Source: an uncultured Coriobacteriaceae bacterium (GTDB lineage Bacteria; Actinomycetota; Coriobacteriia; Coriobacteriales; Atopobiaceae). From it: a DNA stretch of 64,000 bases. Of the stretch, positions 1 to 64,000 are shown one piece after another. How positions within the stretch are numbered: position 1 is the stretch's first letter; every line of letters starts with the position of its first letter. The position numbers and the translations under genes are program-made. A model generated the notes under the pieces. It was given only the letters and a program-made list of their open reading frames with translations, did not search any database and had not been told where the DNA came from. The stretch covers positions 1-64,000 of the forward strand of contig CADBCS010000001.1 of NCBI GenBank assembly GCA_902793195.1, read 5' to 3'.

Positions 1-170
1 GCGGACCACCGGTCCCAGGCGGCAACACCCCCCGGGCCTTCGCAGAGGCAGGGGCGCAGGGCCGTCCTGGGACGGTCGGCCAGCAGCCCTACTTCCAAGT
101 GCCGGTAGGAGATGATAGGACCGTCGTCACTTTTCATCAAAGGGCACTTGATTTCAGGCTAGGAATACTG

Positions 171-346
171 TAATGGGGGAAGAGCGCCCTGATACTTTTC
201 GACCACCACCTGGAGTGGAGGAACAGGACGGGCCGCGACAGGACGTTTTGGGCCCGAGGCTACTATGTCAGCACCGTGGCCTTAACGAGGTCATGATAAG
301 GAAGTACGTCAGGAACCAGAAGGATGCGAGCAGGATGGCCCAGTAG
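171..346 (+). pseudogene. IS200/IS605 TnpA transposase relic (C-terminal part)
   Basis: Reading across two frames gives the C-terminal half of an IS200-type TnpA Y1 transposase: WGKSALILFDHHLEW, then TFWARGYYVSTV, then NEVMIRKYVRNQKD ending at a TAG. The family normally reads as one frame through a G-K-S-x-L-x-x-F, F-W-A-R-G-Y-Y-V-S-T-V and N-E-x-x-I-x-K-Y-I-R series. Here a stop precedes the first block and a frameshift lies after STV near position 275. The N-terminal half with the catalytic HUH motif is not recognisable upstream; bases 3-173 are open in one frame but match nothing I know. It is a dead copy; the family is clear, the exact left limit is not. Confidence 0.75.
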
Positions 347-408
347 GGTACCGATGCCCGCGGCTCTGCCGCAACTGCAGCATCGCAGCGAGAGCTGCGA
401 ACATAAAG

Positions 409-427
409 CCACCGGCTACGCCGGTGG
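409..427. repeat. subterminal hairpin of the IS200/IS605 relic
   Basis: An 8-bp perfect stem (CCACCGGC / GCCGGTGG) with a 3-nt loop lies about 60 bp after the relic's stop codon. IS200/IS605 ends are recognised as small imperfect hairpins, so this is probably the remains of the right end. Bases 430-766 beyond it hold no gene or repeat that I can see. Confidence 0.5.
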
Positions 428-766
428 TCAGTTATCGTGCAACCTTTGGCATTCCTCTAGCAGCTTCTTCAGTGGCGCATGGCGTGGATGCCTAGGCAAG
501 AGTGAACACACATGCAGATAAAGAAGTTGCTGAAGAAACTAAATTTCTGCCGTGAGGTGTATGGCCGATACCGTTCAGGTAGTTATGTTTCAGTGTGGAC
601 TCTGGACAGAGAATGTTATAGATGTTGTGCCAGATAAAACGATGCGCAAGTATATACCACATGAATCGTCTAGTCTCGTGGCATAGACATGATCGCCGAA
701 GTTCCTGCGGTGTTATGGCAAGAGAAGATTAACTGTCCTATTTGTATCCAAGGAAGGGTCTAACGT

Positions 767-3490
767 ATGCTAAGGATTGATAAGTCCATTCTTGATACGA
801 ATGGAGCGATTTGCGACAACATAAAACGACTCGGTGAAACCGATAGAGGTCTTTTGAGTCAGAATGTTCTTAGCCAGACACGTAACCTCGTAGAATACGT
901 AGCGATCAAGGTATATTCAGACGGCAAAGATGTTAACCCCAATGATTATGCCCTGCGTGTTGCTGCATTGAAGGATATGCAACGCAGAGGCGATTTGCGA
1001 TTTCTATATAAGTTTCATGAAATGCTCCAAAAGTCCGTGTCGCACTACACGGTGGACAAAGATGGGTCGGAACGTCTCATGCTCAAGTACTATGAGCATC
1101 TCCTTAGAATCAAGCTCTATTTAAAGCGGATCTTCGATTTGGATGTACTGGAGAATCTCGGAGACTTTCATTTGGACACGGACACCGAGCTCTCTGATTA
1201 CTATGGAAAGATCGCAGAAAGGATCGAATCCCCGAGTGCGCGAAGCTATCCGGTTGCTTATAACGACCGCTACTACGTGCAGAAAGTAAAGCCGTTTTTC
1301 GTTAATCAGAAGATATATTATGAAGTCACTTTTACCGCGGCAAATGCACGCGCCAGCAAGTTCAACCGAGTCATTGCGTTTACGCTACACGAGATTGTGG
1401 ATAACTATGCCGTCAAGTTTTCAATTCGCAACGACGTAGTTCGCATCCTTGATAGAGACATGTCCATCCTTGTGATAGATGGGTATGAGGTATCTATTCG
1501 CCCATGCGAGTGGGACAATCTGTCCGAGATATTTGGTCCGAAAGTGAGACATAGCACGAGTTCTAATGAATACAGGGAGATGATGAGATTCCTGACCGAT
1601 GTGAGAATGTCCTTAACTGAGCTGGTGAGCAGCGATCAGGAATACTACGACTTTATCAGGGGCAAGATCACCAAACGGGTCCAGACCACAAAGATCTACG
1701 AAATGCTGGATCGTTGCCGGGACATAATCGTTGGTGATAAGCCTGGCTCAAATGTATTGAGATACTTGCTTCACAAGATGAACAACCGTGTCATTAAAGG
1801 ACAGTGCTGGAACGAGCGATGCGGCAGGCTATCTAACCTTTATTTAAGCCATGGCTGTATCCCTTTTGACGAGATGCCCTATTGCACCTCCCTTCGGCAA
1901 CACAATCCGAGGATTTACGACTTGCTTGAGTCTATCCCTATTTCCGGCCACGAACATGAACTATTAGCCAGATGCGTAAAGAACAATACAGAAATAGAGA
2001 GACACCTATTCACGCCTAAAGATGAAATTGAAGGCTTTGAAAACATTGATGATTTGATAGAGAAACACAATTCCTCCTTATACTACAAGCATACCGGCCG
2101 GAGAATCAGAGAGTACAAGAATCACCTGTATATCAATAGCTATGTTGAAGATAGTGCCGAAATAATTAAAAAGCTGCAGGAATTGGCCTCATCGGGTGTT
2201 TCTCAATATACGGCATCCGTAGATTCGTGGATAGCCAGAGAGTCCTATATGATTGACGATGACGGCAAAAGAGAAGCCTTACGACGGATGTTCTCCAACT
2301 CGCGCGTCGCCCTAATTTACGGCTCCGCTGGCACAGGCAAGTCCACGCTCATCAAGCACATCTCCAATTTCTGGGCTGGCAAAGACAAGATATTCCTTGC
2401 CAACACGCATCCTGCCGTGGACAACATGCGCAGGAAGGTTACATCTGGGAATAGCGTATATAGTACAATCGCGAAGTTCCTCTCCGGGCGGAATCACGCC
2501 ACAGACTGCGACATTCTCTTTATTGACGAGTGCAGCACGGTTAGCAACAGCGACATGCGTCGTGTACTTGAAAAGGCGAGCTTCAAGCTGCTTGTTCTTG
2601 TCGGTGACACTTTTCAGATTGAGTCGATTTACTTTGGTAACTGGTTTAGCGTTGCCCAGAAATTTGTACCGGCTACATCCGTGTTTGAGCTGACCCACCC
2701 ATATCGAACGACGAACAGCAGTCTTCTGACCGTTTGGGATCGGGTGCGCGAGCTCGATGACGCGATCCTGGAGCCTATGGTGAAGAATGGGTACGTGGCG
2801 AGACTAGACAAGTCCATCTTCGAGCGCGGCGATGACGATGAAATCATCCTTTGTCTCAACTACGACGGATTATATGGCATCAACAATATCAACCGGTTCT
2901 TGCAAAATAGCAATCCTAATCCAGCCATCCTATGGGGGATTAGCACCTACAAAGTAGGCGACCCAATCCTGTTCAACGAGTCGAATATTTTCTCTCCTCT
3001 GATTCACAACAATTCGAAAGGAAAAATAATTGATATCAGGCCGGAGGAGCGGCAAATTTGGTTTGATATTGAACTCGAGGAATCGATTAACGAAATCGAT
3101 GCATGGGGCTATGGTTTTAAGCTGATTGGCGAATCGGAAGAGGGCAACTCCATTATTTCATTCAGTGTAAATAAGTATCGTAGCACCGATGAAGATGATG
3201 ACGACACTAATTCTACGGTCGTCCCATTCCAAGTCGCATATGCCGTCTCAATTCACAAGGCGCAAGGCTTAGAGTATGACTCAGTCAAGATTATTATTAC
3301 GAAAGAGACTGAGGAACGTATAACGCATAATATCTTCTATACAGCAATTACACGAGCTAAAAACAAGTTGAAGATATACTGGAGTCCAGAAACAGAACAA
3401 TCAGTGCTAGAACGGCTCGAGATCAAGAACTCAAACAAAGATGCTTATTTACTCGCACAGCTATCGTCACTATCGATGTCATCAGTATGA
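767..3490 (+). CDS. RecD-like superfamily 1 DNA helicase with long uncharacterised N-terminus
   Basis: The 907-aa protein has all landmarks of an SF1 (RecD2/Pif1/UvrD class) ATPase in its last 400 residues: Walker A GSAGTGKS (519-526), motif II FIDECS (D587 E588), motif III LVGDTFQ (around D614), motif V SIHKAQGLEYD (H830) and motif VI YTAITRAK (R863). Residues 1-500 match no family I can name and hold several Cys/His residues. The ATG follows an AAGGAAGGG site by 8 nt. It stands alone between mobile-element debris, is AT-richer than its surroundings and is intact, which suggests a transferred accessory gene. A single-gene anti-phage or DNA-repair role is possible but is only inference. Confidence 0.8.
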   Translation: MLRIDKSILDTNGAICDNIKRLGETDRGLLSQNVLSQTRNLVEYVAIKVYSDGKDVNPNDYALRVAALKDMQRRGDLRFLYKFHEMLQKSVSHYTVDKDGSERLMLKYYEHLLRIKLYLKRIFDLDVLENLGDFHLDTDTELSDYYGKIAERIESPSARSYPVAYNDRYYVQKVKPFFVNQKIYYEVTFTAANARASKFNRVIAFTLHEIVDNYAVKFSIRNDVVRILDRDMSILVIDGYEVSIRPCEWDNLSEIFGPKVRHSTSSNEYREMMRFLTDVRMSLTELVSSDQEYYDFIRGKITKRVQTTKIYEMLDRCRDIIVGDKPGSNVLRYLLHKMNNRVIKGQCWNERCGRLSNLYLSHGCIPFDEMPYCTSLRQHNPRIYDLLESIPISGHEHELLARCVKNNTEIERHLFTPKDEIEGFENIDDLIEKHNSSLYYKHTGRRIREYKNHLYINSYVEDSAEIIKKLQELASSGVSQYTASVDSWIARESYMIDDDGKREALRRMFSNSRVALIYGSAGTGKSTLIKHISNFWAGKDKIFLANTHPAVDNMRRKVTSGNSVYSTIAKFLSGRNHATDCDILFIDECSTVSNSDMRRVLEKASFKLLVLVGDTFQIESIYFGNWFSVAQKFVPATSVFELTHPYRTTNSSLLTVWDRVRELDDAILEPMVKNGYVARLDKSIFERGDDDEIILCLNYDGLYGINNINRFLQNSNPNPAILWGISTYKVGDPILFNESNIFSPLIHNNSKGKIIDIRPEERQIWFDIELEESINEIDAWGYGFKLIGESEEGNSIISFSVNKYRSTDEDDDDTNSTVVPFQVAYAVSIHKAQGLEYDSVKIIITKETEERITHNIFYTAITRAKNKLKIYWSPETEQSVLERLEIKNSNKDAYLLAQLSSLSMSSV

Positions 3491-3584
3491 TATGCGTCCT
3501 GCCAACGGTAGTCTAACGGGAGTGCCGCCATTGACAGGCCGACTTCAGCCTTGGAAGAGTCGCCTGACATTCATGCCCTCGCAT

Positions 3585-4075
3585 TCATGGCGTCGCGGGT
3601 CGGATAACGCGGAAGCGAGCCTGATCGCCTGGCCACGCTTCCGCGACCCCGACTTCGAAGCCCGTGGACGTCCGTTCGTCGGCTAGGGTACTGGCGAACC
3701 TCTCGGCGCTGCCGAGCCTGCGCAGGCGCGCGAGCTCGTGGCCGTGTCTCGCGAAAGGTCGTTTGGGCATGGGCAAGGTGCTGCCGGGTTTTCCGGTGAC
3801 CGAAACGCCGAAGCCCCAACTTGAACGAGCGCGCCCTTGCCGCAGTCAAGCAGCGTGTTTTCCATGGTCGCGGGGTCAATCGCGAAGTCAATGACCCCCA
3901 CGTTCCTCGGCCTGTCGACGTCGGACGGCGCCATGGCGAAGGGTTCGCCTCTACCTATGAGCGTTAGCCGTAGCTCATACTCGCGTCCCGCACCATCCTT
4001 TCCTCCGATGCAGCGGGAGCACAGCCGCTCAAGCGCTTCGAAGTCTTCCCTGTCCATGTCGGCGAGTATGGACAT
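3585..4075 (-). pseudogene. frameshifted gene of unknown function
   Basis: From an ATG at 4075 a plausible acidic, protein-like frame (MSILADMDREDFEALERLCS...) runs for about 90 codons, with a C-x-x-C (CSRC) near residue 20. It then loses sense near 3800; the neighbouring frame continues as PKRPFARHGHELARLRRLG to a stop at 3585. I read this as one decayed gene with a single frameshift. The product is not recognised. The region 3491-3584 between it and the helicase is empty. Confidence 0.4.
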
Positions 4076-4095
4076 AGCAGGCGCGCGTCGTGCAA

Positions 4096-4278
4096 GGGGA
4101 CTCCGTCGAGGGCTTCGGATGGAACGGGCACGACATCCTGAGCCTGTGCATCGTCGCCCGCAAGGCGCAGCTCTACCTCCGCAAGGCCCACGCCGACCCC
4201 GACGCGACCGTCGCGCGCCTCGACGACCTCGAGCGCGCGATGGGATCGCGCGAGGCGTTCGCGGGCGCCTTCGACCCC
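4096..4278 (+). pseudogene. fragment of an unrecognised protein
   Basis: About 60 codons in one frame look like a real protein interior (GFGWNGHDILSLCIVARKAQ, then LDDLERAMGSREAFAGAF). There is no start site, and nothing sensible precedes or follows. It is divergent to the relic at 3585-4075 and abuts it at the start. Function unknown; probably scrap left by insertion and deletion around the IS30 site. Confidence 0.3.
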
Positions 4279-4470
4279 CTCCTGCTTGTTTTGCAGCTCC
4301 GCACATGGGGTCGGCGCGAGCCTGGCCCTATTTGCCGGGGTCTTTGCCTGATTGCCGTCGAACGGGGCATCTTGAAAGGGTTGATGCATCGGCTTCGGAT
4401 CCATTTTGCAAGGTTGGGTGCAACTGTTGCATTTCGGTTTGCAGTGTTGCATTTAGATTTGCGAGCAACC

Positions 4471-4503
4471 CTTAGTTTTTCAATCAAGCCCGGAGGGCGA
4501 CCC
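4471..4503 (+). repeat. 33-bp direct repeat, left copy (solo IS30 right end plus flank)
   Basis: The 33 bases are identical to 8464-8496. The first 18 form the right end of the IS30-type element (ending TTCAATCAAG) and the last 15 are flanking DNA. About 70 bp before each copy are also related (repeated TTGCA-containing motifs). This left copy therefore looks like the right end of a second, lost IS30 copy abutting the left end of the present one. Confidence 0.65.
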
Positions 4504-5339
4504 CTTGATTGAATTTTGAATTGCAAAGCCCTTTTCGTTTAGTTTTGCAATGGGCCACCACCTCCCCTAGCCTTGTGCCAGTCCCTGGGCACGGGAAGGG
4601 AGGTGCGTCATGCCCAGAGGAAAGGGAAAGCACCTGGACATATCCGACCGCGTGACCATAGAGAGGTCCCTCAAGGAGGGCGACTCGCTGTCCCAGATAG
4701 CGAGGGTCCTGGGCGTCTCGACGTCGACCGTCTCTCGCGAGATAAGGCAGAACAGGACGTTCTACCTCGTGAGGTCGTCGATCAAGCGCGAGCTCTGCGT
4801 GCACTACGGCGAGTGCGCCGTCACCGGGCTGTGCGACGTCGGCTGCGCCAGGACCGCCTGCAAGAGGTGCCGCTCGAACCAGTGCACGCTGCTGTGCCCG
4901 GAGTGGGAGGAGCGCACGTGCGACCTGCTCGGGCGCGCCCCGTTCGTCTGCGGGACCTGCAGGAGGCGCGCGAACTGCAGCTTCCGGCGGGCGAAGTACG
5001 GCGCCCGCGACGCCCAGACCAAATACGAGAGGCGCCTGTGCGAGTCCAGGAGCGGCGTGTCGGTGACGCCGGAGCAGCTCGAGTCCATGGTCGCCCACGC
5101 GAGGAGGCTCATGGCCCAGGGCCACAGCATAGAGGCGATATGGTCGGAGAACCCGGGCCTGTTCCCGGTGAGCTCGAGGACCTTCCGCAACTACGTGGAC
5201 AGGGGCGTGTTCGGCCTGGCGAGCATCGAGCTGCCCAAGAAGGTCAAGTACAAGCCGAGGAGGACGGGCAAGGCGGCGGCCGGGGGCTGCGTCGACGCGA
5301 CGGGAAGGACCTACGGGGACTTCCTCGCCCTCGCCGAGG

Positions 5340-5346
5340 ACCTGCG
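5340..5346. repeat. IS21 target-site duplication (pair with 7643-7649)
   Basis: ACCTGCG occurs directly before the left end and directly after the right end of IS21. Seven bases is within the 4-8 bp usual for the family, and removing one copy restores the IS30 reading frame exactly. Confidence 0.9.
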
Positions 5347-5495
5347 TGTTGCCGCTAATCTAAAAACTACCAGCTGGACCAATGTCGGCCACCGATTTGA
5401 CAAAGGAGGACTTACCAGTTTCACCAACGTAGTTTCGCCAATTCCACCATTAAGGAAGTAAGCTGCCGCCGTCGGGACAAGGACGGGAGGGCAGC

Positions 5496-6758
5496 ATGGA
5501 CGGCAACCTGATTGGAGAGCTGAACATCATGAAGGAAGCGGGTATCAAGCCCAACTTCTCGGAGGTGGCCAGGCGCTACGGCGTCGACCGGCACACCGTG
5601 TCGAAGTACTGGAACGGAGGTGGCGAGCAGCCCGCGGACGGCAGGTCCGGCAGGGAGAGCTGCTTCGACGGCCTGCGCGCGGAGATCGAGGGTAGGGCGC
5701 AGCTGCCGGGCGTCACGGCCAAGGGCATACACGAGTGGCTGCTCGACCGGCACGCCTCCGACGAGAGGAAGCTCGCCGGGTACAACGCGTTCACGCACTG
5801 GCTGAGGACCAGGGGCGTGGAGGTGGGCGTCCCCGGCGAGGTCGAGGCGCACCCCAGGTTCGAGACCGCCCCCGGCGAGCAGCTGCAGTTCGACTGGAAG
5901 GAGGACCTGCTCATGCACGGCCGCGACGGCACCGGGTACGCGTTCAACGTCTTCAGCGCGACCCTGGGCTACTCGAGGCTCCATGTCTTCATAAGGACGC
6001 TCACGAGGACGCGGGACGACCTGCTGAGGTGCCTCTTCCTCACGATCGCGCTGCTCGGCGGCGTCTGCCGGCTGTGGCTCACGGACAACATGTCGGCGAT
6101 CGCCACGATCGGCGGCGACGGGTCCAGGAGGCGCGACCCGAGGGTCGCGAGGTTCGCCCGCGAGGCCGGCTTCGAGCTCGTCCTGTGCAGGGTGCGCACT
6201 CCCCAGACCAAGGGCAAGGACGAGAGCGCCAACCGCTTCCTCTCGAGGCTGCGCGCCTACGAGGGCGACTTCGACGGCTGGGACGAGCTCGACGGGATCA
6301 TCGCGCGCATCCAGCGCCGCAGCAACGAGGAGCCCAACGAGACCACCGGGCTCCCGCCGCAGCTGCTCTTCGCCCGCGGCGAGAAGGATGCGCTCGCGCC
6401 CGTGGGCAACCTGGGGCTGCTGGAGTCCATGCTCGGCGACGTGACGCGCCAGAGGGTCCCGTCCACCATGCTCGTGCGGGCCGCCGGGCGCGAGTGGTCC
6501 GTGCCCAGGCGCTGCATCGGCCGCGAGGTGCGCTGCGTCCTGCAGCCCGGCGGGCGTCTGTCGGTCTTCGACGGCGACGGCCTCGTCGCCAGCCACGACA
6601 CGACGGTCCCGGCGAAGCCCGTGAACTACGACCCCGCGCACTACGCCGAGGCCATGTCGGACAAGCGCTGGGGCGGCGCCGACGCCGACATCGAGGAGGC
6701 CGCGCGCCGCAACCTCGAGCTGCTCGACGGGCTGGGCTCGCTCGGGGGCGACCTGTGA
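5496..6758 (+). CDS. istA: IS21 transposase IstA
   Basis: The 420-aa protein starts with an N-terminal HTH (FSEVARRYGVDRHTVSKYW, residues 21-39), followed by an rve-type DDE core with D133 (QFDWKED), D197 (WLTDNMS) and E243 (KGKDESANRF). The length is slightly below the usual 400-510 aa but all parts are there. The ATG follows GGAGG by 7 nt. Its stop overlaps the istB start as TGATG, so translation is probably coupled. IstA cuts and joins the element ends and needs IstB. Confidence 0.93.
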   Translation: MDGNLIGELNIMKEAGIKPNFSEVARRYGVDRHTVSKYWNGGGEQPADGRSGRESCFDGLRAEIEGRAQLPGVTAKGIHEWLLDRHASDERKLAGYNAFTHWLRTRGVEVGVPGEVEAHPRFETAPGEQLQFDWKEDLLMHGRDGTGYAFNVFSATLGYSRLHVFIRTLTRTRDDLLRCLFLTIALLGGVCRLWLTDNMSAIATIGGDGSRRRDPRVARFAREAGFELVLCRVRTPQTKGKDESANRFLSRLRAYEGDFDGWDELDGIIARIQRRSNEEPNETTGLPPQLLFARGEKDALAPVGNLGLLESMLGDVTRQRVPSTMLVRAAGREWSVPRRCIGREVRCVLQPGGRLSVFDGDGLVASHDTTVPAKPVNYDPAHYAEAMSDKRWGGADADIEEAARRNLELLDGLGSLGGDL

Positions 6759-7558
6759 TGGCGGCGCCGGTCGTGGAGGCGAGCCCCGCCGTGCGCGTCC
6801 GCTCGAACCTCGAGGAGCTGGGCATGGACAGGATGGCGGAGCTCGCCGGGGAGCACATGTCGCTGGTCGCCGCGGGGTCCAAGACCTACGCAGAGTCGCT
6901 GCTCGAGCTCACCGACGCGCAGATCGCGGCCGTGCGCGAGCGCGACCTGTGGAGGCGCGTCCAGAAGGCGAACTTCCCCTACGTGAAGACGCTCGCGGAC
7001 TTCGACTTCTCGTTCCAGCCGTCCCTGAGCCGGCCCGTCGTGGAGGACCTGGCCACCATGGGGTTCCTCGAGCGCGGGGAGAACGTCGTGCTGGTGGGCT
7101 CTCCGGGGGTGGGCAAGACCCACATCGCGGTCTCGCTGGGCGTGGAGGCCGTGAGGTGCCGCAAGCTCACGTACTTCGCCGACTGCCAGCGCCTGGTGGA
7201 CGACCTCAAGAGGGCGGCGGCCAAGGGCCAGCTGGAGCGGCGGATGAGGTTCTACGCCCACCTGTCGCTGCTCATCCTGGACGAGCTGGGCTACCTCGGC
7301 ATCGACAAGGAGGGCGCCGACCTGCTGTTCCAGCTCGTGAGCAGGCGCTACGAGCGCAGGTCGACCATCGTCACGACCAACGTCGGCATAGGGGCGTGGG
7401 CGCAGGTCTTCGGCGACCCGGTGACGGCGTCGGCCATAGCCGACAGGGTGTGCCACCACTGCCACGTGATCAGGATAACGGGCAGGTCCTACAGGATGAA
7501 GGACATCCTCCCCGACCTCCCGGGGAGGGACCGGAGGGACGCCGAAAACGGCGAATGA
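6758..7558 (+). CDS. istB: IS21 helper ATPase IstB
   Basis: This 266-aa AAA+ ATPase of the DnaC/IstB type has Walker A GSPGVGKT (114-121), Walker B LLILDELGY and a C-terminal sensor region (RVCHHCHVIRITGRSYR). The start is chosen at the ATG that overlaps the istA stop by one base; an open frame continues upstream but only as an overlap with istA. In IS21 this protein loads at the target and stimulates IstA. The gene is intact. Confidence 0.93.
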   Translation: MAAPVVEASPAVRVRSNLEELGMDRMAELAGEHMSLVAAGSKTYAESLLELTDAQIAAVRERDLWRRVQKANFPYVKTLADFDFSFQPSLSRPVVEDLATMGFLERGENVVLVGSPGVGKTHIAVSLGVEAVRCRKLTYFADCQRLVDDLKRAAAKGQLERRMRFYAHLSLLILDELGYLGIDKEGADLLFQLVSRRYERRSTIVTTNVGIGAWAQVFGDPVTASAIADRVCHHCHVIRITGRSYRMKDILPDLPGRDRRDAENGE

Positions 7559-8238
7559 GCGTTTGTGGAATTGGCGAAACTACGTTGGTGGGATTGGTGT
7601 GTGGAATTGGCGAAATTGGCGAAATCCTAATTGACGGTAACAACCTGCGCCGCGCGGCCTTCCAGCTGGACTGCGTGATGGGGCGCGTGCACGACGCCCA
7701 GTGCGTCATGTCGTTCCACGTGCCGCGCATCGAGTTCCAGATATACCTGCTGCTCGCGGCGCACGTCGCGGCGGAGGTCGTCCGCGCGCTGGACTTCATC
7801 GAGCTCGCCTGCGGGGGCGCGTTCGCCCGGCTGTTCCCCGTGGGGCTCACCGACCGCGGCGGCGAGTTCTCGGACGCCGAGGGGATCGAGCGGTCCGCCG
7901 CCGACCCGGGGAGGAGGCGCTGCTCCATATACTACTGCGACCCCATGGCCTCCCACCAGAAGGGCTCGTGCGAGAAGAACCACGTCGAGTTCCGCAAGGT
8001 CGTCCCCAAGGGGACCAGCATGGACGCGCTCACCGCCGACGACATGGCGACGATAACCAGCCACGTCAACTCCTACCCCAGGCCCAGCCTGGGCGGGATG
8101 GCCCCGATCGACCTCGCGCTGGCGATCCTGCCGCGCTCGCTGTTCGAGGAGCTGGGGATCGGGAGGGTCGAGCCGGGCGAGGTGGTGATGACACCTCGCC
8201 TGCTCGGCCTGGACCGGCGGGGCGGAGCGACAGGTTAG

Positions 8239-8624
8239 ACCGATAGACCGATAGACCGTTGGACATTCGTGCCTGGGGCCGGTGATAGCTCGATCGCCGC
8301 CGACGTTGCGCTAAGTTTTGCAGACGCGCGTCCGGGGCTGGCGCCAGCATGCCGAAAAAACACAGGACTAGCAGCGCGTTCTCCGCCCGCGTGCGCGACT
8401 GCGGGGCACCCCCGTTTTGCAGGACTTACCGAAACCCGTTGCATTTACCCTTGCAACGTTGCACTTAGTTTTTCAATCAAGCCCGGAGGGCGACCCTATC
8501 GAAATTGTCGTAATGACACGAGCGTAGATGGGATATACTGAGCATGAACGCCACCTCCCGCCGGGAGGAGAGGAAGTCGGAGCCGGATTGCCCGTGAGGT
8601 CATGGGAGCCGGCTCCGGCGCTTT
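8239..8624. other. IS30 right-end region and intergenic DNA
   Basis: This stretch holds no gene. It contains the non-coding right part of the IS30 element to 8481, the second copy of the 33-bp repeat (8464-8496), and a possible stem at about 8576-8614 (CGGAGCCGG / CCGGCTCCG) that could end transcription of the leftward gene at 8625. The terminator reading is weak because no clear T-run follows on that strand. Confidence 0.35.
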
Positions 8625-9269
8625 TCATGCGGGTATCTCGATGACCTCGATCGAGGCGAGCGCCAAAGCCCAATCGGCGCTCCACGTGCGTGCGCCGGGT
8701 GTCCCGCAGAGGGTCTCTCCGTATGCGCCCAGAATTTGGTCGGGAAGCCAGAGCCCGTGCTCCTCGGTGCCGGCGTGCGTTACGAGGATGTCCGAGATGG
8801 CGCCCTGCCTCCTCAGGTACTTCGCGGTCTCCACGTCCCTCAGGTCGGCCTTCCGGTCCCTGCCCTCGAGAATCGCCAGGGAGACTCCCAGCTCCTCCAA
8901 GGCGGGCAGCAGGGCGCCGAGGCACTTCCTCCGTGCCCTTTCCTGCTTTTGGCGGTCGAGCGGAGCGGCTACTACCACGGTGGTGAGGTGGTCCATCTCC
9001 GCGATGGCCCGCACGGACTTCTTTCTCAGTGGCAGCGGCATGTCACGCCAGTGCAGTTTGCGGGCACCACGTTGGAAGAGGGCTTCGAATGGTGCGAGCT
9101 GGTCGTCTCGCATGGGAACGGTCGCCGCCATGAGATATGACGGTGGGTCGGCTGCCATTCGAATGCTCTCGTCCACGTAAGCGATGGTGGTGAGTCCCAT
9201 CGCATCGGCGCTGTCACCTGTCGAACTCTTAGGTTTCTTGGCATTAGTCTGTTTGGAGTTTGCGCTCAT
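8625..9269 (-). CDS. DUF3800-like protein
   Basis: The 214-aa product begins, after a lysine-rich lead, with AYVDESIRM, the D-E-S entry typical of the DUF3800 family, whose members are thought to have an RNase H-like fold and often sit in mobile or defence regions. A conserved-looking DMPLPLRKK segment and a C-terminal LPDQILGAYGE follow. The start at 9269 is preceded by AGGAAGGA at 6 nt; a longer frame to 9350 lacks a ribosome site. Activity is unknown. Two further DUF3800-like scraps occur in the window (24892-25015 and 32866-33114). Confidence 0.6.
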   Translation of the reverse strand: MSANSKQTNAKKPKSSTGDSADAMGLTTIAYVDESIRMAADPPSYLMAATVPMRDDQLAPFEALFQRGARKLHWRDMPLPLRKKSVRAIAEMDHLTTVVVAAPLDRQKQERARRKCLGALLPALEELGVSLAILEGRDRKADLRDVETAKYLRRQGAISDILVTHAGTEEHGLWLPDQILGAYGETLCGTPGARTWSADWALALASIEVIEIPA

Positions 9270-9667
9270 GACAAGTCCTTCCTTCCGACGGAGCGTACTG
9301 TCGATGCCGGGCGCCGACGTTGGCGCGGCGGCCGCATTCCCCTCGATCACTCCGTCAAGGAGGTTATTGCGCGTTCGCTATTTTAGCGCAGTCACTAGAA
9401 ATATTCAAACTATGGAATTGCGATTTGTGCTTCGGTAGTGTCGGGAATGTTGGTGTAACGGCCATTTCGCAGGCAGCGCGGCCAGCCACCTGAGAACCTC
9501 GAATCAATGCCTCTTTCCAAGCGGACGCCGCAGGTGACCAATCGTCGTTTAGCCAGCCAGGCTTTCTGCTAGGGCGCCAAAGCAACCATTGATTATTCAC
9601 GCCGTGGACGACCACCGATACCAAACAGGTAACCACCCAATCTCAACCAAGTGACCGCCCGCCCGCG
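9270..9667. other. gene-free stretch with a 26-bp dispersed repeat
   Basis: No convincing gene was found on either strand. Bases 9541-9566 match 12318-12343 at 25 of 26 positions in the same orientation, and the following 35 bases are loosely similar too. The two copies bracket the MITE pair and the Septu-like locus. Confidence 0.5.
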
Positions 9668-9754
9668 CAGGCCGTCGCCAGGGAGGCCTACTCCGAGCCC
9701 GACTGGGAGCTCGTCCACTCCGAGCGGCCCTCGGCCGGCGCGCGTGACGCTTGA
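9668..9754 (+). pseudogene. C-terminal scrap of an unrecognised gene
   Basis: Twenty-eight codons (AVAREAYSEPDWELVHSE..., ending TGA at 9752-9754) look like the tail of a real protein but have no start or upstream part. The left end of the 112-bp inverted-repeat element begins 6 bp after the stop, so the insertion or a deletion next to it may have removed the rest. Confidence 0.3.
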
Positions 9755-9759
9755 CTTCC

Positions 9760-9872
9760 GAAAGTGCGTAACTTTTCGGGGCTTCCTGCTGGTACGCCGT
9801 GCGACAGCATGCCATTTACCTGCGGAAACGCGATTTGCATAAGGTCTTGCACCGTCCAAAGTTGCGCACTTT
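9760..9872. mobile_element. 112-bp MITE-like element, copy 1
   Basis: The terminal inverted repeats are GAAAGTGCGTAACTTT and AAAGTTGCGCACTTTC (one mismatch over 16). The interior is closely related to copy 2 at 12164-12275, including the shared TGCCATTTACCTGCGGAAA stretch. It has no coding capacity. Both copies lie in the same orientation and bound the ATPase/HNH locus. Confidence 0.75.
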
Positions 9873-10003
9873 CGGTCTGGCCGTTTCGGTGGCGCGCCCC
9901 GACCGGATCGGTGCTGGCGAGCTCGCGGCGTTGCCGGGGGATTGCGCGCTCATCATTCCGCCCTGCTATCGTATTCATGATTGCAAACCATGAGTGGGCT
10001 GAT

Positions 10004-10512
10004 TTAAACCGACGCTAGCAATGTGGCCAGTTCTGGATATGCGTTCAGATGCTTCCGCGCGTAACAACGGGCAAACCCCGCAAAAGGTGCCTCCGACCGT
10101 AACAGGAGCTTCACTGTTCTCTTGGCCACGGGATCGTGTCTGTTGCCTCCGTATTCCGACAAGCTTGAATAAAGCAAGTTCATCTGTCTCTGGAGCTCCT
10201 TGAGCCTTACGTCCGACGCATGCGTCCTCAGCGGCTTGCTTTCGGAGGTAAACACCTCCTCGATGAGCTGGGCGGTAAGGCATGCCTCCGGGTCATCCTC
10301 GTTGAGCACCCGAACGGTAACATCATCCCCGACCAATTCCTGCTCCAGGAGCAGTTCGGGGTCTCTGGCACAGCACCGTCCTCGCAGATATAGCATTTGC
10401 CGTGGGAGTCGGCACGCAACCGATCCACGACCTCCTTGTGACGGTATCGGTCCCTTGCCTTGCTTGCGACCAGAGGCGGAGGCACCTCCTTGGACCGCTC
10501 GATGCGTATCAT
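10004..10512 (-). pseudogene. Septu-like HNH nuclease with catalytic core deleted
   Basis: The N-terminus (MIRIERSKEVPPPL... GKCYICED) and the C-terminus (ARDPELLLEQELVGDDV... FAGFARCYARKHLNAYPEL) both fit the HNH partner of AAA-ATPase systems of the Septu/PtuB kind. They are in different frames and the segment expected between the Cys pair and the DPE block, which holds the H-N-H motif (an estimated 50-70 codons), is missing. The start overlaps the ATPase stop by 4 bp (ATGA), as in an intact operon. The gene is therefore an internally deleted relic and cannot cut DNA as an HNH enzyme. Confidence 0.7.
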
Positions 10513-11774
10513 TCGTCCACGACCTTCGCGTTGAGCTCGAGCTTGCTCCGTAGGTACTCGGTCGTGATGCCTAGGTCCAGATAGTCGGGAATCTCGTCAA
10601 GGTACCTTTCCAGCCCCCGCGCCTCCAGGAACTCCGCATCACTCAGGCTGTTGTGCGCGGCGAGCTCTCTGTAGCGGTCGAATTTCTGGCGCAGCTCATC
10701 CGAAAGCGAATCCACGCCAAAGTAGCCCTCGACGATGCTTTCGTAAGTGTTGCCGGAAAGCCCGTTGGCGGCGCGAGTGCGGTTCTCGAGGTCATATACC
10801 ACTGCCTCGCTCAGGCTCGACAGCACAAACGGAGAGTGCGTGGAGACGATAAACTGAACGTTCGGAAACAGGTCTATTAGGATGGGCAGCACTCGCTTCT
10901 GTAGCGAGAGGTGCAGGTGGTTCTCTATTTCGTCCACGAGCGCAATCCCCGGCATGGTAAAGTCCGGGGACCGTCCGTTCCTCTTGACCATGCGCAGCAT
11001 GAGGCCAACCACCACGTCCAGGATGGCGGAGAATCCGTCCGAGGCTTCGTTGAAGTTGTAGGGGTCGCGACCCTGCTCGCGAATCGAGAACTCATAGGTC
11101 TCCTCGTCGAACTCGAGCGTGAGGGTCGGGTCTTCGTATATGTTTCTGAGGATGTCGCGCACCCGGTCGAACCAACGTTGAATCTCCCGTGCCTTTTCCT
11201 GCCTGCCGCCCGTCGCGGCGAGTGCCTGGGTCATCTTGAGATCGAGCAGATACTTCACGAACAAGTCGCGGGGGGAGTCGTCTATGCCGTAGCGGTCGGC
11301 AAACGTTACCTTTTCGATTTGACGGGGTATAGCAGCGTCGAACTGCCGTTTTGCCCTAAAGTACGCAAACAGGCAGCTGCCCTCTTCATATTGAGCGCGC
11401 ACGTCCGTGTCATCCGTGTTGAACTCTAGGTCTACGCCGTGGCGAGCGCCCTGAAGGCGGGCTCGAAAGCTTTGAAGGGTACTCTCGTCTTGACGTATTC
11501 GCTCTTTGTTTGCCTCTGGATTGCGCCGGTAATGCTCAAGTCGCTCTTCGCAGCCATCGATTTCGCGTTGGAGTTTGGAAGGGCATTGGTTGTGGCAAAC
11601 AGAGTCGATGTAGCCAGCCACGGCATCGAGGACGCTCGTCTTGCCGCTTCCGTTCTTTCCCGTAAGCATGAGGTGACGTGGAGCGTCGTCATTGCTGGCA
11701 GCGAGCGGAATGTCGATGTTTTTCAGGTGTCGCACATGCTCGATGCGGAGATGGCGAATAAGCACTCTGTCCAT
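10509..11774 (-). CDS. AAA/SMC-like ATPase of a Septu (PtuA)-like defence locus
   Basis: The 421-aa ATPase has Walker A GKNGSGKT (39-46), a predicted coiled segment (about residues 60-120), an ABC-like signature region (NEASDGFSAILDV), Walker B ALVDEIENHLHL and a switch His in VSTHSPF. This order is that of OLD/RecF-like ATPases such as PtuA. The start is at GGAGGG plus 4 nt; a longer open frame upstream runs into non-coding DNA. The gene is intact although its HNH partner is deleted. It either acts alone or is on its way to decay. Confidence 0.8.
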   Translation of the reverse strand: MDRVLIRHLRIEHVRHLKNIDIPLAASNDDAPRHLMLTGKNGSGKTSVLDAVAGYIDSVCHNQCPSKLQREIDGCEERLEHYRRNPEANKERIRQDESTLQSFRARLQGARHGVDLEFNTDDTDVRAQYEEGSCLFAYFRAKRQFDAAIPRQIEKVTFADRYGIDDSPRDLFVKYLLDLKMTQALAATGGRQEKAREIQRWFDRVRDILRNIYEDPTLTLEFDEETYEFSIREQGRDPYNFNEASDGFSAILDVVVGLMLRMVKRNGRSPDFTMPGIALVDEIENHLHLSLQKRVLPILIDLFPNVQFIVSTHSPFVLSSLSEAVVYDLENRTRAANGLSGNTYESIVEGYFGVDSLSDELRQKFDRYRELAAHNSLSDAEFLEARGLERYLDEIPDYLDLGITTEYLRSKLELNAKVVDE

Positions 11775-12163
11775 AGGCCCTCCGTGATCTTTCGTCGTAC
11801 AAGAAGTATAACGCGATGAGTCTGCTCTCTGGCGCGAATGGGGCTGGCGAACCCCAAGACGTACGTGCAGGCATGGCTCGCCGAGACCCGAGGTTGCTGG
11901 GACCCGCGGCCAGGAACTCCAGCCAGTCGTATTTCCTCGAGGCTGCGGGCGATGCTCATGATCTCGACGCCCCACTCGTCCGCGCTGCGGTACGGGATAT
12001 ACTTCCTGCCGCTGATCCCGGTGCTTGCGGCTATGGGATGGTTCGGCGCGGGACGTGGGGACCGGGCGTAGGGCGCGTAGGGCCGGGGTCATCGCCAGCT
12101 GGTCACTGCGTTGGCGCGGATGTCGGGGCGGGTTTCGGTCGACGGGCGCCCCCACGCCTTCCG
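11775..12163. other. intergenic DNA with a possible minus-strand gene scrap
   Basis: Across two minus-strand frames (about 11840-12000) there are protein-like words (ADEWGVEIMSIARSLEE, then DWLEFLAAGPSNLGSRRA). These may be the relic of one frameshifted gene, but I cannot name it. Otherwise nothing was seen. Confidence 0.25.
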
Positions 12164-12275
12164 TAAGTGCGTAACTTTTTGGGCCCGCCGGCAGGTCCGC
12201 CGTGCGACGGTATGCCATTTACCTGCGGAAATGCGCTTCTCATAAGGGTTTGCACCATCCAAAGTTACGCACTTA
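12164..12275. mobile_element. 112-bp MITE-like element, copy 2
   Basis: It has perfect 15-bp terminal inverted repeats, TAAGTGCGTAACTTT and AAAGTTACGCACTTA. Its interior is close to copy 1 and it has the same orientation. The 26-bp repeat shared with 9541-9566 follows at 12318-12343. No gene is seen between here and 12611; a candidate -10 (TACAAT) lies near 12574 upstream of the next gene. Confidence 0.75.
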
Positions 12276-12611
12276 ACGATTTCCCGCTTGTCTCAGTGGT
12301 GAATTCGCGGGCGGCTAATCGACGTTTAGCCAGCCAGGCTTTCGGCCAGGTCGGGGAAGCATCCATGGTTTAACACTGCGGAGGCATGAGTCGAGCCCCT
12401 CGGGACGCATTTCCCCAAAAAGTGTATGCTCGGAGGCCGTGCGTTCCCCGTTCCAGAGAGTCCACAAACTCTAGGCGCACACCCTCTTTGGGTACGCGTG
12501 CAGTAGACAACTTCTCATCATAGGTCAAATTGGGATGGCCTCATCGGGGCGTCTAACAATCGAACGGTGGGGTACAATGTATGGTAATATACTGTAAAAA
12601 GGTTGGTTGAC

Positions 12612-13178
12612 ATGCTAAAACGCACTTTATCAAAAGATAGTCTGCTCACGCTACTGAGAGTTTTGGACCTAGAAGTCCTCCATGAGATTGGTCCCATGGA
12701 AATAGTCGATATGGTAATCGTGGGCGGAGCGGCCTTCATGTGCGACGGACTCACCGAGCGCGAGCTCACCCAAGACATTGATGTGATAGAGGCGTCGGAG
12801 CCTGTCGCAAAATGCATACCTCAGATACCGGAAATCAACACGAGTTGTGCGGTATTCCTCGATTGCCTACCCTACGGATACGAAGACAGGCTCGTAGAGA
12901 TTCCCATTTCGCTAACGAGCATACGGGTGTTCCGCCCATCGCTAGAGGATCTTGTCGTGATGAAGCTCAGATCATATCGTGATCACGATATTGAAGATAT
13001 TACCAGTCCAGAGGTGCTAAGGCGTATCGACTGGGAACAACTGCAACACCTCATCTACGACCCAGATGAGGCGAAAGCGTCGTGCATGGCGGACATTGAC
13101 TACAAGATGCTCGTAGCCAAGTACGAGGATTACAGGCGACAATGGGGACCGGAACAGGGTGGAAAGGCCAAGGAGTAA
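12612..13178 (+). CDS. DUF6036-like nucleotidyltransferase (AbiEii-type fold)
   Basis: The 188-aa protein shows the minimal nucleotidyltransferase pattern VIVGGAAFMCDGLTERELTQDIDVI: G38-G39 followed by D55-x-D57, then VFRPSLEDLVVMKL, a motif common in AbiEii/DUF6036 proteins. The ATG is chosen over an upstream TTG at 12603 because AAAAAGG lies 9 nt before it. The next gene starts inside its stop codon (TAATG), so the two are one unit. Such enzymes are toxins or antitoxins that transfer nucleotides to RNA or protein; the target here is unknown. Confidence 0.7.
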   Translation: MLKRTLSKDSLLTLLRVLDLEVLHEIGPMEIVDMVIVGGAAFMCDGLTERELTQDIDVIEASEPVAKCIPQIPEINTSCAVFLDCLPYGYEDRLVEIPISLTSIRVFRPSLEDLVVMKLRSYRDHDIEDITSPEVLRRIDWEQLQHLIYDPDEAKASCMADIDYKMLVAKYEDYRRQWGPEQGGKAKE

Positions 13179-13711
13179 TGCGTTTCGAGAAGTTCTTGGA
13201 GACATACGTGCGGGAGCTAACAGGCCAGCGCTCGCTGCGTGCGAACGTGCTCGTCAACGTGTGCCAACGCAAGGAACATGCGCGAGAGGCGTGCTTCTTC
13301 TACCTTTTCGCGACGGGAAGGATGCCAATGTCGCTGGCATTGGCCGAGGGTAAGTCATACAGAATCGAGTGGGCCGAGGTCTACCAGCACGTGCGGGAAT
13401 GCGACTCATTCGATAGCTTGTGGCAGGCTGAGCCGAGTCTTCCGGCGCGTTATGGAAAGGTGCTCAGGTCGTATTACGCAGCGGCTCACAAGGCACAAAG
13501 CGACGAGCGACTCAAGCGCAGGATGCGCGAAGACTTTGTATCGTGGTCGAGCGAGCTCGGGCTCTCTAATAGGAGTGTGGCGCTGAAGGCGGGAGTGGAT
13601 CCGTCGAACTTCAACGCTTTTATGAGGCGACAGGAGCTCGGGCGGCTGTCGGTCGATGCCGTACAGCGAGTGAGCCGCGCGTATGTGGAGATGTTTAGGG
13701 AGCGCGCGTAA
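13178..13711 (+). CDS. HTH protein coupled to the nucleotidyltransferase
   Basis: The 177-aa product has a C-terminal HTH-like region (WSSELGLSNRSVALKAGVDPSNFNAF, about 122-148), preceded by an uncharacterised N-terminal domain that looks helical. The start is at the TAATG overlap with AAGGAG 7 nt before; a GTG-type start at 13142 would overlap the partner with no benefit. It is probably the regulator or antitoxin of the pair. The toxin-first gene order is less common than antitoxin-first. Confidence 0.6.
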   Translation: MRFEKFLETYVRELTGQRSLRANVLVNVCQRKEHAREACFFYLFATGRMPMSLALAEGKSYRIEWAEVYQHVRECDSFDSLWQAEPSLPARYGKVLRSYYAAAHKAQSDERLKRRMREDFVSWSSELGLSNRSVALKAGVDPSNFNAFMRRQELGRLSVDAVQRVSRAYVEMFRERA

Positions 13712-14003
13712 GGATAGGTCGTTTTTGGACGGCCGCTCCGTGAGGTATGGTGAGGGTCGGGTCTTCGTAAATGGGTAGCGTCGGAAAAGATGGGTTGCTT
13801 CCCGGCTTGGTGTGTCCTGTCCGCCGTATGAAACGGGTTTTGAGCATTGACTTGCTTGAATCAATCCAAAAAACAGTGGGTTAGTCTGTCCGACAAAGGG
13901 CTTTTTCGTCCTAGCGTTCATTCATTGCGAGACTCAGGCGAGATGAGCGTGCGATGGGCACGAAGTCTAGCTTGGCCAACGATTGTTGCCATGAGCCCAA
14001 GGG
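13712..14003. other. intergenic DNA with two small repeat scraps
   Basis: Near 13751-13772 a stretch repeats part of the ATPase gene (about 11120-11145), reading IYEDPTLT on the minus strand. Near 13820-13850 is a solo end of the palindromic element described at 25228. No gene was seen. Confidence 0.45.
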
Positions 14004-14663
14004 CTACCAGAGCAGTCCCTCCGGGAGGTCGGTGAATCGTCGCGTCCCCTTGGTGGGGTTATCCTCGATGACTGCGCCGCTTTGCTCGTCGCGTGCTTGG
14101 GCGAGCGCTTCGGTGACGAGCGGCAGGTACTCCTGCGGTGCTCGACCCATAATCCGCTGCACCTTCCATCGAATTTCTTCGGTGATTTCCGACTCGGGTC
14201 CAAGTTCCATCTTGATAAGCCTGTCCGTGATGATCGTCTCGACCCGTTCCAGGAAGAGGTACCTCATCTCGTCCCTGCTCGCGAACCGGACGAAGCGCCC
14301 GTCGCGGAAGTACGCCTACACGGGCTGATAGTTGCCGCCCGACGCGATCTGTGCCAGCGTTTCGTCCGGCGCGTAGACAAGCTTTCGCGTGCGGAGGTCG
14401 GCATAGCGAAAGACACGCACGTGACCGTCCTGCGCGTGGGGGCAGAGGTGTTCGAGGGGCGCGTCGCATCGTGGCGGCGTCTCGGGGACGTGCGCCAGCC
14501 GGCCGTCCCTGAACTCGGCCAGGACGACCACGTCGGCCTCACGTGACTCGCGTGCAACCACGCGCTCGTCCTCGGTCAGCTCGGTGAGCCCGGTCGCGGC
14601 GTCGCGGTATCGATAGGCGTATTGGAGACCGTCCATGGGTTTGCCCGCGTTGCCCATCGCCAA
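14004..14663 (-). pseudogene. conjugative-element-associated protein with an in-frame TAG
   Basis: From ATG 14663 a frame runs to GGNYQPV, meets a single TAG at about 14328, and continues in the same frame as AYFRDGRFVRFASRDEMRY to a stop at 14004. The whole would be about 219 aa. I do not recognise the family. The adjacent conjugal ATPase relic upstream on the same strand suggests membership of a decayed integrative element. It is read here as a nonsense-mutated pseudogene. Confidence 0.55.
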
Positions 14664-14735
14664 GCTCCTTTCCTCATGCCTTTGCGTATAGCAGGTGATT
14701 GGGCACCCGTGCGCGTGCCCAATCCGTCCGGCGCG

Positions 14736-15195
14736 TCAGTCCGCATAGAGCATGCGCAGGTACGCCTCGTTGCCGGACGCCCCCTCGACCTCTGCCCACG
14801 TGCCCGAGGCCACCATGGAGCGCGCCACGCGCCTGGGTGCCGTCGGGTTGTCCGGTGCGGGGGCGAGGGCGACGGGCAGCGGCTGCGCCTTCGCGGGCTG
14901 GTTGTGCCGCATGAGGCGGGCGAGCGGCCGGTAGCGGCGGATCCATCGCAGGTCCGTGGTGCTCACGTCGAGCTGGTCGGAGAGCAGCCGCACGTCGGGC
15001 TCGCCCATGGGGAAGCAGACGACGGAGCCCACGTTGCCGAGGATTGACTGCTCGAGCTGGCCGACCTGCCCAGTGCGCACGTCGAGCGTGCGTGCCTGCG
15101 AGAGGGTCTGGAAGCTGAGCACGAATCCCACCCGCTGCTTGCGAGACTCGGCGAGCAGCGACTCGAAGTCGGTCGTCGCGAACTTGGCGAAACTA
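14736..15195 (-). pseudogene. C-terminal relic of a conjugal transfer ATPase (TraD/VirD4/TraG-like)
   Basis: The frame FAKFATTDFESLLAESRKQ, then VGFVLSFQTLSQ and ILGNVGSVVCFPMGEPDVRLL, resembles the end of type IV coupling or TraC-like ATPases, where a D-E-F/A-x-F segment is followed by an L-A-E-x-R-K block and a GN-hG-t motif. The N-terminal part with Walker A is gone; sense ends near 15195. Together with the relic downstream it marks a lost conjugative element. Confidence 0.6.
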
Positions 15196-15829
15196 TTGGG
15201 CCTCCATGGTTGCCGTTGGCGCTATCGCTGAAAGTCGGGATTGCTTCAGTTGGATGACGAAAACTACGAATCCGCCTGTAGTGTGATGGCGAGTTTAACG
15301 GGACATGGTTTTGACACCTGTACCCGCTCTACGTAGGGGCCGCCGAGCAATCGACTGGCTTCCGCGGGGCACGAGATGAACCACAACGAGAGTCTGACTC
15401 ACTCGAGTTGCAATGGTTCGTAATCAGCTTATAGCCAAATGTTTTGTGCTAAGGGCTACACACTACCTCTTTTGCTTACCATCGTCTGCTTCAGCATTGC
15501 AGGCTGAACTGTGGTGGTATTCATGTGAGGTTACCGCCAAGCATTTGCCAGTATTGCAATGGGTAAAACTAAAGTGTCAAGCAGAGTAGAGTTGTGGTGG
15601 GCATGAAGAATCTACAAAGCGACACGATTCCAAAAGCCCAGCGGTACCGTCCATGCGCTCATGAGCGGCTAGATAGGCCATAGTCGAGGCGACATTGGCT
15701 CATACGAGCGAATGTTCCGCTGTCTTGGATATCGGTGCATACGATATAAAGCCTGGAGAAAAGAGTAAAGCCGGACGATGTCCGACCCTACTACGTGCGG
15801 GTCGAGCTGAACAAGTGGCATTCGCACAG
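15196..15829. other. gene-free, lower-GC stretch
   Basis: No coding pattern, structural RNA or clear repeat was seen on either strand. Base composition is lower in GC than the genes on both sides. It sits between the conjugative-element relics and the HD/UDP-sugar block, so it may be the outer edge of the decayed element. Confidence 0.4.
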
Positions 15830-16585
15830 TCAGGCCCAGATCGTCCTCCTCATGTGGTCGAACCACACGTTCGTCTCTGGATTGTTCGATTCGAAGGATA
15901 ATAAGCAATCCACATAGCCTTGCTCTCGAGCAATCTGTTTGCTCAGCGGATTCACCAACTCGAATATGAGGCAGACGTGTCCTACCAAATGGTCTATGGG
16001 CTCTGACTTCAGGGATCGCAGCAAGGCAGTCCGCTCATCGTATGCGGCTCGGGCACTCGCGCCGACACCCGATGACCTAAGCTCGTCGGTGGTGAGGTTG
16101 TATATGTCCTCGAGCGGCGTCTCGCAGTTTACGCGAAAGATGTCGACCTTGTCCGCATCACGTAGGACGTCGCAATAGGTGCGCTCGCGGTCGGAGAGGC
16201 CCTCCTCCAAGCGGAAGCGGTTGTGGTTGCGTATGGCGCGCTCGAGCAAGGGACGGTCCTCCGGGTTTGTCCAATTGTCCACAGGCACGAATCTCTCTAA
16301 CAGCCCTTCGCCGAACAACAGGTCGGCGCCAAGCTTGGCGTGATCGACGGATAGCGCATCGTTGAATGTGTCAAAGCGCCTGATTTGCTCGAATCGACCG
16401 ATGTCGTGCAGCATGCCACTCAACCATGCGAGGTCGGCATCATCGACGCCCGCCGATATGCCGATTCGCTCGCAGAGGGACGCAACTCGGTAGGTGTGTG
16501 TGATTTTGAGCGCAATCTTTGGGTCCGAGGGGTCGTATGCGTCGACATAGCGATTGAACTCCGAAATGACCCTTTTACGATTCAT
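15830..16585 (-). CDS. HD-domain metal-dependent phosphohydrolase
   Basis: The 251-aa protein has the HD signature H30 (ITHTYRVA), H60-D61 (MLHDIGRF) and a later conserved Asp in LRDADKVDIFR. The start at 16585 follows a GGAGGGG site. It is the last gene of a leftward run after the decarboxylase (33 bp gap). HD enzymes of this sort hydrolyse nucleotide or phosphate esters; the substrate is not predictable from sequence. Confidence 0.8.
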   Translation of the reverse strand: MNRKRVISEFNRYVDAYDPSDPKIALKITHTYRVASLCERIGISAGVDDADLAWLSGMLHDIGRFEQIRRFDTFNDALSVDHAKLGADLLFGEGLLERFVPVDNWTNPEDRPLLERAIRNHNRFRLEEGLSDRERTYCDVLRDADKVDIFRVNCETPLEDIYNLTTDELRSSGVGASARAAYDERTALLRSLKSEPIDHLVGHVCLIFELVNPLSKQIAREQGYVDCLLSFESNNPETNVWFDHMRRTIWA

Positions 16586-16618
16586 GGCCCCTCCAGTCCG
16601 TTTCTCGGAAGGTCGATT

Positions 16619-17566
<948 letters not shown>

Positions 17567-18286
17567 CTAGCCCCTCCTGTACTTCCAGATGCACCAGACG
17601 GCGCGGATGCCGTCCTTGAGGCCTATCTTCTTGCCCTCCTCGTTGGTGCGGGGATGGTACGAGATGGCGACCTCCATGACGCGGACACCCATGCGGGCGA
17701 CCTTCGCGGTGATCTCCGGCTCGAAGCCGAAGCGGTTCTCGCATATGTCGACGGCTTGGATGACCTCGCGCCTGAACGCCTTGTAGCACGTCTCCATGTC
17801 CGTGAGTTTGAGACCGGTGAAGAGGTTCGACAGGCGCGTGAGGAACTTGTTAGCGAGCCTGTTCTTGAGGTAGCCCTTGGCCCGCTGCCCGAGGAATCGG
17901 GAGCCGTAGCACACGTCGCATTCGCCCGCCAACACCGGGCCGACCACCTTGGGGTACTCCTCGGGGTCGTACTCCAGGTCCGCGTCCTGCACAATCACGA
18001 CGAGCCCCGTCGCGTGCGCGAAGCCGGTGCGGAGGGCGCCGCCCTTGCCCGTGTTCTGCTCGTGATAGAGCACCTTCGACACGATGGGCTCGATCTCGGA
18101 GGCCAAGATGTCGCGCGTCCCATCCGTGCTCATGTCATCGACGACGATTATCTCCTTGTCGTCGTAGGGGGCCGCGATCACGCGTCCAACTATCTCTCGG
18201 ATGCTCGAGCTCTCGTTGAAGCAGGGAATCACCACTGTGAGCTCGGGGGCATCGGGCACGGCATGCATGTGTCCGTCTTCTGCCAT
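17567..18286 (-). CDS. family 2 glycosyltransferase (polyprenyl-phosphate sugar transferase type)
   Basis: The 239-aa GT-A protein reads TVVIPCFNESSSI (17-29), with D50-D51 and the D101-A-D103 metal motif (VQDADLEYDPEEY), then the YGSRF and KxxIGLKDG landmarks of dolichyl-phosphate-mannose synthase-like enzymes. It has no C-terminal membrane segments. The start at 18286 has GAAAGGA at 7 nt; an upstream in-frame ATG at 18397 lacks one. It probably transfers a sugar, plausibly from the UDP-sugars made here, to a lipid phosphate at the membrane. Confidence 0.8.
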   Translation of the reverse strand: MAEDGHMHAVPDAPELTVVIPCFNESSSIREIVGRVIAAPYDDKEIIVVDDMSTDGTRDILASEIEPIVSKVLYHEQNTGKGGALRTGFAHATGLVVIVQDADLEYDPEEYPKVVGPVLAGECDVCYGSRFLGQRAKGYLKNRLANKFLTRLSNLFTGLKLTDMETCYKAFRREVIQAVDICENRFGFEPEITAKVARMGVRVMEVAISYHPRTNEEGKKIGLKDGIRAVWCIWKYRRG

Positions 18287-18491
18287 CACAATCCTTTCTA
18301 TCAATCTGTAACGCTCGTAACGTAGGTTAGCATACACGTCCTCCTGCAAGCCCCATTCTTCTGCAGTTGGCCAGATGATTTCAGATATTCTTGGCATGGC
18401 ATTTGGTTATGACGAGCGAGGCGTGTGACCGGAAGTAGTGCTGGGCTACCAAGAAAAAGCCCTTGCATTCGTGACATACGCTCCGGATTCC

Positions 18492-19997
18492 TTAGTCCCT
18501 GCGGAACAGGTCGCGCGTGTACACTCTGTCCTCCACGTCGGCCAGGTCATCGCTCATGCGGTTGGCCACGATGCAGCCGCACATGGCCTTGAACCTCTCG
18601 AGGTCGTTGACCACGAGGCTGCCGAAGAATGTCGAGCCGTCCGGGAGCGTGGGCTCGTAGACCACGACCGTGGCGCCCTTGGCCTTGATGCGCTTCATGA
18701 CCCCCTGGATGGAGCTCTGGCGGAAGTTGTCGGAGTCCGTCTTCATCGTGAGGCGGTAGACGCCCACGGTCACCGGGCCCTCGCGGGCGGGGTCGAAGCC
18801 GCTGGCGCCGCCGTAGGAGTAGCCGCCCGCCATCTCCAGCACGCGGTCGGCCACGAAGTCCTTGCGGGTGCGGTTGGACTCCACGATGGCCCCGATGAGG
18901 TTCTCCGGAACGTCGGCGTAGTTGGCGAGCAGCTGCTTGGTGTCCTTGGGCAGGCAGTAGCCGCCGTAGCCGAAGCTCGGGTTGTTGTAGAAGTCGCCCA
19001 CGCGCGGGTCCAGGCACACGCCGCGGATGATGTCGGACGTGGAGAGGCCCTTGAGCTCGGCGTAGGTGTCCAGCTCGTTGAAGTACGATACGCGCAGGGC
19101 CAGGTAGGTGTTCACGAAGAGTTTGGTGGCCTCGGCCTCGGTGAAGCCCATGGAGAGGGTGGGGATGTCTTGCTTCTCGGCCCCCTGCGCCAGCAACGCC
19201 GCGAACTCCGCCGCGGCCTCCCGGGTGCCCTCGTCGCAGCCCACGATGATGCGGCTGGGCCAGAGGTTGTCCCAGAGCGCCTTGGACTCGCGCAGGAACT
19301 CCGGGGAGAAGATGATGTTGTCGGCCCAGAACTGACGGCGCACCTGCTCGGTGTATCCCACGGGCACGGTGGACTTGATGACGACGGTGGGCCTCTCGGC
19401 GCGGTCGCGCGTGGCATCCAGCACGAGGCCGATCACGTCCTCCACGGCGCTCGTGTCGAAGAAGTTCCTCTGCGGGTCGTAGTTGGTGGGCGCGGCCACG
19501 ATCACGTAGTCGGCGTCTGCGTAGGCCGACGCGCCATCGGTGGTCGCGGAGAGGGAGAGCTCTCGGGTCCCCGCGGCCGCCTCGGCGAGATAGCGCTCGA
19601 TGTAGTCGTCCTGGATGGGGGATTTCCAGGCGTTTATGGCCTCGACCTTCTCGGGTACGACGTCCACGGCGGTCACGTTGTTGTGCTGGGCCAGGAGCAC
19701 CGCGAGCGAGAGGCCGACGTAGCCGGTGCCCGCCACGGCGATCCTGCGGCGGGGGAGGGGCCGGGTCTCGGTGTGCGCGTCGGGGTCTTCCATTACGTCG
19801 GTGAGCTCGAATCCGAGCTCCTCACACAGAGCGAGCAGCTGGTCAACGCTGGGGGAATAGTCGGCAGACTCAAGGCGCGAGACGACTGACCGGTTGATGC
19901 TGGTTGCGTCGGCGAGCTGCAGCTGCGTTAGACCGCGCTCCTTGCGACGGCTAACAACCGTTTGCGCGAGCAGAGTGAGCGAGAGTCTCTGTGACAT
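18492..19997 (-). CDS. UDP-glucose/GDP-mannose dehydrogenase with N-terminal XRE-type HTH domain
   Basis: Residues 1-70 form an XRE-like helix-turn-helix ([27 protein letters not shown], 18-44). From residue 85 a full UDP-glucose 6-dehydrogenase follows: GTGYVG (90-95), T-x-P motif [10 protein letters not shown]292 and N296, and the catalytic Cys in [11 protein letters not shown] (C348, K351, D352). One continuous frame of 501 aa from ATG 19997 (AGGAG at 6 nt) leaves no sign of an artefactual join. It oxidises UDP-glucose to UDP-glucuronate. The HTH suggests self-regulation or substrate-dependent gene control, which is inference. Confidence 0.85.
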
Positions 19998-20402
19998 GTT
20001 TGCTCCTATGTGTGACGCCAATAGCGACAGGTGACTTGCGTTGCGAATAACCGTTTACAGGCTATCAGAGCAAATGAGATAACGATGCGCGAAATTGTGA
20101 AGCCCATTGGGCCTACATTGTTGCTACTGGCAACATCGCTAGTTGTCATGATATGTTTATCGGAAGAAGGGATAGCGGGTTCCGGATGCGGTGTGATAAC
20201 GCCACCGGTCGCGCTAGTTTACGGGCGGCGGTCAGTTGAATTTTGAGGTGCATCGTCGTTGCGGTTAGTCTTGTAGGCAGTGTCTGCGGCGCCAAGCTAG
20301 GCTCCGTTCCGCGTCCGCTCTTGCCCGAGGCCTCGCTTCTAGCGCTTCGTTTGCCTGACAATCTTGGTGGGACTCTCCGCCGGCGGAAGGGAGGTGACTA
20401 CC
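19998..20402. other. upstream region of the dehydrogenase and gene-free DNA
   Basis: The promoter of the leftward UDP-sugar genes must lie in the first 150 bp. A small stem (GTTGC / GCAAC) sits near 20117-20131. Nothing else was recognised before the ribosome site at about 20390. Confidence 0.35.
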
Positions 20403-20551
20403 ATGACGACAAAGGGTAAGCACATCATCAAGGCGACGAGGTCCGCGCGTGTGGGGGAGCCGCCGACGCCGGAGAGGCTCAGCGAGTCATGGTGGAGAAG
20501 TTGGCAATAGATGCCGGCCTAGAGTTTGCGGACGAGCTAAAGTCTGCGTAG
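20403..20551 (+). pseudogene. short frameshifted gene, possibly an antitoxin
   Basis: A strong GGGAGGTGA site precedes ATG 20403, which opens a basic 35-codon frame (MTTKGKHIIKATRSARVGE...). Near 20487 the sensible frame moves by two and continues as MVEKLAIDAGLEFADELKSA to a stop at 20551. Read together it would be a 48-aa protein with the size and helical tail of a small DNA-binding antitoxin, but no family is recognised. Confidence 0.35.
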
Positions 20552-20630
20552 GATACGGGATGATTGACGATTCAAGGTAATGGCCGAGCACCTACGAAGG
20601 GGCATTTACACCAACTTTTCCGATGCTACC

Positions 20631-20693
20631 CGTTCAGTCGTTGCAAAGGGCTTCGACTGTCGAAAACCTGCAATACGTTTTGAAAGTCACGTC
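20631..20693 (+). repeat. 63-bp IS30-type end repeat, copy 1 (copy 2 at 21052-21114)
   Basis: The two segments share GTCGTTGC, TGCAAT.CGTTTT and TTCACG/GTCACG blocks over about 63 bp in the same orientation (roughly 70 per cent by eye). They flank the IS30 C-terminal scrap. Another partial copy of the CGTTGAGTCGTTGCGAG core occurs at 20986. They are probably the terminal repeats of a second IS30-like element. Confidence 0.45.
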
Positions 20694-20889
20694 GTTCGAC
20701 GGCCTCACCCAGGAGGACGTCAACCTGGTCTGCAGCCACGCGAACTCCTACCCCCGCAGGGAGCTGGGATGGAGGTCCCCATTCGAGATGCTGCCCGAAT
20801 GGGGACAGGAGAACCTGCCGGCGGCGTTCGGCATGCGGGTCATCCCGCGTGACGAGGTCAACCTCACCCCGTCGCTGATCGCAAGGTAG
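20694..20889 (+). pseudogene. C-terminal relic of an IS30-family transposase
   Basis: The frame DGLTQEDVNLVCSHANSYPR, then RSPFEMLPEWGQENLPAAFG and PRDEVNLTPSLIAR, aligns with the end of the IS30 transposase at 8040-8220 (DALTADDMATITSHVNSYPR ...). The DDE residues and everything upstream are gone. Confidence 0.75.
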
Positions 20890-21114
20890 CCGCCGGCACG
20901 TAAATCATAGGACAAGGGCCCGCCCGCGGGCGTGTGCGTTGCGTGGAGGAGAGGGGCGGTGCCGACTCCGGACGGTGCGAAATGCTGCGTTGAGTCGTTG
21001 CGAGGGGGCACGGCGGCCCGTCCCGGACAGATGGCCATGCCACGAAAGCTGCGTTGAGTCGTTGCGAGCGTTCTCGCCTGTCTGAAACTTGCAATGCGTT
21101 TTGGAATTCACGCA

Positions 21115-22665
21115 CTGGGAGCTCAAGGTTCTTGCACATCAGTACCTCTTGACAGGCGATGAGTCTTACGCATATACTGCTTGCGACATTTGGCGCTCAT
21201 GGCTGACGCAAGTGACTTGTCCTGGAGTTAGCGCATCGGCATATAAAACTAAGGCATTCCGTACGATTGAGATTGGAATCAGGCTGGGCAGCACCTGGCC
21301 TTATGCTATGCACGCCTTATCCACAAGTTGCCATATGGATGAGGAGCTCCTGAACTCAATATACGAATCAGTGAGGCAGCAGGCCGAGAGGCTCATCACT
21401 TGCCATACGAGTGGTAACTGGTTGTTAATCGAGATGAATGGATTGCTACATGCGAGCATGTGTTTCCCAGGGATTAAGGGTACGGACACATGGCATGACT
21501 TTGCCGCGGACAAACTCGTTGCCGAGGTGGATAGGCAGTTCTACGAGGATGGTATGCATTACGAGCTCTCAACACTCTATCATGAGGTAGCGATTAATAA
21601 TTACTGCCGCTATGTTTGCATGGCTCAAGCACTTGGGAAAAAGGTCCCCGAAAAGATAACCGCCACTCTTCGTAAAGCATGCCTTGCCGAAGTTTTGCTC
21701 ATGATGCCCGATGGCAGGCTTCCCAACCTTAACGATGGAGAATGGTTTGACGTTGCCACGCTACTGAGTTCAAGGCCCGATGGCCTTGTGGATGATGAAA
21801 TCTTATTTTGGTTGATGGACGGGACAACAACGCCTCCCACTTCGCTTGAAGGACACCATAACCACCTGTTTTCCCATGCTGGCCTCGTCGTTATGCGCGA
21901 TGGATGGGGAAAAGTGACCGCTGGGCGCTTATGGATGCGGGTCCGTTTGGTGCTGGACACCAGCATGAAGACAAGCTCTCGCTTCTCTACCACGTTGGTG
22001 GCAAGCTTTTGCTAACCGAGGCAGGCAACTATCGATACGACCATTCTGAATTTCGTGCTTGGTCGATATCTTCTGCGGTCCACAATACCGTACTCGTGGA
22101 TGGGGGTGGGCAAGACAGAAGATCGCGCTATAAATGGCGCGATGAGAATCTGCGCGATAGGGCGGACGTGACGTATGTTTCCACGGACAAGATTTCCCAT
22201 GCGTCCGGCATTTACCAATGCTGGTACGAAGGCGGCATATTCGCGCGCCATGAACGCCGCGTGTATCTTATGCACGTTTGTGATCTTTTGCTGGTTGTCG
22301 ACAGACTGTGCGCTCCTGGTTCCCACAATTTTACCGTTCTTTGGCATATTGACTCAGAGCTCGAGAGTTCAGCTGAGAACGCATTATCGTTTCGAGATCA
22401 GCGGTTGCTGTGCCAGCAGGACGTGGATGTGCGGGTCGTTAAGGGGCATGCGGGTTACCCTATCCAAGGATTTGTTGCGAGTGCGGACAGAAATCACGCT
22501 TTACCGATTCCATGCGTTGAGGTAGCGGCTAGAGGATCCGAAGTGCGGTTAGTGACTGCTATAACGGGTAATCGCAACTTTGAATCCCTAATTGCGGATT
22601 CTGATGTGCAATCTACCAGAATATGCATTATAACGAAAGATGGGCAAAGGCTGAGTTTTGACTAG
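21115..22665 (+). pseudogene. heparinase II/III-family polysaccharide lyase, truncated and frameshifted
   Basis: The first frame (to about 21910) gives the alpha-barrel part of a heparinase II/III-like lyase: HWELKVLAHQY, AFRTIEIGIRL, GNWLLIEMNGLLH, FYEDGMHYELSTLYHEVAI. The second frame (from about 21905) gives the beta-sandwich: DAGPFGAGHQHEDKLSLL, HNTVLVDGGGQ. A single frameshift near 21905-21915 separates them. The N-terminus has been replaced by IS30-type end DNA at 21114. An intact enzyme would degrade glycosaminoglycans such as host heparan or chondroitin; this copy cannot. Confidence 0.75.
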
Positions 22666-23164
22666 GGTGCTGGTCATGTCACTTTAGCTTCGGATGAAGA
22701 GGGGGCGGTCGTCCTCTAGAGCCTTGCACCTTCTGTGCCGAGGCCGCAAGGATACCGCTGCAGGTCACCATGGCACCCGAGGTTGGCGAGGGGCTTGACT
22801 CGTCCGGCTTCCTCGTGCTCTGCAGCGAGGGCAACAGCCCTGTGTGGTTCGCAGAATGGCCTCGCGTCATCGGGCCAGGTGGAAAGAGCGAGACGAGTTT
22901 TAGTAATCGGAGCATTATGGCAGAGGACGACTCCGCCAACCACATCGACACATGCTGCCAAGAAGACTTCTTCGCGTATGGACGAATTGAAATCGCTCCG
23001 GGTCATGCCGCATCTTTCGTCGCAAATCCCAAAGAACCAACGATTCATTCCGTCGTCCAGGCAGTCACTGCCGTATGTAATGCCTCGTTGCCATTAATGC
23101 GCTCAACGTTTAATGAGCTGAATACAGAGACAAGTCGATGGTCACAGAACATCATTCCAAGTGA
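22666..23164. other. intergenic stretch with an unassigned open frame
   Basis: A frame at 22770-23168 starts out protein-like (MAPEVGEGLDSSGFLVLCSE, then SPVWFAEWPRVIGPGG) for about 45 codons and then becomes featureless. It has no ribosome site. I take the first part to be a relic of an unknown gene. Confidence 0.3.
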
Positions 23165-23194
23165 TTGATACCTTTGTTGAATAAAGAGTAATAT
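23165..23194 (+). promoter_or_regulatory. candidate hipBA promoter
   Basis: TTGATA and TAATAT are separated by 18 bp, about 60 bp before hipB. ACGTA half-sites at about 23198-23204 and 23228-23232 (ACGTATTA, ACGTAATA) lie just downstream and could be HipB operators. Confidence 0.45.
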
Positions 23195-23253
23195 ACTACG
23201 TATTAACCAAATATTTCAGAACAACACGTAATAAAATACCAATTAGGAGAACC

Positions 23254-23601
23254 ATGGTAATCCTCAACACGACCTCCAACGAAAACGTACTTGCTGAGTT
23301 GGGCAAGCGAATACGAGCAGCGCGCATCGACACGCCGCTCACCCAACGCGAGCTGGCAGACCGTGCGGGCGTATCGATCAAAACCCTCTCGAACATCGAG
23401 ACTGGGCATGACTCGAATGTAAGCAGCCTCATGAGCGTTCTGCGGGCGCTGGGGCTCCTGGCAAACGCGGACGTACTCGTGCCGTCGGTCGTCACGCGCC
23501 CATCGGAAATAATGAATGGGGGGCACAGCAGGCAGAGGGCGACCACCCCGAGCAGGCGCCCCGTAGCAACGGACGCTTGGAAGTGGGGTGACGAACAGTG
23601 A
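23254..23601 (+). CDS. hipB: HipB-type XRE antitoxin/repressor
   Basis: The 115-aa protein has an XRE HTH (LTQRELADRAGVSIKTLSNIETG, about 29-51) and a disordered, Arg/Pro-rich tail ending WKWGDEQ. Its stop overlaps the hipA start by 4 bp (GTGA). In the family HipB binds and neutralises HipA and represses the operon. GGAGAACC is placed just before the ATG. Confidence 0.85.
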   Translation: MVILNTTSNENVLAELGKRIRAARIDTPLTQRELADRAGVSIKTLSNIETGHDSNVSSLMSVLRALGLLANADVLVPSVVTRPSEIMNGGHSRQRATTPSRRPVATDAWKWGDEQ

Positions 23602-24884
23602 GCGTTGCAGCTCAGGTTATTCTCTGGGGAACGCACATTGGCACGGTGGCCCTCATCGATGGCGAGGATGTTGCGAGCTTCGAGTACGACCGCGACTTCC
23701 TGTTGAGCGGCATACAGCTTTCCCCGCTAGAGATGCCTCTCGCTCGGCGAGTCTACTCTTTCCCCGCACTCGCACGAGAGTCATTCCACGGTTTGCCAGG
23801 GCTTCTTGCCGACTCGCTTCCCGACAAGTTTGGAAATGCGGTCATTGACGCATGGCTGGACTCGCAGGGGAGGCCGCGCGGGTCGATGAACGCCATAGAA
23901 CGGCTTTGCTACACGGGCGTGAGAGGCATGGGGGCTCTCGAGTTCCAGCCGACTGTTGGGCCAGACCCCGCGAAATCGGAACAGCTCGATCTCGACCACC
24001 TTACCAAGCTTGCCCAAGACGTCCTCAATTCAAGGAGGGGCATCCAAATATCACAAGACGAAGAGGCGATGGCGCAGATAATACGCGTGGGATCGTCTGC
24101 GGGTGGAGCACGGGCGAAGGCGCTCATTGCCTGGAACGAGCAGACGGGAGACATTCGGTCGGGACAAGTCAACGCAGGCGAGGGATACACGTACTGGCTG
24201 CTTAAGTTCGACGGAATGGACGGTAACGCTGACAAGGAAGACGACGACGCACCTTGCTACACAAGGATTGAGTACGCGTATCACCTCATGGCAGTAGATG
24301 CTGGCATCCAGATGTCCGAGTGCAGGCTCTATGAGGAATCAGGAAAGTACCACTTTTTGACGAAGCGCTTCGATCGCACCGATTCTGGGGGAAAGCTGCA
24401 CATGCAGTCGCTTGGAGCCATTGCCCACTTCGACTTCAATCGGGCGGGCGCTCATAGTTACGAGCAGGCCGTGGATGTCGCGCGCGGTCTGGGGCTTGGA
24501 CAGGCAGAAGTCGAACAGCTCTACAGGCGCATGGTGTTCAACGTCATGGCGAGGAACAACGACGATCACGTTAAGAATATATCGTTCCTCATGAACCAGC
24601 GTGGGGTGTGGTCGCTTGCGCCTGCGTATGACGTGACCTACGCCTATAACCCCCATGGTGCGTGGACGGGTAGCCACCAAATGTCGGAAAACGGGAAGCG
24701 CGACGGCATTACCTATGAGGACCTGATTGCGTGTGCAGGCCATATGAGCATATCGGCACGTCGTGCCAAGGCAATCGTGGGAGACGTTCGCCGCTCTGTT
24801 AAGGGCTGGAGAGGCTACGCAGATAAGGCTGGGCTCGAGGAGACTCAAGCGGTGGGGATTGAGTTAGTGTTTCCAGATTTCTAG
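23598..24884 (+). CDS. hipA: HipA-type serine/threonine kinase toxin
   Basis: The 428-aa protein starts at a GTG inside the hipB stop. It has the HipA N-subdomain (to about residue 110), the Gly-rich activation loop VGSSAGGARAK (164-174), K203 (LLKFDG), the catalytic N-D-D-H-x-K-N (NNDDHVKN, 320-327) and D345 in AYDVTYAY. HipA kinases phosphorylate glutamyl-tRNA synthetase or similar targets and stop growth. All key residues are present, so the pair should be active. Confidence 0.9.
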   Translation: MSVAAQVILWGTHIGTVALIDGEDVASFEYDRDFLLSGIQLSPLEMPLARRVYSFPALARESFHGLPGLLADSLPDKFGNAVIDAWLDSQGRPRGSMNAIERLCYTGVRGMGALEFQPTVGPDPAKSEQLDLDHLTKLAQDVLNSRRGIQISQDEEAMAQIIRVGSSAGGARAKALIAWNEQTGDIRSGQVNAGEGYTYWLLKFDGMDGNADKEDDDAPCYTRIEYAYHLMAVDAGIQMSECRLYEESGKYHFLTKRFDRTDSGGKLHMQSLGAIAHFDFNRAGAHSYEQAVDVARGLGLGQAEVEQLYRRMVFNVMARNNDDHVKNISFLMNQRGVWSLAPAYDVTYAYNPHGAWTGSHQMSENGKRDGITYEDLIACAGHMSISARRAKAIVGDVRRSVKGWRGYADKAGLEETQAVGIELVFPDF

Positions 24885-24891
24885 TCGGCGT

Positions 24892-25015
24892 TCACACCCC
24901 TTTGGTGATGACCTCGCCGTAGGCGCCGAGTATCTGATCGAGCACCTGGAGGAGACACCTCGAGCTCCGTGGTCTCGTTCGGTTTTGCGACGGCGACGGT
25001 ATCGGCTTCAGACAT
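24892..25015 (-). pseudogene. internally deleted scrap of a DUF3800-like gene
   Basis: On the minus strand an ATG at 25015 opens about 20 codons (MSEADTVAVAKPNETTELEV). In a different frame the stretch ends LQVLDQILGAYGEVITKGV, which resembles LPDQILGAYGE of the gene at 8625-9269. The middle is missing. Low confidence because both pieces are short. Confidence 0.35.
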
Positions 25016-25227
25016 CCCAGCTGGTGACAGGGATGACGACTGGTTTATTGCGAATCACTGTGCGCCGTGAACTATAGGGCTACGCTGCTCAACATGGGGC
25101 GTGACGGACACACGTGTGGTATGAGTTTGAGTGCCGCCATCGAATCGGGCTCTATCGATCGAGGTGCACAGGTCTTTGGCGGGCAGTGGGCTCCACTCTT
25201 CGGCATGCGTCGCGTTCCTCAAAAGCT

Positions 25228-25420
25228 GTGTGCTCGAAGCGAGTTTCATTCGCCAATATGAGGTTTGTGTACGAAATATCGGACTCAAATAATACGGGGT
25301 CGTAGTTTCGCATGCCCTGACCTGCGGGTTTGTGGGGTGTCCTTTCCGCCCGTACGGCGATTCGAGCCTCCAAAACCGTACACAAACCCCAAAACGGCGA
25401 ATGAAACAGACTTTGGGCAC
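25228..25420. repeat. about 193-bp palindromic element, copy A
   Basis: The left arm GTGTGCTCGAAG...GTTTCATTCGCC and the right arm GGCGAATGAAAC...CTTTGGGCAC are inverted repeats. The inner arms share GGTTTGTGTACG and its complement CGTACACAAACC. The centre contains ACCTGCGGGTTTGTGGGG. Folded, it makes a long imperfect hairpin with arms of about 55-70 nt. Nothing coding was found in it. Confidence 0.75.
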
Positions 25421-25610
25421 AGGCTTCTTGACTGGCAGCGACTACTCTTGTGTGACATCTACATATTGGGTGTGCGTGAGGCCTTGGCTGCTGGCTGAGC
25501 CGTGCGGCGCGTGGCTCATAGGCGTCGCTGGGAAGTCATTTCCGTGAGGCGGCGCACTATGCGCGAGACATACTGGCAAGGATTGTGCCGTTTGCGCGGT
25601 CGGGCTGTCC

Positions 25611-25809
25611 GTGCTATGCTCAGAAGGCATTTCATTTGCCAAATTGGGGTTTATGTACGAAATATTGGGCTCCAAAAATACGGGGTTGTATAAGCGGCAT
25701 CTCTGACCTGCGGGTTTGTGGGGTGTCTTGGCGCCCATACGGGAATTCGAGACTCCAAAATCGTACACAAACCCCAAAACGGCGAATGAAACGGCCTTCG
25801 AGCATGCAC
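25611..25809. repeat. about 199-bp palindromic element, copy B
   Basis: It has the same layout and orientation as copy A, with about 75-80 per cent identity by eye, including ACCTGCGGGTTTGTGGGG and the CGTACACAAACCCC right arm. It ends 70 bp before the DUF559-like gene. Solo pieces of the same end occur at about 13820-13850 and 32697-32728. Region 25421-25610 between A and B is otherwise empty. Confidence 0.75.
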
Positions 25810-25879
25810 GATTCTGGTAGGTCACAATACTGCCGCGTACGGGTGCGTGCGCCAGGCAAAGACAACGGGGAGATGCCAC

Positions 25880-26866
25880 ATGAAGCTGTTGGTGAGCCAT
25901 CTTACGGCGCTGCGATACTGGAGAGCGGCAACCGAATTGGAAGTGGAGGTGGCCAAGCCCAGCTACATAACCACGACGAGGGGTAGTGTGGCGAGCGTCA
26001 AGGATGCCAAGCTGCTTGCGCCCGCCGACCATGGACTCGTGGTCAACGACGAGGCGCCCTGCGACGTGTTGGTGCACGACACAGCCAACCGCCGCCCGGC
26101 CGCTACGCTTATGCCACACGTATGGAGTGCTCCCGTACCAACCGGTGCGTTTCTGAGCATATCCGACGGCATCTATGTGAGTACGCCGGAGTTCGTATAC
26201 ATACAGATGGCGGGCCTGCTGGACGAGGTGGAGTGCGCCCGGCTGGGCAACGAACTGTGCGGAAACTATAACCTCAGACGATACGGGCACTTTACCCAAC
26301 GGACGAAGGCCCTCACATCCAAGGCCAAGATGGCCAATATGGTCAACCGTGCGAAGCACTGCTACGGAGCGACGAAGGCCCTCGCCGGATTGCGATGGGT
26401 GAGCGACGGCAGCAGGTCGCCACAGGAGACGAACGTGCTCCTTGCCCTGTGCCTGCCAAGACGCATGGGTGGAATGGGGCTGCCACTGCCAAAGCTGAAT
26501 CCCCAGATCAATCTAGGCGGACGCCTCGCCTCCTATGTCAAGGAGGGAAAGTATTATCCCGACCTTATGTGGGAGCGACGGATCCAGGGCAAGATTGTGC
26601 GTGTGGTTGTGGAATACGACAGCCACGAGCACCATGACGAAGAATTGGATGCGGAGCACACGCGCATTCGTAGAAACGAGTTTAAGACCGTTGGCATGAT
26701 GGTGACTTCCATGAATCGCTCGCAAATGAAGGACGCGGAGTCTTTTATGAAGGCCGGACGACAGGTCGCCCGCGATTTGGGCTTGTGGCGCAAAACGCCG
26801 AGCATGGAGCAGGAATCTGCCTGTCAAAAATTACTCGACAAGTTGGCGAACGAGACGGTGTTCTAG
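25880..26866 (+). CDS. DUF559-like (PD-(D/E)XK/Vsr-fold) putative nuclease, copy 1
   Basis: The 328-aa protein's C-terminal third reads IVRVVVEYDSHEHHDEELDA, then R-IRRNEFKTVGMMVTS, the pattern E-Y-D-x-x-x-H-H ... R-R-x ... G found in DUF559/Vsr-like endonuclease folds. The middle part (YVSTPEFVYIQMA) recalls the AbiEi-like linker of actinobacterial DUF559 proteins. The start at 25880 follows GGGGAGATG. A paralogue of identical length lies at 43485-44471 and a 33-bp tail of a third at 39243. All three are beside inverted repeats. Nuclease activity is inferred only. Confidence 0.55.
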   Translation: MKLLVSHLTALRYWRAATELEVEVAKPSYITTTRGSVASVKDAKLLAPADHGLVVNDEAPCDVLVHDTANRRPAATLMPHVWSAPVPTGAFLSISDGIYVSTPEFVYIQMAGLLDEVECARLGNELCGNYNLRRYGHFTQRTKALTSKAKMANMVNRAKHCYGATKALAGLRWVSDGSRSPQETNVLLALCLPRRMGGMGLPLPKLNPQINLGGRLASYVKEGKYYPDLMWERRIQGKIVRVVVEYDSHEHHDEELDAEHTRIRRNEFKTVGMMVTSMNRSQMKDAESFMKAGRQVARDLGLWRKTPSMEQESACQKLLDKLANETVF

Positions 26867-27048
26867 ATTACTTGCGGGGTGCGATTGGCTGCTTGCTGCC
26901 GGGCGAATAGTGCAAGGGTGACTACGGTATTGGTGCGGTACTCTGAATCGCCCTTGCCCTTCGAGATTCCTTAACATAGAGTCGTGTTATGGCGAGCAAG
27001 ACGGACGGCATCGAGCCGTTACTGGCGGCAAGACACGGAGGGCGAGCA

Positions 27049-28017
27049 ATGCAAGAACACGATCAGGGAGAACCCGTGACAGGGATGGATTCGCGTCAGT
27101 CATCGGGGGACAAGGCTTACCTCGCAGTAATGGCAATTGCTGCCATCATCATCGCAATCGCCGTCTTCTTTGGGTTCGGCTGCGCGTCGACAGGCGGTAA
27201 CGGCGGTGAGTCCGCTTTGAGCGCTGCGTCCACCGCGCAATCAGCCCAGGAGTCGCCTGCCAACTACGGGACGAGCCCGGCGGAAATAGCAAGAGGCGGG
27301 CATACGGCACATGCGAACGGCAAGACGTATTCCGTGCAATCGGGAGGGACCGCCATAGAGTTTTGCGAGGATGGCTCGAACTCCACGCAGGTCCTGTATC
27401 GCAACGACGACGCGGGCCTAGAGGATGCCTGGGGCAACGTGTCCCACAGCGGTTTTCCCATCTCCTGCCTCCACGTTACCGACGACTCGCTCGTGTTCAT
27501 TGAGTGGCAAAGCGACGGCTCGGGTGAAAGCTACTACAACATCGTCCGGACCAACCTTGATGGCACGGGGCGAGAGGAAGTCCTCAGGAAACTCAGTCCC
27601 AGCGGATACGGCACCCCGCACTGGGCGAGCCGCTCATTCATGTGGCTTGACCAGGGGAGAATCTACTATCGCACCGACTGTCTTCGCAGCCAGTCGCTGG
27701 ATGGGTCGGACGACAAACGCGTTGCGGATGTGGGCAAAGACGCGGCATGTTCCGTTGCCGATGGGGTGGTCTACAGCTCCAGCGACGGAGGGCGGTCGGT
27801 CACTGCCTACGACACGAGTTCCGGCGAGTCCAAGACGGTGTTCGACAGCGACTGGACCGAGGGCCCGCTGGTCGTTAGGACGATTGTTCCCGCTGGCGAC
27901 CGCATCTATTACGGCGTTGCGGCCGAGTCTACGCGCGTTCCAAACAAGATTGAAGGCTACGTGAGCGTGGACCTAAACGGATCCGACCTCAGGGACGAGT
28001 CTGGCCTGCCGAGCTAG
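27049..28017 (+). CDS. DUF5050-like membrane-anchored or lipoprotein, copy 1
   Basis: The 322-aa protein has an N-terminal membrane segment (AVMAIAAIIIAIAVFFGFGC) ending in a Cys with a non-canonical lipobox. Repeated SLVFIEW, RIYYRTD and GVVYSSS strands with DG turns follow, as in DUF5050/beta-propeller-like exported proteins. The start at 27049 is chosen because CGGAGGG lies 7 nt upstream and because it matches the start of the paralogue at 39411. The two are about 75 per cent identical. Function unknown; cell-surface location inferred. Confidence 0.65.
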   Translation: MQEHDQGEPVTGMDSRQSSGDKAYLAVMAIAAIIIAIAVFFGFGCASTGGNGGESALSAASTAQSAQESPANYGTSPAEIARGGHTAHANGKTYSVQSGGTAIEFCEDGSNSTQVLYRNDDAGLEDAWGNVSHSGFPISCLHVTDDSLVFIEWQSDGSGESYYNIVRTNLDGTGREEVLRKLSPSGYGTPHWASRSFMWLDQGRIYYRTDCLRSQSLDGSDDKRVADVGKDAACSVADGVVYSSSDGGRSVTAYDTSSGESKTVFDSDWTEGPLVVRTIVPAGDRIYYGVAAESTRVPNKIEGYVSVDLNGSDLRDESGLPS

Positions 28018-28110
28018 CACGAGGAAAGGGCGGCTTATTGCCCCGTGACTGAAGACTTGGTCTGCTGTCTGGTTTGCCAAGGCATATTTGATTACGGGTG
28101 AGGTGACGCA

Positions 28111-30914
28111 ATGGCAGAGTATGCGCTTATCGATGGCATTGAATGTGTGCTGGAGGAAGTGGTCGAGCACGCTGTCTCGGGTGAGCGCATTTGCATCTTT
28201 GCAACCACCACTGGTTCGCGCAGGTACGTTACGCATGACGAGTGGATCGAGGCCTCGGCTCGCTTTGAGTCCCATGCCCAGCAGTGGGGAATAGTTACTT
28301 CGCAAAGCCCACCCGCACGGAAGATCGCGCTCTTTCGCTCCCTCTTTCGTGGACGCACCGACGTCTTTGCCCGCGGGTATCTCGGCAAGGATGGCGACAT
28401 CCGCTATGGTCCCGTTTGCGCTCATGGGCGAACGAGCCAGTGCCCGCGATGGACACGTGTACGACGTGGCCTTAAGTGCTCGGATTGCCCCAAGCGCGAC
28501 TACGTATCGCTTTCCGACCATGACCTCAACAAGCATTTCACGGGGGCCGACCCAGAGTACCGCGACGTCGTTGGCCTCTACGTGCTGGACACAGAGTGCT
28601 GCACTCACGTGTTGGTGGCCGACTTCGACAAAGACGGCTGGCAACAGGAGACGGTGCAGTACTGCGCGGCATGTGCCAAGCATGGCCTAATGCCAGCGGT
28701 GGAGCGGTCACGCTCTGGTAACGGTGCCCATGCATGGCTTTTCTTCGCTGAGCCGGTAAGCGCCAAGTTGGCTCGCGATTTGGGGAGTGCGATGATTTCG
28801 GAGGCGATGGCCGACGGTCCTGGCATGACCTTTGACTCGTACGACCGTTTGTTTCCCACCCAATCAACGCTACGTGATGACGGCTTGGGCAACCTGATCG
28901 CGCTGCCGTTCCAAAGTATTCCCATGCGCAGTGGCAACTCGATGTTCGTGGACATCAAGGACGGCTTTAAGCCATATGCCGACCAATGGCGTTTTCTCTC
29001 CACAGTGCAAAAGGTGACCAAGGATCAGGCGGAGCATATTGTGGCGAAGTGCGTGCCCACTCCCATGGGGGAGCTCGCTCACGCGGACTCAACCACATTC
29101 GTAGGCTTGCGGCCTTTGCCAACCCAGAGTTCTATCGGGCACAGGCAATGCATCAATCCGTGTACAACAAGCCGCGAATTCGGTGGTGCGGCGAAGAAGA
29201 CGAAGAGTGTGTTCTGCTGCCGCGTGGTTGCAAGCAGCGGCTGCTCTCGCAGCTTGGAGAGTTGGGTGTTGTCTGTCAGATTGCGGACACGCGCAACAAC
29301 GGGAATCCTCTTCGGGCTGAGTTCATGGGCACGTTGCGTCCGCGACAGCAGGAGGCGGCAGACGCCATGCTTGCCCACGAATGTGGCGTGCTGTCAGCGC
29401 CCACTGGTTTTGGGAAGACGGTTATAGGCGCCTACATGATTGCGAGTCTTGGCATGCGAGCGCTGGTCATCGTGCCCAAGGCGGTGCTCGTGAAACAGTG
29501 GATCGAACGTCTTGATACGTTCCTCCAAATTACGGACGATCGTCCTCCTCTGCTCACAAAGTCGGGCAGGCTGAGCAAGCGACAACGTCCATTGATCGGA
29601 CAGATTGGCGGAGGCAAGAACAAGCCGAGTGGTCTCGTTGACGTTGCGACGTTCCAATCGCTTACGGGCATCGACGACCTCGGAGCGCCGTGTGCAAAGC
29701 CTATTGTTCAGGGCTACGACCTCGTAATATGCGATGAATGCCATCATGGTGCCGCTCCACAACTCGAGCTGGTCATGAAAAGCGTCTGCGCGCGGCGGGT
29801 TTACGGGCTGTCTGCAACACCAAAGCGCTCTGATGGCTTGCAGAGCGTTATCTTCATGCAGTGCGGACCCATTCGTCACATAGTGGGCGAAAAGGAGCAG
29901 ATGGCCGAGCAGGATTTCGATCGTTTGCTTGAGCCTAGGTTCACGCACATTCGCTTGTCGGAGGAAAAGCAGGGTCAAACGTTCAACGAGCTGGTGGATA
30001 AGCTCTGCACTCATGCCGCACGGAATCGGCTGATAGTTGCGGATACGGTTTCTGCCGTAGAAGAGGGGCGTACACCGTTGGTGGTATCGCGTCGCGTGGA
30101 GCATGTGTCCGAGCTTGCGCGGAGAATCGAGGACTCGGGAATTCGTGTGTTCGTGCTTACTGGCAAGGGCACGGCAAAGGAGCGGCGAAAAAGGCTGGAG
30201 GAGGTGCGTGGCGCTCGCGGCGGCTTTGCCATTGTCGCTACGGGTAGTTATATGGGTGAGGGATTCGACCTGCCCAATTTGGACACGCTCATGCTCGCGT
30301 CCCCTTACTCGTGGGAGGGCGTGATTAAGCAGTTCGCCGGGAGACTTCATCGGCAGAGCGAAGGCAAGACTGACGTGCTCGTGTACGACTATGTGGATAC
30401 GAGCGTCCCCATGTTTGAGCGCATGTACAAGAAGCGGCTTAAGACATACAACCGTTTGGGATACACGGTGCGTGACGCTTCCGAGGCGATGGGTGACGGC
30501 GCCCTGCTGGTCGACCGTTCTGATTGGCAATCGACGCTCGTGGCTGACATCGAGCACGCAGAGCATTCGGCCGTCTTGTCGGTGCCGTACGTAAACCAGA
30601 AGACGGTTCGGCTATTGGCGCCAACGCTTAGGGAAGCCTGTGATAGGGGAGTGGACGTGCAAGTTTTTGTTCGTGAGCCATCACTGGATGGGGCACGGAA
30701 AGGAGCCGATGAGGCGAGCGCCCTTTTAAGTTCGCTGGGCTGTAAGGTGCTCGTATGCGATCCTGCCGTTTCGGGCGTTGCGGTTATGGATGAACGTGTC
30801 GCATGGTACGGGTCATTGCCTCTCTTGGGCTTTCCCAAAGCCGATGATTGCAGCCTGCGCATCGTAAACGTTGAGGTGGCCGAGGACATCACCGCTATGG
30901 TCCTTGCGGAATAG
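28111..30914 (+). pseudogene. TOTE-type conflict protein: AEP primase, SF2 helicase and PLD domain, split by a frameshift
   Basis: The first frame (28111 to about 29090) has a Cys cluster (C103, C111, C123, C126) and then an archaeo-eukaryotic primase core with D171-x-D173 (VADFDKDG) and SRSGNGAHAWLFF (H207). The second frame (about 29085-30914) has an SF2 helicase: SAPTGFGKT, CDECHHGA, LSATPKRSDG, QFAGRLHRQ. A C-terminal PLD-like domain (VLSVPYVNQKT to VAWYGSLPLLG) ends it. This order is that of the TOTE conflict-system proteins as I recall them. ATG 28111 has GAGGTGA before it. One frameshift near 29085-29095 is the only visible lesion; no slippery heptamer was seen. Confidence 0.75.
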
Positions 30915-30999
30915 TTGTCTGCTGTTTGCGCGGGTGGGCTGTCCGTATTCATCCAGAACCTGATGAACATGGAAGAAAAATGTGAAACTTCACATTTCT

Positions 31000-31167
31000 C
31001 GTCGATGACCATCTGGCACCTGCGCAGGTAGCGGAGCCGGAAGCCGGCCTTGCGGTCCACCTCGGCGTCGTCCATGATCCTGACCAGCGACTCCATCTTC
31101 TCGAACGCCACGGTGTAGCCCTCGTCTATGGCGAGCAGGCCGAGCCCGACGGCGACCATGGTCTTTC
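31000..31167 (-). pseudogene. IstB/DnaC-like ATPase fragment
   Basis: About 55 codons read GKTMVAVGLGLLAIDEGYTV, then RYLRRCQMVIDE: the region from Walker A to Walker B of an IstB-like ATPase, with the spacing shortened. Start and end are missing. The Walker A end abuts the hairpin at 31164. Confidence 0.55.
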
Positions 31168-31195
31168 CCTTATGTGGGAACCTACATAAGGGAAA
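31164..31195. repeat. 12-bp-arm perfect hairpin
   Basis: TTTCCCTTATGT and ACATAAGGGAAA are separated by 8 nt. It lies exactly where the IstB-like fragment stops, so it may be the end of an insertion or a MITE. A second small stem (GCCGC/GCGGC) follows at about 31204. Confidence 0.6.
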
Positions 31196-31323
31196 TTGCA
31201 CAAAGCCGCTTCGCGGCAGCTTTGCCATCGACTAACTGACTTGGAGCGCGCGTAGGACTGCACGCCGCCCCTACCCGCATAATCGCTGTATGGCCTTGTA
31301 TCGCGACCACGAGAGGAGACGCC

Positions 31324-31407
31324 CATGCAGCATCCCATTCTATCCCAAGTTCTGTCCGACATCGAGCTGAGGAACTACAGCGAGGCCACCAAGGACGTAT
31401 TCGGCTA
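31324..31407 (+). pseudogene. N-terminal scrap of a tyrosine recombinase
   Basis: A 27-codon frame (HPILSQVLSDIELRNYSEAT..., stop at 31405) with GAGAGGAGA before its ATG resembles the N-terminal SAM-like core-binding start of phage-type integrases. It runs head-to-head into the recombinase scrap on the other strand. Confidence 0.4.
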
Positions 31408-31692
31408 GCGCGTTCATCGTCTCACCGTTCAGCTCGCAGGTGATCGGCTTGTGGGTCTTCGACTGGGTGGTGGTGACGCGTTGGCGCCTCCAGTCGACCT
31501 CGTCGAGCCTGAGGGACAGGATGTCGCGCGAGCGCAGCCCCGTGCAGTATGCGAGGAGCACCACGGCCCGGTCGCGCTTGCCCTTGGCGGTGGACGCATC
31601 GATCGCGCCCACGATCGAGCGAACCTCGGTCTCGGTGAAGGCGGGTATGATCCTTCTGCCCCCGCTCCTGAGCGTTGGCATGGAGTAGTTGC
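31399..31692 (-). pseudogene. tyrosine recombinase fragment (middle of catalytic domain)
   Basis: About 95 codons (PTLRSGGRRIIPAFTETEV, RAVVLLAYCTGLRSRDILSL, GETMNALAEYVL) match the beginning of the integrase catalytic domain, including the first catalytic Arg in TGLRSRDI. The H-x-x-R and Tyr blocks are lost. Region 31693-31997 beyond it holds nothing recognisable except a short direct repeat of CATACGCTACCA. Confidence 0.6.
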
Positions 31693-31997
31693 GAAGGACG
31701 CGTCCGCCGTGCTCGTCCGCCAACCCGACCTGCGGCCTCGTCTCGGGAGCCGCCGGCACGGCCGATATGCCATACGCTACCAACGTGGAAAGACGGTAGC
31801 ATTCTGGGACGCATGAGGGTCTATAGTGCGCTTCATCAGTCCCCATACGCTACCATCCTCCGCTCGGCCCACAGTCCACAGATTTGGGGCCGGCTCAAAA
31901 GCGGCCTCGCTGGATTCTTGGAGGGTCTTTGGACCTTCGTTGAGTCCTTCGAAGAATCCCATGAAACCATTTGTGATTCGCTTCACGTTTACGATGG

Positions 31998-32318
31998 CTA
32001 CTCGAGCCGCCGATCGAAATCCCTGTGGGCATAGAGCACGCGGACTACGGTGACCGTCTCGTCTTCCTCGGATACCCAGAAGAAAGCCAGATAGTTTCCC
32101 ACCCTGAGCTTGCGATACTCGTGCTTGAGCGGCCTGATAGGTGCATGGGACGGACAGCGCGTTGGGAGATGTCCGAGTGATGCGATGCCTTTGGTCAAGT
32201 CCTGAGCCAGTTTTTGGGCGGCAGAGGGGTTCTTGAGCTCGCCCGCGACGTAGCCAACGACGTCTTCCATGTCATGCAATGCAGTTGGCTGTACGATCAC
32301 CCTGTAGTTGATGGGCAT
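31998..32318 (-). CDS. ParE/RelE-type toxin
   Basis: The 106-aa protein has the plasmid-stabilisation (ParE/RelE) pattern: YRVIVQPTALHDMEDVVGYV at the N-terminus and RKLRVGNYLAFFWVSEEDETVTVVRVLYAHRDF at the C-terminus. The start lies 2 bp after the antitoxin stop, so the genes are co-translated. ParE members poison gyrase and RelE members cut mRNA; the sequence alone does not settle which. Confidence 0.85.
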   Translation of the reverse strand: MPINYRVIVQPTALHDMEDVVGYVAGELKNPSAAQKLAQDLTKGIASLGHLPTRCPSHAPIRPLKHEYRKLRVGNYLAFFWVSEEDETVTVVRVLYAHRDFDRRLE

Positions 32319-32320
32319 GG

Positions 32321-32602
32321 CTATCCTGCCTTGGAGACGGAATCGATGCGGGCACGCAGCTTGGCAAGCACCTCATCCGGGGAGTAGCGCTCCTCCGTGA
32401 GCGTGGCCTCGACCTCCGCCTCGCGAAGGGCGGTATAGACCTCGCTCTCAAAGGCAAGCGCTTCGTAGGCATCCATGCTCATAACAACCATGTCGCCGGA
32501 TCCGTTCTTCGTGAGGAAAACGGGTCGTCCCGTCTCGTGAACGTCCTGCGAGATACTCGCAAAGTTGTTGCGGAGGTCCGACACGGGCCTGATGCTCTTC
32601 AT
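32321..32602 (-). CDS. Phd/YefM-type antitoxin
   Basis: The 93-aa protein begins MKSIRPVSDLRNNFASISQD and contains PVFLTKNGSGDMVVMSMDAYEAL, the Phd/YefM fold, followed by an acidic tail for toxin binding. The start at 32602 is preceded by AAAGGGGATT. It should neutralise the ParE-type toxin and repress the operon through the palindrome just upstream. Confidence 0.87.
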   Translation of the reverse strand: MKSIRPVSDLRNNFASISQDVHETGRPVFLTKNGSGDMVVMSMDAYEALAFESEVYTALREAEVEATLTEERYSPDEVLAKLRARIDSVSKAG

Positions 32603-32623
32603 GGTAATCCCCTTTCCCTCAAA

Positions 32624-32643
32624 GTTATCATAATTATGATAAC
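32624..32643. promoter_or_regulatory. perfect 20-bp palindromic operator
   Basis: GTTATCATAATTATGATAAC is fully self-complementary and lies 22 bp before the antitoxin start. It also contains the -10-like TATCAT/TATGAT. It is the expected site for the Phd/YefM repressor. Confidence 0.75.
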
Positions 32644-32865
32644 ACAAGGGAGACTGCTGGGTGACGAGGCGGTCGTGCGGGGGTATCGTCCGCGCATGTG
32701 CGAATGAAACGGGATTTGAGCATACGACTGACGGCTGGCTGCCGTGGCCAAGAGTGTGGCTGTGGCCACCCTGTTCCTGCTTGGCGCGATGATTGTCGAA
32801 CGGGACGGCAACGGCGACCCCATGCCCTCCGGGAATCGCGCTGTATGATAGGTGCCGATGCCACT

Positions 32866-33114
32866 TGCCCGATGACTGCGTGGTCTTGTATTGCAATCAG
32901 GGCCAAAAGGAGATAAGCAGGACACTCCGCATGATCTTCGGGTCCTTTCTTTCGATTATCGAGTTCCGCGCCGTTAATCCCGGGGACTATCTGCTCTTCC
33001 AGGTGGCAGACTTGGCGTGTACAATGGCGCTCGTGGAAAGCCATCGCAGCGATCGGGGAATGAGATAGTTCGAGTCTGCGTTCTTTAGGGGAGCGGCATC
33101 TGAGAGGAGCCAGC
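32866..33114 (+). pseudogene. C-terminal relic of a DUF3800-like gene
   Basis: The frame VVLYCNQGQKEISRTLRMIF, then NPGDYLLFQVADLACTMALV, resembles the DUF3800 C-terminal L-Q-x-A-D block. A TAG interrupts it at 33067, and FESAFFRGA continues in frame as in the usual family ending. No N-terminal part exists; 32697-32728 upstream is a solo end of the palindromic element. Confidence 0.45.
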
Positions 33115-33321
33115 ATGAGAATTTGGTGCGATGCACACGACAACCTCATCACTGACGAGCAGCTCGTACGCTACGTGGCCACGTTTGGCAGCTTGTCTGC
33201 TGCCCTCGAGGAGGGGGATATTCGCCTCGTCGCCTCATCCGATGAGCTCGCCAAACCCGTCGAGGCCCCTCGGCGAGACGGAAGGAGGCAATCCCATGCG
33301 CCCCTCTCTACGTACCTCTGA
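33115..33321 (+). CDS. small protein preceding Fic, possible antitoxin
   Basis: The 68-aa protein starts MRIWCDAHDNLITDEQLVRY, with GAGGAG 7 nt before the ATG. It overlaps the Fic gene by 26 bp, which indicates coupling. It carries SAALEEGDI, close to but not a true match of the (S/T)xxxE(G/N) antitoxin motif; the Fic protein itself has that motif. No family is recognised. Confidence 0.55.
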   Translation: MRIWCDAHDNLITDEQLVRYVATFGSLSAALEEGDIRLVASSDELAKPVEAPRRDGRRQSHAPLSTYL

Positions 33322-34189
33322 GATCGGACGAGCCTATTTGGCGCTTTGCGCAAGGTGGCGGGACCTAGGGGCGCTCGATCGGTCGCTGCTGATGGACTCC
33401 TTTGCCGTCGACTTCGCCTTCCACTCGGGGGGCATGGAGAACGATCAGATCTCCCTGCACGACACGCGCGAGGTGTTCGACCGAGACGGCGTGTCGGCAT
33501 ATACCGGCGACGTGAGGACGCTTTTTGAGCTGGCAAACCTCAAGGCCATGTGGTCGTGGACGCTCGACACGCTTCCGGCGGGGTTCTCCTTCAGCACCGA
33601 GGAGTTGCTCTTTTGCCACGAGACCCTCACGCATGGTACGTATGACCAGCGTCGTTGGTCGCTTGGCGAGCGCCCGGGAGCATTCAAGCGTAACATGTTT
33701 GAGGTGGCGGACGGCATCGGGGACCTTCCCGAAGACGTTCCCGACGCGATTGACGCGCTGCTCCATGAGGTGCGAGAGGCCCTTTCCACGACGCGGGATG
33801 CACTGGGGAGCCTGGCTGTCGCGGCGTTTCTGCATGCTAGCCTGGTTGACATTCATCCCTTTGCCGATGGCAATGGGCGCGTCGCGCGGCAGTTGACCAA
33901 CATGGTGCTGCTGAGCGAGTGCCTGCCGCCGGTGCTGGTTCCCATCGAGGACCGCATGGCGTACTTCGAGGCCCTCGACGCCTATCACTACGATGACGAG
34001 CTCTACCCCTTCATGCAATTCTTGGCCGTGGAGACCATCAGGCGGTGGGACGGCGTCGTGCGCGGGGAGCGTGTACCTCTCGACGGGATATCGAACAGGA
34101 GGCTTCCCAATATTTGGGCTGGTTCCGCTAAATGCCGCTTGCCACATGCGAATGGAGCGCGAGCGTGGCCTGTCGCAGCAGGTCGGTGA
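33296..34189 (+). CDS. Fic-domain protein with N-terminal inhibitory motif; 3' end rearranged
   Basis: The 297-aa protein has an inhibitory helix motif S44-GGM-E48-N49, fitting (S/T)xxxE(G/N) of class II Fic proteins, and the complete catalytic HPFADGNGRVAR (187-198). Fic enzymes transfer AMP or similar groups to proteins. The start at 33296 has GGAGG at 8 nt. The last 20 residues after NIWAGS are antisense to another gene relic, so the original C-terminus was lost near 34125. Catalytic parts remain; a wHTH that many class II members carry is absent, perhaps removed by this event. Confidence 0.8.
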   Translation: MRPSLRTSEIGRAYLALCARWRDLGALDRSLLMDSFAVDFAFHSGGMENDQISLHDTREVFDRDGVSAYTGDVRTLFELANLKAMWSWTLDTLPAGFSFSTEELLFCHETLTHGTYDQRRWSLGERPGAFKRNMFEVADGIGDLPEDVPDAIDALLHEVREALSTTRDALGSLAVAAFLHASLVDIHPFADGNGRVARQLTNMVLLSECLPPVLVPIEDRMAYFEALDAYHYDDELYPFMQFLAVETIRRWDGVVRGERVPLDGISNRRLPNIWAGSAKCRLPHANGARAWPVAAGR

Positions 34190-34249
34190 AGAAGCGTTCC
34201 CAGCTGGGGTAGTCAGCTGATTCGGCGTCGGCGTAGGTCGACGCGACAA
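34128..34249 (-). pseudogene. C-terminal scrap of an unrecognised gene
   Basis: On the minus strand about 40 codons (VASTYADAESADYPSWERFF, then LRQATLALHSHVASGI, TAG) look like a genuine protein tail. It has no start, since a TGA precedes it. It overlaps the altered end of the Fic gene in antisense. Region 34250-34405 then holds only the leader of the next gene. Confidence 0.45.
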
Positions 34250-34405
34250 TTGCGGGATGTCATTTGGCCTTCATCGTTGCCGTGGGCCGTTGCCGTTGGC
34301 AGCACTATGTACGCCCCATGCGTGGGGAGGCATGGGAATGTGTACAATTGCATCATTTGTTGGTGTATTCCGGTTCTTCTGATGAGCCATAACATGGAGA
34401 TAATT

Positions 34406-36928
34406 ATGAAGGCTGATGTGACGCACGAAAGGCGTGCGGGAAGGCGTGCGTTTCTGCTTGAGTGCGCGCTGCTGGCCGCCGGCACGACCCTCCTGATGCT
34501 TGTCGTGTTCGCGATCGACGGCCTCTCGCCCTTTGGCGGGCGGTCGCTGGCCTGCACGGACGGCGACATCCAATATCTGGACTTCTTCGCCTACCTAAAG
34601 GACGTGATGTCGGGCGCCAACCACGCCACGTACAGCTTCGACAAGGTGCTGGGGGGAAACACGTTCGGCATCTTCGCGTACTACCTCACGTCGCCGCTCA
34701 ACCTCTTGGTGGCGTTCTTTGACAAGGCGGACCTCACGACGTTCTTCGACGTGCTGGTCGTGGCCAAGCTCAGCTGCGCCTCCGTCGCGTTCCGCGTGTT
34801 CCTGCGCCTGCGTTACCAGAGGTCGGCTGGCTCGCCCGTCCTGCCTTGCCTTCTGTCGCTGAGCTACGCGCTCAGCCAGTATTGCGTGGCACAGGCCTCG
34901 AACATCATGTGGCTCGACGGCGTCATAATGCTGCCGCTGATCATGCTCGGGGTTCATTACGTGATACGTGGTGAGGGCATCGCCGTGCTGTCGGTAAGCG
35001 TTGGGCTCTCCATACTGTTCAACTGGTACGCCGGGGCGATAAACTGCCTGTTCTCGGCCCTGTGGCTCGTCGCCGAGCTGCTCCTGCTCTGGGCGCACGG
35101 CGAGCGGCTGCGCGGCAGGCGCCCTCTCGCGCGGGCGGTCGGCACCTATGCACTTGCCATGGCCGTTGGGGTCCTGCTGAGCGGCTTCCTGCTCGTCCCG
35201 GCCCTGCGGTCGATGACGGCCGGCAGCAAGGCTGGGATGGAATGGTCCCTCCTCAAGAGCCCGCGCCTCACCGGGAACCCCCTGCGCGCCATTCGGGGGT
35301 TCGCGCTGGGCTCCATCAGCGGCAAGGGGCAGGTCGCCCTGTGGTGCGGGAGCGTCGCGCTCGGCGGCTGCCTGCTCTCCGTTTGGGACGGCGACGAGCG
35401 CAGGCGCCTGCGCGCCGCGAGGGCGGTGCTGTTTGCGGCCTACGTGCTTATACCGCTCTTCTCCTGGAGTGACGCCGTCTTCTCGCTGCTCAAGCAAGTC
35501 AGCAGCTACTGGTACCGCTACACGTACGGAAGCATCGCCGCCATCGTCGCCCTGGCCGCCGGCTACCTGCTGGAGGACATGCCCGGTCACGCAAGGCGGC
35601 CGCGCCTTCGCACGGCGCTTGCGGCGTCGGCGACGTTTGGCGGCCTCATGATCTGCCTGCTGCCCATGCGCGTCGAGGAGTCCGCCGTGCTGTCGCAGGG
35701 TGGCGGCACCGCTGTCTCCACCGTTGCGAGCGTCGCGTTGCTGATAACCGTGACGCCCATGCTCGCGCAGACGGCGGGCCCCGCCCCAAGGCGGCGGATG
35801 CTCCCGGTTCTGGCCGTCGTGGCGATCGGCGAGCTGCTCTGCGGCGCGTCGCTGCTCGCGGGGGCGTACAGCCTGGAAAACGTTTCCGGCCACCATGCGT
35901 ACTCCATGGGCGCCCGGGCGCAGATCGACGCTCTGCAGTCCCGCGACCCGAGCGCATACCGCATCAACTCCACGTGGACCCGGGGCGTCGGGGACCAGCA
36001 GGACCGCCACCGCGCGGGCATACGCGCGCACTACAACGACGCCCTGGCCTACGGCTACATGTCGATAGCCGGCTACTCGTCGTGCCCGGACGACGCGCAG
36101 CTTGCGTTCCTCAACGCGATGGGCTACAGGCGTGCTGCGCGCATGATGTGCGCCACGAACGACAGCCTCGTGGCGGCAGACTCCCTGCTGGGCGTGAGGT
36201 ACGTGCTGGCGAGGCAGCAGCCCAAAGGCCTCGTGCCCGAGGACGGCATCCCGCAGAACGACGGGGTCGGGACATACAGGAACCCGTACGCGCTTCCCAT
36301 GGCCCTGACGTACGGGCCAACGGACGTGCGCAGCGACCGGAAGGCGAACGGGGGCAACCCCTTCCTGTACCAGGACTCGCTGTGGTCCGAGCTCCTCGGC
36401 AGGGAGGCGAACCTGTACCGGCGGCTTGAGTTCGAGCAGTCCGTTACCCGCCTCGGCGACGAGTACCAGGCGACGTATGAGGCGGCCGTCCCCTCCGGGA
36501 ACTGGGTGGTCTACGGAAACATCCCCTGGCGCAAGAAATACAACGCCCTGCTCAACGTGAACGGCCGGTACAACATGGCCTATTCGTGCTGGCTGTCCCC
36601 CTCCGTGTTCCCAATACCCTACGACCAGGGCGACGGCAAAAGGGGGGGCAACGGGGACGAGCTGCTCACCTCGGTGCCGTACGAGGCGAACTGGACCGTG
36701 ACCGTCAACGGGAGGGCCGTCTCCCCCCGCAAGTTCGGAGGGACGCTCATCTCGGTCCCCCTCGTCGAGGGGGACAACGACGTGGTGCTGACCTACCGCG
36801 TGCCCGGCGTGATGATGGGGGCCCTCGGAACGCTCGCCGGGGCCTCCCTGCTCGTCGTCGCGGTGTGGAGGGATAGGACCCGTCGACGCCGGAGGGGTTC
36901 CTTGCCGCACGTGGACGACAGATCCTAA
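34406..36928 (+). CDS. YfhO-family polytopic membrane protein
   Basis: The 840-aa protein has about 12-14 hydrophobic segments in residues 20-490, an early extracytoplasmic TDGDIQYLDFFAYLKDVMSG and KVLGGNTFGIFAYYLTSPLN typical of YfhO, and a large soluble C-terminal domain before a last membrane segment (GVMMGALGTLAGASLLVVAV). YfhO proteins are GT-C-like and glycosylate cell-wall polymers such as teichoic acids with lipid-linked sugars. The ATG at 34406 is chosen because GGAG lies 7 nt upstream; longer frames exist. It is convergent with the next gene. Confidence 0.8.
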   Translation: MKADVTHERRAGRRAFLLECALLAAGTTLLMLVVFAIDGLSPFGGRSLACTDGDIQYLDFFAYLKDVMSGANHATYSFDKVLGGNTFGIFAYYLTSPLNLLVAFFDKADLTTFFDVLVVAKLSCASVAFRVFLRLRYQRSAGSPVLPCLLSLSYALSQYCVAQASNIMWLDGVIMLPLIMLGVHYVIRGEGIAVLSVSVGLSILFNWYAGAINCLFSALWLVAELLLLWAHGERLRGRRPLARAVGTYALAMAVGVLLSGFLLVPALRSMTAGSKAGMEWSLLKSPRLTGNPLRAIRGFALGSISGKGQVALWCGSVALGGCLLSVWDGDERRRLRAARAVLFAAYVLIPLFSWSDAVFSLLKQVSSYWYRYTYGSIAAIVALAAGYLLEDMPGHARRPRLRTALAASATFGGLMICLLPMRVEESAVLSQGGGTAVSTVASVALLITVTPMLAQTAGPAPRRRMLPVLAVVAIGELLCGASLLAGAYSLENVSGHHAYSMGARAQIDALQSRDPSAYRINSTWTRGVGDQQDRHRAGIRAHYNDALAYGYMSIAGYSSCPDDAQLAFLNAMGYRRAARMMCATNDSLVAADSLLGVRYVLARQQPKGLVPEDGIPQNDGVGTYRNPYALPMALTYGPTDVRSDRKANGGNPFLYQDSLWSELLGREANLYRRLEFEQSVTRLGDEYQATYEAAVPSGNWVVYGNIPWRKKYNALLNVNGRYNMAYSCWLSPSVFPIPYDQGDGKRGGNGDELLTSVPYEANWTVTVNGRAVSPRKFGGTLISVPLVEGDNDVVLTYRVPGVMMGALGTLAGASLLVVAVWRDRTRRRRRGSLPHVDDRS

Positions 36929-36963
36929 TGTGTTGCGCGGTGCGTGTCGAAACTGGTGGGCCG

Positions 36964-38601
36964 CTAGCCAACCCTCAGGGCATCTTGGGTGGGGCCAGGA
37001 GCGGCGGCGTCCTTGGATAGAATCTCGATCTGGATGGCCTCGGCACGCAGTGACATGCCCTGGGTGCCGGCATCCTCGCCATTCTTGGCCCATCCGCCCC
37101 AACCAACCCTGCGGGAGTGGACGCGGTACCACACGTCAAAATGATCGGCGAGGTCGCCGGTCAGGCGAACGCGCATGGCCTCAAGGCGCTTGGACTGGCC
37201 CTCGGTGCCCGATAGGCTGCCGTCCGATGCCCAGTTCTGCTCCCATCCGTAGGTCTGCACGTGGGATTGATACTCGATGCCACCCTCGTAGGGTTGGCTG
37301 GACACGGAGAGACGGATGCTCTCGATGCGCTTGCTCTCGCCAGTGGTGCCGATGATGCCCGTGGTGGGTTCGAGCGTGCCGTAGGTCTGCACGTGGGCGA
37401 CGCCAGTAACACGTCCGGTGAACGCGGGCTGCTTGGCGTCGTAGTCCTGGGGCGTCTTGCCCTTGGGCAGCACGCATACCTCGATGGCCTCAAGGCGCTT
37501 GGACTGGCCGGCGGTGCCTGCTGGCTCGCCGTTCTTGGTCCAGCCCAGCCAGCCGTAGGTCTGGGCATGGACGCGATAGAAGACCTCGTAATCATTGGCC
37601 TGGGAGCCGGTGAGGCGCAGTTGCATGGCCTCGAGGCGCTTGGACTGGCCGGTGGTGCCGGAGGCTGCGCCGTTGGCCGCCCAACCGCTCTCCCAGCCGA
37701 TGCCCTGCACATGGGAGCGATACTCAATGCCCAGCTCTTTGGTGTCGGTGCCGAGCTTTAGCGACATGGCCTCGATGCGCTTGGACTGTCCCGTGGTGCC
37801 CAAGACAACGCCATTGGGTGTGGGAGTGCCATTCTTGTCGCCGTCCCTCTGAACGTGTGCCTTGCCGGTTACGGGGATTGCGCCCACGTCCTCGTTGATG
37901 GTAAAGGTCTTGGAAATGGTGCCCATAAAGTTCTTGAGGGCCGTTACCTTGATGGTGTAGGTACCAACAGCTTTGTAATCACCCTCGCCATAGTCGACCT
38001 CGTAATCGATGCCCTCTACGAGCTTGGCCTTGGTGAACAGGTCGTTAACCGTAATGGTTGGTTTTTGCACCTCGCCGTTGGCGGTAACGGAGTCTGCAGA
38101 CAGGGCAATCATGCTGGTGGCAAGAGAGGCGGGCTTTATGGGGTAGGTCCCCTCATTCTGCCCGATTATTCCGTGCTGGTTGCCATCCTTGGCCTTTATC
38201 GTGAACGAGACGCTCTCTTGGGCGTCAATGCAATTGTCGGCATAGGTTATGTCGTAGTCTTCGTCAGCTACAATATCTCCGTCTTTGCTTACCGTTGCCT
38301 TTGGCTGGCACTTCTCACCGTTGTACGTGTATTCCTTGGGATCGGGTGCGACGTCTGCCTCTGCTAGATTGACGCCTGTCGCCACATTCATTGCTGTCAT
38401 GCCATCAGCACCCTGGGACCGAATGGTCGTCTCATCGGTCACCACGAGTGGCACGGCATCTTCCACCACCACGTCATTCTCGGCGGCGAGTGCCTGGGCA
38501 AAGGGGGCTACGGGGGCCATGCCCAACACCATGAGGCCGCTCACGACTGCTGCGGCAGCCTTGCGGTTGAGCGATGAGTGTTTGCGTGTGTTGTGTGCCA
38601 T
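36964..38601 (-). CDS. secreted surface protein with Ig-like and six hydrophobic-W repeats
   Basis: The 545-aa protein has a signal peptide (AAAAVVSGLMVLGMAPVAPF, cleavage after ALA near 39-40). Two MBG/Ig-like units follow (YTYNGEKCQPKATVSKDGDI; VNDLFTKAKLVEGIDYEV). Six W-repeats come next, with the core GW.xxWxxNGxxxGTxGQSKRLEAMxLxL; repeats 1 and 4 have lost the GW and read TPNGVVLGTTG and TTGIIGTTG. There is no anchor or transpeptidase motif. ChW domains bind cell wall or carbohydrate. The start at 38601 follows GGAGAGGAAG. Confidence 0.85.
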   Translation of the reverse strand: MAHNTRKHSSLNRKAAAAVVSGLMVLGMAPVAPFAQALAAENDVVVEDAVPLVVTDETTIRSQGADGMTAMNVATGVNLAEADVAPDPKEYTYNGEKCQPKATVSKDGDIVADEDYDITYADNCIDAQESVSFTIKAKDGNQHGIIGQNEGTYPIKPASLATSMIALSADSVTANGEVQKPTITVNDLFTKAKLVEGIDYEVDYGEGDYKAVGTYTIKVTALKNFMGTISKTFTINEDVGAIPVTGKAHVQRDGDKNGTPTPNGVVLGTTGQSKRIEAMSLKLGTDTKELGIEYRSHVQGIGWESGWAANGAASGTTGQSKRLEAMQLRLTGSQANDYEVFYRVHAQTYGWLGWTKNGEPAGTAGQSKRLEAIEVCVLPKGKTPQDYDAKQPAFTGRVTGVAHVQTYGTLEPTTGIIGTTGESKRIESIRLSVSSQPYEGGIEYQSHVQTYGWEQNWASDGSLSGTEGQSKRLEAMRVRLTGDLADHFDVWYRVHSRRVGWGGWAKNGEDAGTQGMSLRAEAIQIEILSKDAAAPGPTQDALRVG

Positions 38602-38954
38602 ATGTACTTCCTCTCCGCTTGCGCATGTGTGACGTGGCGAACCGATAGATACAAAAACCGTAGCACACAATGCGCTTACGTTAGCCAAGGTACGGGTAAA
38701 GGACACGTCTCTCCCAACGGGCGGGGGATTCCTTGGTTTTGGAGTGCGGGATTCTTGGGGAATCGCGTCACCCTGACGGATGGCCTTGTCGTTTGTACGT
38801 TGACGTAAGACGTCCCAGCAGCCGATTCGGTTGCGCTGCAGAATGGTGACCACTGGTCAGCGCAGAACCGTTCAAAGGTTGGTGGGTGTAGTTCGGTGGA
38901 TCTGCGGCTTTGTGCGATTTTGATCGCAATAACCAGGTTGCGACGTGCCCATTC

Positions 38955-38999
38955 TGTAGATGTGAACTCGGCTCGGACAAGAGCGAGTTCACATCTACA
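38955..38999. repeat. 16-bp-arm palindrome TGTAGATGTGAACTCG, copy 1
   Basis: TGTAGATGTGAACTCG and its complement CGAGTTCACATCTACA are separated by 13 nt. The same arm recurs in the next palindrome and as a half-site at 39164-39179. Confidence 0.8.
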
Positions 39000-39053
39000 A
39001 AAAAGTGTGGGCAAACACCCTCGCCAACTGGTGTTTTTTCACATTTGATGCTC

Positions 39054-39109
39054 CGGTTTTGTAGATGTGAACTCCGTGCGCGCGCTGGGAGTTCACATCT
39101 ACAAAACCG
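39054..39109. repeat. 22-bp-arm palindrome with GTAGATGTGAACTC, copy 2
   Basis: The 22-bp arms at 39054-39075 and 39088-39109 are perfectly complementary around a 12-nt loop and contain the same GTAGATGTGAACTC core as copy 1. GTGTGGGCA follows both copies, so more than the stem is repeated. Confidence 0.8.
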
Positions 39110-39242
39110 TGTGTGGGCACGTTGCCGCTAGCTGGGCTTTTGTCGTGCGGGGGCGAGAATCGGTGTAGATGTGAACTCGTCTCCCTTGCGGTTGCCGGGT
39201 GGGTGGTTCCTTACACCCCCGATGTCGGTGCAGCCATGCCTG

Positions 39243-39275
39243 CTCGACAAGTTGGCAAACGAGACGCTGTGCTAG
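39243..39275 (+). pseudogene. 3' tail of a third DUF559-like gene
   Basis: The last eleven codons (LDKLANETLC, TAG) match LDKLANETVF at the end of the gene at 25880-26866. As there, a DUF5050-like gene follows about 135-180 bp later. This shows that the gene pair was duplicated and its first member then deleted. Confidence 0.7.
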
Positions 39276-39410
39276 GGTTTACGACGCAATCGGCGTAGTT
39301 GCCTCAATCGCTCTTGCGCTTAGAGATTCCTTAACATACAGTGTGAAACACTAAGAGCAAAGCAGGCGGCGCTTGCACCGTCGCTGGATTCCAGACGTGG
39401 AGGGTGGGTC

Positions 39411-40376
39411 ATGCAGGAACGTAGTCGGGGAACACACGCAACAGGGACGTGGTCGCGTCAATCGCCGCGGGCAAGGGCTTCTGTTGTCGCAACGGTCATC
39501 GCGGCTGTTGTCGTTGCAATCACCGTCTTCTGTGGGTTGGGTTGCGCGTCGTCGACAGATGAGACAGGCTACGTACCAGCCTCCAAAGCTGTCTCGAAAT
39601 CCGCTCAGGAATCGCCCGCCAACTACGGGACGAGTCCGGCGGAAATCGCCAAGGGCGGGCGTACGGCACACGCGAACGGCAAGACGTATTCCGTGCAGTC
39701 TAGCGGGGTCGCCATAGAAGTGCGCGACGATGGGTCAAAGACCTCGCAGGTACTATACCGCAACGACAACGTAGGCCTCAAGGATGTCTGGGGCAACGCA
39801 TCTCACAATGGCTTCCACATCTCGTGCCTTCACGTTACCGACGACTCGCTTGTGTTCGTGGAGTGGCAAAGCGACGGCTCCAGCGAGAGCTACTACAACA
39901 TAGTCCGGACCAATCTTGACGGTACGGGACGGAAAGAAGTCCTCAAGAAGCTCAACCCCGCCGGATATGGTACCCCACAATGGACGAACCGCTCATTTAT
40001 GTGGCTTGACCAGGGGAGAATCTACTATCGTACCGATTGCCTTCGTAGCCAATCGCTGGACGGGTCGAACGACAAGCGCATTGCGGATGTGGACGAAAAC
40101 GCGGTGTGCTCCGTGGCCGATGGGGTGGCCTACTGCTCTGGCAACGGGGGACGGACGGTTACCGCCTACGACACGAATACCGGCAAGTCCAAGACGGTGT
40201 TCGACAGCGACTGGACCAACGGGCCGCTGGTCGTGCGGGATATCGTTCCCGGTGCCGATCGCATCTACTTTGGCGTCGCAGCCGAGACCACACGCACTCC
40301 CAACAAGATAGAAGGCTACGTGAGCGTGGACCTAAACGGATCCGGTCTTAGGGACGAGTCAGGTTTGCCCACTTAG
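39411..40376 (+). CDS. DUF5050-like membrane-anchored or lipoprotein, copy 2
   Basis: The 321-aa paralogue of the gene at 27049 is near identical from NYGTSPAEIA onward (about residue 70) and more divergent in the N-terminal membrane segment (VVATVIAAVVVAITVFCGLGC). The start follows GGAGGGTG by about 6 nt. The conserved mature part against a diverging signal region suggests both are kept by selection. Function unknown. Confidence 0.65.
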   Translation: MQERSRGTHATGTWSRQSPRARASVVATVIAAVVVAITVFCGLGCASSTDETGYVPASKAVSKSAQESPANYGTSPAEIAKGGRTAHANGKTYSVQSSGVAIEVRDDGSKTSQVLYRNDNVGLKDVWGNASHNGFHISCLHVTDDSLVFVEWQSDGSSESYYNIVRTNLDGTGRKEVLKKLNPAGYGTPQWTNRSFMWLDQGRIYYRTDCLRSQSLDGSNDKRIADVDENAVCSVADGVAYCSGNGGRTVTAYDTNTGKSKTVFDSDWTNGPLVVRDIVPGADRIYFGVAAETTRTPNKIEGYVSVDLNGSGLRDESGLPT

Positions 40377-40429
40377 CGTGAGGGCAGCATGGCTTGGATG
40401 GTTTCCCAGCTCGTTTCGTGGAAATGCGC

Positions 40430-40459
40430 TTGACGCCGCAAAGACCCGCGCACTATCCT
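40430..40459 (+). promoter_or_regulatory. candidate promoter of the adhesin gene
   Basis: TTGACG and TATCCT are separated by 18 bp, 51 bp upstream of the adhesin ATG. Confidence 0.45.
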
Positions 40460-40510
40460 AAGGTAACTTACAGGTGCAATCGCACTTTGCATACCGCGAG
40501 AGGAACAAAC

Positions 40511-42100
40511 ATGATATTCAAACGTACCAGTACCATGCGGGTGCTCGTGGTTCTCCTTGGCGTTTTGGCTGTGTTTGGCACCTGCGCCCGGCACGCCCTT
40601 GCTGCGGAGTATACGCTGGATGTAACGATTACGGAGCCTGTGATTGGCGCCACTGCTGGCACCAATGTTGAGCTGAGCGTTACTGGTACCGAAGGGCTGA
40701 GCGCCACCCTTACGCAGTACGTGGATGAGGACAACGCGCCAGCGACCACGTTCGAGGCGGGCAAGCAGTACACCGCGCAGTTCACTGTCACCAAGACTGA
40801 GCCAGTGTTCACATCCGACGACACCCTCACCGTTACCGTTAACCGTGGCTCGCGAGTCGTGAAGGTACTCGATGTGCCCAATCCCCTTTTGGGCACGACC
40901 ATAAACCTCGACCATCAGTTTGCTCGCCTCCCTTACAGCATTACCGTAAAGAACGAAGATGGCAGGGGAACCGCCACGGCCAATCCGGCTACGGCCACCG
41001 CAGACACGTATGTTACCCTGACACCGCAGGCCAACCCAGGTTACAAGTTCAATTCGTGGATTCCTGTTGAGCCCAAAACCTTGGCTATTAACGACAGCAC
41101 GTTTGTAATGCCAGCCCAAAACGTCGAGGTAAAGGTTGTCTTTGACCCCATTGCCTACACGGTCGTCTTCGATGCGAACGAGGGCACGGGCAAGATGGAA
41201 AACCAGGGCTTTACCTATGACGACGAGAAGAATCTCACGGCCAACACGTTTGCGCGCACGGATTATACCTTTATAGGGTGGAACACCAAACAGGACGGGA
41301 CCGGAGAGGCGTTTAGCGATTCCCAAGCCGTCAAGAATCTTGCGGATGCCGACGGCGCGATTGTGACTCTGTACGCGCAGTGGAAGGAAGTGTCCAAGGC
41401 CGCCGCCGCAACCACCACAACGAGTACCACCACAACGGGGTCTACGTCCACGTCCACGAAGGTGGATAAGCCCGATATGAGCACGAGTGCGGGTGGCAAG
41501 TTTATCTCTGCAGGTACCGAGGTCACGTACACGATTACCCAAAAGGTGCCCAGCAACGCCACGAGCATGCAAATAACGTTTGTGCTTGAGCCCGTTATGG
41601 AGTACACCGTGACGGAGAACGACGTGGTGGTTACGGTTGGGGGCGCCGCGCAGGACGTGCCCATAAAGATCAACGGGCAGACGCTGACCGTAAGCGTGGA
41701 CGAGAACGCGATAACGGCATTTAGGGGCAAAACCGCAGAGGTCGTGTTCAAGGCCAAGGTAAAGTCTGGTGCGGACCTTTCCGGCTACCTCAACCCCGCC
41801 GGCACCACGGCCTCCATACCATATATGGCCACGACGAAGTTTATGATAGGTGGCGAGGAGACAACCGTGAGCTCCGATACGGAGCACATCAAGGTGGCCG
41901 TTGGCAAGGATTCTGGCGACGGCGGCAACAATGGAAACAGCTCCTCTACGGGCACCTACACCGGCACCGCAACGACCAGCCGCGAGGCGAGTACCCTTGC
42001 GGCGACCAGCGATGCCACTGCCCTGCTCCCGTTTGCAGACATCGCGGCCGTGGGCGTGGGCGTGCTCATCGCAGGTCGTGGCACGCGGCGGAAGGAATAG
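40511..42100 (+). CDS. secreted adhesin with InlB-type repeat, isopeptide-type domain and sortase-like tail
   Basis: The 529-aa protein has a signal peptide (VLVVLLGVLAVFGTCARHAL, cut near 31) and beta-rich modules. One is an InlB/Listeria-Bacteroides repeat (FDANEGTGKMENQGF ... YTFIGWNTKQDGTGEAFS ... TLYAQW). A Thr/Ser-rich linker follows, then a fimbrial D2-like isopeptide domain (ISAGTEVTYTITQKVPSNAT to PYMATTKFMIGG). The end, LAATSDAT, hydrophobic stretch, RGTRRKE, looks like a variant LPxTG/LAxTG sorting signal with Ser for Gly. GAGAGGAAC precedes the ATG. It is likely a wall-attached adhesin. Confidence 0.8.
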   Translation: MIFKRTSTMRVLVVLLGVLAVFGTCARHALAAEYTLDVTITEPVIGATAGTNVELSVTGTEGLSATLTQYVDEDNAPATTFEAGKQYTAQFTVTKTEPVFTSDDTLTVTVNRGSRVVKVLDVPNPLLGTTINLDHQFARLPYSITVKNEDGRGTATANPATATADTYVTLTPQANPGYKFNSWIPVEPKTLAINDSTFVMPAQNVEVKVVFDPIAYTVVFDANEGTGKMENQGFTYDDEKNLTANTFARTDYTFIGWNTKQDGTGEAFSDSQAVKNLADADGAIVTLYAQWKEVSKAAAATTTTSTTTTGSTSTSTKVDKPDMSTSAGGKFISAGTEVTYTITQKVPSNATSMQITFVLEPVMEYTVTENDVVVTVGGAAQDVPIKINGQTLTVSVDENAITAFRGKTAEVVFKAKVKSGADLSGYLNPAGTTASIPYMATTKFMIGGEETTVSSDTEHIKVAVGKDSGDGGNNGNSSSTGTYTGTATTSREASTLAATSDATALLPFADIAAVGVGVLIAGRGTRRKE

Positions 42101-42144
42101 GCTAAGCTCCTCGCCGTGCTTCCAAGTCTAAGCTCCAACAAAGT

Positions 42145-42183
42145 GGGCGCCACCCCGACGGCTATTCGCCCGGGGTGGCGCCC
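42145..42183. terminator. hairpin between convergent genes, probable bidirectional terminator
   Basis: GGGCGCCACCCC and GGGGTGGCGCCC form a 12-bp GC-rich stem with a 15-nt loop between the adhesin and the SPFH gene. There is no long T-run on either side, so the call rests on stem and position. Confidence 0.5.
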
Positions 42184-42208
42184 CAATGATTATGCAACCT
42201 GGCAGGAG

Positions 42209-43207
42209 CTAGTGGCTGCTGTGCACTCCGTTGCCGGTGTTGTCGTGGATGTGCGGCACGGGCATCGGCTCGGGGTCTTGCTCCGGCATGGGCGCTACCT
42301 TGGCCGAGAGGACCTGTTCGAACATCGACTGACTCTCGCGGAAGTCGCTGGGCAGCACGATCGAGCTGGAACCCTTCTCGGCAAAGTCGCGCATCATGTC
42401 CACCCACTGGGTGAACTCGAACAGGCGGTTGGCCTCTTCGGCGGTCATGGTGGAACCTTGGATAACGTCGATCGAGTCCTTGATGCCGCGCGCTATGGCA
42501 ATGCGCTGGTCGGCGATGCCCTTTCCCTCGGCCGCCATGGCCTCGGCCTTCGCCTGGGCGGAGATGACGGTCTTGGCGCGTGCGGCGTTGGCGTCGTTGG
42601 TCGCGCTCTCCAGGTTGTTCTTGGAGGCGATGATGTGGTTCATGGACTCCTGAACCTCGATGGGCAGCTTGATGCGGGTAATGAGCGTGGTTACCAGCAC
42701 GTATCCGTAGCCGAGCATCTTGTGGGCCACGACCTCGTCGATGGCGTGGGCGATGGCGTCCTTCTCGGAGAAGACCTCGTCGAGCGTGCGGTTGGGAATC
42801 TGCGAGCGCAGCGCGTCGGCCAGATAGTCCTGCATCTGCGCCACGGGATCCTGCAGCATGTAGTAGCTCTTGTACACGCCGGAGTTCTCGAGCTGGTTCA
42901 TGTTGGAGCTGTCCACGTGATACTGAATGGACACGTCGAGCTCGATCGTCACGTTGTCCGACGTCTTGGCGTCAAACGTCATGTGTTCGTCCTCGGTCTT
43001 GAGGTCGATGTGGAACACGCGGTCGAGGAACGGCACGCGAAAGTGCAGGCCGGGGGTGGCGAAGCCATGGAACTTGCCCAGCCGCTCGATGATGGCCACG
43101 TGCTGCTGTCGCACCACGTAGTACACCCGGGACAGCACCATGATTACGACGATGATGAGGAGTATGAGGATGAGTCCAGATCCTTGGAACAGCGTCCGGA
43201 AAAACAT
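42209..43207 (-). CDS. SPFH/band 7 (stomatin-like) membrane protein
   Basis: The 332-aa protein has one N-terminal membrane segment (LILILLIIVVIMVLSRVYYV) followed by the SPFH domain: RLGKFHGFATPGLHFRVPFLD, TSDNVTIELDVSIQYHV, RSQIPNRTLDEVFSEKD, then a coiled, Ala-rich stretch (NDANAARAKTVISAQAKAEA). This is the QmcA/HflK-like class that organises membrane microdomains and proteases. The start at 43207 has GAAAGG before it. No partner nfeD gene is adjacent. Confidence 0.88.
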   Translation of the reverse strand: MFFRTLFQGSGLILILLIIVVIMVLSRVYYVVRQQHVAIIERLGKFHGFATPGLHFRVPFLDRVFHIDLKTEDEHMTFDAKTSDNVTIELDVSIQYHVDSSNMNQLENSGVYKSYYMLQDPVAQMQDYLADALRSQIPNRTLDEVFSEKDAIAHAIDEVVAHKMLGYGYVLVTTLITRIKLPIEVQESMNHIIASKNNLESATNDANAARAKTVISAQAKAEAMAAEGKGIADQRIAIARGIKDSIDVIQGSTMTAEEANRLFEFTQWVDMMRDFAEKGSSSIVLPSDFRESQSMFEQVLSAKVAPMPEQDPEPMPVPHIHDNTGNGVHSSH

Positions 43208-43484
43208 GCTTTGCCTTTCTCTCTTGGTGTTGGACCTTAGTTTCGTTTATACCCCTTTGCGGCAGTGCCAGACTCGAGTTGGCCGAGCGGCATGCCAACG
43301 CGATTCGGGCGGTGCGGTGGTGAAAAAACTCCGAATGCGACCGTTTTGGAGGTGAAGACGCAAAAACCCTGATGGGCGTGCTTTTGTTCTCGGATTAGGG
43401 AAATAGCTGCGACTAAAATGCGAACTTCGTGCAAGTGGCATTTCGTATCATCGGGCATCCGTAGCCAAAAGAGGGGAGTTGCCG

Positions 43485-44471
43485 ATGAATCTATATGTGA
43501 GCCACATGTCCGCCTTGCGTTATTGGCGTCAGTTTGAGGGGCTCAGCACGAGTGATGCATCCAAGGTCCGGGTCCTAAAGAATCCCGTATGTAGCACGAA
43601 GGATGCACGACTGATTATGCCCGCAGAGCACGGTTTGATTATGCAGCCCGGTCATCCCCTTGACGTATTGGTTCCCAGCGAGTCTGCGAGGCGCTACGCC
43701 AAAGACCTTAGGCCACACGTGTGGGCGGGTGAGGTTCCCATGGGAGCGTTTAGAAAGATCGGTCCAAATCTGTTTGTCAGTTCGCCGGAGTTCACGTATG
43801 TGCAGCTGGCCCTGTCGTTTTCGGTCATAGAGCTGGCGCAAGTTGGTAACGAATTGTGCGGCGGGTATTTTCTTATGGCGTTCTCTGGGTTCCAGACCCG
43901 CCTTGGGAAACGGCCAATCACCTCACGGAGAAAGATCGCAAACATGATTGATCGTGTGGTCGAGGTTCGTGGCGCAAAGCGGGCGCGGGAGGCTTTGCGG
44001 TGGGTTGCGGACCATTGCGACTCACCCATGGAGACCAATACATTGTTGGTATTGTGCCTTCCAAAGCGGCTGCATGGCTGGTCCTTGTGCATGCCGGTGA
44101 TGAACAAGGTCATTAGGGTGACGGAGCGGATGCGTCCCTTTGTTGGCGGTGAGCTGTACAAGCCTGACTTCTATTGGGAACGTACCGTTGACGGTCGCAT
44201 TCTGAGGATAACGGGCGAGTATGACAGCAGCGAGTGCCATGATGCCGACTTGGATGCAGAGGCTACCCGCATTCGGCGCAACGACATGAAGGCAATGGGG
44301 TATTTGGTCACCTCAATAAATAGGTCGCAGATGGCGAGTGCAAACTCGATGCAGTACCCCGCGAGACAGATTGCGCGTGACTTGGGTGTATATCGCCGCG
44401 CACCGAGTTTGGAGATGCTTTCTAGGCAGGATGAACTGCTACGGCTGCTGCGGAGAGAGAGGTTTCGGTAG
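43485..44471 (+). CDS. DUF559-like putative nuclease, copy 2
   Basis: The 328-aa protein has exactly the length of copy 1 and the same plan: YVSHMSALRYWR start, PHVWAGEVPMGAF, YVQLA region, and C-terminal RITGEYDSSECHDADLDAEA, then RIRRNDMKAMGYLVTSINRS. The E-Y-D and R-R residues are kept, but the His after the Asp is shifted (SECHD against SHEHH). The ATG at 43485 has GGGGAG 7 nt upstream. A long inverted repeat of the copy A/B family begins 40 bp after its stop. Confidence 0.55.
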   Translation: MNLYVSHMSALRYWRQFEGLSTSDASKVRVLKNPVCSTKDARLIMPAEHGLIMQPGHPLDVLVPSESARRYAKDLRPHVWAGEVPMGAFRKIGPNLFVSSPEFTYVQLALSFSVIELAQVGNELCGGYFLMAFSGFQTRLGKRPITSRRKIANMIDRVVEVRGAKRAREALRWVADHCDSPMETNTLLVLCLPKRLHGWSLCMPVMNKVIRVTERMRPFVGGELYKPDFYWERTVDGRILRITGEYDSSECHDADLDAEATRIRRNDMKAMGYLVTSINRSQMASANSMQYPARQIARDLGVYRRAPSLEMLSRQDELLRLLRRERFR

Positions 44472-44510
44472 CTCTGATGGGTGTGGAACCATTGATGTGA
44501 GGCTAGAGTT

Positions 44511-44718
44511 GCCAGCTAGGAAATAAAACCGACGACTCACTTCCAAACTCGCCTTCATGTTTGAAATGTCGGGCACCGGTATTACGGGGGTCACATTTTC
44601 GACCCCCTTTACCTGCGCGTTTAGGGGTCTTCTTTCGGCCCATACGGGAAAATGAGACCCAAAAATCAAACATGAGGGCCAGTTTGAGAGTGAGACGAGC
44701 TTTTTATTTCCTAGTTGG
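44511..44718. repeat. about 208-bp palindromic element, copy C
   Basis: The arms of about 50 bp (CTAGGAAATAAAA...TTCATGTTTGA and its near complement ending TTTTTATTTCCTAG) enclose a centre with ACCTGCGCGTTTAGGGG and GGCCCATACGGG, related to the centres of copies A and B (25228, 25611). The outer arms differ from A and B. It lies between convergent genes and could also act as a terminator. Confidence 0.7.
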
Positions 44719-44806
44719 CGGGTCCCCTCAGTTTGGTGCGGGTAGGGCGATGGGTATGTGCACATTTGTCCCATCCGGTTGTCAGTGGAGGGTGGGTCAG
44801 TAGTGG

Positions 44807-45697
44807 CTATTCCCCAAACGCTATGGCAACGTAGGTGGCGTCGTCGCTGACCTTCGAGCGATGCACACGCCACAGTTCCGCGTCCGCGCGCTCGGCGGCA
44901 CGCAGCTCCTTGGCAAGTCGTTGCCCCTCTCCGGCCAGCGTGCGAAGCGCAAGCTCGCCCGCATCATCCACGACGCCCATCTCGACCGCCGCAACAAACC
45001 CGTCGCTGCAGGCAAACACACCCGTGACCTCCCGCGTCGAGAATCGCTCCACGAGCTCGTTGCCAAAGCCACGGCACGTGATGTCGGCAGCCCAATAGCC
45101 TCCCGGTTCGTTCATCTTGAGGCGGTTGGCAATAAACCGGTCGTTGAGCGCGCGCCGTGCCTGTGCCATCGTCGTGCCGTGCTTTACCGCATAGCGATAC
45201 ATGCGCTCGTAGTTCTGTTGGTCCAGCGCGTCGAGCGTGGCGTCGTGTACCACGCGAACGCTGCCGTCGCGCATAGCCACCGCGGCGGTGCAGTCGCCGA
45301 GCATCGTGACCTCCAGCTGGTCGCTGTCCCAACGCAGCACCGCCACGCTGCCGTTGGGCAAATCCTCCCGCGTGAGGTCGGCCGCACCGGGCAACCGCAG
45401 GTAGTCTGCCGCCACGGATCGGGCGGCATCGCCCATTGCGGTGGCCGTTGGCACGCCTCCCTCGTTTTGCGAGGTCGCACCAAGTAGGCCCACCGTTTGC
45501 TCGCAGAGCTCGCGCGCATACCACGACGCGTCACTCTCGCCCGCAATGAGGTTTACCTTGGTGAGTCCCGTCGCGCCATCCACGAGCACCGCGCAACCCG
45601 CATCCTCGCGAATAACGGCATAGTCCTCGTTTACCCTGCCCTCGCCAGAACCCGTCCAGGTGCAAGTTTCACAAAATGCGACGTACGGCATGCCCAT
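44807..45697 (-). CDS. PP2C-type serine/threonine phosphatase-like protein
   Basis: The 296-aa protein has the PP2C metal sites in order: N23-E-D25 (RVNEDYAVI), D40-G41 (LVDGATG), TMLGDCTAAVAM, FACSDGFVAAV and a final KVSDDATYVAIAF. It is a single-domain cytoplasmic enzyme without membrane segment. The start follows AGGAGG by 5 nt. The kinase partner is not in this window. It is divergent to the small gene at 45832. Confidence 0.8.
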   Translation of the reverse strand: MGMPYVAFCETCTWTGSGEGRVNEDYAVIREDAGCAVLVDGATGLTKVNLIAGESDASWYARELCEQTVGLLGATSQNEGGVPTATAMGDAARSVAADYLRLPGAADLTREDLPNGSVAVLRWDSDQLEVTMLGDCTAAVAMRDGSVRVVHDATLDALDQQNYERMYRYAVKHGTTMAQARRALNDRFIANRLKMNEPGGYWAADITCRGFGNELVERFSTREVTGVFACSDGFVAAVEMGVVDDAGELALRTLAGEGQRLAKELRAAERADAELWRVHRSKVSDDATYVAIAFGE

Positions 45698-45831
45698 GGT
45701 ATCCTCCTATCCCCGATGTACGTCCATCATACGCGAACGAGGGCGCACCATACGTGGGCCATCGCCCTATGTAACGTGGGAAAGGGTCGTTATACTGGGA
45801 AGGTGGCACCCCGCCTATGAAAGGACGCGTC

Positions 45832-45987
45832 ATGATACTCCCCGTAACGCGGGCCAAGCGATTCTATGAGCTCTTTGACGTAGTGGATGAGGGCGAGGGT
45901 GACCCACGGGTCGCGCCGTTTGTCACCGACCTCGTCGTGTCGGAATCCCTGCGGTTCCGGCAAGAAGTACAAGCGATGCTGCGGTAG
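45832..45987 (+). CDS. small protein of unknown function
   Basis: The 51-aa frame (MILPVTRAKRFYELFDVVDE...) has AAAGGA 7 nt before the ATG and a TATACT -10-like box at 45791. The sequence has a normal amino-acid balance and ends 23 bp before the acyltransferase start, so it may lead that operon. No family recognised. Confidence 0.5.
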   Translation: MILPVTRAKRFYELFDVVDEGEGDPRVAPFVTDLVVSESLRFRQEVQAMLR

Positions 45988-46010
45988 GCGCTAACTAGGA
46001 GGAACAAGGA

Positions 46011-47084
46011 ATGCCTAAGAGAAATCAGAGCATCGAGGTATGCCGTTTTGTGGCGGCGCTACTCATCCTGTGCCATCATTCACGCCTCCTGACGGGGCGG
46101 ACGTTGTTTGTTGGTGGATGGGTGTTCGTTGAGTTCTTCTTTATGCTTACGGGCTACTTTACCGCACGCCATGTGTGCGTGCGACGTCGCGCGCTCGGTG
46201 CGAGCGAACCCGGTTCCAACACACCAAATGTCTACGCCTCCGCACTTTCGTACGTGGGCAAGAAGATCCGACCGCTGGTGCCGTTCGCCTGGCTCGGAAT
46301 TCTGCTGGGGTTTGTGGCCTACACGCTGCGGAAGGGCGTGTCCTTTGCCAGCCTCCTCTCGCTGCCCTACAACCTGCTGTTGCTTGGCGGCAGCAGCATT
46401 GCGAGCAAATCGGTAATCTTTGATCCGCCCCTCTGGTACGTGACCATCCTCATACTGGCGTTGCCGCCTCTGGTCGTGGCCCTGAACAAGTGGCCGGACG
46501 CATTTCGTTATCTGCTGAGTTGGCTCGTGCCCATCCTATGCTACTCATACGTGATGGATGCCATGGGCAAGACTGCCGTGTGGGAGGTTGGTCTGCCTCG
46601 CCTCATGCGCGGTGTGGCCGATCTCATGCTGGGAACGCTCATCTACTACCTTACGGACAGCGCGCAGGACCATCCGGTGCTGCGAGGGCGCCTACCCCTT
46701 TGCAAGGTGGCTGGCCTTGCGCTGTTTGCCGTCGTGTGCTGGCAGGCCGTCGTTGCGCCAGGCGGTCGGGTAAGGCAGTCCTCTGAGTTCATGTGCCTAT
46801 GTGCCATTGCCACGTTGCTCATGCTCATGGACAACCGCAACTACCTGGATTCGCCCGTGGTCTATGGCGTGGCGATGCATCTGGGACAGCTGTCCATGCC
46901 CCTGTTTTGCCTGCACCACCCAATACTGCAGCTCATACAGGTTGCGATGCCTACTTGGGGCTACAAGAGCAAGCTCGCGCTGGGCATCGTGGTGTCGTTG
47001 GTTGCGAGTGAGGTCGTGCTGCGCCTGTATCGGCTGGCGGTCTCGCAAAGGAAAGGCAGTGCTTCGAGTACCTCTTCCGCATAG
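46011..47084 (+). CDS. acyltransferase-3 family membrane O-acyltransferase
   Basis: The 357-aa protein has about 10 membrane segments and the family start SIEVCRFVAALLILCHHSRL with the conserved R and H, then GGWVFVEFFFMLTGYF. These enzymes move acetyl or other acyl groups onto extracytoplasmic sugars. AGGAGG lies 11 nt before the ATG. It is followed by the cytidylyltransferase gene in the same direction (81 bp gap). Confidence 0.85.
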   Translation: MPKRNQSIEVCRFVAALLILCHHSRLLTGRTLFVGGWVFVEFFFMLTGYFTARHVCVRRRALGASEPGSNTPNVYASALSYVGKKIRPLVPFAWLGILLGFVAYTLRKGVSFASLLSLPYNLLLLGGSSIASKSVIFDPPLWYVTILILALPPLVVALNKWPDAFRYLLSWLVPILCYSYVMDAMGKTAVWEVGLPRLMRGVADLMLGTLIYYLTDSAQDHPVLRGRLPLCKVAGLALFAVVCWQAVVAPGGRVRQSSEFMCLCAIATLLMLMDNRNYLDSPVVYGVAMHLGQLSMPLFCLHHPILQLIQVAMPTWGYKSKLALGIVVSLVASEVVLRLYRLAVSQRKGSASSTSSA

Positions 47085-47165
47085 CGCATGCGGGTCGTGC
47101 GCACCGTTTGCCTTGCGTCGGTCTGGTATCCTAGGAGGGCCAACAAAGCGTAGGGGAGGTATGCC

Positions 47166-47891
47166 ATGAAGACGCATGCAGTCATTATTGCGGGAGGATC
47201 CGGTTCGCGCATGGGCCAGGACATCCCCAAGCAGTTTATTAACGTTTGCGACAAGCCCGTGCTGGTCTACACGCTGGAGAGCTTCCAGCGCCACGAGCTG
47301 GTGGACGACATTGTGGTGGTGTGCATAGACGGCTGGCATGAGGTCGTTCGCGCATACGCGCGCCAATTCGAGATTACCAAGCTCAGTCAGGTGGTGCCGG
47401 GTGGCGACACGGGACAGGAGTCCATACGCAACGGCGTCTACGCCCTGGAGGGCGTGGCCGACCCGGACGACCTCGCGATTATCCACGATGGCATTCGCCC
47501 GTTGGTTGCGCCCGAGGTTCTCTCGGATGTTATCCATGTGGCAGCCAAGAACGGCAATGCCGTTACCAGCCTGCCCTATAACGAGCAAATCTTCGTGGTG
47601 GACGAGGACGATCCCACAACCACCACCACGTTCATACCGCGCGAGACGCTGCGCCGCGTCTCAACGCCGCAGGCCTATCGCTTCGACGTGCTGGACGCCG
47701 CCTATCACGAGGCGTTCGAGCGCGAGGTTGGTATCTATGGCAGCCACTACACCAACACCATGATGGTGGAGCTGGGCCATACCCTCCATTTTGCGGCCGG
47801 TTCCGACAAGAACATCAAGCTCACCACTAAGGACGACCTGGAGATGTTCAAGGCGTACTTGCATCAGGACGAGGACACGTGGCTTAAGTAG
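47166..47891 (+). CDS. IspD/TarI-like cytidylyltransferase
   Basis: The 241-aa protein has the signature IIAGGSGSRMGQDIPKQF (7-24), D-G-I-R-P (IHDGIRPLV) and the Thr/Lys residues near TPQAYRFD and NIKLTTKDD. It belongs to the IspD/TarI group that makes CDP-methylerythritol, CDP-ribitol or related CDP-alditols. Neighbours are an SDR and cell-wall genes rather than isoprenoid genes, so I favour a CDP-alditol for a wall polymer. The epimerase starts 9 bp after its stop. Confidence 0.8.
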   Translation: MKTHAVIIAGGSGSRMGQDIPKQFINVCDKPVLVYTLESFQRHELVDDIVVVCIDGWHEVVRAYARQFEITKLSQVVPGGDTGQESIRNGVYALEGVADPDDLAIIHDGIRPLVAPEVLSDVIHVAAKNGNAVTSLPYNEQIFVVDEDDPTTTTTFIPRETLRRVSTPQAYRFDVLDAAYHEAFEREVGIYGSHYTNTMMVELGHTLHFAAGSDKNIKLTTKDDLEMFKAYLHQDEDTWLK

Positions 47892-47900
47892 GGAGTTGCC

Positions 47901-48965
47901 ATGCACAGGTTGGATCATCCGCTCTATCAAGAGGATCTTGCGCTCGTTGCCAACAGCAACGTGGACTGGAGCGTGTTGGACGGCACGACGATTGCCGTTT
48001 CGGGGGCGACGGGCATGGTGGGGACGTTTTTGGTTGACGTCCTCATGCACAAGGTGCACGCGGGCACGCTCGACTGCCGTGTGCTTGCCCTGGGTCGCAA
48101 CCAGGACCGCGCGCGCGGCAGGTTGCCGTACTTCGACGACGAGCGCTTTGCGTTCGAGGAGCTCGACGTGAGCGTTCCCGGTGCGGCGCCCAAGGCGTCG
48201 GCAAACGTCGTGGTGCATCTTGCGAGCACCACGCACCCGCGTGCCTATGCCACGCAGCCCATTGCCACCATTACGTCCAACGTGGTGGGCCTGCAGAATC
48301 TCCTGGAGTGGCAGCTTGCGACGGCAGGGGAGCGTGGCAGGTTCGTCTTTGCCTCGTCGGTGGAGATCTATGGAGAGAATCGCGGCGACGTGGAGCGCTT
48401 TGCCGAGGACTACTGCGGGTATCTGGACTGCAACACGCTGCGCGCGGGCTATCCGGAGGCGAAGCGCCTGTGCGAGGCCATGTGCCAGGCCTACGCCTCG
48501 GAGCGGGGGGCTCACGTCTATGTTCCGCGGCTGCCGCGCATCTATGGCCCCACGCTGCTCGCCAGCGACACCAAGGCACTCTCGCAGTTCCTGCACAAGG
48601 CCGTCGCCCACGAGGACGTGGTGCTCAAGAGCGAGGGTACCCAAACGTTCTCGTATCTGTACGTTGCCGACGCGGTGTGCGCCCTGCTGTGGGTGCTTAC
48701 CAGGGGCGAGCAGGGCGTTGCGTACAACGCGGCCGACGAGAGGGGTGACGTGGCCCTGCGCGACCTGGCGACAGGAATCGCCCAGGCGGGTGGCAGCAAG
48801 GTGGTGTTCGACCTGCCCGACGAGGTTGAGCGTGCCGGATACTCCACGGCGACCAAGGCGCTGCTCGATGGCTCGCGCCTGCGTGCGCTGGGCTGGTGGG
48901 CGCACTATGGGATGGACGAGGGCCTCGCGCGTACGGTGCGCATGCTGTCGGAGATCTGGAAATAG
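47901..48965 (+). CDS. NAD-dependent epimerase/dehydratase
   Basis: This 354-aa extended SDR has the nucleotide motif VSGATGMVGTFLV, the FASSVEIYGENRGD segment and YPEAK (the Y-x-x-x-K pair). PRLPRIYGPT and SYLYVADAV follow as in sugar-nucleotide epimerases. The ATG follows GGGAG by 6 nt. Coupled to the cytidylyltransferase, it may act on the same activated alditol or sugar. The gene ends just before a long hairpin. Confidence 0.8.
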   Translation: MHRLDHPLYQEDLALVANSNVDWSVLDGTTIAVSGATGMVGTFLVDVLMHKVHAGTLDCRVLALGRNQDRARGRLPYFDDERFAFEELDVSVPGAAPKASANVVVHLASTTHPRAYATQPIATITSNVVGLQNLLEWQLATAGERGRFVFASSVEIYGENRGDVERFAEDYCGYLDCNTLRAGYPEAKRLCEAMCQAYASERGAHVYVPRLPRIYGPTLLASDTKALSQFLHKAVAHEDVVLKSEGTQTFSYLYVADAVCALLWVLTRGEQGVAYNAADERGDVALRDLATGIAQAGGSKVVFDLPDEVERAGYSTATKALLDGSRLRALGWWAHYGMDEGLARTVRMLSEIWK

Positions 48966-48966
48966 A

Positions 48967-49046
48967 AGCTGAGAAAAGGGGCCAAACCCCCTTTCTCACT
49001 TTGCTCCGCAAACGTGAGAAAGGGGGTTTGGCCCCTTTTCTCAGCT
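48967..49046. repeat. perfect 33-bp-arm inverted repeat with 14-nt loop, copy 1
   Basis: The arms 48967-48999 and 49014-49046 are exact complements; the loop TTTGCTCCGCAAAC can extend the stem. It lies between convergent genes and could end transcription both ways. A related hairpin stands at 55715-55792, where it cannot serve as a terminator for either neighbour. Confidence 0.85.
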
Positions 49047-49049
49047 GGG

Positions 49050-49277
49050 TTACTCTGCCTGAAGCTTGTCGATGAGCTCCTTCATCGCGGCGACGGTGTT
49101 GAAGTTCTCGGGCTCGAGGTCCTCCACGTCAATCTCGATGTCGAACTCCTCGTTGAACTCGCCCACGATGGTGATGATGTCAAACGAGTCCAGGATGTCG
49201 TCGTCGATGAGACGGTCCTCGTTGAGGAAGTCGACGTCGGGACGTACCTCTTCCAGAATTGCCAGAATGTCTTCCAC
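49050..49277 (-). CDS. acyl carrier protein (DltC-like)
   Basis: The 75-aa acidic protein has the phosphopantetheine site D30-S31-F32 (DILDSFDII) in the usual place. It starts at a GTG (49277) with AGGAGG 8 nt upstream. It is the last gene of the leftward operon with MBOAT and adenylating enzyme, so it should carry the activated D-alanine or other acyl group as DltC does. Confidence 0.85.
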   Translation of the reverse strand: MEDILAILEEVRPDVDFLNEDRLIDDDILDSFDIITIVGEFNEEFDIEIDVEDLEPENFNTVAAMKELIDKLQAE

Positions 49278-49288
49278 GGTTGCTCCTC

Positions 49289-50095
49289 CTAATCCAAAGA
49301 AAACTGCCACACCACGCGAGAGGTGGCGCGAAACCCCATACGTTCGTGAAGCGCGATGGAGGCGGCGTTGGTGTCGCTGATCCACGTGCTCACTCGTAGC
49401 TTACCAGTTTGCCATGCATCCGTTGCGCACAATGACAGCAGGGCGCGCGCGATGCCGCGACGCTCGTGGTGCTCGTCCACCACAATGTGACGCATCAGGC
49501 GCGTCTTGCCGGCGTCCTGCCACCAGATGGCACCCGCCAGCTCGCCGTCCTCGTCCAGGGCGCAGTACACCACGTCGCCCGTCGCAAGGAACTCCCGGTG
49601 CTCGAGTGGGATGTCGGCAACGTTGAGGCGGCGCTCCCAGAGCGCGACCACCTTAAGCGCCAAGACCTCGTCCACACAACGTACGAGCTCGTAGCCCGCC
49701 GGCTCCGCATCGGTCGCGTGGTCCACGCATGCCTCTGCTGGCCGCGCGAGCACATACTGGCCGTTGCGCTTGTCTATGTGCAGTCCCGCCTGCGCAAGCC
49801 ATGTTTGGTGCTGCTCGTCGCAGGCGCCGGTCTCCTCCACGTAGAGCGGGACGTTGTCGTGCAGGGCGGGCAGCGGTGCACCGGGCCGCCAGTAGTAGTA
49901 CAGCGTGGCATAGCCGCCCTCGTCCACGCGCACGAGCAACCCGTTGTCGTGGCGGGCAAAGGAGAGCCTGCCTGCGGCTGCGGGGGCGGCAAACGCCGAG
50001 CTCATGACCTTGCAGTTGCTGCACACCTTGCCCAACCGGGCCTTGTTGTCCTTAACCAGCGTGCGGTAGTGGTCCAGGTCCAATACGCGCTGCAT
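49289..50095 (-). CDS. GNAT-family N-acetyltransferase
   Basis: The 268-aa protein's C-terminal half has the GNAT core: HIVVDEHHERRGIARALLSL with the R/Q-x-x-G-x-A acetyl-CoA loop, and NAASIALHERMGF. The N-terminal half (to about residue 140) is uncharacterised. It starts one base after the adenylating-enzyme stop and ends 11 bp before the carrier protein start. A GNAT between the DltA-like and DltC-like genes is unusual and may supply or modify the acyl group. Confidence 0.8.
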   Translation of the reverse strand: MQRVLDLDHYRTLVKDNKARLGKVCSNCKVMSSAFAAPAAAGRLSFARHDNGLLVRVDEGGYATLYYYWRPGAPLPALHDNVPLYVEETGACDEQHQTWLAQAGLHIDKRNGQYVLARPAEACVDHATDAEPAGYELVRCVDEVLALKVVALWERRLNVADIPLEHREFLATGDVVYCALDEDGELAGAIWWQDAGKTRLMRHIVVDEHHERRGIARALLSLCATDAWQTGKLRVSTWISDTNAASIALHERMGFRATSRVVWQFSLD

Positions 50096-50096
50096 G

Positions 50097-51608
50097 TTAG
50101 CGACCTCGCTCGTCGTAGATGCGGCGCAGCTCCTTGCGGTCGATCTTGCCGTTCTTGTTGAGGGGCAGGTTGTCCATGGGCAAGAAGATGTTGGGGATCA
50201 TGTACTTGGGCACCACGCGCTTGAGGGCGGCAATGATCTGCAGCTTGGTCACGTCTCCCACATAGCACGCCACGATCTTGTTGCGCACGTCGTCAAACAG
50301 GCAGCAGGCGCGCGTCACGCCCTCCACGGCACCCATGTGGGCCTCGATCTCCTCAAGCTCGATGCGGTGTCCCATGTGCTTGATTTGGAAGTCCTTGCGT
50401 GCGGCAAAGTAGTAGTTGCCGTCCTCGGCGAACTCGGCAAGGTCGCCGGTACGGTACATGACCTGCGGATATGCGGTATTGAGCGGGTTTTGCACAAACG
50501 CCTGTGCCGTGCGCTCGGGATTGCGGTAGTACCCCAGCGCGAGGCAGGTGCCCGTAACGCAGATCTCGCCGGTTTGCCCAACCGCCACGGGCTGGTCGTG
50601 CTCGTTGAGCACCAGCACCTCCTCGTTGGCAAAGACCTTGCCCAAAGGCAGGCGCTCGGTGAGCCCAAACTCGCGGTCGAGCACATAGTACATGCAGTTG
50701 CAGGTGATCTCGGTGGGGCCGTAGAGGTTGACGAAGGTGGCGTTGGGCAGGGCCTCGCGCCACACGTTGAGCAGCTTGATGGGCATGACCTCGCCCGAGA
50801 AGAGCACGTTGCGCAACGTGGCGGGGGCACCGTGCTTAAAGCCGTTGACGCCGGCCACGATGCACAGCGCCGACACGGCCCACACGATGGTGGTGATGCG
50901 CTCCTCGTCGAGTGTTCGCACAAGCAGCTTGGGCATCGAGAAGCACTTGCGCGGAATGATGTACATGGTCGCGCCGCAGTACAGCGTGGAGTAGATGTCC
51001 TTTACCGATACGTCAAAGTCAAAGGGCGCCTGGTTGCCAAACACCTCGTCCTCGCAAAAGCCAAAGGTGTCAACAAACACGGGTATGAAGTCGAGCAGCG
51101 AGCGATGCGACACCAGCACGGCCTTGGGAACGCCCGTCGAGCCCGACGTGCAGATGGCATAGCAGGGATCGATGTCCAGGCAGCCGGCACGTGCCTGGTC
51201 GATGGCATCTTGGTCGATGGGCGTGGACACCAGCTCCTCGTACGCCACAATGGGAATGCTGGAGAGCGCGCGCAGCTCGGCAGGCGCTTCGTCGATGGCG
51301 ATGAGCATCTGCGGGCGAACCTGGCCCAAGATGCTTGCGATGCGCTCTACCGGTTGGGTTTGGTCGATGGGCACGTAGAAGTTGCGGCTTAAGATGATGC
51401 CCATAAAGGCGCAGACGCTCTGCACGTTGCGGTCGATGAGGACCGCCACGGGCTGATTGGGCGTCGTGCTGTGGTGCAGCAGGGTGCTGGCCACGTGTTG
51501 GGCCGTCTCCCACACCTGCGCAAAGGTCATGCGTGAGGCTGTGTCGGCAAAGGCGACCTTGTTGGGCCGGGCTTGCGCCGACCGCTCCAGCAATTCAATA
51601 GCATTCAT
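50097..51608 (-). CDS. AMP-forming adenylating enzyme (DltA-like)
   Basis: The 503-aa ANL enzyme has TSGSTGVPKAVLVSHRSL (P-loop), NLYGPTEITC, YRTGDLAEF and the catalytic Lys in NKNGKIDRKEL near the C-terminus. The length and the NQAPFDFDVSVKDIY segment fit DltA, which activates D-alanine with ATP and loads it on DltC. The start at 51608 follows AGGAG by 6 nt. Substrate choice cannot be confirmed by eye. Confidence 0.85.
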   Translation of the reverse strand: MNAIELLERSAQARPNKVAFADTASRMTFAQVWETAQHVASTLLHHSTTPNQPVAVLIDRNVQSVCAFMGIILSRNFYVPIDQTQPVERIASILGQVRPQMLIAIDEAPAELRALSSIPIVAYEELVSTPIDQDAIDQARAGCLDIDPCYAICTSGSTGVPKAVLVSHRSLLDFIPVFVDTFGFCEDEVFGNQAPFDFDVSVKDIYSTLYCGATMYIIPRKCFSMPKLLVRTLDEERITTIVWAVSALCIVAGVNGFKHGAPATLRNVLFSGEVMPIKLLNVWREALPNATFVNLYGPTEITCNCMYYVLDREFGLTERLPLGKVFANEEVLVLNEHDQPVAVGQTGEICVTGTCLALGYYRNPERTAQAFVQNPLNTAYPQVMYRTGDLAEFAEDGNYYFAARKDFQIKHMGHRIELEEIEAHMGAVEGVTRACCLFDDVRNKIVACYVGDVTKLQIIAALKRVVPKYMIPNIFLPMDNLPLNKNGKIDRKELRRIYDERGR

Positions 51609-51616
51609 ATGTGCTC

Positions 51617-53212
51617 CTAGAACCGTCCGTAAATAAAGCTGCTGGCATCGAAGGCGGGGCCCCACATGCCAAACACAAACACGGCGGCGATTCCGCCGTA
51701 GTAGATGATCCAGCGCAAGGGGAGCCGCTGGCGGTCGATGGCCTCGCGCAGGTGGATGCCGTGCTCGTGCTTGCGGTCCACCCACACAAGCACCGCAATG
51801 GCCGCAAAGAGCAGCATCCAGTTGCGCTCGGTAAGGCCAAGAGAAAGGCGGGTGCTCTCGCTGAGCCAGGTGAAGTTGTTCCACTCGGCGAAGATGGAGC
51901 CAAACATCTGCCACGCCGCCTCGAGGGTCTCTCCGCGCGAGAAGAGGCGCCCGAGCGAGCAGATGATGAACGTACGCACGATTTGGAACGTGCGCCAGTA
52001 GAACGACTCACGATCTATGTGCAGCTTGTCCGCCCACTTGGCATACTGCTCGGGCAAGAGGATCCCTGCCACGAGGAAGATGCCGTTCCACACGCCGTAC
52101 ATGATGTACTTCCAGTCGGCGCCATGCCAAAAGCCCACGAGGAAGTAGACCGTAAACATGGCCAGGATGGGCGGCAGGCGCTTGCCCACGAAGTCACCCA
52201 AGAAACGGCGCGACTTGCGACTGAGGTTGGCAAACGCCTTTGAGAGCGAGAGGGGGTAGAACACGTAGTTCTTCATCCAGCTGCCCAGCGTAATGTGCCA
52301 CCTGCGCCAGAAGTCCTCGATGCTGGTGGAGAAGTACGGCTGCTTGAAGTTGAGCTCCAGCTCGATGCCGAGCATCTGGGCCACGCCGCGCGCCACGTCC
52401 ATGCCGCCCGAGAAGTCGGTGTAGACCTGCAGGCCGTAACCTGCTGCGGCGACGAACAGCATGAGGCCGTGGTACTGGGTGTAGTTCTCGAATACCTGGC
52501 CCACAGGAACGGCAAGGCGGTCGGCGATGACCATCTTTTGGAAGAGACCCCACAGCGCGAGCTGTGCGCCATGGCACAGGCGCGTGTAGTCGAAGTCGTG
52601 CGGCTCGTAGAGCTGCTTCGCCAGCTGGGCGTGCCGTGGGATGGGGCCCTGCACGATCTGCGGGAAGAACGACATAAAGAGGGTGAACTTTAGGAAGTTG
52701 CGGTCGGCCTTGACCTTGCCCCTAAAGACGTCGGTCATGTAGGCGATGGCCTGCAGGGTGTAGAACGAGATGCCCAGCGGCAGCAGGAAGGCAAAGTGAG
52801 GTGGCGTGATGCCAAGAGGTTTGAGGAGCCCGGCTGCGTTGTCGGCAAAGAAGTCGTAGTACTTGAGCAACAGCAGTGCCCCCAGCACCAGACACACGCC
52901 CAAGGCTAGGATGCGGCGCGAGCGCTTCTTGGCCTTGGCGCGCAGGGCCTTCTTTTCGGCACGATCTAGCTTTTTTCCCGCTGCGGCAAGCTCGTCCTTG
53001 CCGCGCTTGTTGGATGCCTCGATCCAAAGGGCCACGCCAAAGGTGACGGCAACGGTTGCCAAGAGGATGAGCAGGAGCCACCCGCTGTTGATCCAGTAGA
53101 AGGCAAGGCTCGCCACCAGCAGAGTGACCCAGCGGAATCGTTTGGGCGTGACGAAGTATGCCAGGATCGTAACGCCCACAAAGGCGAAGAAGGCGAGGTC
53201 GGTAAAGCTCAT
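51617..53212 (-). CDS. MBOAT-family membrane O-acyltransferase (DltB-like)
   Basis: The 531-aa multi-pass protein has the MBOAT core: FPQIVQGPIPRH, YADFSGG-type YTDFSGGMDVARG, NFKQPYFSTSIEDFWRRWHI, and the catalytic His in VGFWHGADWKYIMYG. It would carry the acyl group from the carrier protein across the membrane. Its ATG overlaps the stop of the SGNH gene (TAATG). The N-terminal 130 residues with a KRSRR-rich loop are longer than in typical DltB. Confidence 0.9.
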   Translation of the reverse strand: MSFTDLAFFAFVGVTILAYFVTPKRFRWVTLLVASLAFYWINSGWLLLILLATVAVTFGVALWIEASNKRGKDELAAAGKKLDRAEKKALRAKAKKRSRRILALGVCLVLGALLLLKYYDFFADNAAGLLKPLGITPPHFAFLLPLGISFYTLQAIAYMTDVFRGKVKADRNFLKFTLFMSFFPQIVQGPIPRHAQLAKQLYEPHDFDYTRLCHGAQLALWGLFQKMVIADRLAVPVGQVFENYTQYHGLMLFVAAAGYGLQVYTDFSGGMDVARGVAQMLGIELELNFKQPYFSTSIEDFWRRWHITLGSWMKNYVFYPLSLSKAFANLSRKSRRFLGDFVGKRLPPILAMFTVYFLVGFWHGADWKYIMYGVWNGIFLVAGILLPEQYAKWADKLHIDRESFYWRTFQIVRTFIICSLGRLFSRGETLEAAWQMFGSIFAEWNNFTWLSESTRLSLGLTERNWMLLFAAIAVLVWVDRKHEHGIHLREAIDRQRLPLRWIIYYGGIAAVFVFGMWGPAFDASSFIYGRF

Positions 53213-55614
53213 TACTCAGCCTCCAAGTCATTTTGTTGTGTCGCATCCTCCAGTGGAGTTGCCTCCTGCGCAGGGGTTGTTGCGGCTGCGTCCCCAGTAA
53301 CAGCTCCGGCGTCAGCGACGTCCGTTACGTTTGCTCCGGTGGCACCAGTCGCATCTGCGCCGGTGGCCGTGGTTGCCGTGGTGGATTGTGCTGCGGCGGT
53401 GGCAGCCGCCACCTCGTCGCGCGTGCGGACCTCCTGGGTAAAGTTGACTTGCTCCACGATCTCGCCCGACACGGGGTCGTATACCAGTGCGTGCAGGCCG
53501 CGTGCGTTGGTCGCATGGTTGGTGCCGTAGCCGCCGGCAGCGATGCGAATGATGGCACGGTTGCCCGCGGCCCAGCCGGCGCTCTCCAGCTCGAAGTCCT
53601 GCGCCTGGATGGAGGCCACGTCGCTGTCCGATGCGCTTGCCTCTTGGATGGTTCCGTCGGCGTTAATGACGGCGCAGTACGACTCGCGGTAATTGAGGTT
53701 GGCGAGCTGGACGAGACCCATGTCTGCCAAGGCCTTGCAGTCCTCGGTGCTCAGCAGCTGCGCCGCCTCGTCCTTGGCACACAGCAGCACGCGCAGCTGT
53801 GCATTGCCCATGTAGTCCTTGAGGAACTGGGCGATGTAGGGTATGTGCGAACCGCTGGCAACCTGCCGGGCGCGCGTGTCGTGCAAGGCGCGCATGTTGT
53901 AGCGATACAGGCTCTTTTGCGCGGGTTGCAGGGTCTCGTAGCTGTTTCCCTTGGCGATGAGCTCCTCGGGATTGGAACGATCGGCCAAGGTACGTTCCGC
54001 CTCGGCGAACGTGTCGAAGTTGGCCGTGTTTACCACTCGATGCGTGTCGTTGTCGTACACCACAATGTTGAGGCCGCGGCTGTCGGGGCTGTTCTCGTTG
54101 TCATCTATGGTACACGAGGAGGTATTGCCCATGTTGGGACCACCGCTTTTGAGCGTGCATCTCCTGCCGTCGGTGAGCAGAGTCTCGTATGTGAGGGGTT
54201 GTGATCCCATGTCCTTGTCGAACGAGATGTCGTCGTAGGCAAGGTAGGGCGGGCTCGTTTGGCTGGTGAGGGGGCTGGGCGGTGCGGTGCTCGTGTCCTT
54301 TTTTACCGCCTCGTATGCCACGGTGCCGTTGGTGACCATCCCCACGTAGGCGTCGTGGTAGCCAAGCGTGGCAAGGTCGGTGAGGCCAAGACCCCAAAAC
54401 GTCTTGCGCTGTGTTGCGGTGAGGCTCTTGGTGGCGTCGTCCTTGGCGGTAATGAGCAGGGTGTAGTTGCCGCTGGCCATGAGGCCCTTTACGTATTCGG
54501 CGGGGTCGGTTTCCTCGAGTGCTCCGTGCAGCGGGTCGAACTTGGCGTGCCAGTCCTTTACCTCCTGCTCCATAAAGGAGTATTTTGGATCGCTGCGCAC
54601 GTCGGCGAGCTGGCACTCGTTGTGCAGATAGCGGGCTATCCACGACGAGAGCTTTGCTGCGCCGCTGTAGCTTAAGTGATAGCTGTCGGTTGTGTCGAAG
54701 TTGGGGTTAAAGGCAATCTCATCGAGCAGGGGATTGACCTCAAAGTCGAGGAAGGTGATACCGTAACGGCTGGTGAGGTTGTCGATGGCGTTGTGTTCAC
54801 CGTCGCTCCAAGACCAGCCAGAAGTTGGTGTGGCAAACACCACAAGGCGTAGGTTCTGCTCGCGGCAGTAGGTCACCAGACGCTCAAAGTACACCAAGGC
54901 GTCCGCGTTGAGCTGTGCCTGCTTCTGGTTGTCGGTAACGGTGGCAAGTGGGGTGGCCACCGCGGCGGGGTCTGTTCCCTCGAGGTACTGGGAATAGGTG
55001 GTGTTGTAGCCTCGGTAGAACGCGCTGTTGGTGGGCTCGTTCTTAATGAAGTCGGAATAGTTAAGGCTCGACCAGCGGTCGTGGTAGGCAAAGCTGGGAA
55101 CGAGGTACGAAAAGAACTCGTCTGGGTCTTGGGCGAGGTCCTGCGCGGCCTCGAGCTTTACTGGTGAGAGCTGCATGTTGTCGAACGCCTTGTGATAAAA
55201 GGAGATGGTAGGCGAGCTCGGCTTGCGCAGCTGGGAGGCGTCGAACATCACGACCTTGAGTGCGTTGGGATGCAGACGCTTGGCCTCCTTGGTCCAGTAG
55301 TACGACATCATGGGCGGCTGGATCTCGGTCCCCAGGTTGTACGCGCAGACGCCCTGCTCTTCGTACATCTGCGTGGGAATGAATCCGTTTACCGTCATGC
55401 TGGCGCCCAGGAAGATGGCCTCCACGGTGTCGTTGGGCTGCTGGTAGAAGCCGCGGTGGGTGTGGTAGTTGTTCCATTCGTACCATGCAGGCTGGAAGAG
55501 CGTGTTGGCGCACGAGAGCAAGAGCAGCAGTATGGCGGCAAAGCCAGCAATTCGGAGTGCGACAAAGCGCGGTTGCGTTTGTTCGTTGGTGTCGTTTGCC
55601 TGTTTGTGCAGCAT
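53212..55614 (-). CDS. DltD/SGNH-like protein fused to ILEI-like domains
   Basis: The 800-aa protein has one N-terminal membrane anchor (22-40) and then an SGNH-like hydrolase or transferase with GAS (S72, FLGASMTVNGFIP) and D310-x-x-H313 (DSYHLSYSGAAKL). Residues 380-730 hold two sets of ILEI/PANDER-like half-domains. C-type halves (LLITAKDDATKSL, 386-398; LLCAKDEAAQLL, 610-621) alternate with N-type halves (SRGLNIVVYDNDT, 512-524; ARGLHALVYDPVSG, 704-717). The tail (735-800) is Ala/Thr-rich. It is the first gene of the Dlt-like operon and probably does the outside acyl-transfer step. GGAAGG lies 6 nt before ATG 55614. Confidence 0.8.
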   Translation of the reverse strand: MLHKQANDTNEQTQPRFVALRIAGFAAILLLLLSCANTLFQPAWYEWNNYHTHRGFYQQPNDTVEAIFLGASMTVNGFIPTQMYEEQGVCAYNLGTEIQPPMMSYYWTKEAKRLHPNALKVVMFDASQLRKPSSPTISFYHKAFDNMQLSPVKLEAAQDLAQDPDEFFSYLVPSFAYHDRWSSLNYSDFIKNEPTNSAFYRGYNTTYSQYLEGTDPAAVATPLATVTDNQKQAQLNADALVYFERLVTYCREQNLRLVVFATPTSGWSWSDGEHNAIDNLTSRYGITFLDFEVNPLLDEIAFNPNFDTTDSYHLSYSGAAKLSSWIARYLHNECQLADVRSDPKYSFMEQEVKDWHAKFDPLHGALEETDPAEYVKGLMASGNYTLLITAKDDATKSLTATQRKTFWGLGLTDLATLGYHDAYVGMVTNGTVAYEAVKKDTSTAPPSPLTSQTSPPYLAYDDISFDKDMGSQPLTYETLLTDGRRCTLKSGGPNMGNTSSCTIDDNENSPDSRGLNIVVYDNDTHRVVNTANFDTFAEAERTLADRSNPEELIAKGNSYETLQPAQKSLYRYNMRALHDTRARQVASGSHIPYIAQFLKDYMGNAQLRVLLCAKDEAAQLLSTEDCKALADMGLVQLANLNYRESYCAVINADGTIQEASASDSDVASIQAQDFELESAGWAAGNRAIIRIAAGGYGTNHATNARGLHALVYDPVSGEIVEQVNFTQEVRTRDEVAAATAAAQSTTATTATGADATGATGANVTDVADAGAVTGDAAATTPAQEATPLEDATQQNDLEAE

Positions 55615-55714
55615 GCAACGCCTTCCCATGGGGTCGTTTGGACCTTGTATTGTAGTGCAAACGAGGTGGATGGGTGAGGGGCGTCCGCCCGGTTTGGTGA
55701 TGTGGTGTGGACGG

Positions 55715-55792
55715 GCTGGGAATAGGGGCCAGACCCCTTTTCTCATTTTGCAAGGCAAACATGAGAAAAGGGGTCTGGCCCCTATTCCCAGC
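55715..55792. repeat. perfect 32-bp-arm inverted repeat with 14-nt loop, copy 2
   Basis: The arms 55715-55746 and 55761-55792 are exact complements; the loop TTTGCAAGGCAAAC matches the copy 1 loop at most positions. The arm shares GGGGCC...ACCCC and TTTTCTCA features with copy 1. It stands between divergent starts, so it is more likely a mobile repeat or leader structure than a terminator. Confidence 0.85.
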
Positions 55793-55821
55793 GTGGCGCC
55801 ACATAGAGAAACCAAAGTTTT

Positions 55822-55851
55822 TTGCACGTGCCAATGTTCTCCTGCTATCAT
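55822..55851 (+). promoter_or_regulatory. candidate promoter of the CHAP-like protein gene
   Basis: TTGCAC and TATCAT are separated by 18 bp, 45 bp before ATG 55897. Confidence 0.45.
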
Positions 55852-55896
55852 TGGGAGTGCTCAAAACACACCTCATTCGCACGGGAGACAACTAAC

Positions 55897-57561
55897 ATGG
55901 ACAAGTCTGTTGCAAGGCGCATCTTTGCGGTAATACTCTCGGTGGTGACTGCCGTGCAGAGTCCGGCCGCGATTGCGCTTGCCGAGCAGAGCGAGTTGCC
56001 TGCAAGCGAGCTGACTGTCCAGACCACCGAGCCCCAAGACGTCTCGCAAGGCGCCGCGCAACCTGCTGAGCAACCCGGCGAAGAAACCTCCCAACCCACG
56101 TACGTGGACTACGTGCCGTTGCAAAATGGCCAAACGGATAACGTGGAGGTCGTGGAGGAGCCACAGGCCATGGAGGGATACCAGGTGGAGGTGGTGGAGC
56201 CCGAGCCAAAGCCCACTCCCACCGAACAGGTCCTCGAGGTGCAGGAAGATGGCGGTACGGACGCGGAGGTCGAGGTACTGAGCACGGCAAGTCAGACCCC
56301 AGCGCTCAACTGCGACTTTGTGCAGAGCTGCGAGCGCGAGCTTTCAAACTGGCCCGCAGGAAAAAAGAGTTCGGAGTGGGATTGCAAATACTGGGTGGGG
56401 CCATATCCCGAACAATATACCGACCGAGAGCCAATTGATCAAAACAAGGGTGGCCACTGGGGTTACTCCACATGGTGTAGCGAGTTTGTGGGCTGGAACC
56501 TATGGAACGTGGGGTTGGTCCCTGGCCAGACCATGCCGTACGTCCCCGACCGCTCGTCTGCGTACTACGACTTCTACAGTGCTCACTCCAACTTGGCGGA
56601 GATTCACGAGAACAACGGATCCTACACGCCGCGCCGTGGCGACATCGTCCTTACCAACGGCCTTGGCCATACCGAGATGGTATCGGAGGTGGAGGCTGGC
56701 GGCATGAGCTGGACGGGCGTTTCCGGTGGCGACATGCTCGCTCGTGTGAGGCACGAGATAACCGACAAGACGTACAAGTACTTTATTACCATCAAGTGGG
56801 GCAACACCAACGTGCCGCACAAGGTCGACACCAGCGTTCCGCTCACCCATGTGGTTGCCAAGGCCATTGGCGACCAAAAGTGGACGGGCAAGGCCGTCAC
56901 GCCCAAGCCGACCATTACCTATGGCTACCACACCCTGCGTGAGGGGACCGACTACACCCTCTCCTACAAGAACAACGTGAACAGCGGCACCGCGCGCGTG
57001 GTCATAACGGGCAAGGGTGCCTACTATGGCACCAAGACCTTGTCGTTTACCATCCTCGAGTCCCAGACGACCAAGACCCCCGTGGTGTCGTATTGCACGC
57101 ATGTGCAAAGGATTGGTTGGCAGGGATACGTTAAGGACGGTACTGTGAGCGGCACTTCGGGCCAAAGCAAGCGGCTGGAGGGCATCCGCATCAATCTGAG
57201 CAACCTGCCGGTTTCTGGTGGCATCCAGTATCGCACCCACATCCAGCGCAAGGGCTGGGAGAAGGACTGGAAGTCCAATGGCACCATGAGCGGAACCTCT
57301 GGCAAGAGCCTGCGCCTCGAGGCTATACAGATTCGGCTGACGGGCGAGATGGCCCAGAAGTACGACGTATACTATCGCGTGCATGCCCAGAAGATCGGCT
57401 GGATGGGCTGGGCCAAGAACGGCGCGAATGCGGGAACGGCGGGCTACTCCTATCGCCTGGAGGCCATCCAGATCGTGCTCGTGCCCAAGGGTCAGAGCAG
57501 GCCGACGGCCACGCTGGGCGGTGTGCGCCAGAAGGTCTCGACACCGTTCAAGAAACGCTAG
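55897..57561 (+). CDS. secreted CHAP-like amidase with Ig-like domain and three hydrophobic-W repeats
   Basis: The 554-aa protein has a signal peptide (RIFAVILSVVTAVQSPAAIA, cut near 29) and a long acidic linker. Its CHAP/NlpC-like domain has Cys195 (YSTWCSEFVGW) and His259 (NGLGHTEMV). An Ig-like unit follows (KWTGKAVTPKPTITYGYHTL), then three W-repeats with SGTSGQSKRLEGI, SGTSGKSLRLEAI and AGTAGYSYRLEAI. The catalytic pair suggests peptidoglycan amidase or endopeptidase action, with the W-repeats as wall anchors. ATG 55897 is chosen for the signal peptide; its ribosome site (GGGAGA, 9 nt) is moderate. Confidence 0.82.
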   Translation: MDKSVARRIFAVILSVVTAVQSPAAIALAEQSELPASELTVQTTEPQDVSQGAAQPAEQPGEETSQPTYVDYVPLQNGQTDNVEVVEEPQAMEGYQVEVVEPEPKPTPTEQVLEVQEDGGTDAEVEVLSTASQTPALNCDFVQSCERELSNWPAGKKSSEWDCKYWVGPYPEQYTDREPIDQNKGGHWGYSTWCSEFVGWNLWNVGLVPGQTMPYVPDRSSAYYDFYSAHSNLAEIHENNGSYTPRRGDIVLTNGLGHTEMVSEVEAGGMSWTGVSGGDMLARVRHEITDKTYKYFITIKWGNTNVPHKVDTSVPLTHVVAKAIGDQKWTGKAVTPKPTITYGYHTLREGTDYTLSYKNNVNSGTARVVITGKGAYYGTKTLSFTILESQTTKTPVVSYCTHVQRIGWQGYVKDGTVSGTSGQSKRLEGIRINLSNLPVSGGIQYRTHIQRKGWEKDWKSNGTMSGTSGKSLRLEAIQIRLTGEMAQKYDVYYRVHAQKIGWMGWAKNGANAGTAGYSYRLEAIQIVLVPKGQSRPTATLGGVRQKVSTPFKKR

Positions 57562-57613
57562 GGCATACGGGGGAGCGTTCTCCGCCGCTGGTGGATAAGA
57601 GTTAGAGGTCTGC

Positions 57614-59653
57614 ATGTGGGTTGAGCTGCTGGGAACCGTTGTCGTGCTGCTCCTGCTGCTCTACGTGCCCGGTACGTTGCTGCTGCGGGGCCTGGGCCTC
57701 TCGCGCGTGGTGGCGCTGTGCTGTGCGCCCTGCGTGAGCATAGGTGCCTACGCCGTGTTGCCCATTGCCTACGGCATGCTGGGGGTTCGTTGCTCGGCGC
57801 TTGCCGTGGGGTTGCCCGTGCTGCTGCTTGGCGCGCTCGTGTGGGTAGTGGGTCGCACGTGCGCGAAGGGGAGTGGCGTGTTGGACGTGAGTCCACAGGG
57901 GCCCGTTTGCCTGCGCGGACGAGCCGTTTCGTTTGACGTGCTTGTGCCGGCGTGCTATGTGGTGGTGGCGATGGCCGTGTGCTGTTTGGTGTTTGTGGGC
58001 AACCTCAGCGGTCCGGAGTCCTTTGCGTGTGACTACGACAACCAGACGCACCTCAATGCCGTGCGAGCGTTTTTGGACTCGGGCATGTGGTCGACCCTGC
58101 ATGTGGGGCCATATCTGGCAGTGCCTTCTGGCATGGCTCCGGTTTTGTCTGCGACAGGTAGCCTGTACCCTGCAGGTTGGCACGACGTGGTAACGCTCGC
58201 GTGTGCGATAACGGGCGTGTCGGTTCCCTTGGCGACCAATGCCATGATCGTGGCCATGTGCGGCGTGGCCTATCCGCTGAGCGCGTATCTGTTCCTGCGG
58301 GCCTTGCTGGCGAACAACCGCACTGCGGTGACCACAGGTGCGGTGCTTCCCGCTGCGTGTGCGGCTGTGCCGTGGATATTCGTGGGGTTGGGACCGACCC
58401 TTCCCGACATGGCGGGACGCGTGCTTGTGCTGGCGCCGTTGGGTGCGGTGGTCCTGTTTGTGCGGGATGCGGATCTGCACGCGCGCTGGCAGCGTCTTGT
58501 GGCGTTCGTGCTGTGCGCGGGGGCGGGTTTGGTGCTGCTGCACCCCAACACGTTCTTCTCGGCATACGTGTTCCTTGCGGCGTTTGGCGCACACGAGATG
58601 TGGCATCGATTTGGTGGAGCACGTCGTGCCCGATGGTTGGTGGGATACTGTGTGCTGGTGGTCGTGGGGTGGGTGATGGTGCACGAGCTGCCGTTTATGC
58701 GCTCGACCCTGCGATACTACTTTCCCGAACAGCGCGGCCTCGTTGCCGTGTTGCGCACCATCGTTACGTTTGGGTTGGACTTTGGCTGCGCCCAGCCGGT
58801 GCTCATGCTGCTTGCCGTGGCAGGCATCGTGGCGGTGGTGCGTCGCCGCGAGCTGTGGCTGCTGTTTGCGCCGGCGTACTTCTGTGTGTGCCTGATCGCG
58901 ATTGGTGTGGGGTGTCAGTCCGTGTCCTTTTGGCTTGCGGGGCCGTGGTACCAGGCGAGCGTGCGGTTTCCCATCAACATCTATATATTTGCGCTCCCGT
59001 GTCTGGCGCTGGGGCTTGGCGCGCTCGTGTTGGCGGTCCGTCGCTGGGTCGAGTCGCACGGCTTGCGTCCCATGCTGGGGCGTGTGGCCACGGGCGGGCT
59101 GGTGGCAGTGCTGTGCATTGCCAACTTTCTGCCGGTGAGCATGCGCGATGCCCAAACGGGGAAGGGGTACGAGTCGTCCTTTGCACGCGTGGGGCGCAAG
59201 ATGTACGGCGTGGTGGGTGACGAGCGTAGGCGCATGTACGACGCGGGTGAGCGTGCGTTCGTGGAGCGTGTTGTGCGGGAGTTGCCAGAGGGTGCTTACG
59301 TGTACAATGCGCCCAACGACGGCAGCATGTGGGCGTATGCCGCAAACGAGCTGCGCGTGTGCTTTAGGAATCGGCAGACACATGGCCAAACCGACGACGC
59401 AGTTCTGGTGCGTCGGCACCTGAGCGAGTATGCCACCAACCAGGCGGTGCGCGAGGCCGTGGCTCGCATGGGGATCAAGTATGTGCTGCTGCTCGACAAG
59501 GGAGTCTCGTATGAGGATGGCGTGTGGCTGAGCCAGTATCATAAGGGGCAGGTCGCCGAGTGGGAGGGCATTACCTCCATAGATGACACCACGCCGGGCT
59601 TTGGCGTCGTGCTGTCCGAGGGCGACGAGATGCGACTGTACAGGATAGGCTAG
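57614..59653 (+). CDS. DUF6541-like polytopic membrane protein, copy 1
   Basis: The 679-aa protein has about 14 membrane segments and a C-terminal outside domain (VVRELPEGAYVYNAPNDGSM, DKGVSYEDGVWLSQYHKG, SEGDEMRLYRIG). A paralogue of 673 aa lies inverted at 60758-62779, sharing the ends (SEGDMRLYRID) and the VYNAPNDGSMW/VINAPPDGSMW block. The layout suggests a GT-C-type glycosyltransferase or polymer-handling protein in the envelope; activity is unproven. Confidence 0.75.
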   Translation: MWVELLGTVVVLLLLLYVPGTLLLRGLGLSRVVALCCAPCVSIGAYAVLPIAYGMLGVRCSALAVGLPVLLLGALVWVVGRTCAKGSGVLDVSPQGPVCLRGRAVSFDVLVPACYVVVAMAVCCLVFVGNLSGPESFACDYDNQTHLNAVRAFLDSGMWSTLHVGPYLAVPSGMAPVLSATGSLYPAGWHDVVTLACAITGVSVPLATNAMIVAMCGVAYPLSAYLFLRALLANNRTAVTTGAVLPAACAAVPWIFVGLGPTLPDMAGRVLVLAPLGAVVLFVRDADLHARWQRLVAFVLCAGAGLVLLHPNTFFSAYVFLAAFGAHEMWHRFGGARRARWLVGYCVLVVVGWVMVHELPFMRSTLRYYFPEQRGLVAVLRTIVTFGLDFGCAQPVLMLLAVAGIVAVVRRRELWLLFAPAYFCVCLIAIGVGCQSVSFWLAGPWYQASVRFPINIYIFALPCLALGLGALVLAVRRWVESHGLRPMLGRVATGGLVAVLCIANFLPVSMRDAQTGKGYESSFARVGRKMYGVVGDERRRMYDAGERAFVERVVRELPEGAYVYNAPNDGSMWAYAANELRVCFRNRQTHGQTDDAVLVRRHLSEYATNQAVREAVARMGIKYVLLLDKGVSYEDGVWLSQYHKGQVAEWEGITSIDDTTPGFGVVLSEGDEMRLYRIG

Positions 59654-59713
59654 CCTTTTGGGAACGGTCCCTTCGTGATCGGTCCCGACGTCGTGTGGGG
59701 TGCAGGAGGATAC

Positions 59714-60736
59714 GTGAGAGAGCGGCTCGACTACGTGGACGTGGCAAAGGGGATTGGCATGCTGGCCATTATGCTCGCCCACGTGGGGTTTGTTGCAGCC
59801 GACGGGTCCAGCCCGGTGAGCCCCCTCACGGCGCAGTTCCATGTGCCGATCTTCTTTCTTGTCTCGGGCTTCTTTGTGAGTGTCAGGCAGCCGCTGGTGG
59901 TCTTTGTGCGCACGCGTGCCAGACGGCTGCTAACGCCATACGTGCTCACGTGCGCCGTGCTGGGGGCCTACGTGGCGGGATGCATGCTGTGTGTTGGCGT
60001 TACCAGACCGCCGACCCTCTGGGACGATCCTGGCCAGTTTGCGCGCGCCGTGCTGTGGGGCGCGGGGGTGTTGCATGGCACCCTGCCCGAGGGCGTGGGA
60101 TGCATTGGGGCGATCTGGTTCTTGGAAGCGCTGTTCGTTGCCCTCGTGGAGGTGCGCCTGCTTTTGGGGTCTGGGTTGCAGGAAGGTGCCCGCGTGGCGA
60201 TTTCTGCCGTGCTTGCGGTCGTAGCGATTCTTTCCGCCCAGATGCTCCTGTTGCCGTGCAACGTGCAGACGGGGCTGTTTGGTGGTCTGTACGTGATGCT
60301 GGGGCATGCGTATGCGAAGCACGGAGGCCTCGGGTGGCGTGCGAGCACCCCTGCGATGGTTGCGCTGTGCGTATGTTGCGCGGCAGCGTGCGTGCTGCGC
60401 GTAGGCGTCTCGGTGGCGGCAATGAGCACGACGTGGGGGCCGCTTGGAATTGCGGTGAGTCTGTCCACGAGCACCCTGGTGCTTCAGGTCGCAATGCGCA
60501 TCGCCAACAGGCCTGGAGCCATCACGCGTTTTTTGCGCTTTATCGGTCGCAACTCCCTTGCGGTGATGTGCGTGCATCTGCTGTGTTTGGACATGGGCCT
60601 GCGCTTTGCCGTTCGCATGCTGTTGGGCATCGACTGGGGAGACGAGCTGTACAACGTGACCTGTGCCGTGGACCTCGTGCTGCAACTGCTTATATGCTCT
60701 GCCGTCGTCTGCGCGAGCAAACGCCTGCCGCGGTAG
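59714..60736 (+). CDS. acyltransferase-3 family membrane O-acyltransferase
   Basis: The 340-aa protein has about 10 membrane segments. Its start RLDYVDVAKGIGMLAIMLAH, with the conserved D-x-x-K-G and H, and FHVPIFFLVSGFF are typical of acyltransferase-3 proteins acting on polysaccharides. The GTG at 59714 is chosen because AGGAGGA precedes it; an earlier GTG at 59675 has none. It lies between two inverted DUF6541-like genes and is convergent with the second. Confidence 0.82.
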   Translation: MRERLDYVDVAKGIGMLAIMLAHVGFVAADGSSPVSPLTAQFHVPIFFLVSGFFVSVRQPLVVFVRTRARRLLTPYVLTCAVLGAYVAGCMLCVGVTRPPTLWDDPGQFARAVLWGAGVLHGTLPEGVGCIGAIWFLEALFVALVEVRLLLGSGLQEGARVAISAVLAVVAILSAQMLLLPCNVQTGLFGGLYVMLGHAYAKHGGLGWRASTPAMVALCVCCAAACVLRVGVSVAAMSTTWGPLGIAVSLSTSTLVLQVAMRIANRPGAITRFLRFIGRNSLAVMCVHLLCLDMGLRFAVRMLLGIDWGDELYNVTCAVDLVLQLLICSAVVCASKRLPR

Positions 60737-60757
60737 GGAGTATCCCCAACGTGGCGG

Positions 60758-62779
60758 TCAGTCGATGCGATAGAGGCGCATGTCCCCCTCGGAGAGGACG
60801 AGCGAGAAGCCCGGCGTGTCGTCGTCGACGCTGGTGATGCCCGCCCACAGCACCTGGTCGTCCCATTCGTACTGCCACAGCCACCACCCGTCCCCATAGG
60901 GAACGTCCTTGTCCAGCAGCAGCACGTAGGTCGCACCCGTCCGGGCCACTGCGTCACGCACGCGACTGTCCTGCGCGTACCTGCTCAGGGACTCTCGAAT
61001 GAGGACGGCGTCATCCGTGTGCCCCTTAACCTTGACATCGCGGTAGTAGGTGTTGAGGCCGTTGACGCCGTAGGACCACATGCTGCCATCCGGTGGCGCG
61101 TTGATGACCAGCGCGTCCTTGGGGATCGTATCGCGCACGCGGTTGACGAAGTCCACCTCGTCGGCGGAGTAGATGCACTCCCGGTATCGCGCCCCGATAA
61201 GCCATGCCGCCTCGTTGAGCGGAGTCTGCAAGTGTAGGTTGGGAAGCGGGATGAGCAAGGGGAAGAAGGCCATTATCAACGCGCACGCGGCAACGGTCAC
61301 CCGTGCGATGTCTGCGATGCGCGTTGTTGGTGCGTCGTCTTGTAATGCCTGCCTGTGGGGAAGGAGGGTGTTGAGGCCAATTGCCGCCACGGGCATTGCG
61401 AAGATGGTAAAGTTGGCGGCCATGCGCCGCAGGTCGGAGTACCACAGTGCGGCCACCCAATGCTTGACGAGCCACCAGTCGGCGCGTGCGGCAAGGTAGC
61501 CAAGTGCAAAGAAGCACAGTGACAGCAGGAGCCAGCGCCTGCGGGGAGTGCGCGCGACGCACACGACGCCCACCCACGTGAGGGCTGCCATGCCGAGTTG
61601 CATGTGGGTAAAGCAGAAGCTCATCCCAAAGAAGTCGGGGAGAATCTGGAGCAGCTCGGTCTGCTCGCGTTCCACGTACCCAATGGTGGGCTGCAATGCG
61701 GGGACCGCATAGAACAGCACCCACGGCACGATTATGGCCACCCAATATACCGCAAGCGCAAGTCCCCGATGCATGGGTAGGCGTGGGGCCCGCCAGATGC
61801 GGTGTGCCCCATAGAAGGCGAGATACAGGTAGCACGAGAACACCGTGGACGGATGGGCAAGCGCAAGTGCGACAAGCGAGACGAGCGTGAGGATGACGAG
61901 ACGGGGGATGTGCCGTCGCACGCCCGTAAGACTTGCCGCCGTGAGAGCCAAGGCGAGCGCGCCCATCTGCAGGGCGATGCCAAACAGGTTGGGGTGGAGC
62001 GGGCCGGTGTGGATGTACTGCCAGGGCCAGTTGGCAAATCCCACCGAGACCAGCGCCCCCAACAGGATGGTGCGACGCTCGTTGGGCAGCAGCGCGCGCA
62101 TGAAGGCGAACATGCCAAGGGGAAACACGATGGCGCACGAGGCGCCCACAACGGCGTTGAGGGCGACCATGAGGTCGACGCGGGATACCTGTGCGACGAG
62201 CACCACCACGCAGTTCCAGCCGCTGGGATAGAACCCGCCGTTGCCGGCGATGGAGCGTCCCTGCTCGGTGTTGGCCAAGAAGGTGCTGGTGTGCAGGGAA
62301 GACCAGCGTCCCGAGTCCAGGAAGGCCCGGCACAGGTTGAGGTGCGTGTTGTTGTCGTAGCGGGGTGCGAAGGCGTCCGCGCCGGGCAGCTGGCACACGA
62401 AGACGCAAAGGCACACGACGGTGGCCACGAGCAAGAAAGAGAGCGCGCCTACGACGTTGAACGGGCAGGAGCGTCCACAAAGCTCGAGCGGCTCTGCGGG
62501 GCTAAGCGCCAGCGCCGGTGCGGACGTGCCACGCCAACGACGCCAGCCGTATGCCAGAAGGGCGACGAGACAGGTTGGGCCAAGGATGGTGAGCGGGTCG
62601 CATGATATGCCCAGCTCGTAGTAGACGATGGGCAGTGAGGAATATGCCGCAACGCCAAACAGCGGTGCGGCGCACAGCGAAAGCGCTCGCGAGACCCTAA
62701 GCGCCCGGAGGAAGAGGTAGCCCGGCAGGTAGAGCAGTACGATCACCGCTGCCGTCGCCCAAGCGAATTCCCCCCACAT
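60758..62779 (-). CDS. DUF6541-like polytopic membrane protein, copy 2
   Basis: This 673-aa paralogue of the gene at 57614 has the same layout: YLPGYLFLRALRVSRALSLC start, FAPRYDNNTHLNLCRAFLDS matching CDYDNQTHLNAVRAFLDS, ATGSLYPAGW-like NGGFYPSGWN, and the common C-terminal VINAPPDGSMWSYG and LLLDKDVPYGDGWWL. It starts 21 bp after the flippase stop on the same strand, so the two probably act together in polymer assembly. Confidence 0.75.
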   Translation of the reverse strand: MWGEFAWATAAVIVLLYLPGYLFLRALRVSRALSLCAAPLFGVAAYSSLPIVYYELGISCDPLTILGPTCLVALLAYGWRRWRGTSAPALALSPAEPLELCGRSCPFNVVGALSFLLVATVVCLCVFVCQLPGADAFAPRYDNNTHLNLCRAFLDSGRWSSLHTSTFLANTEQGRSIAGNGGFYPSGWNCVVVLVAQVSRVDLMVALNAVVGASCAIVFPLGMFAFMRALLPNERRTILLGALVSVGFANWPWQYIHTGPLHPNLFGIALQMGALALALTAASLTGVRRHIPRLVILTLVSLVALALAHPSTVFSCYLYLAFYGAHRIWRAPRLPMHRGLALAVYWVAIIVPWVLFYAVPALQPTIGYVEREQTELLQILPDFFGMSFCFTHMQLGMAALTWVGVVCVARTPRRRWLLLSLCFFALGYLAARADWWLVKHWVAALWYSDLRRMAANFTIFAMPVAAIGLNTLLPHRQALQDDAPTTRIADIARVTVAACALIMAFFPLLIPLPNLHLQTPLNEAAWLIGARYRECIYSADEVDFVNRVRDTIPKDALVINAPPDGSMWSYGVNGLNTYYRDVKVKGHTDDAVLIRESLSRYAQDSRVRDAVARTGATYVLLLDKDVPYGDGWWLWQYEWDDQVLWAGITSVDDDTPGFSLVLSEGDMRLYRID

Positions 62780-62800
62780 GGCCGCTCCCCAAACGTTCGG

Positions 62801-64000
62801 CTACCAGCGTGCCAACTTGGGCACCACGCGTTGGAACTCCTCGTTTTTGGTGGCGCGACACCAGGCGTACGAGAGTGAGAGGTAGATGAGACCGCCTGCG
62901 GCTATCTCGGTCAGCAGTCCGTGCAGCGTGGCGGCGTTCGGACCAAGAAGGGCGGCAAGGAGGCGCAGGGCTACGAGCATGATGGTGCCAATCGCGACGA
63001 AGGGCAGCATGCCGCGCAGGTAGCGCACGAGGGGAAGCTCACGTCGTAGCACCCAGGCTTGGAACGCGAGCACCGAGAGCTCGGCCGCGACGGTCGCGAT
63101 CGATGCGCCAAGTGCTCCGGACATGGGTATGGCGACCACGTTGATGGCAATGTTGACCGCCGCACCGCAGGCGACCGACGCGGTGAAGAGCGAGTCGCGC
63201 TTGGTGGGCAGCAGGTACTGCACGCCCATTACGTTGGTGGCGCAGATGAGCGGCACGATGGCGCACAGCAGGCGCAGCAGGGGCGTGCAGGCGCCGAACT
63301 CCGGTCCCAAAAAGACGGGGCAGAACTCGGGGGCCACGGCCGCGATGCCAAACGAGAGCGCAAGGGCGCAGGCGAGCATAAACCACATGGTGGTGCCCAC
63401 GAGGCGCTTGCCCTCCTCGAGGCGTCCCTCGGCGATGACGGTGGTCATCTTGGGCAGCACCACCGCGCCCAGGGCGGTGATTACGGACAGGGGCATTTTG
63501 GAGACCTTCTCGGCGTAGTCGTACAGGCCGGTTTGCTCCATGCCCGCCATCGATCCCAGCATGACCTTGTCCATGATCGTGTACAGGCTCGTGGCTACGA
63601 CGGGGACGAAGAGGGTGAGGTTTGGAAGGAAGTGCGAGCGGATGCCCTCCCAGCTGGGGCGGGCCCAGTCCACGTAGCGACGCACGACCGGCCACACCAG
63701 CAGCGCGTTGGCAAGGTAGGCTCCCGCGATGGCAAGCACGTAGCCCCATACGTCGTTGGCGCTTCTCACCAGAACGAAGATGAGCGCGATGGAGGCGAGG
63801 CGGGTGCAGAAGTTGCGGATGGTGGGGATGCGGAACTCCTGCACGCCCCACAGCAGCCAGGTGACGTCGAGCACGGACGCGAGCACCCACATGCCCCACA
63901 GCGCCCAGAGGTTAAGATATGTGCGTCCCGGTCCGAGGGCATAGCACACGTAGGCGACAAGGACCCCAACGCCCACGAGGACGTTCATGAGCCACAGGTC
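62801..64000 (-). CDS. Wzx-type polysaccharide flippase, 5' end beyond the window
   Basis: The frame is open to the window edge (DLWLMNVLVGVG...), so the ATG at 63988 may be internal. Within about 399 codons there are at least ten membrane segments and the MATE/PST features MLGSMAGMEQTGLYDYAEKV and SVITALGAVVLPKM with an ANVMGVQYLLPTKRDS motif, as in RfbX/Wzx flippases. It would turn lipid-linked repeat units across the membrane. About 60-80 N-terminal residues are probably missing. Confidence 0.88.
   Translation of the reverse strand, partial: DLWLMNVLVGVGVLVAYVCYALGPGRTYLNLWALWGMWVLASVLDVTWLLWGVQEFRIPTIRNFCTRLASIALIFVLVRSANDVWGYVLAIAGAYLANALLVWPVVRRYVDWARPSWEGIRSHFLPNLTLFVPVVATSLYTIMDKVMLGSMAGMEQTGLYDYAEKVSKMPLSVITALGAVVLPKMTTVIAEGRLEEGKRLVGTTMWFMLACALALSFGIAAVAPEFCPVFLGPEFGACTPLLRLLCAIVPLICATNVMGVQYLLPTKRDSLFTASVACGAAVNIAINVVAIPMSGALGASIATVAAELSVLAFQAWVLRRELPLVRYLRGMLPFVAIGTIMLVALRLLAALLGPNAATLHGLLTEIAAGGLIYLSLSYAWCRATKNEEFQRVVPKLARW

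Follow-up and report, generated by a model that had tools for sequence, protein, structure and literature searches.

In the Dlt pathway of D-alanylation, the acyl group travels via the tyrosine of the FxYxxF motif of DltX, and other MBOATs bear FxYxxF on their own C-terminus (PMC12148441). PatA/PatB-type acyltransferases combine an MBOAT ending in this motif with an SGNH partner. The ILEI domain, or GG-type lectin (PF15711), occurs in FAM3A, FAM3B and FAM3C, the POMGnT1 stem and TMEM2/CEMIP. Sugar binding or a role as a carbohydrate-binding module has been reported for FAM3C and the POMGnT1 stem. POMGnT1 binds GlcNAc through R129, D179 and R207 (PMC9802357). A phage adhesin module with an ILEI-type fold was described as a carbohydrate-binding module (PMC9437275). 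The POMGnT1-stem-like CBM_1 of the phage TP-778L Tal represents the ILEI-type fold in the bacterial world, in a protein that recognises surface glycans; unlike the units described below, its halves have the canonical N-half-then-C-half order (at a weak sequence score).

The stretch of DNA analysed here, 64,000 nucleotides in full and called the window, encodes an SGNH protein. It is best described as the acyltransferase of a Dlt-like relay, extended by two ILEI units (GG-type lectins) in circularly permuted form.

The operon and its proposed acyl relay

The SGNH gene is the first of a five-gene operon and is followed on the same strand by genes for an MBOAT, an adenylation enzyme, a GNAT protein and a carrier protein (Table 1). 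The true start of the carrier protein is probably downstream of 49385.

Table 1. Coordinates of the SGNH protein, its parts and the other operon genes in the window
Feature	Position	Strand	Remarks
SGNH acyltransferase-like protein of 800 aa, two permuted ILEI units at its C-terminus	53212..55614	(-)	L008 and L009 homologues begin at comparable positions
Hydrophobic N-terminal segment (membrane anchor), residues 17-42	55489..55566	(-)	from sequence; topology inferred
SGNH/GDSL-type domain with S72 (55399-55401), D310, H313	54559..55437	(-)	
Permuted ILEI unit 1, residues 356-541: C-half ~370-440, linker, N-half ~473-540	53992..54549	(-)	
Helical connector between units 1 and 2, residues 541-590	53845..53994	(-)	AF2 helices
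Permuted ILEI unit 2, residues 595-736: C-half ~595-657, N-half ~672-730	53407..53832	(-)	
Ala/Thr-rich low-complexity C-terminal tail, residues 737-800	53215..53406	(-)	from sequence
DltB-like MBOAT	51617..53212	(-)	PF03062 E=7e-13; TIGR04091 149.9 bits, under cut-off 375
FIYGRF (FxYxxF acyl-shuttle motif) at MBOAT C-terminus	51620-51637	(-)	
DltA-like amino-acid adenylation enzyme	50097..51617	(-)	PF00501 E=1e-63; TIGR01733 above cut-off, DltA models under
GNAT acetyltransferase-like protein within operon	49289..50095	(-)	conserved in L008 and L009
Acyl carrier protein (DltC-like), phosphopantetheine Ser 49185-49187	49050..49385	(-)	PF00550 above cut-off

Like DltD, the window protein is an SGNH protein with a membrane anchor, and its gene neighbours are DltB-, DltA- and DltC-like. 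The motif GAS with S72, the residues D310 and H313 and the N-terminal hydrophobic segment are present, as in DltD; all three residues were found where the initial annotation had put them. S72 and H313 are invariant in an alignment of nine SGNH relatives. PF13472 was matched by four of these nine (best E=2.7e-5), and the window protein reached 0.09. The DltD model PF04914 had zero matches at E up to 1 in the window protein and the nine relatives. Membership of the SGNH domain in the DltD family by sequence was rejected. The earlier term 'DltD-like' is thus kept for operon and mechanism and dropped for the family: the label holds by operon context and, by analogy, the proposed mechanism only. 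The added C-terminal lectin-like units also set the protein apart from DltD.

The MBOAT has an FWHG motif near residues 361-364, with the WHG histidine. Its relatives end in FIYGQF, FIYQQF, FIYMQY and similar motifs. Most of the unit-bearing SGNH genes adjoin an MBOAT gene, together with adenylation-enzyme and carrier-protein genes where the contig extends. In contrast to the Dlt pathway, the shuttle motif is fused to the MBOAT and not located on a DltX microprotein. The models for DltA, DltB and DltC matched under their cut-offs, and the acyl group therefore need not be D-alanine. Unlike PatA/PatB-type systems, the window system uses a carrier protein and an adenylation enzyme, and its SGNH partner has permuted ILEI units. 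Because FIYGRF sits on the MBOAT itself, we infer that the system resembles a relay that draws on a carrier protein and has its shuttle fused. The Dlt-like context anticipated for the SGNH protein was borne out by this gene content.

The adenylation enzyme would load an amino acid onto the carrier protein. The MBOAT would carry it across the membrane onto the tyrosine of its own C-terminal motif. S72 of the extracellular SGNH domain would accept the acyl group and hand it to a cell-surface polymer. The tandem ILEI units would keep the acceptor polymer near the SGNH site, probably by binding one of its sugars. We consider it likely that the protein works outside the cell as the SGNH partner of a Dlt-like MBOAT relay and that its two ILEI lectin domains, each circularly permuted, hold the acceptor.

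Several features were observed around the operon. Palindromic repeats at 48967-49046 and 55715-55792, each with two arms of 35-36 nt and a loop of 8 nt, flank the five genes, and similar copies are scattered across the genome. A ChW-repeat protein is encoded at 55822-57561. Convergent genes for DUF6541 membrane proteins (57614-59653 (+) and 60758-62779 (-)) lie on either side of an acyltransferase-3 gene. On the other flank, positions 47166-48965 encode an IspD/TarI-type cytidylyltransferase beside an NAD-dependent epimerase, which may serve a polyol-phosphate polymer.

ILEI homology and reversed order of the halves

ILEI was the single Pfam family found in the 800-aa protein (PF15711; E=1.4e-14, 54.8 bits, curated cut-off 27). 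This HMM search had been proposed beforehand as a test of the ILEI-like blocks recognised in the initial annotation, and the match above the cut-off, well outside chance expectation, confirms them. Residues 513-538 align to positions 1-26 of the profile, and window positions 53796-53668 to positions 43-85. Each unit passed the cut-off separately, unit 1 with 35.2 bits and unit 2 with 28.7 bits. The motifs AKDDA, RGLNIVVYD, AKDEA and RGLHALVYD follow each other along the protein as C-half, N-half, C-half and N-half. This order, read correctly from the start, is kept in 18 units of 12 proteins from three genera; 15 of the 18 units match PF15711 at E up to 0.1. The initial boundaries were slightly generous and have been replaced by those in Table 1.

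The canonical N-half-then-C-half order of ILEI is reversed in every unit examined, and the units therefore depart from ordinary ILEI domains as a circularly permuted variant. Rejoining the halves in canonical order gave one near-full ILEI match each (profile positions 1-83 for unit 1, 1-85 for unit 2 and 1-89 for the relative L003, in a model of 90). The scores rose from 35.2 to 39.6 bits, from 28.7 to 34.3 bits and from 37.9 to 45.9 bits, respectively.

A profile built from the 18 permuted units was run against all PDB sequences. It matched FAM3C (1.1e-9), FAM3B (1.4e-8), POMGnT1 (7.8e-8), FAM3A (5.1e-7) and TMEM2 (8e-4), and below E=0.001 only proteins of these kinds. The half order in the PDB chains was read from five alignments to FAM3C, FAM3B and POMGnT1. 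All five have profile positions 102-162 before 15-84 in the chain, opposite to the bacterial units. The window units share the sequence profile and the sugar-contact arginine and aspartate with ILEI/GG-type lectins and, in models of moderate confidence, the predicted fold. They differ in being circularly permuted, bacterial and in tandem, and the bacterial permuted units are fused to an SGNH acyltransferase or a pyruvyltransferase. A report of a natural circularly permuted FAM3/POMGnT1 domain was not found in the open-access literature.

Predicted structure

The AlphaFold2 model of unit 1 alone, with six alignment rows, had a pLDDT of 72 and a pTM of 0.71. The two-unit region, with three alignment rows, had a pLDDT of 59 and a pTM of 0.42. 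The best VIA-align rows of the unit 1 model were TMEM2 (Z 7.0), POMGnT1 (5.1-5.4), FAM3C (4.2-4.5) and FAM3B (4.2), values in a range where unrelated folds score too. Rows 1-8 for unit 1 and rows 1-9 for the two-unit model are all ILEI domains (Z 7.0 to 4.2), with the next unrelated folds at 3.4 and 3.7. Foldseek alone gave nothing significant for either model (best E ~0.3), and the family pattern of the matches alone is informative. The Z values are unconvincing by themselves and agree with the sequence result. The fold comparison proposed in the initial annotation thus put ILEI domains at the top for both models, at moderate confidence and by sequential alignment.

Relatives and distribution

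Unit-bearing genomes were 11 of 140 in the family, from three genera. A class-wide draw of 396 genomes held no carriers beyond these genera, and across the phylum, a set of 396 genomes gave no canonical-order ILEI. Viral contigs and phage records contained no relatives, and PHROGs gave no match. Two-unit orthologues (L008, L009) occur in named Coriobacteriales MAGs. Genus g9 has the two-unit proteins L050, L051 and L053, plus L052, which ends at the contig end. The proteins of genus g20 have a single unit (L054-L056), as does L003 from the genus of the window. A connector-like segment after the ILEI unit was also seen by eye in relatives, single-unit ones included (L050, L053, L054-L056). In the tree, the unit-2 copies of g1 and g9 cluster together (support 81/87). 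The unit duplication is probably older than these genera, because their unit-2 copies form one group.

The module is not restricted to SGNH proteins. The genome of L009 encodes a FrhB-type/polysaccharide pyruvyltransferase fusion that ends in a single permuted ILEI unit (L057:6016-8904 (-)). This enzyme is probably cytoplasmic, so the permuted module would not be exclusively extracellular.

Another Dlt-like operon contains an SGNH protein that has a long extension at the N-terminus and faintly resembles a permuted ILEI unit at the C-terminus (L022:2598-5162 (+)). This C-terminus scored 14.0 bits as a possible single unit versus at most 3.4 in 500 shuffles, with the N-half strand alone aligning, and is a tentative candidate for a further permuted unit. 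In the SGNH paralogues L023, L024 and L026 of the genus, the C-terminal module is absent or unrelated. These paralogues are consistent with a swappable targeting part at the SGNH C-terminus.

Putative sugar-binding site

The POMGnT1 residues R129, D179 and R207 (chain positions 43, 93 and 121) map to RG(L/I)N, KD(D/E) and the arginine of WRD; the mapped positions are spaced by 50 and 28, matching expectation. Unit 1 of the window protein has R513, D392 and H420 at these positions. Unit 2 has R705, D615 and R643, a complete triad. Unit 2 has the full R/D/R set in the window protein, L008 and L009; in L053, unit 1 has it. The putative site would form within one permuted unit, since its first arginine comes from the N-half and the aspartate and second arginine from the C-half.

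The equivalents of R129 and D179 are both retained in 12 of the 18 units, including both units of the window protein. They are absent from the g20 units and L003, and the R207 equivalent is not conserved in most units. Some units may therefore not bind sugars via these contacts. Glycan steering of the acyl transfer is a plausible hypothesis, consistent with published work on FAM3 and POMGnT1 and with the contact residues, of which two of the three are kept in both window units and all three in unit 2.

Alternative readings

The initial annotation left circular permutation and an interlocked pair side by side. In an interlocked pair, the N-half of unit 1 would join the C-half of unit 2 in canonical order with an insert, the C-half of unit 1 would join the N-half of unit 2, and the two domains would be entwined. 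N1-C2 follows the canonical order, in which the two halves match PF15711, and the connector of ~55 aa would allow such pairing. This arrangement is very improbable: L003, L054, L055, L056 and L057 have the C-N order without a partner unit, unit 1 reached its pTM of 0.71 when modelled alone, and in the tree the copies of unit 1 and unit 2 act as separate C-N blocks. Circular permutation of each unit is favoured because of these single-unit proteins and the predicted folding of unit 1 on its own. The break would separate the 'FD' strand from the first helix, and a loop would join the former termini.

The function of the permuted units could also be a different one. They might act as structural spacers, or dock to proteins, as in MBOAT contact or dimerisation, and would then not bind sugars. 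FAM3 proteins act as secreted signalling proteins, the third contact residue is variable, and arginine and aspartate are lost in some units. We regard this as rather unlikely, given the retention of both residues in two thirds of the units (12/18, both window units included), the reports on FAM3C, the POMGnT1 stem and the phage adhesin module as sugar binders or carbohydrate-binding modules, and the permuted unit of the polysaccharide pyruvyltransferase. Many SGNH/GDSL proteins are esterases, and thioesterase I was the closest PDB profile match of the SGNH domain, at a level that is not significant (E 0.14). A hydrolase that removes acyl or aminoacyl groups, with the ILEI units targeting the modified polymer, is nonetheless improbable, as an operon with an FIYGRF-bearing MBOAT, an adenylation enzyme and a carrier protein has the layout of acyl-transfer pairs (PMC12148441).

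Possible targeting of envelope-glycan modification

As a naturally occurring circular permutant, the unit shows where the FAM3/POMGnT1 fold accepts new termini. In a family of Coriobacteriales, the circularly permuted GG-type lectin may be a mobile targeting module, shared by the SGNH proteins of MBOAT relays and a polysaccharide pyruvyltransferase, that guides the modification of envelope glycans to a particular polymer, with SGNH paralogues changing target by a swap of the C-terminal module; we give this a chance slightly short of even. The choice of polymer by Dlt-like relays is poorly understood. With a lectin built into the SGNH partner, the choice of acceptor would become accessible to direct tests.
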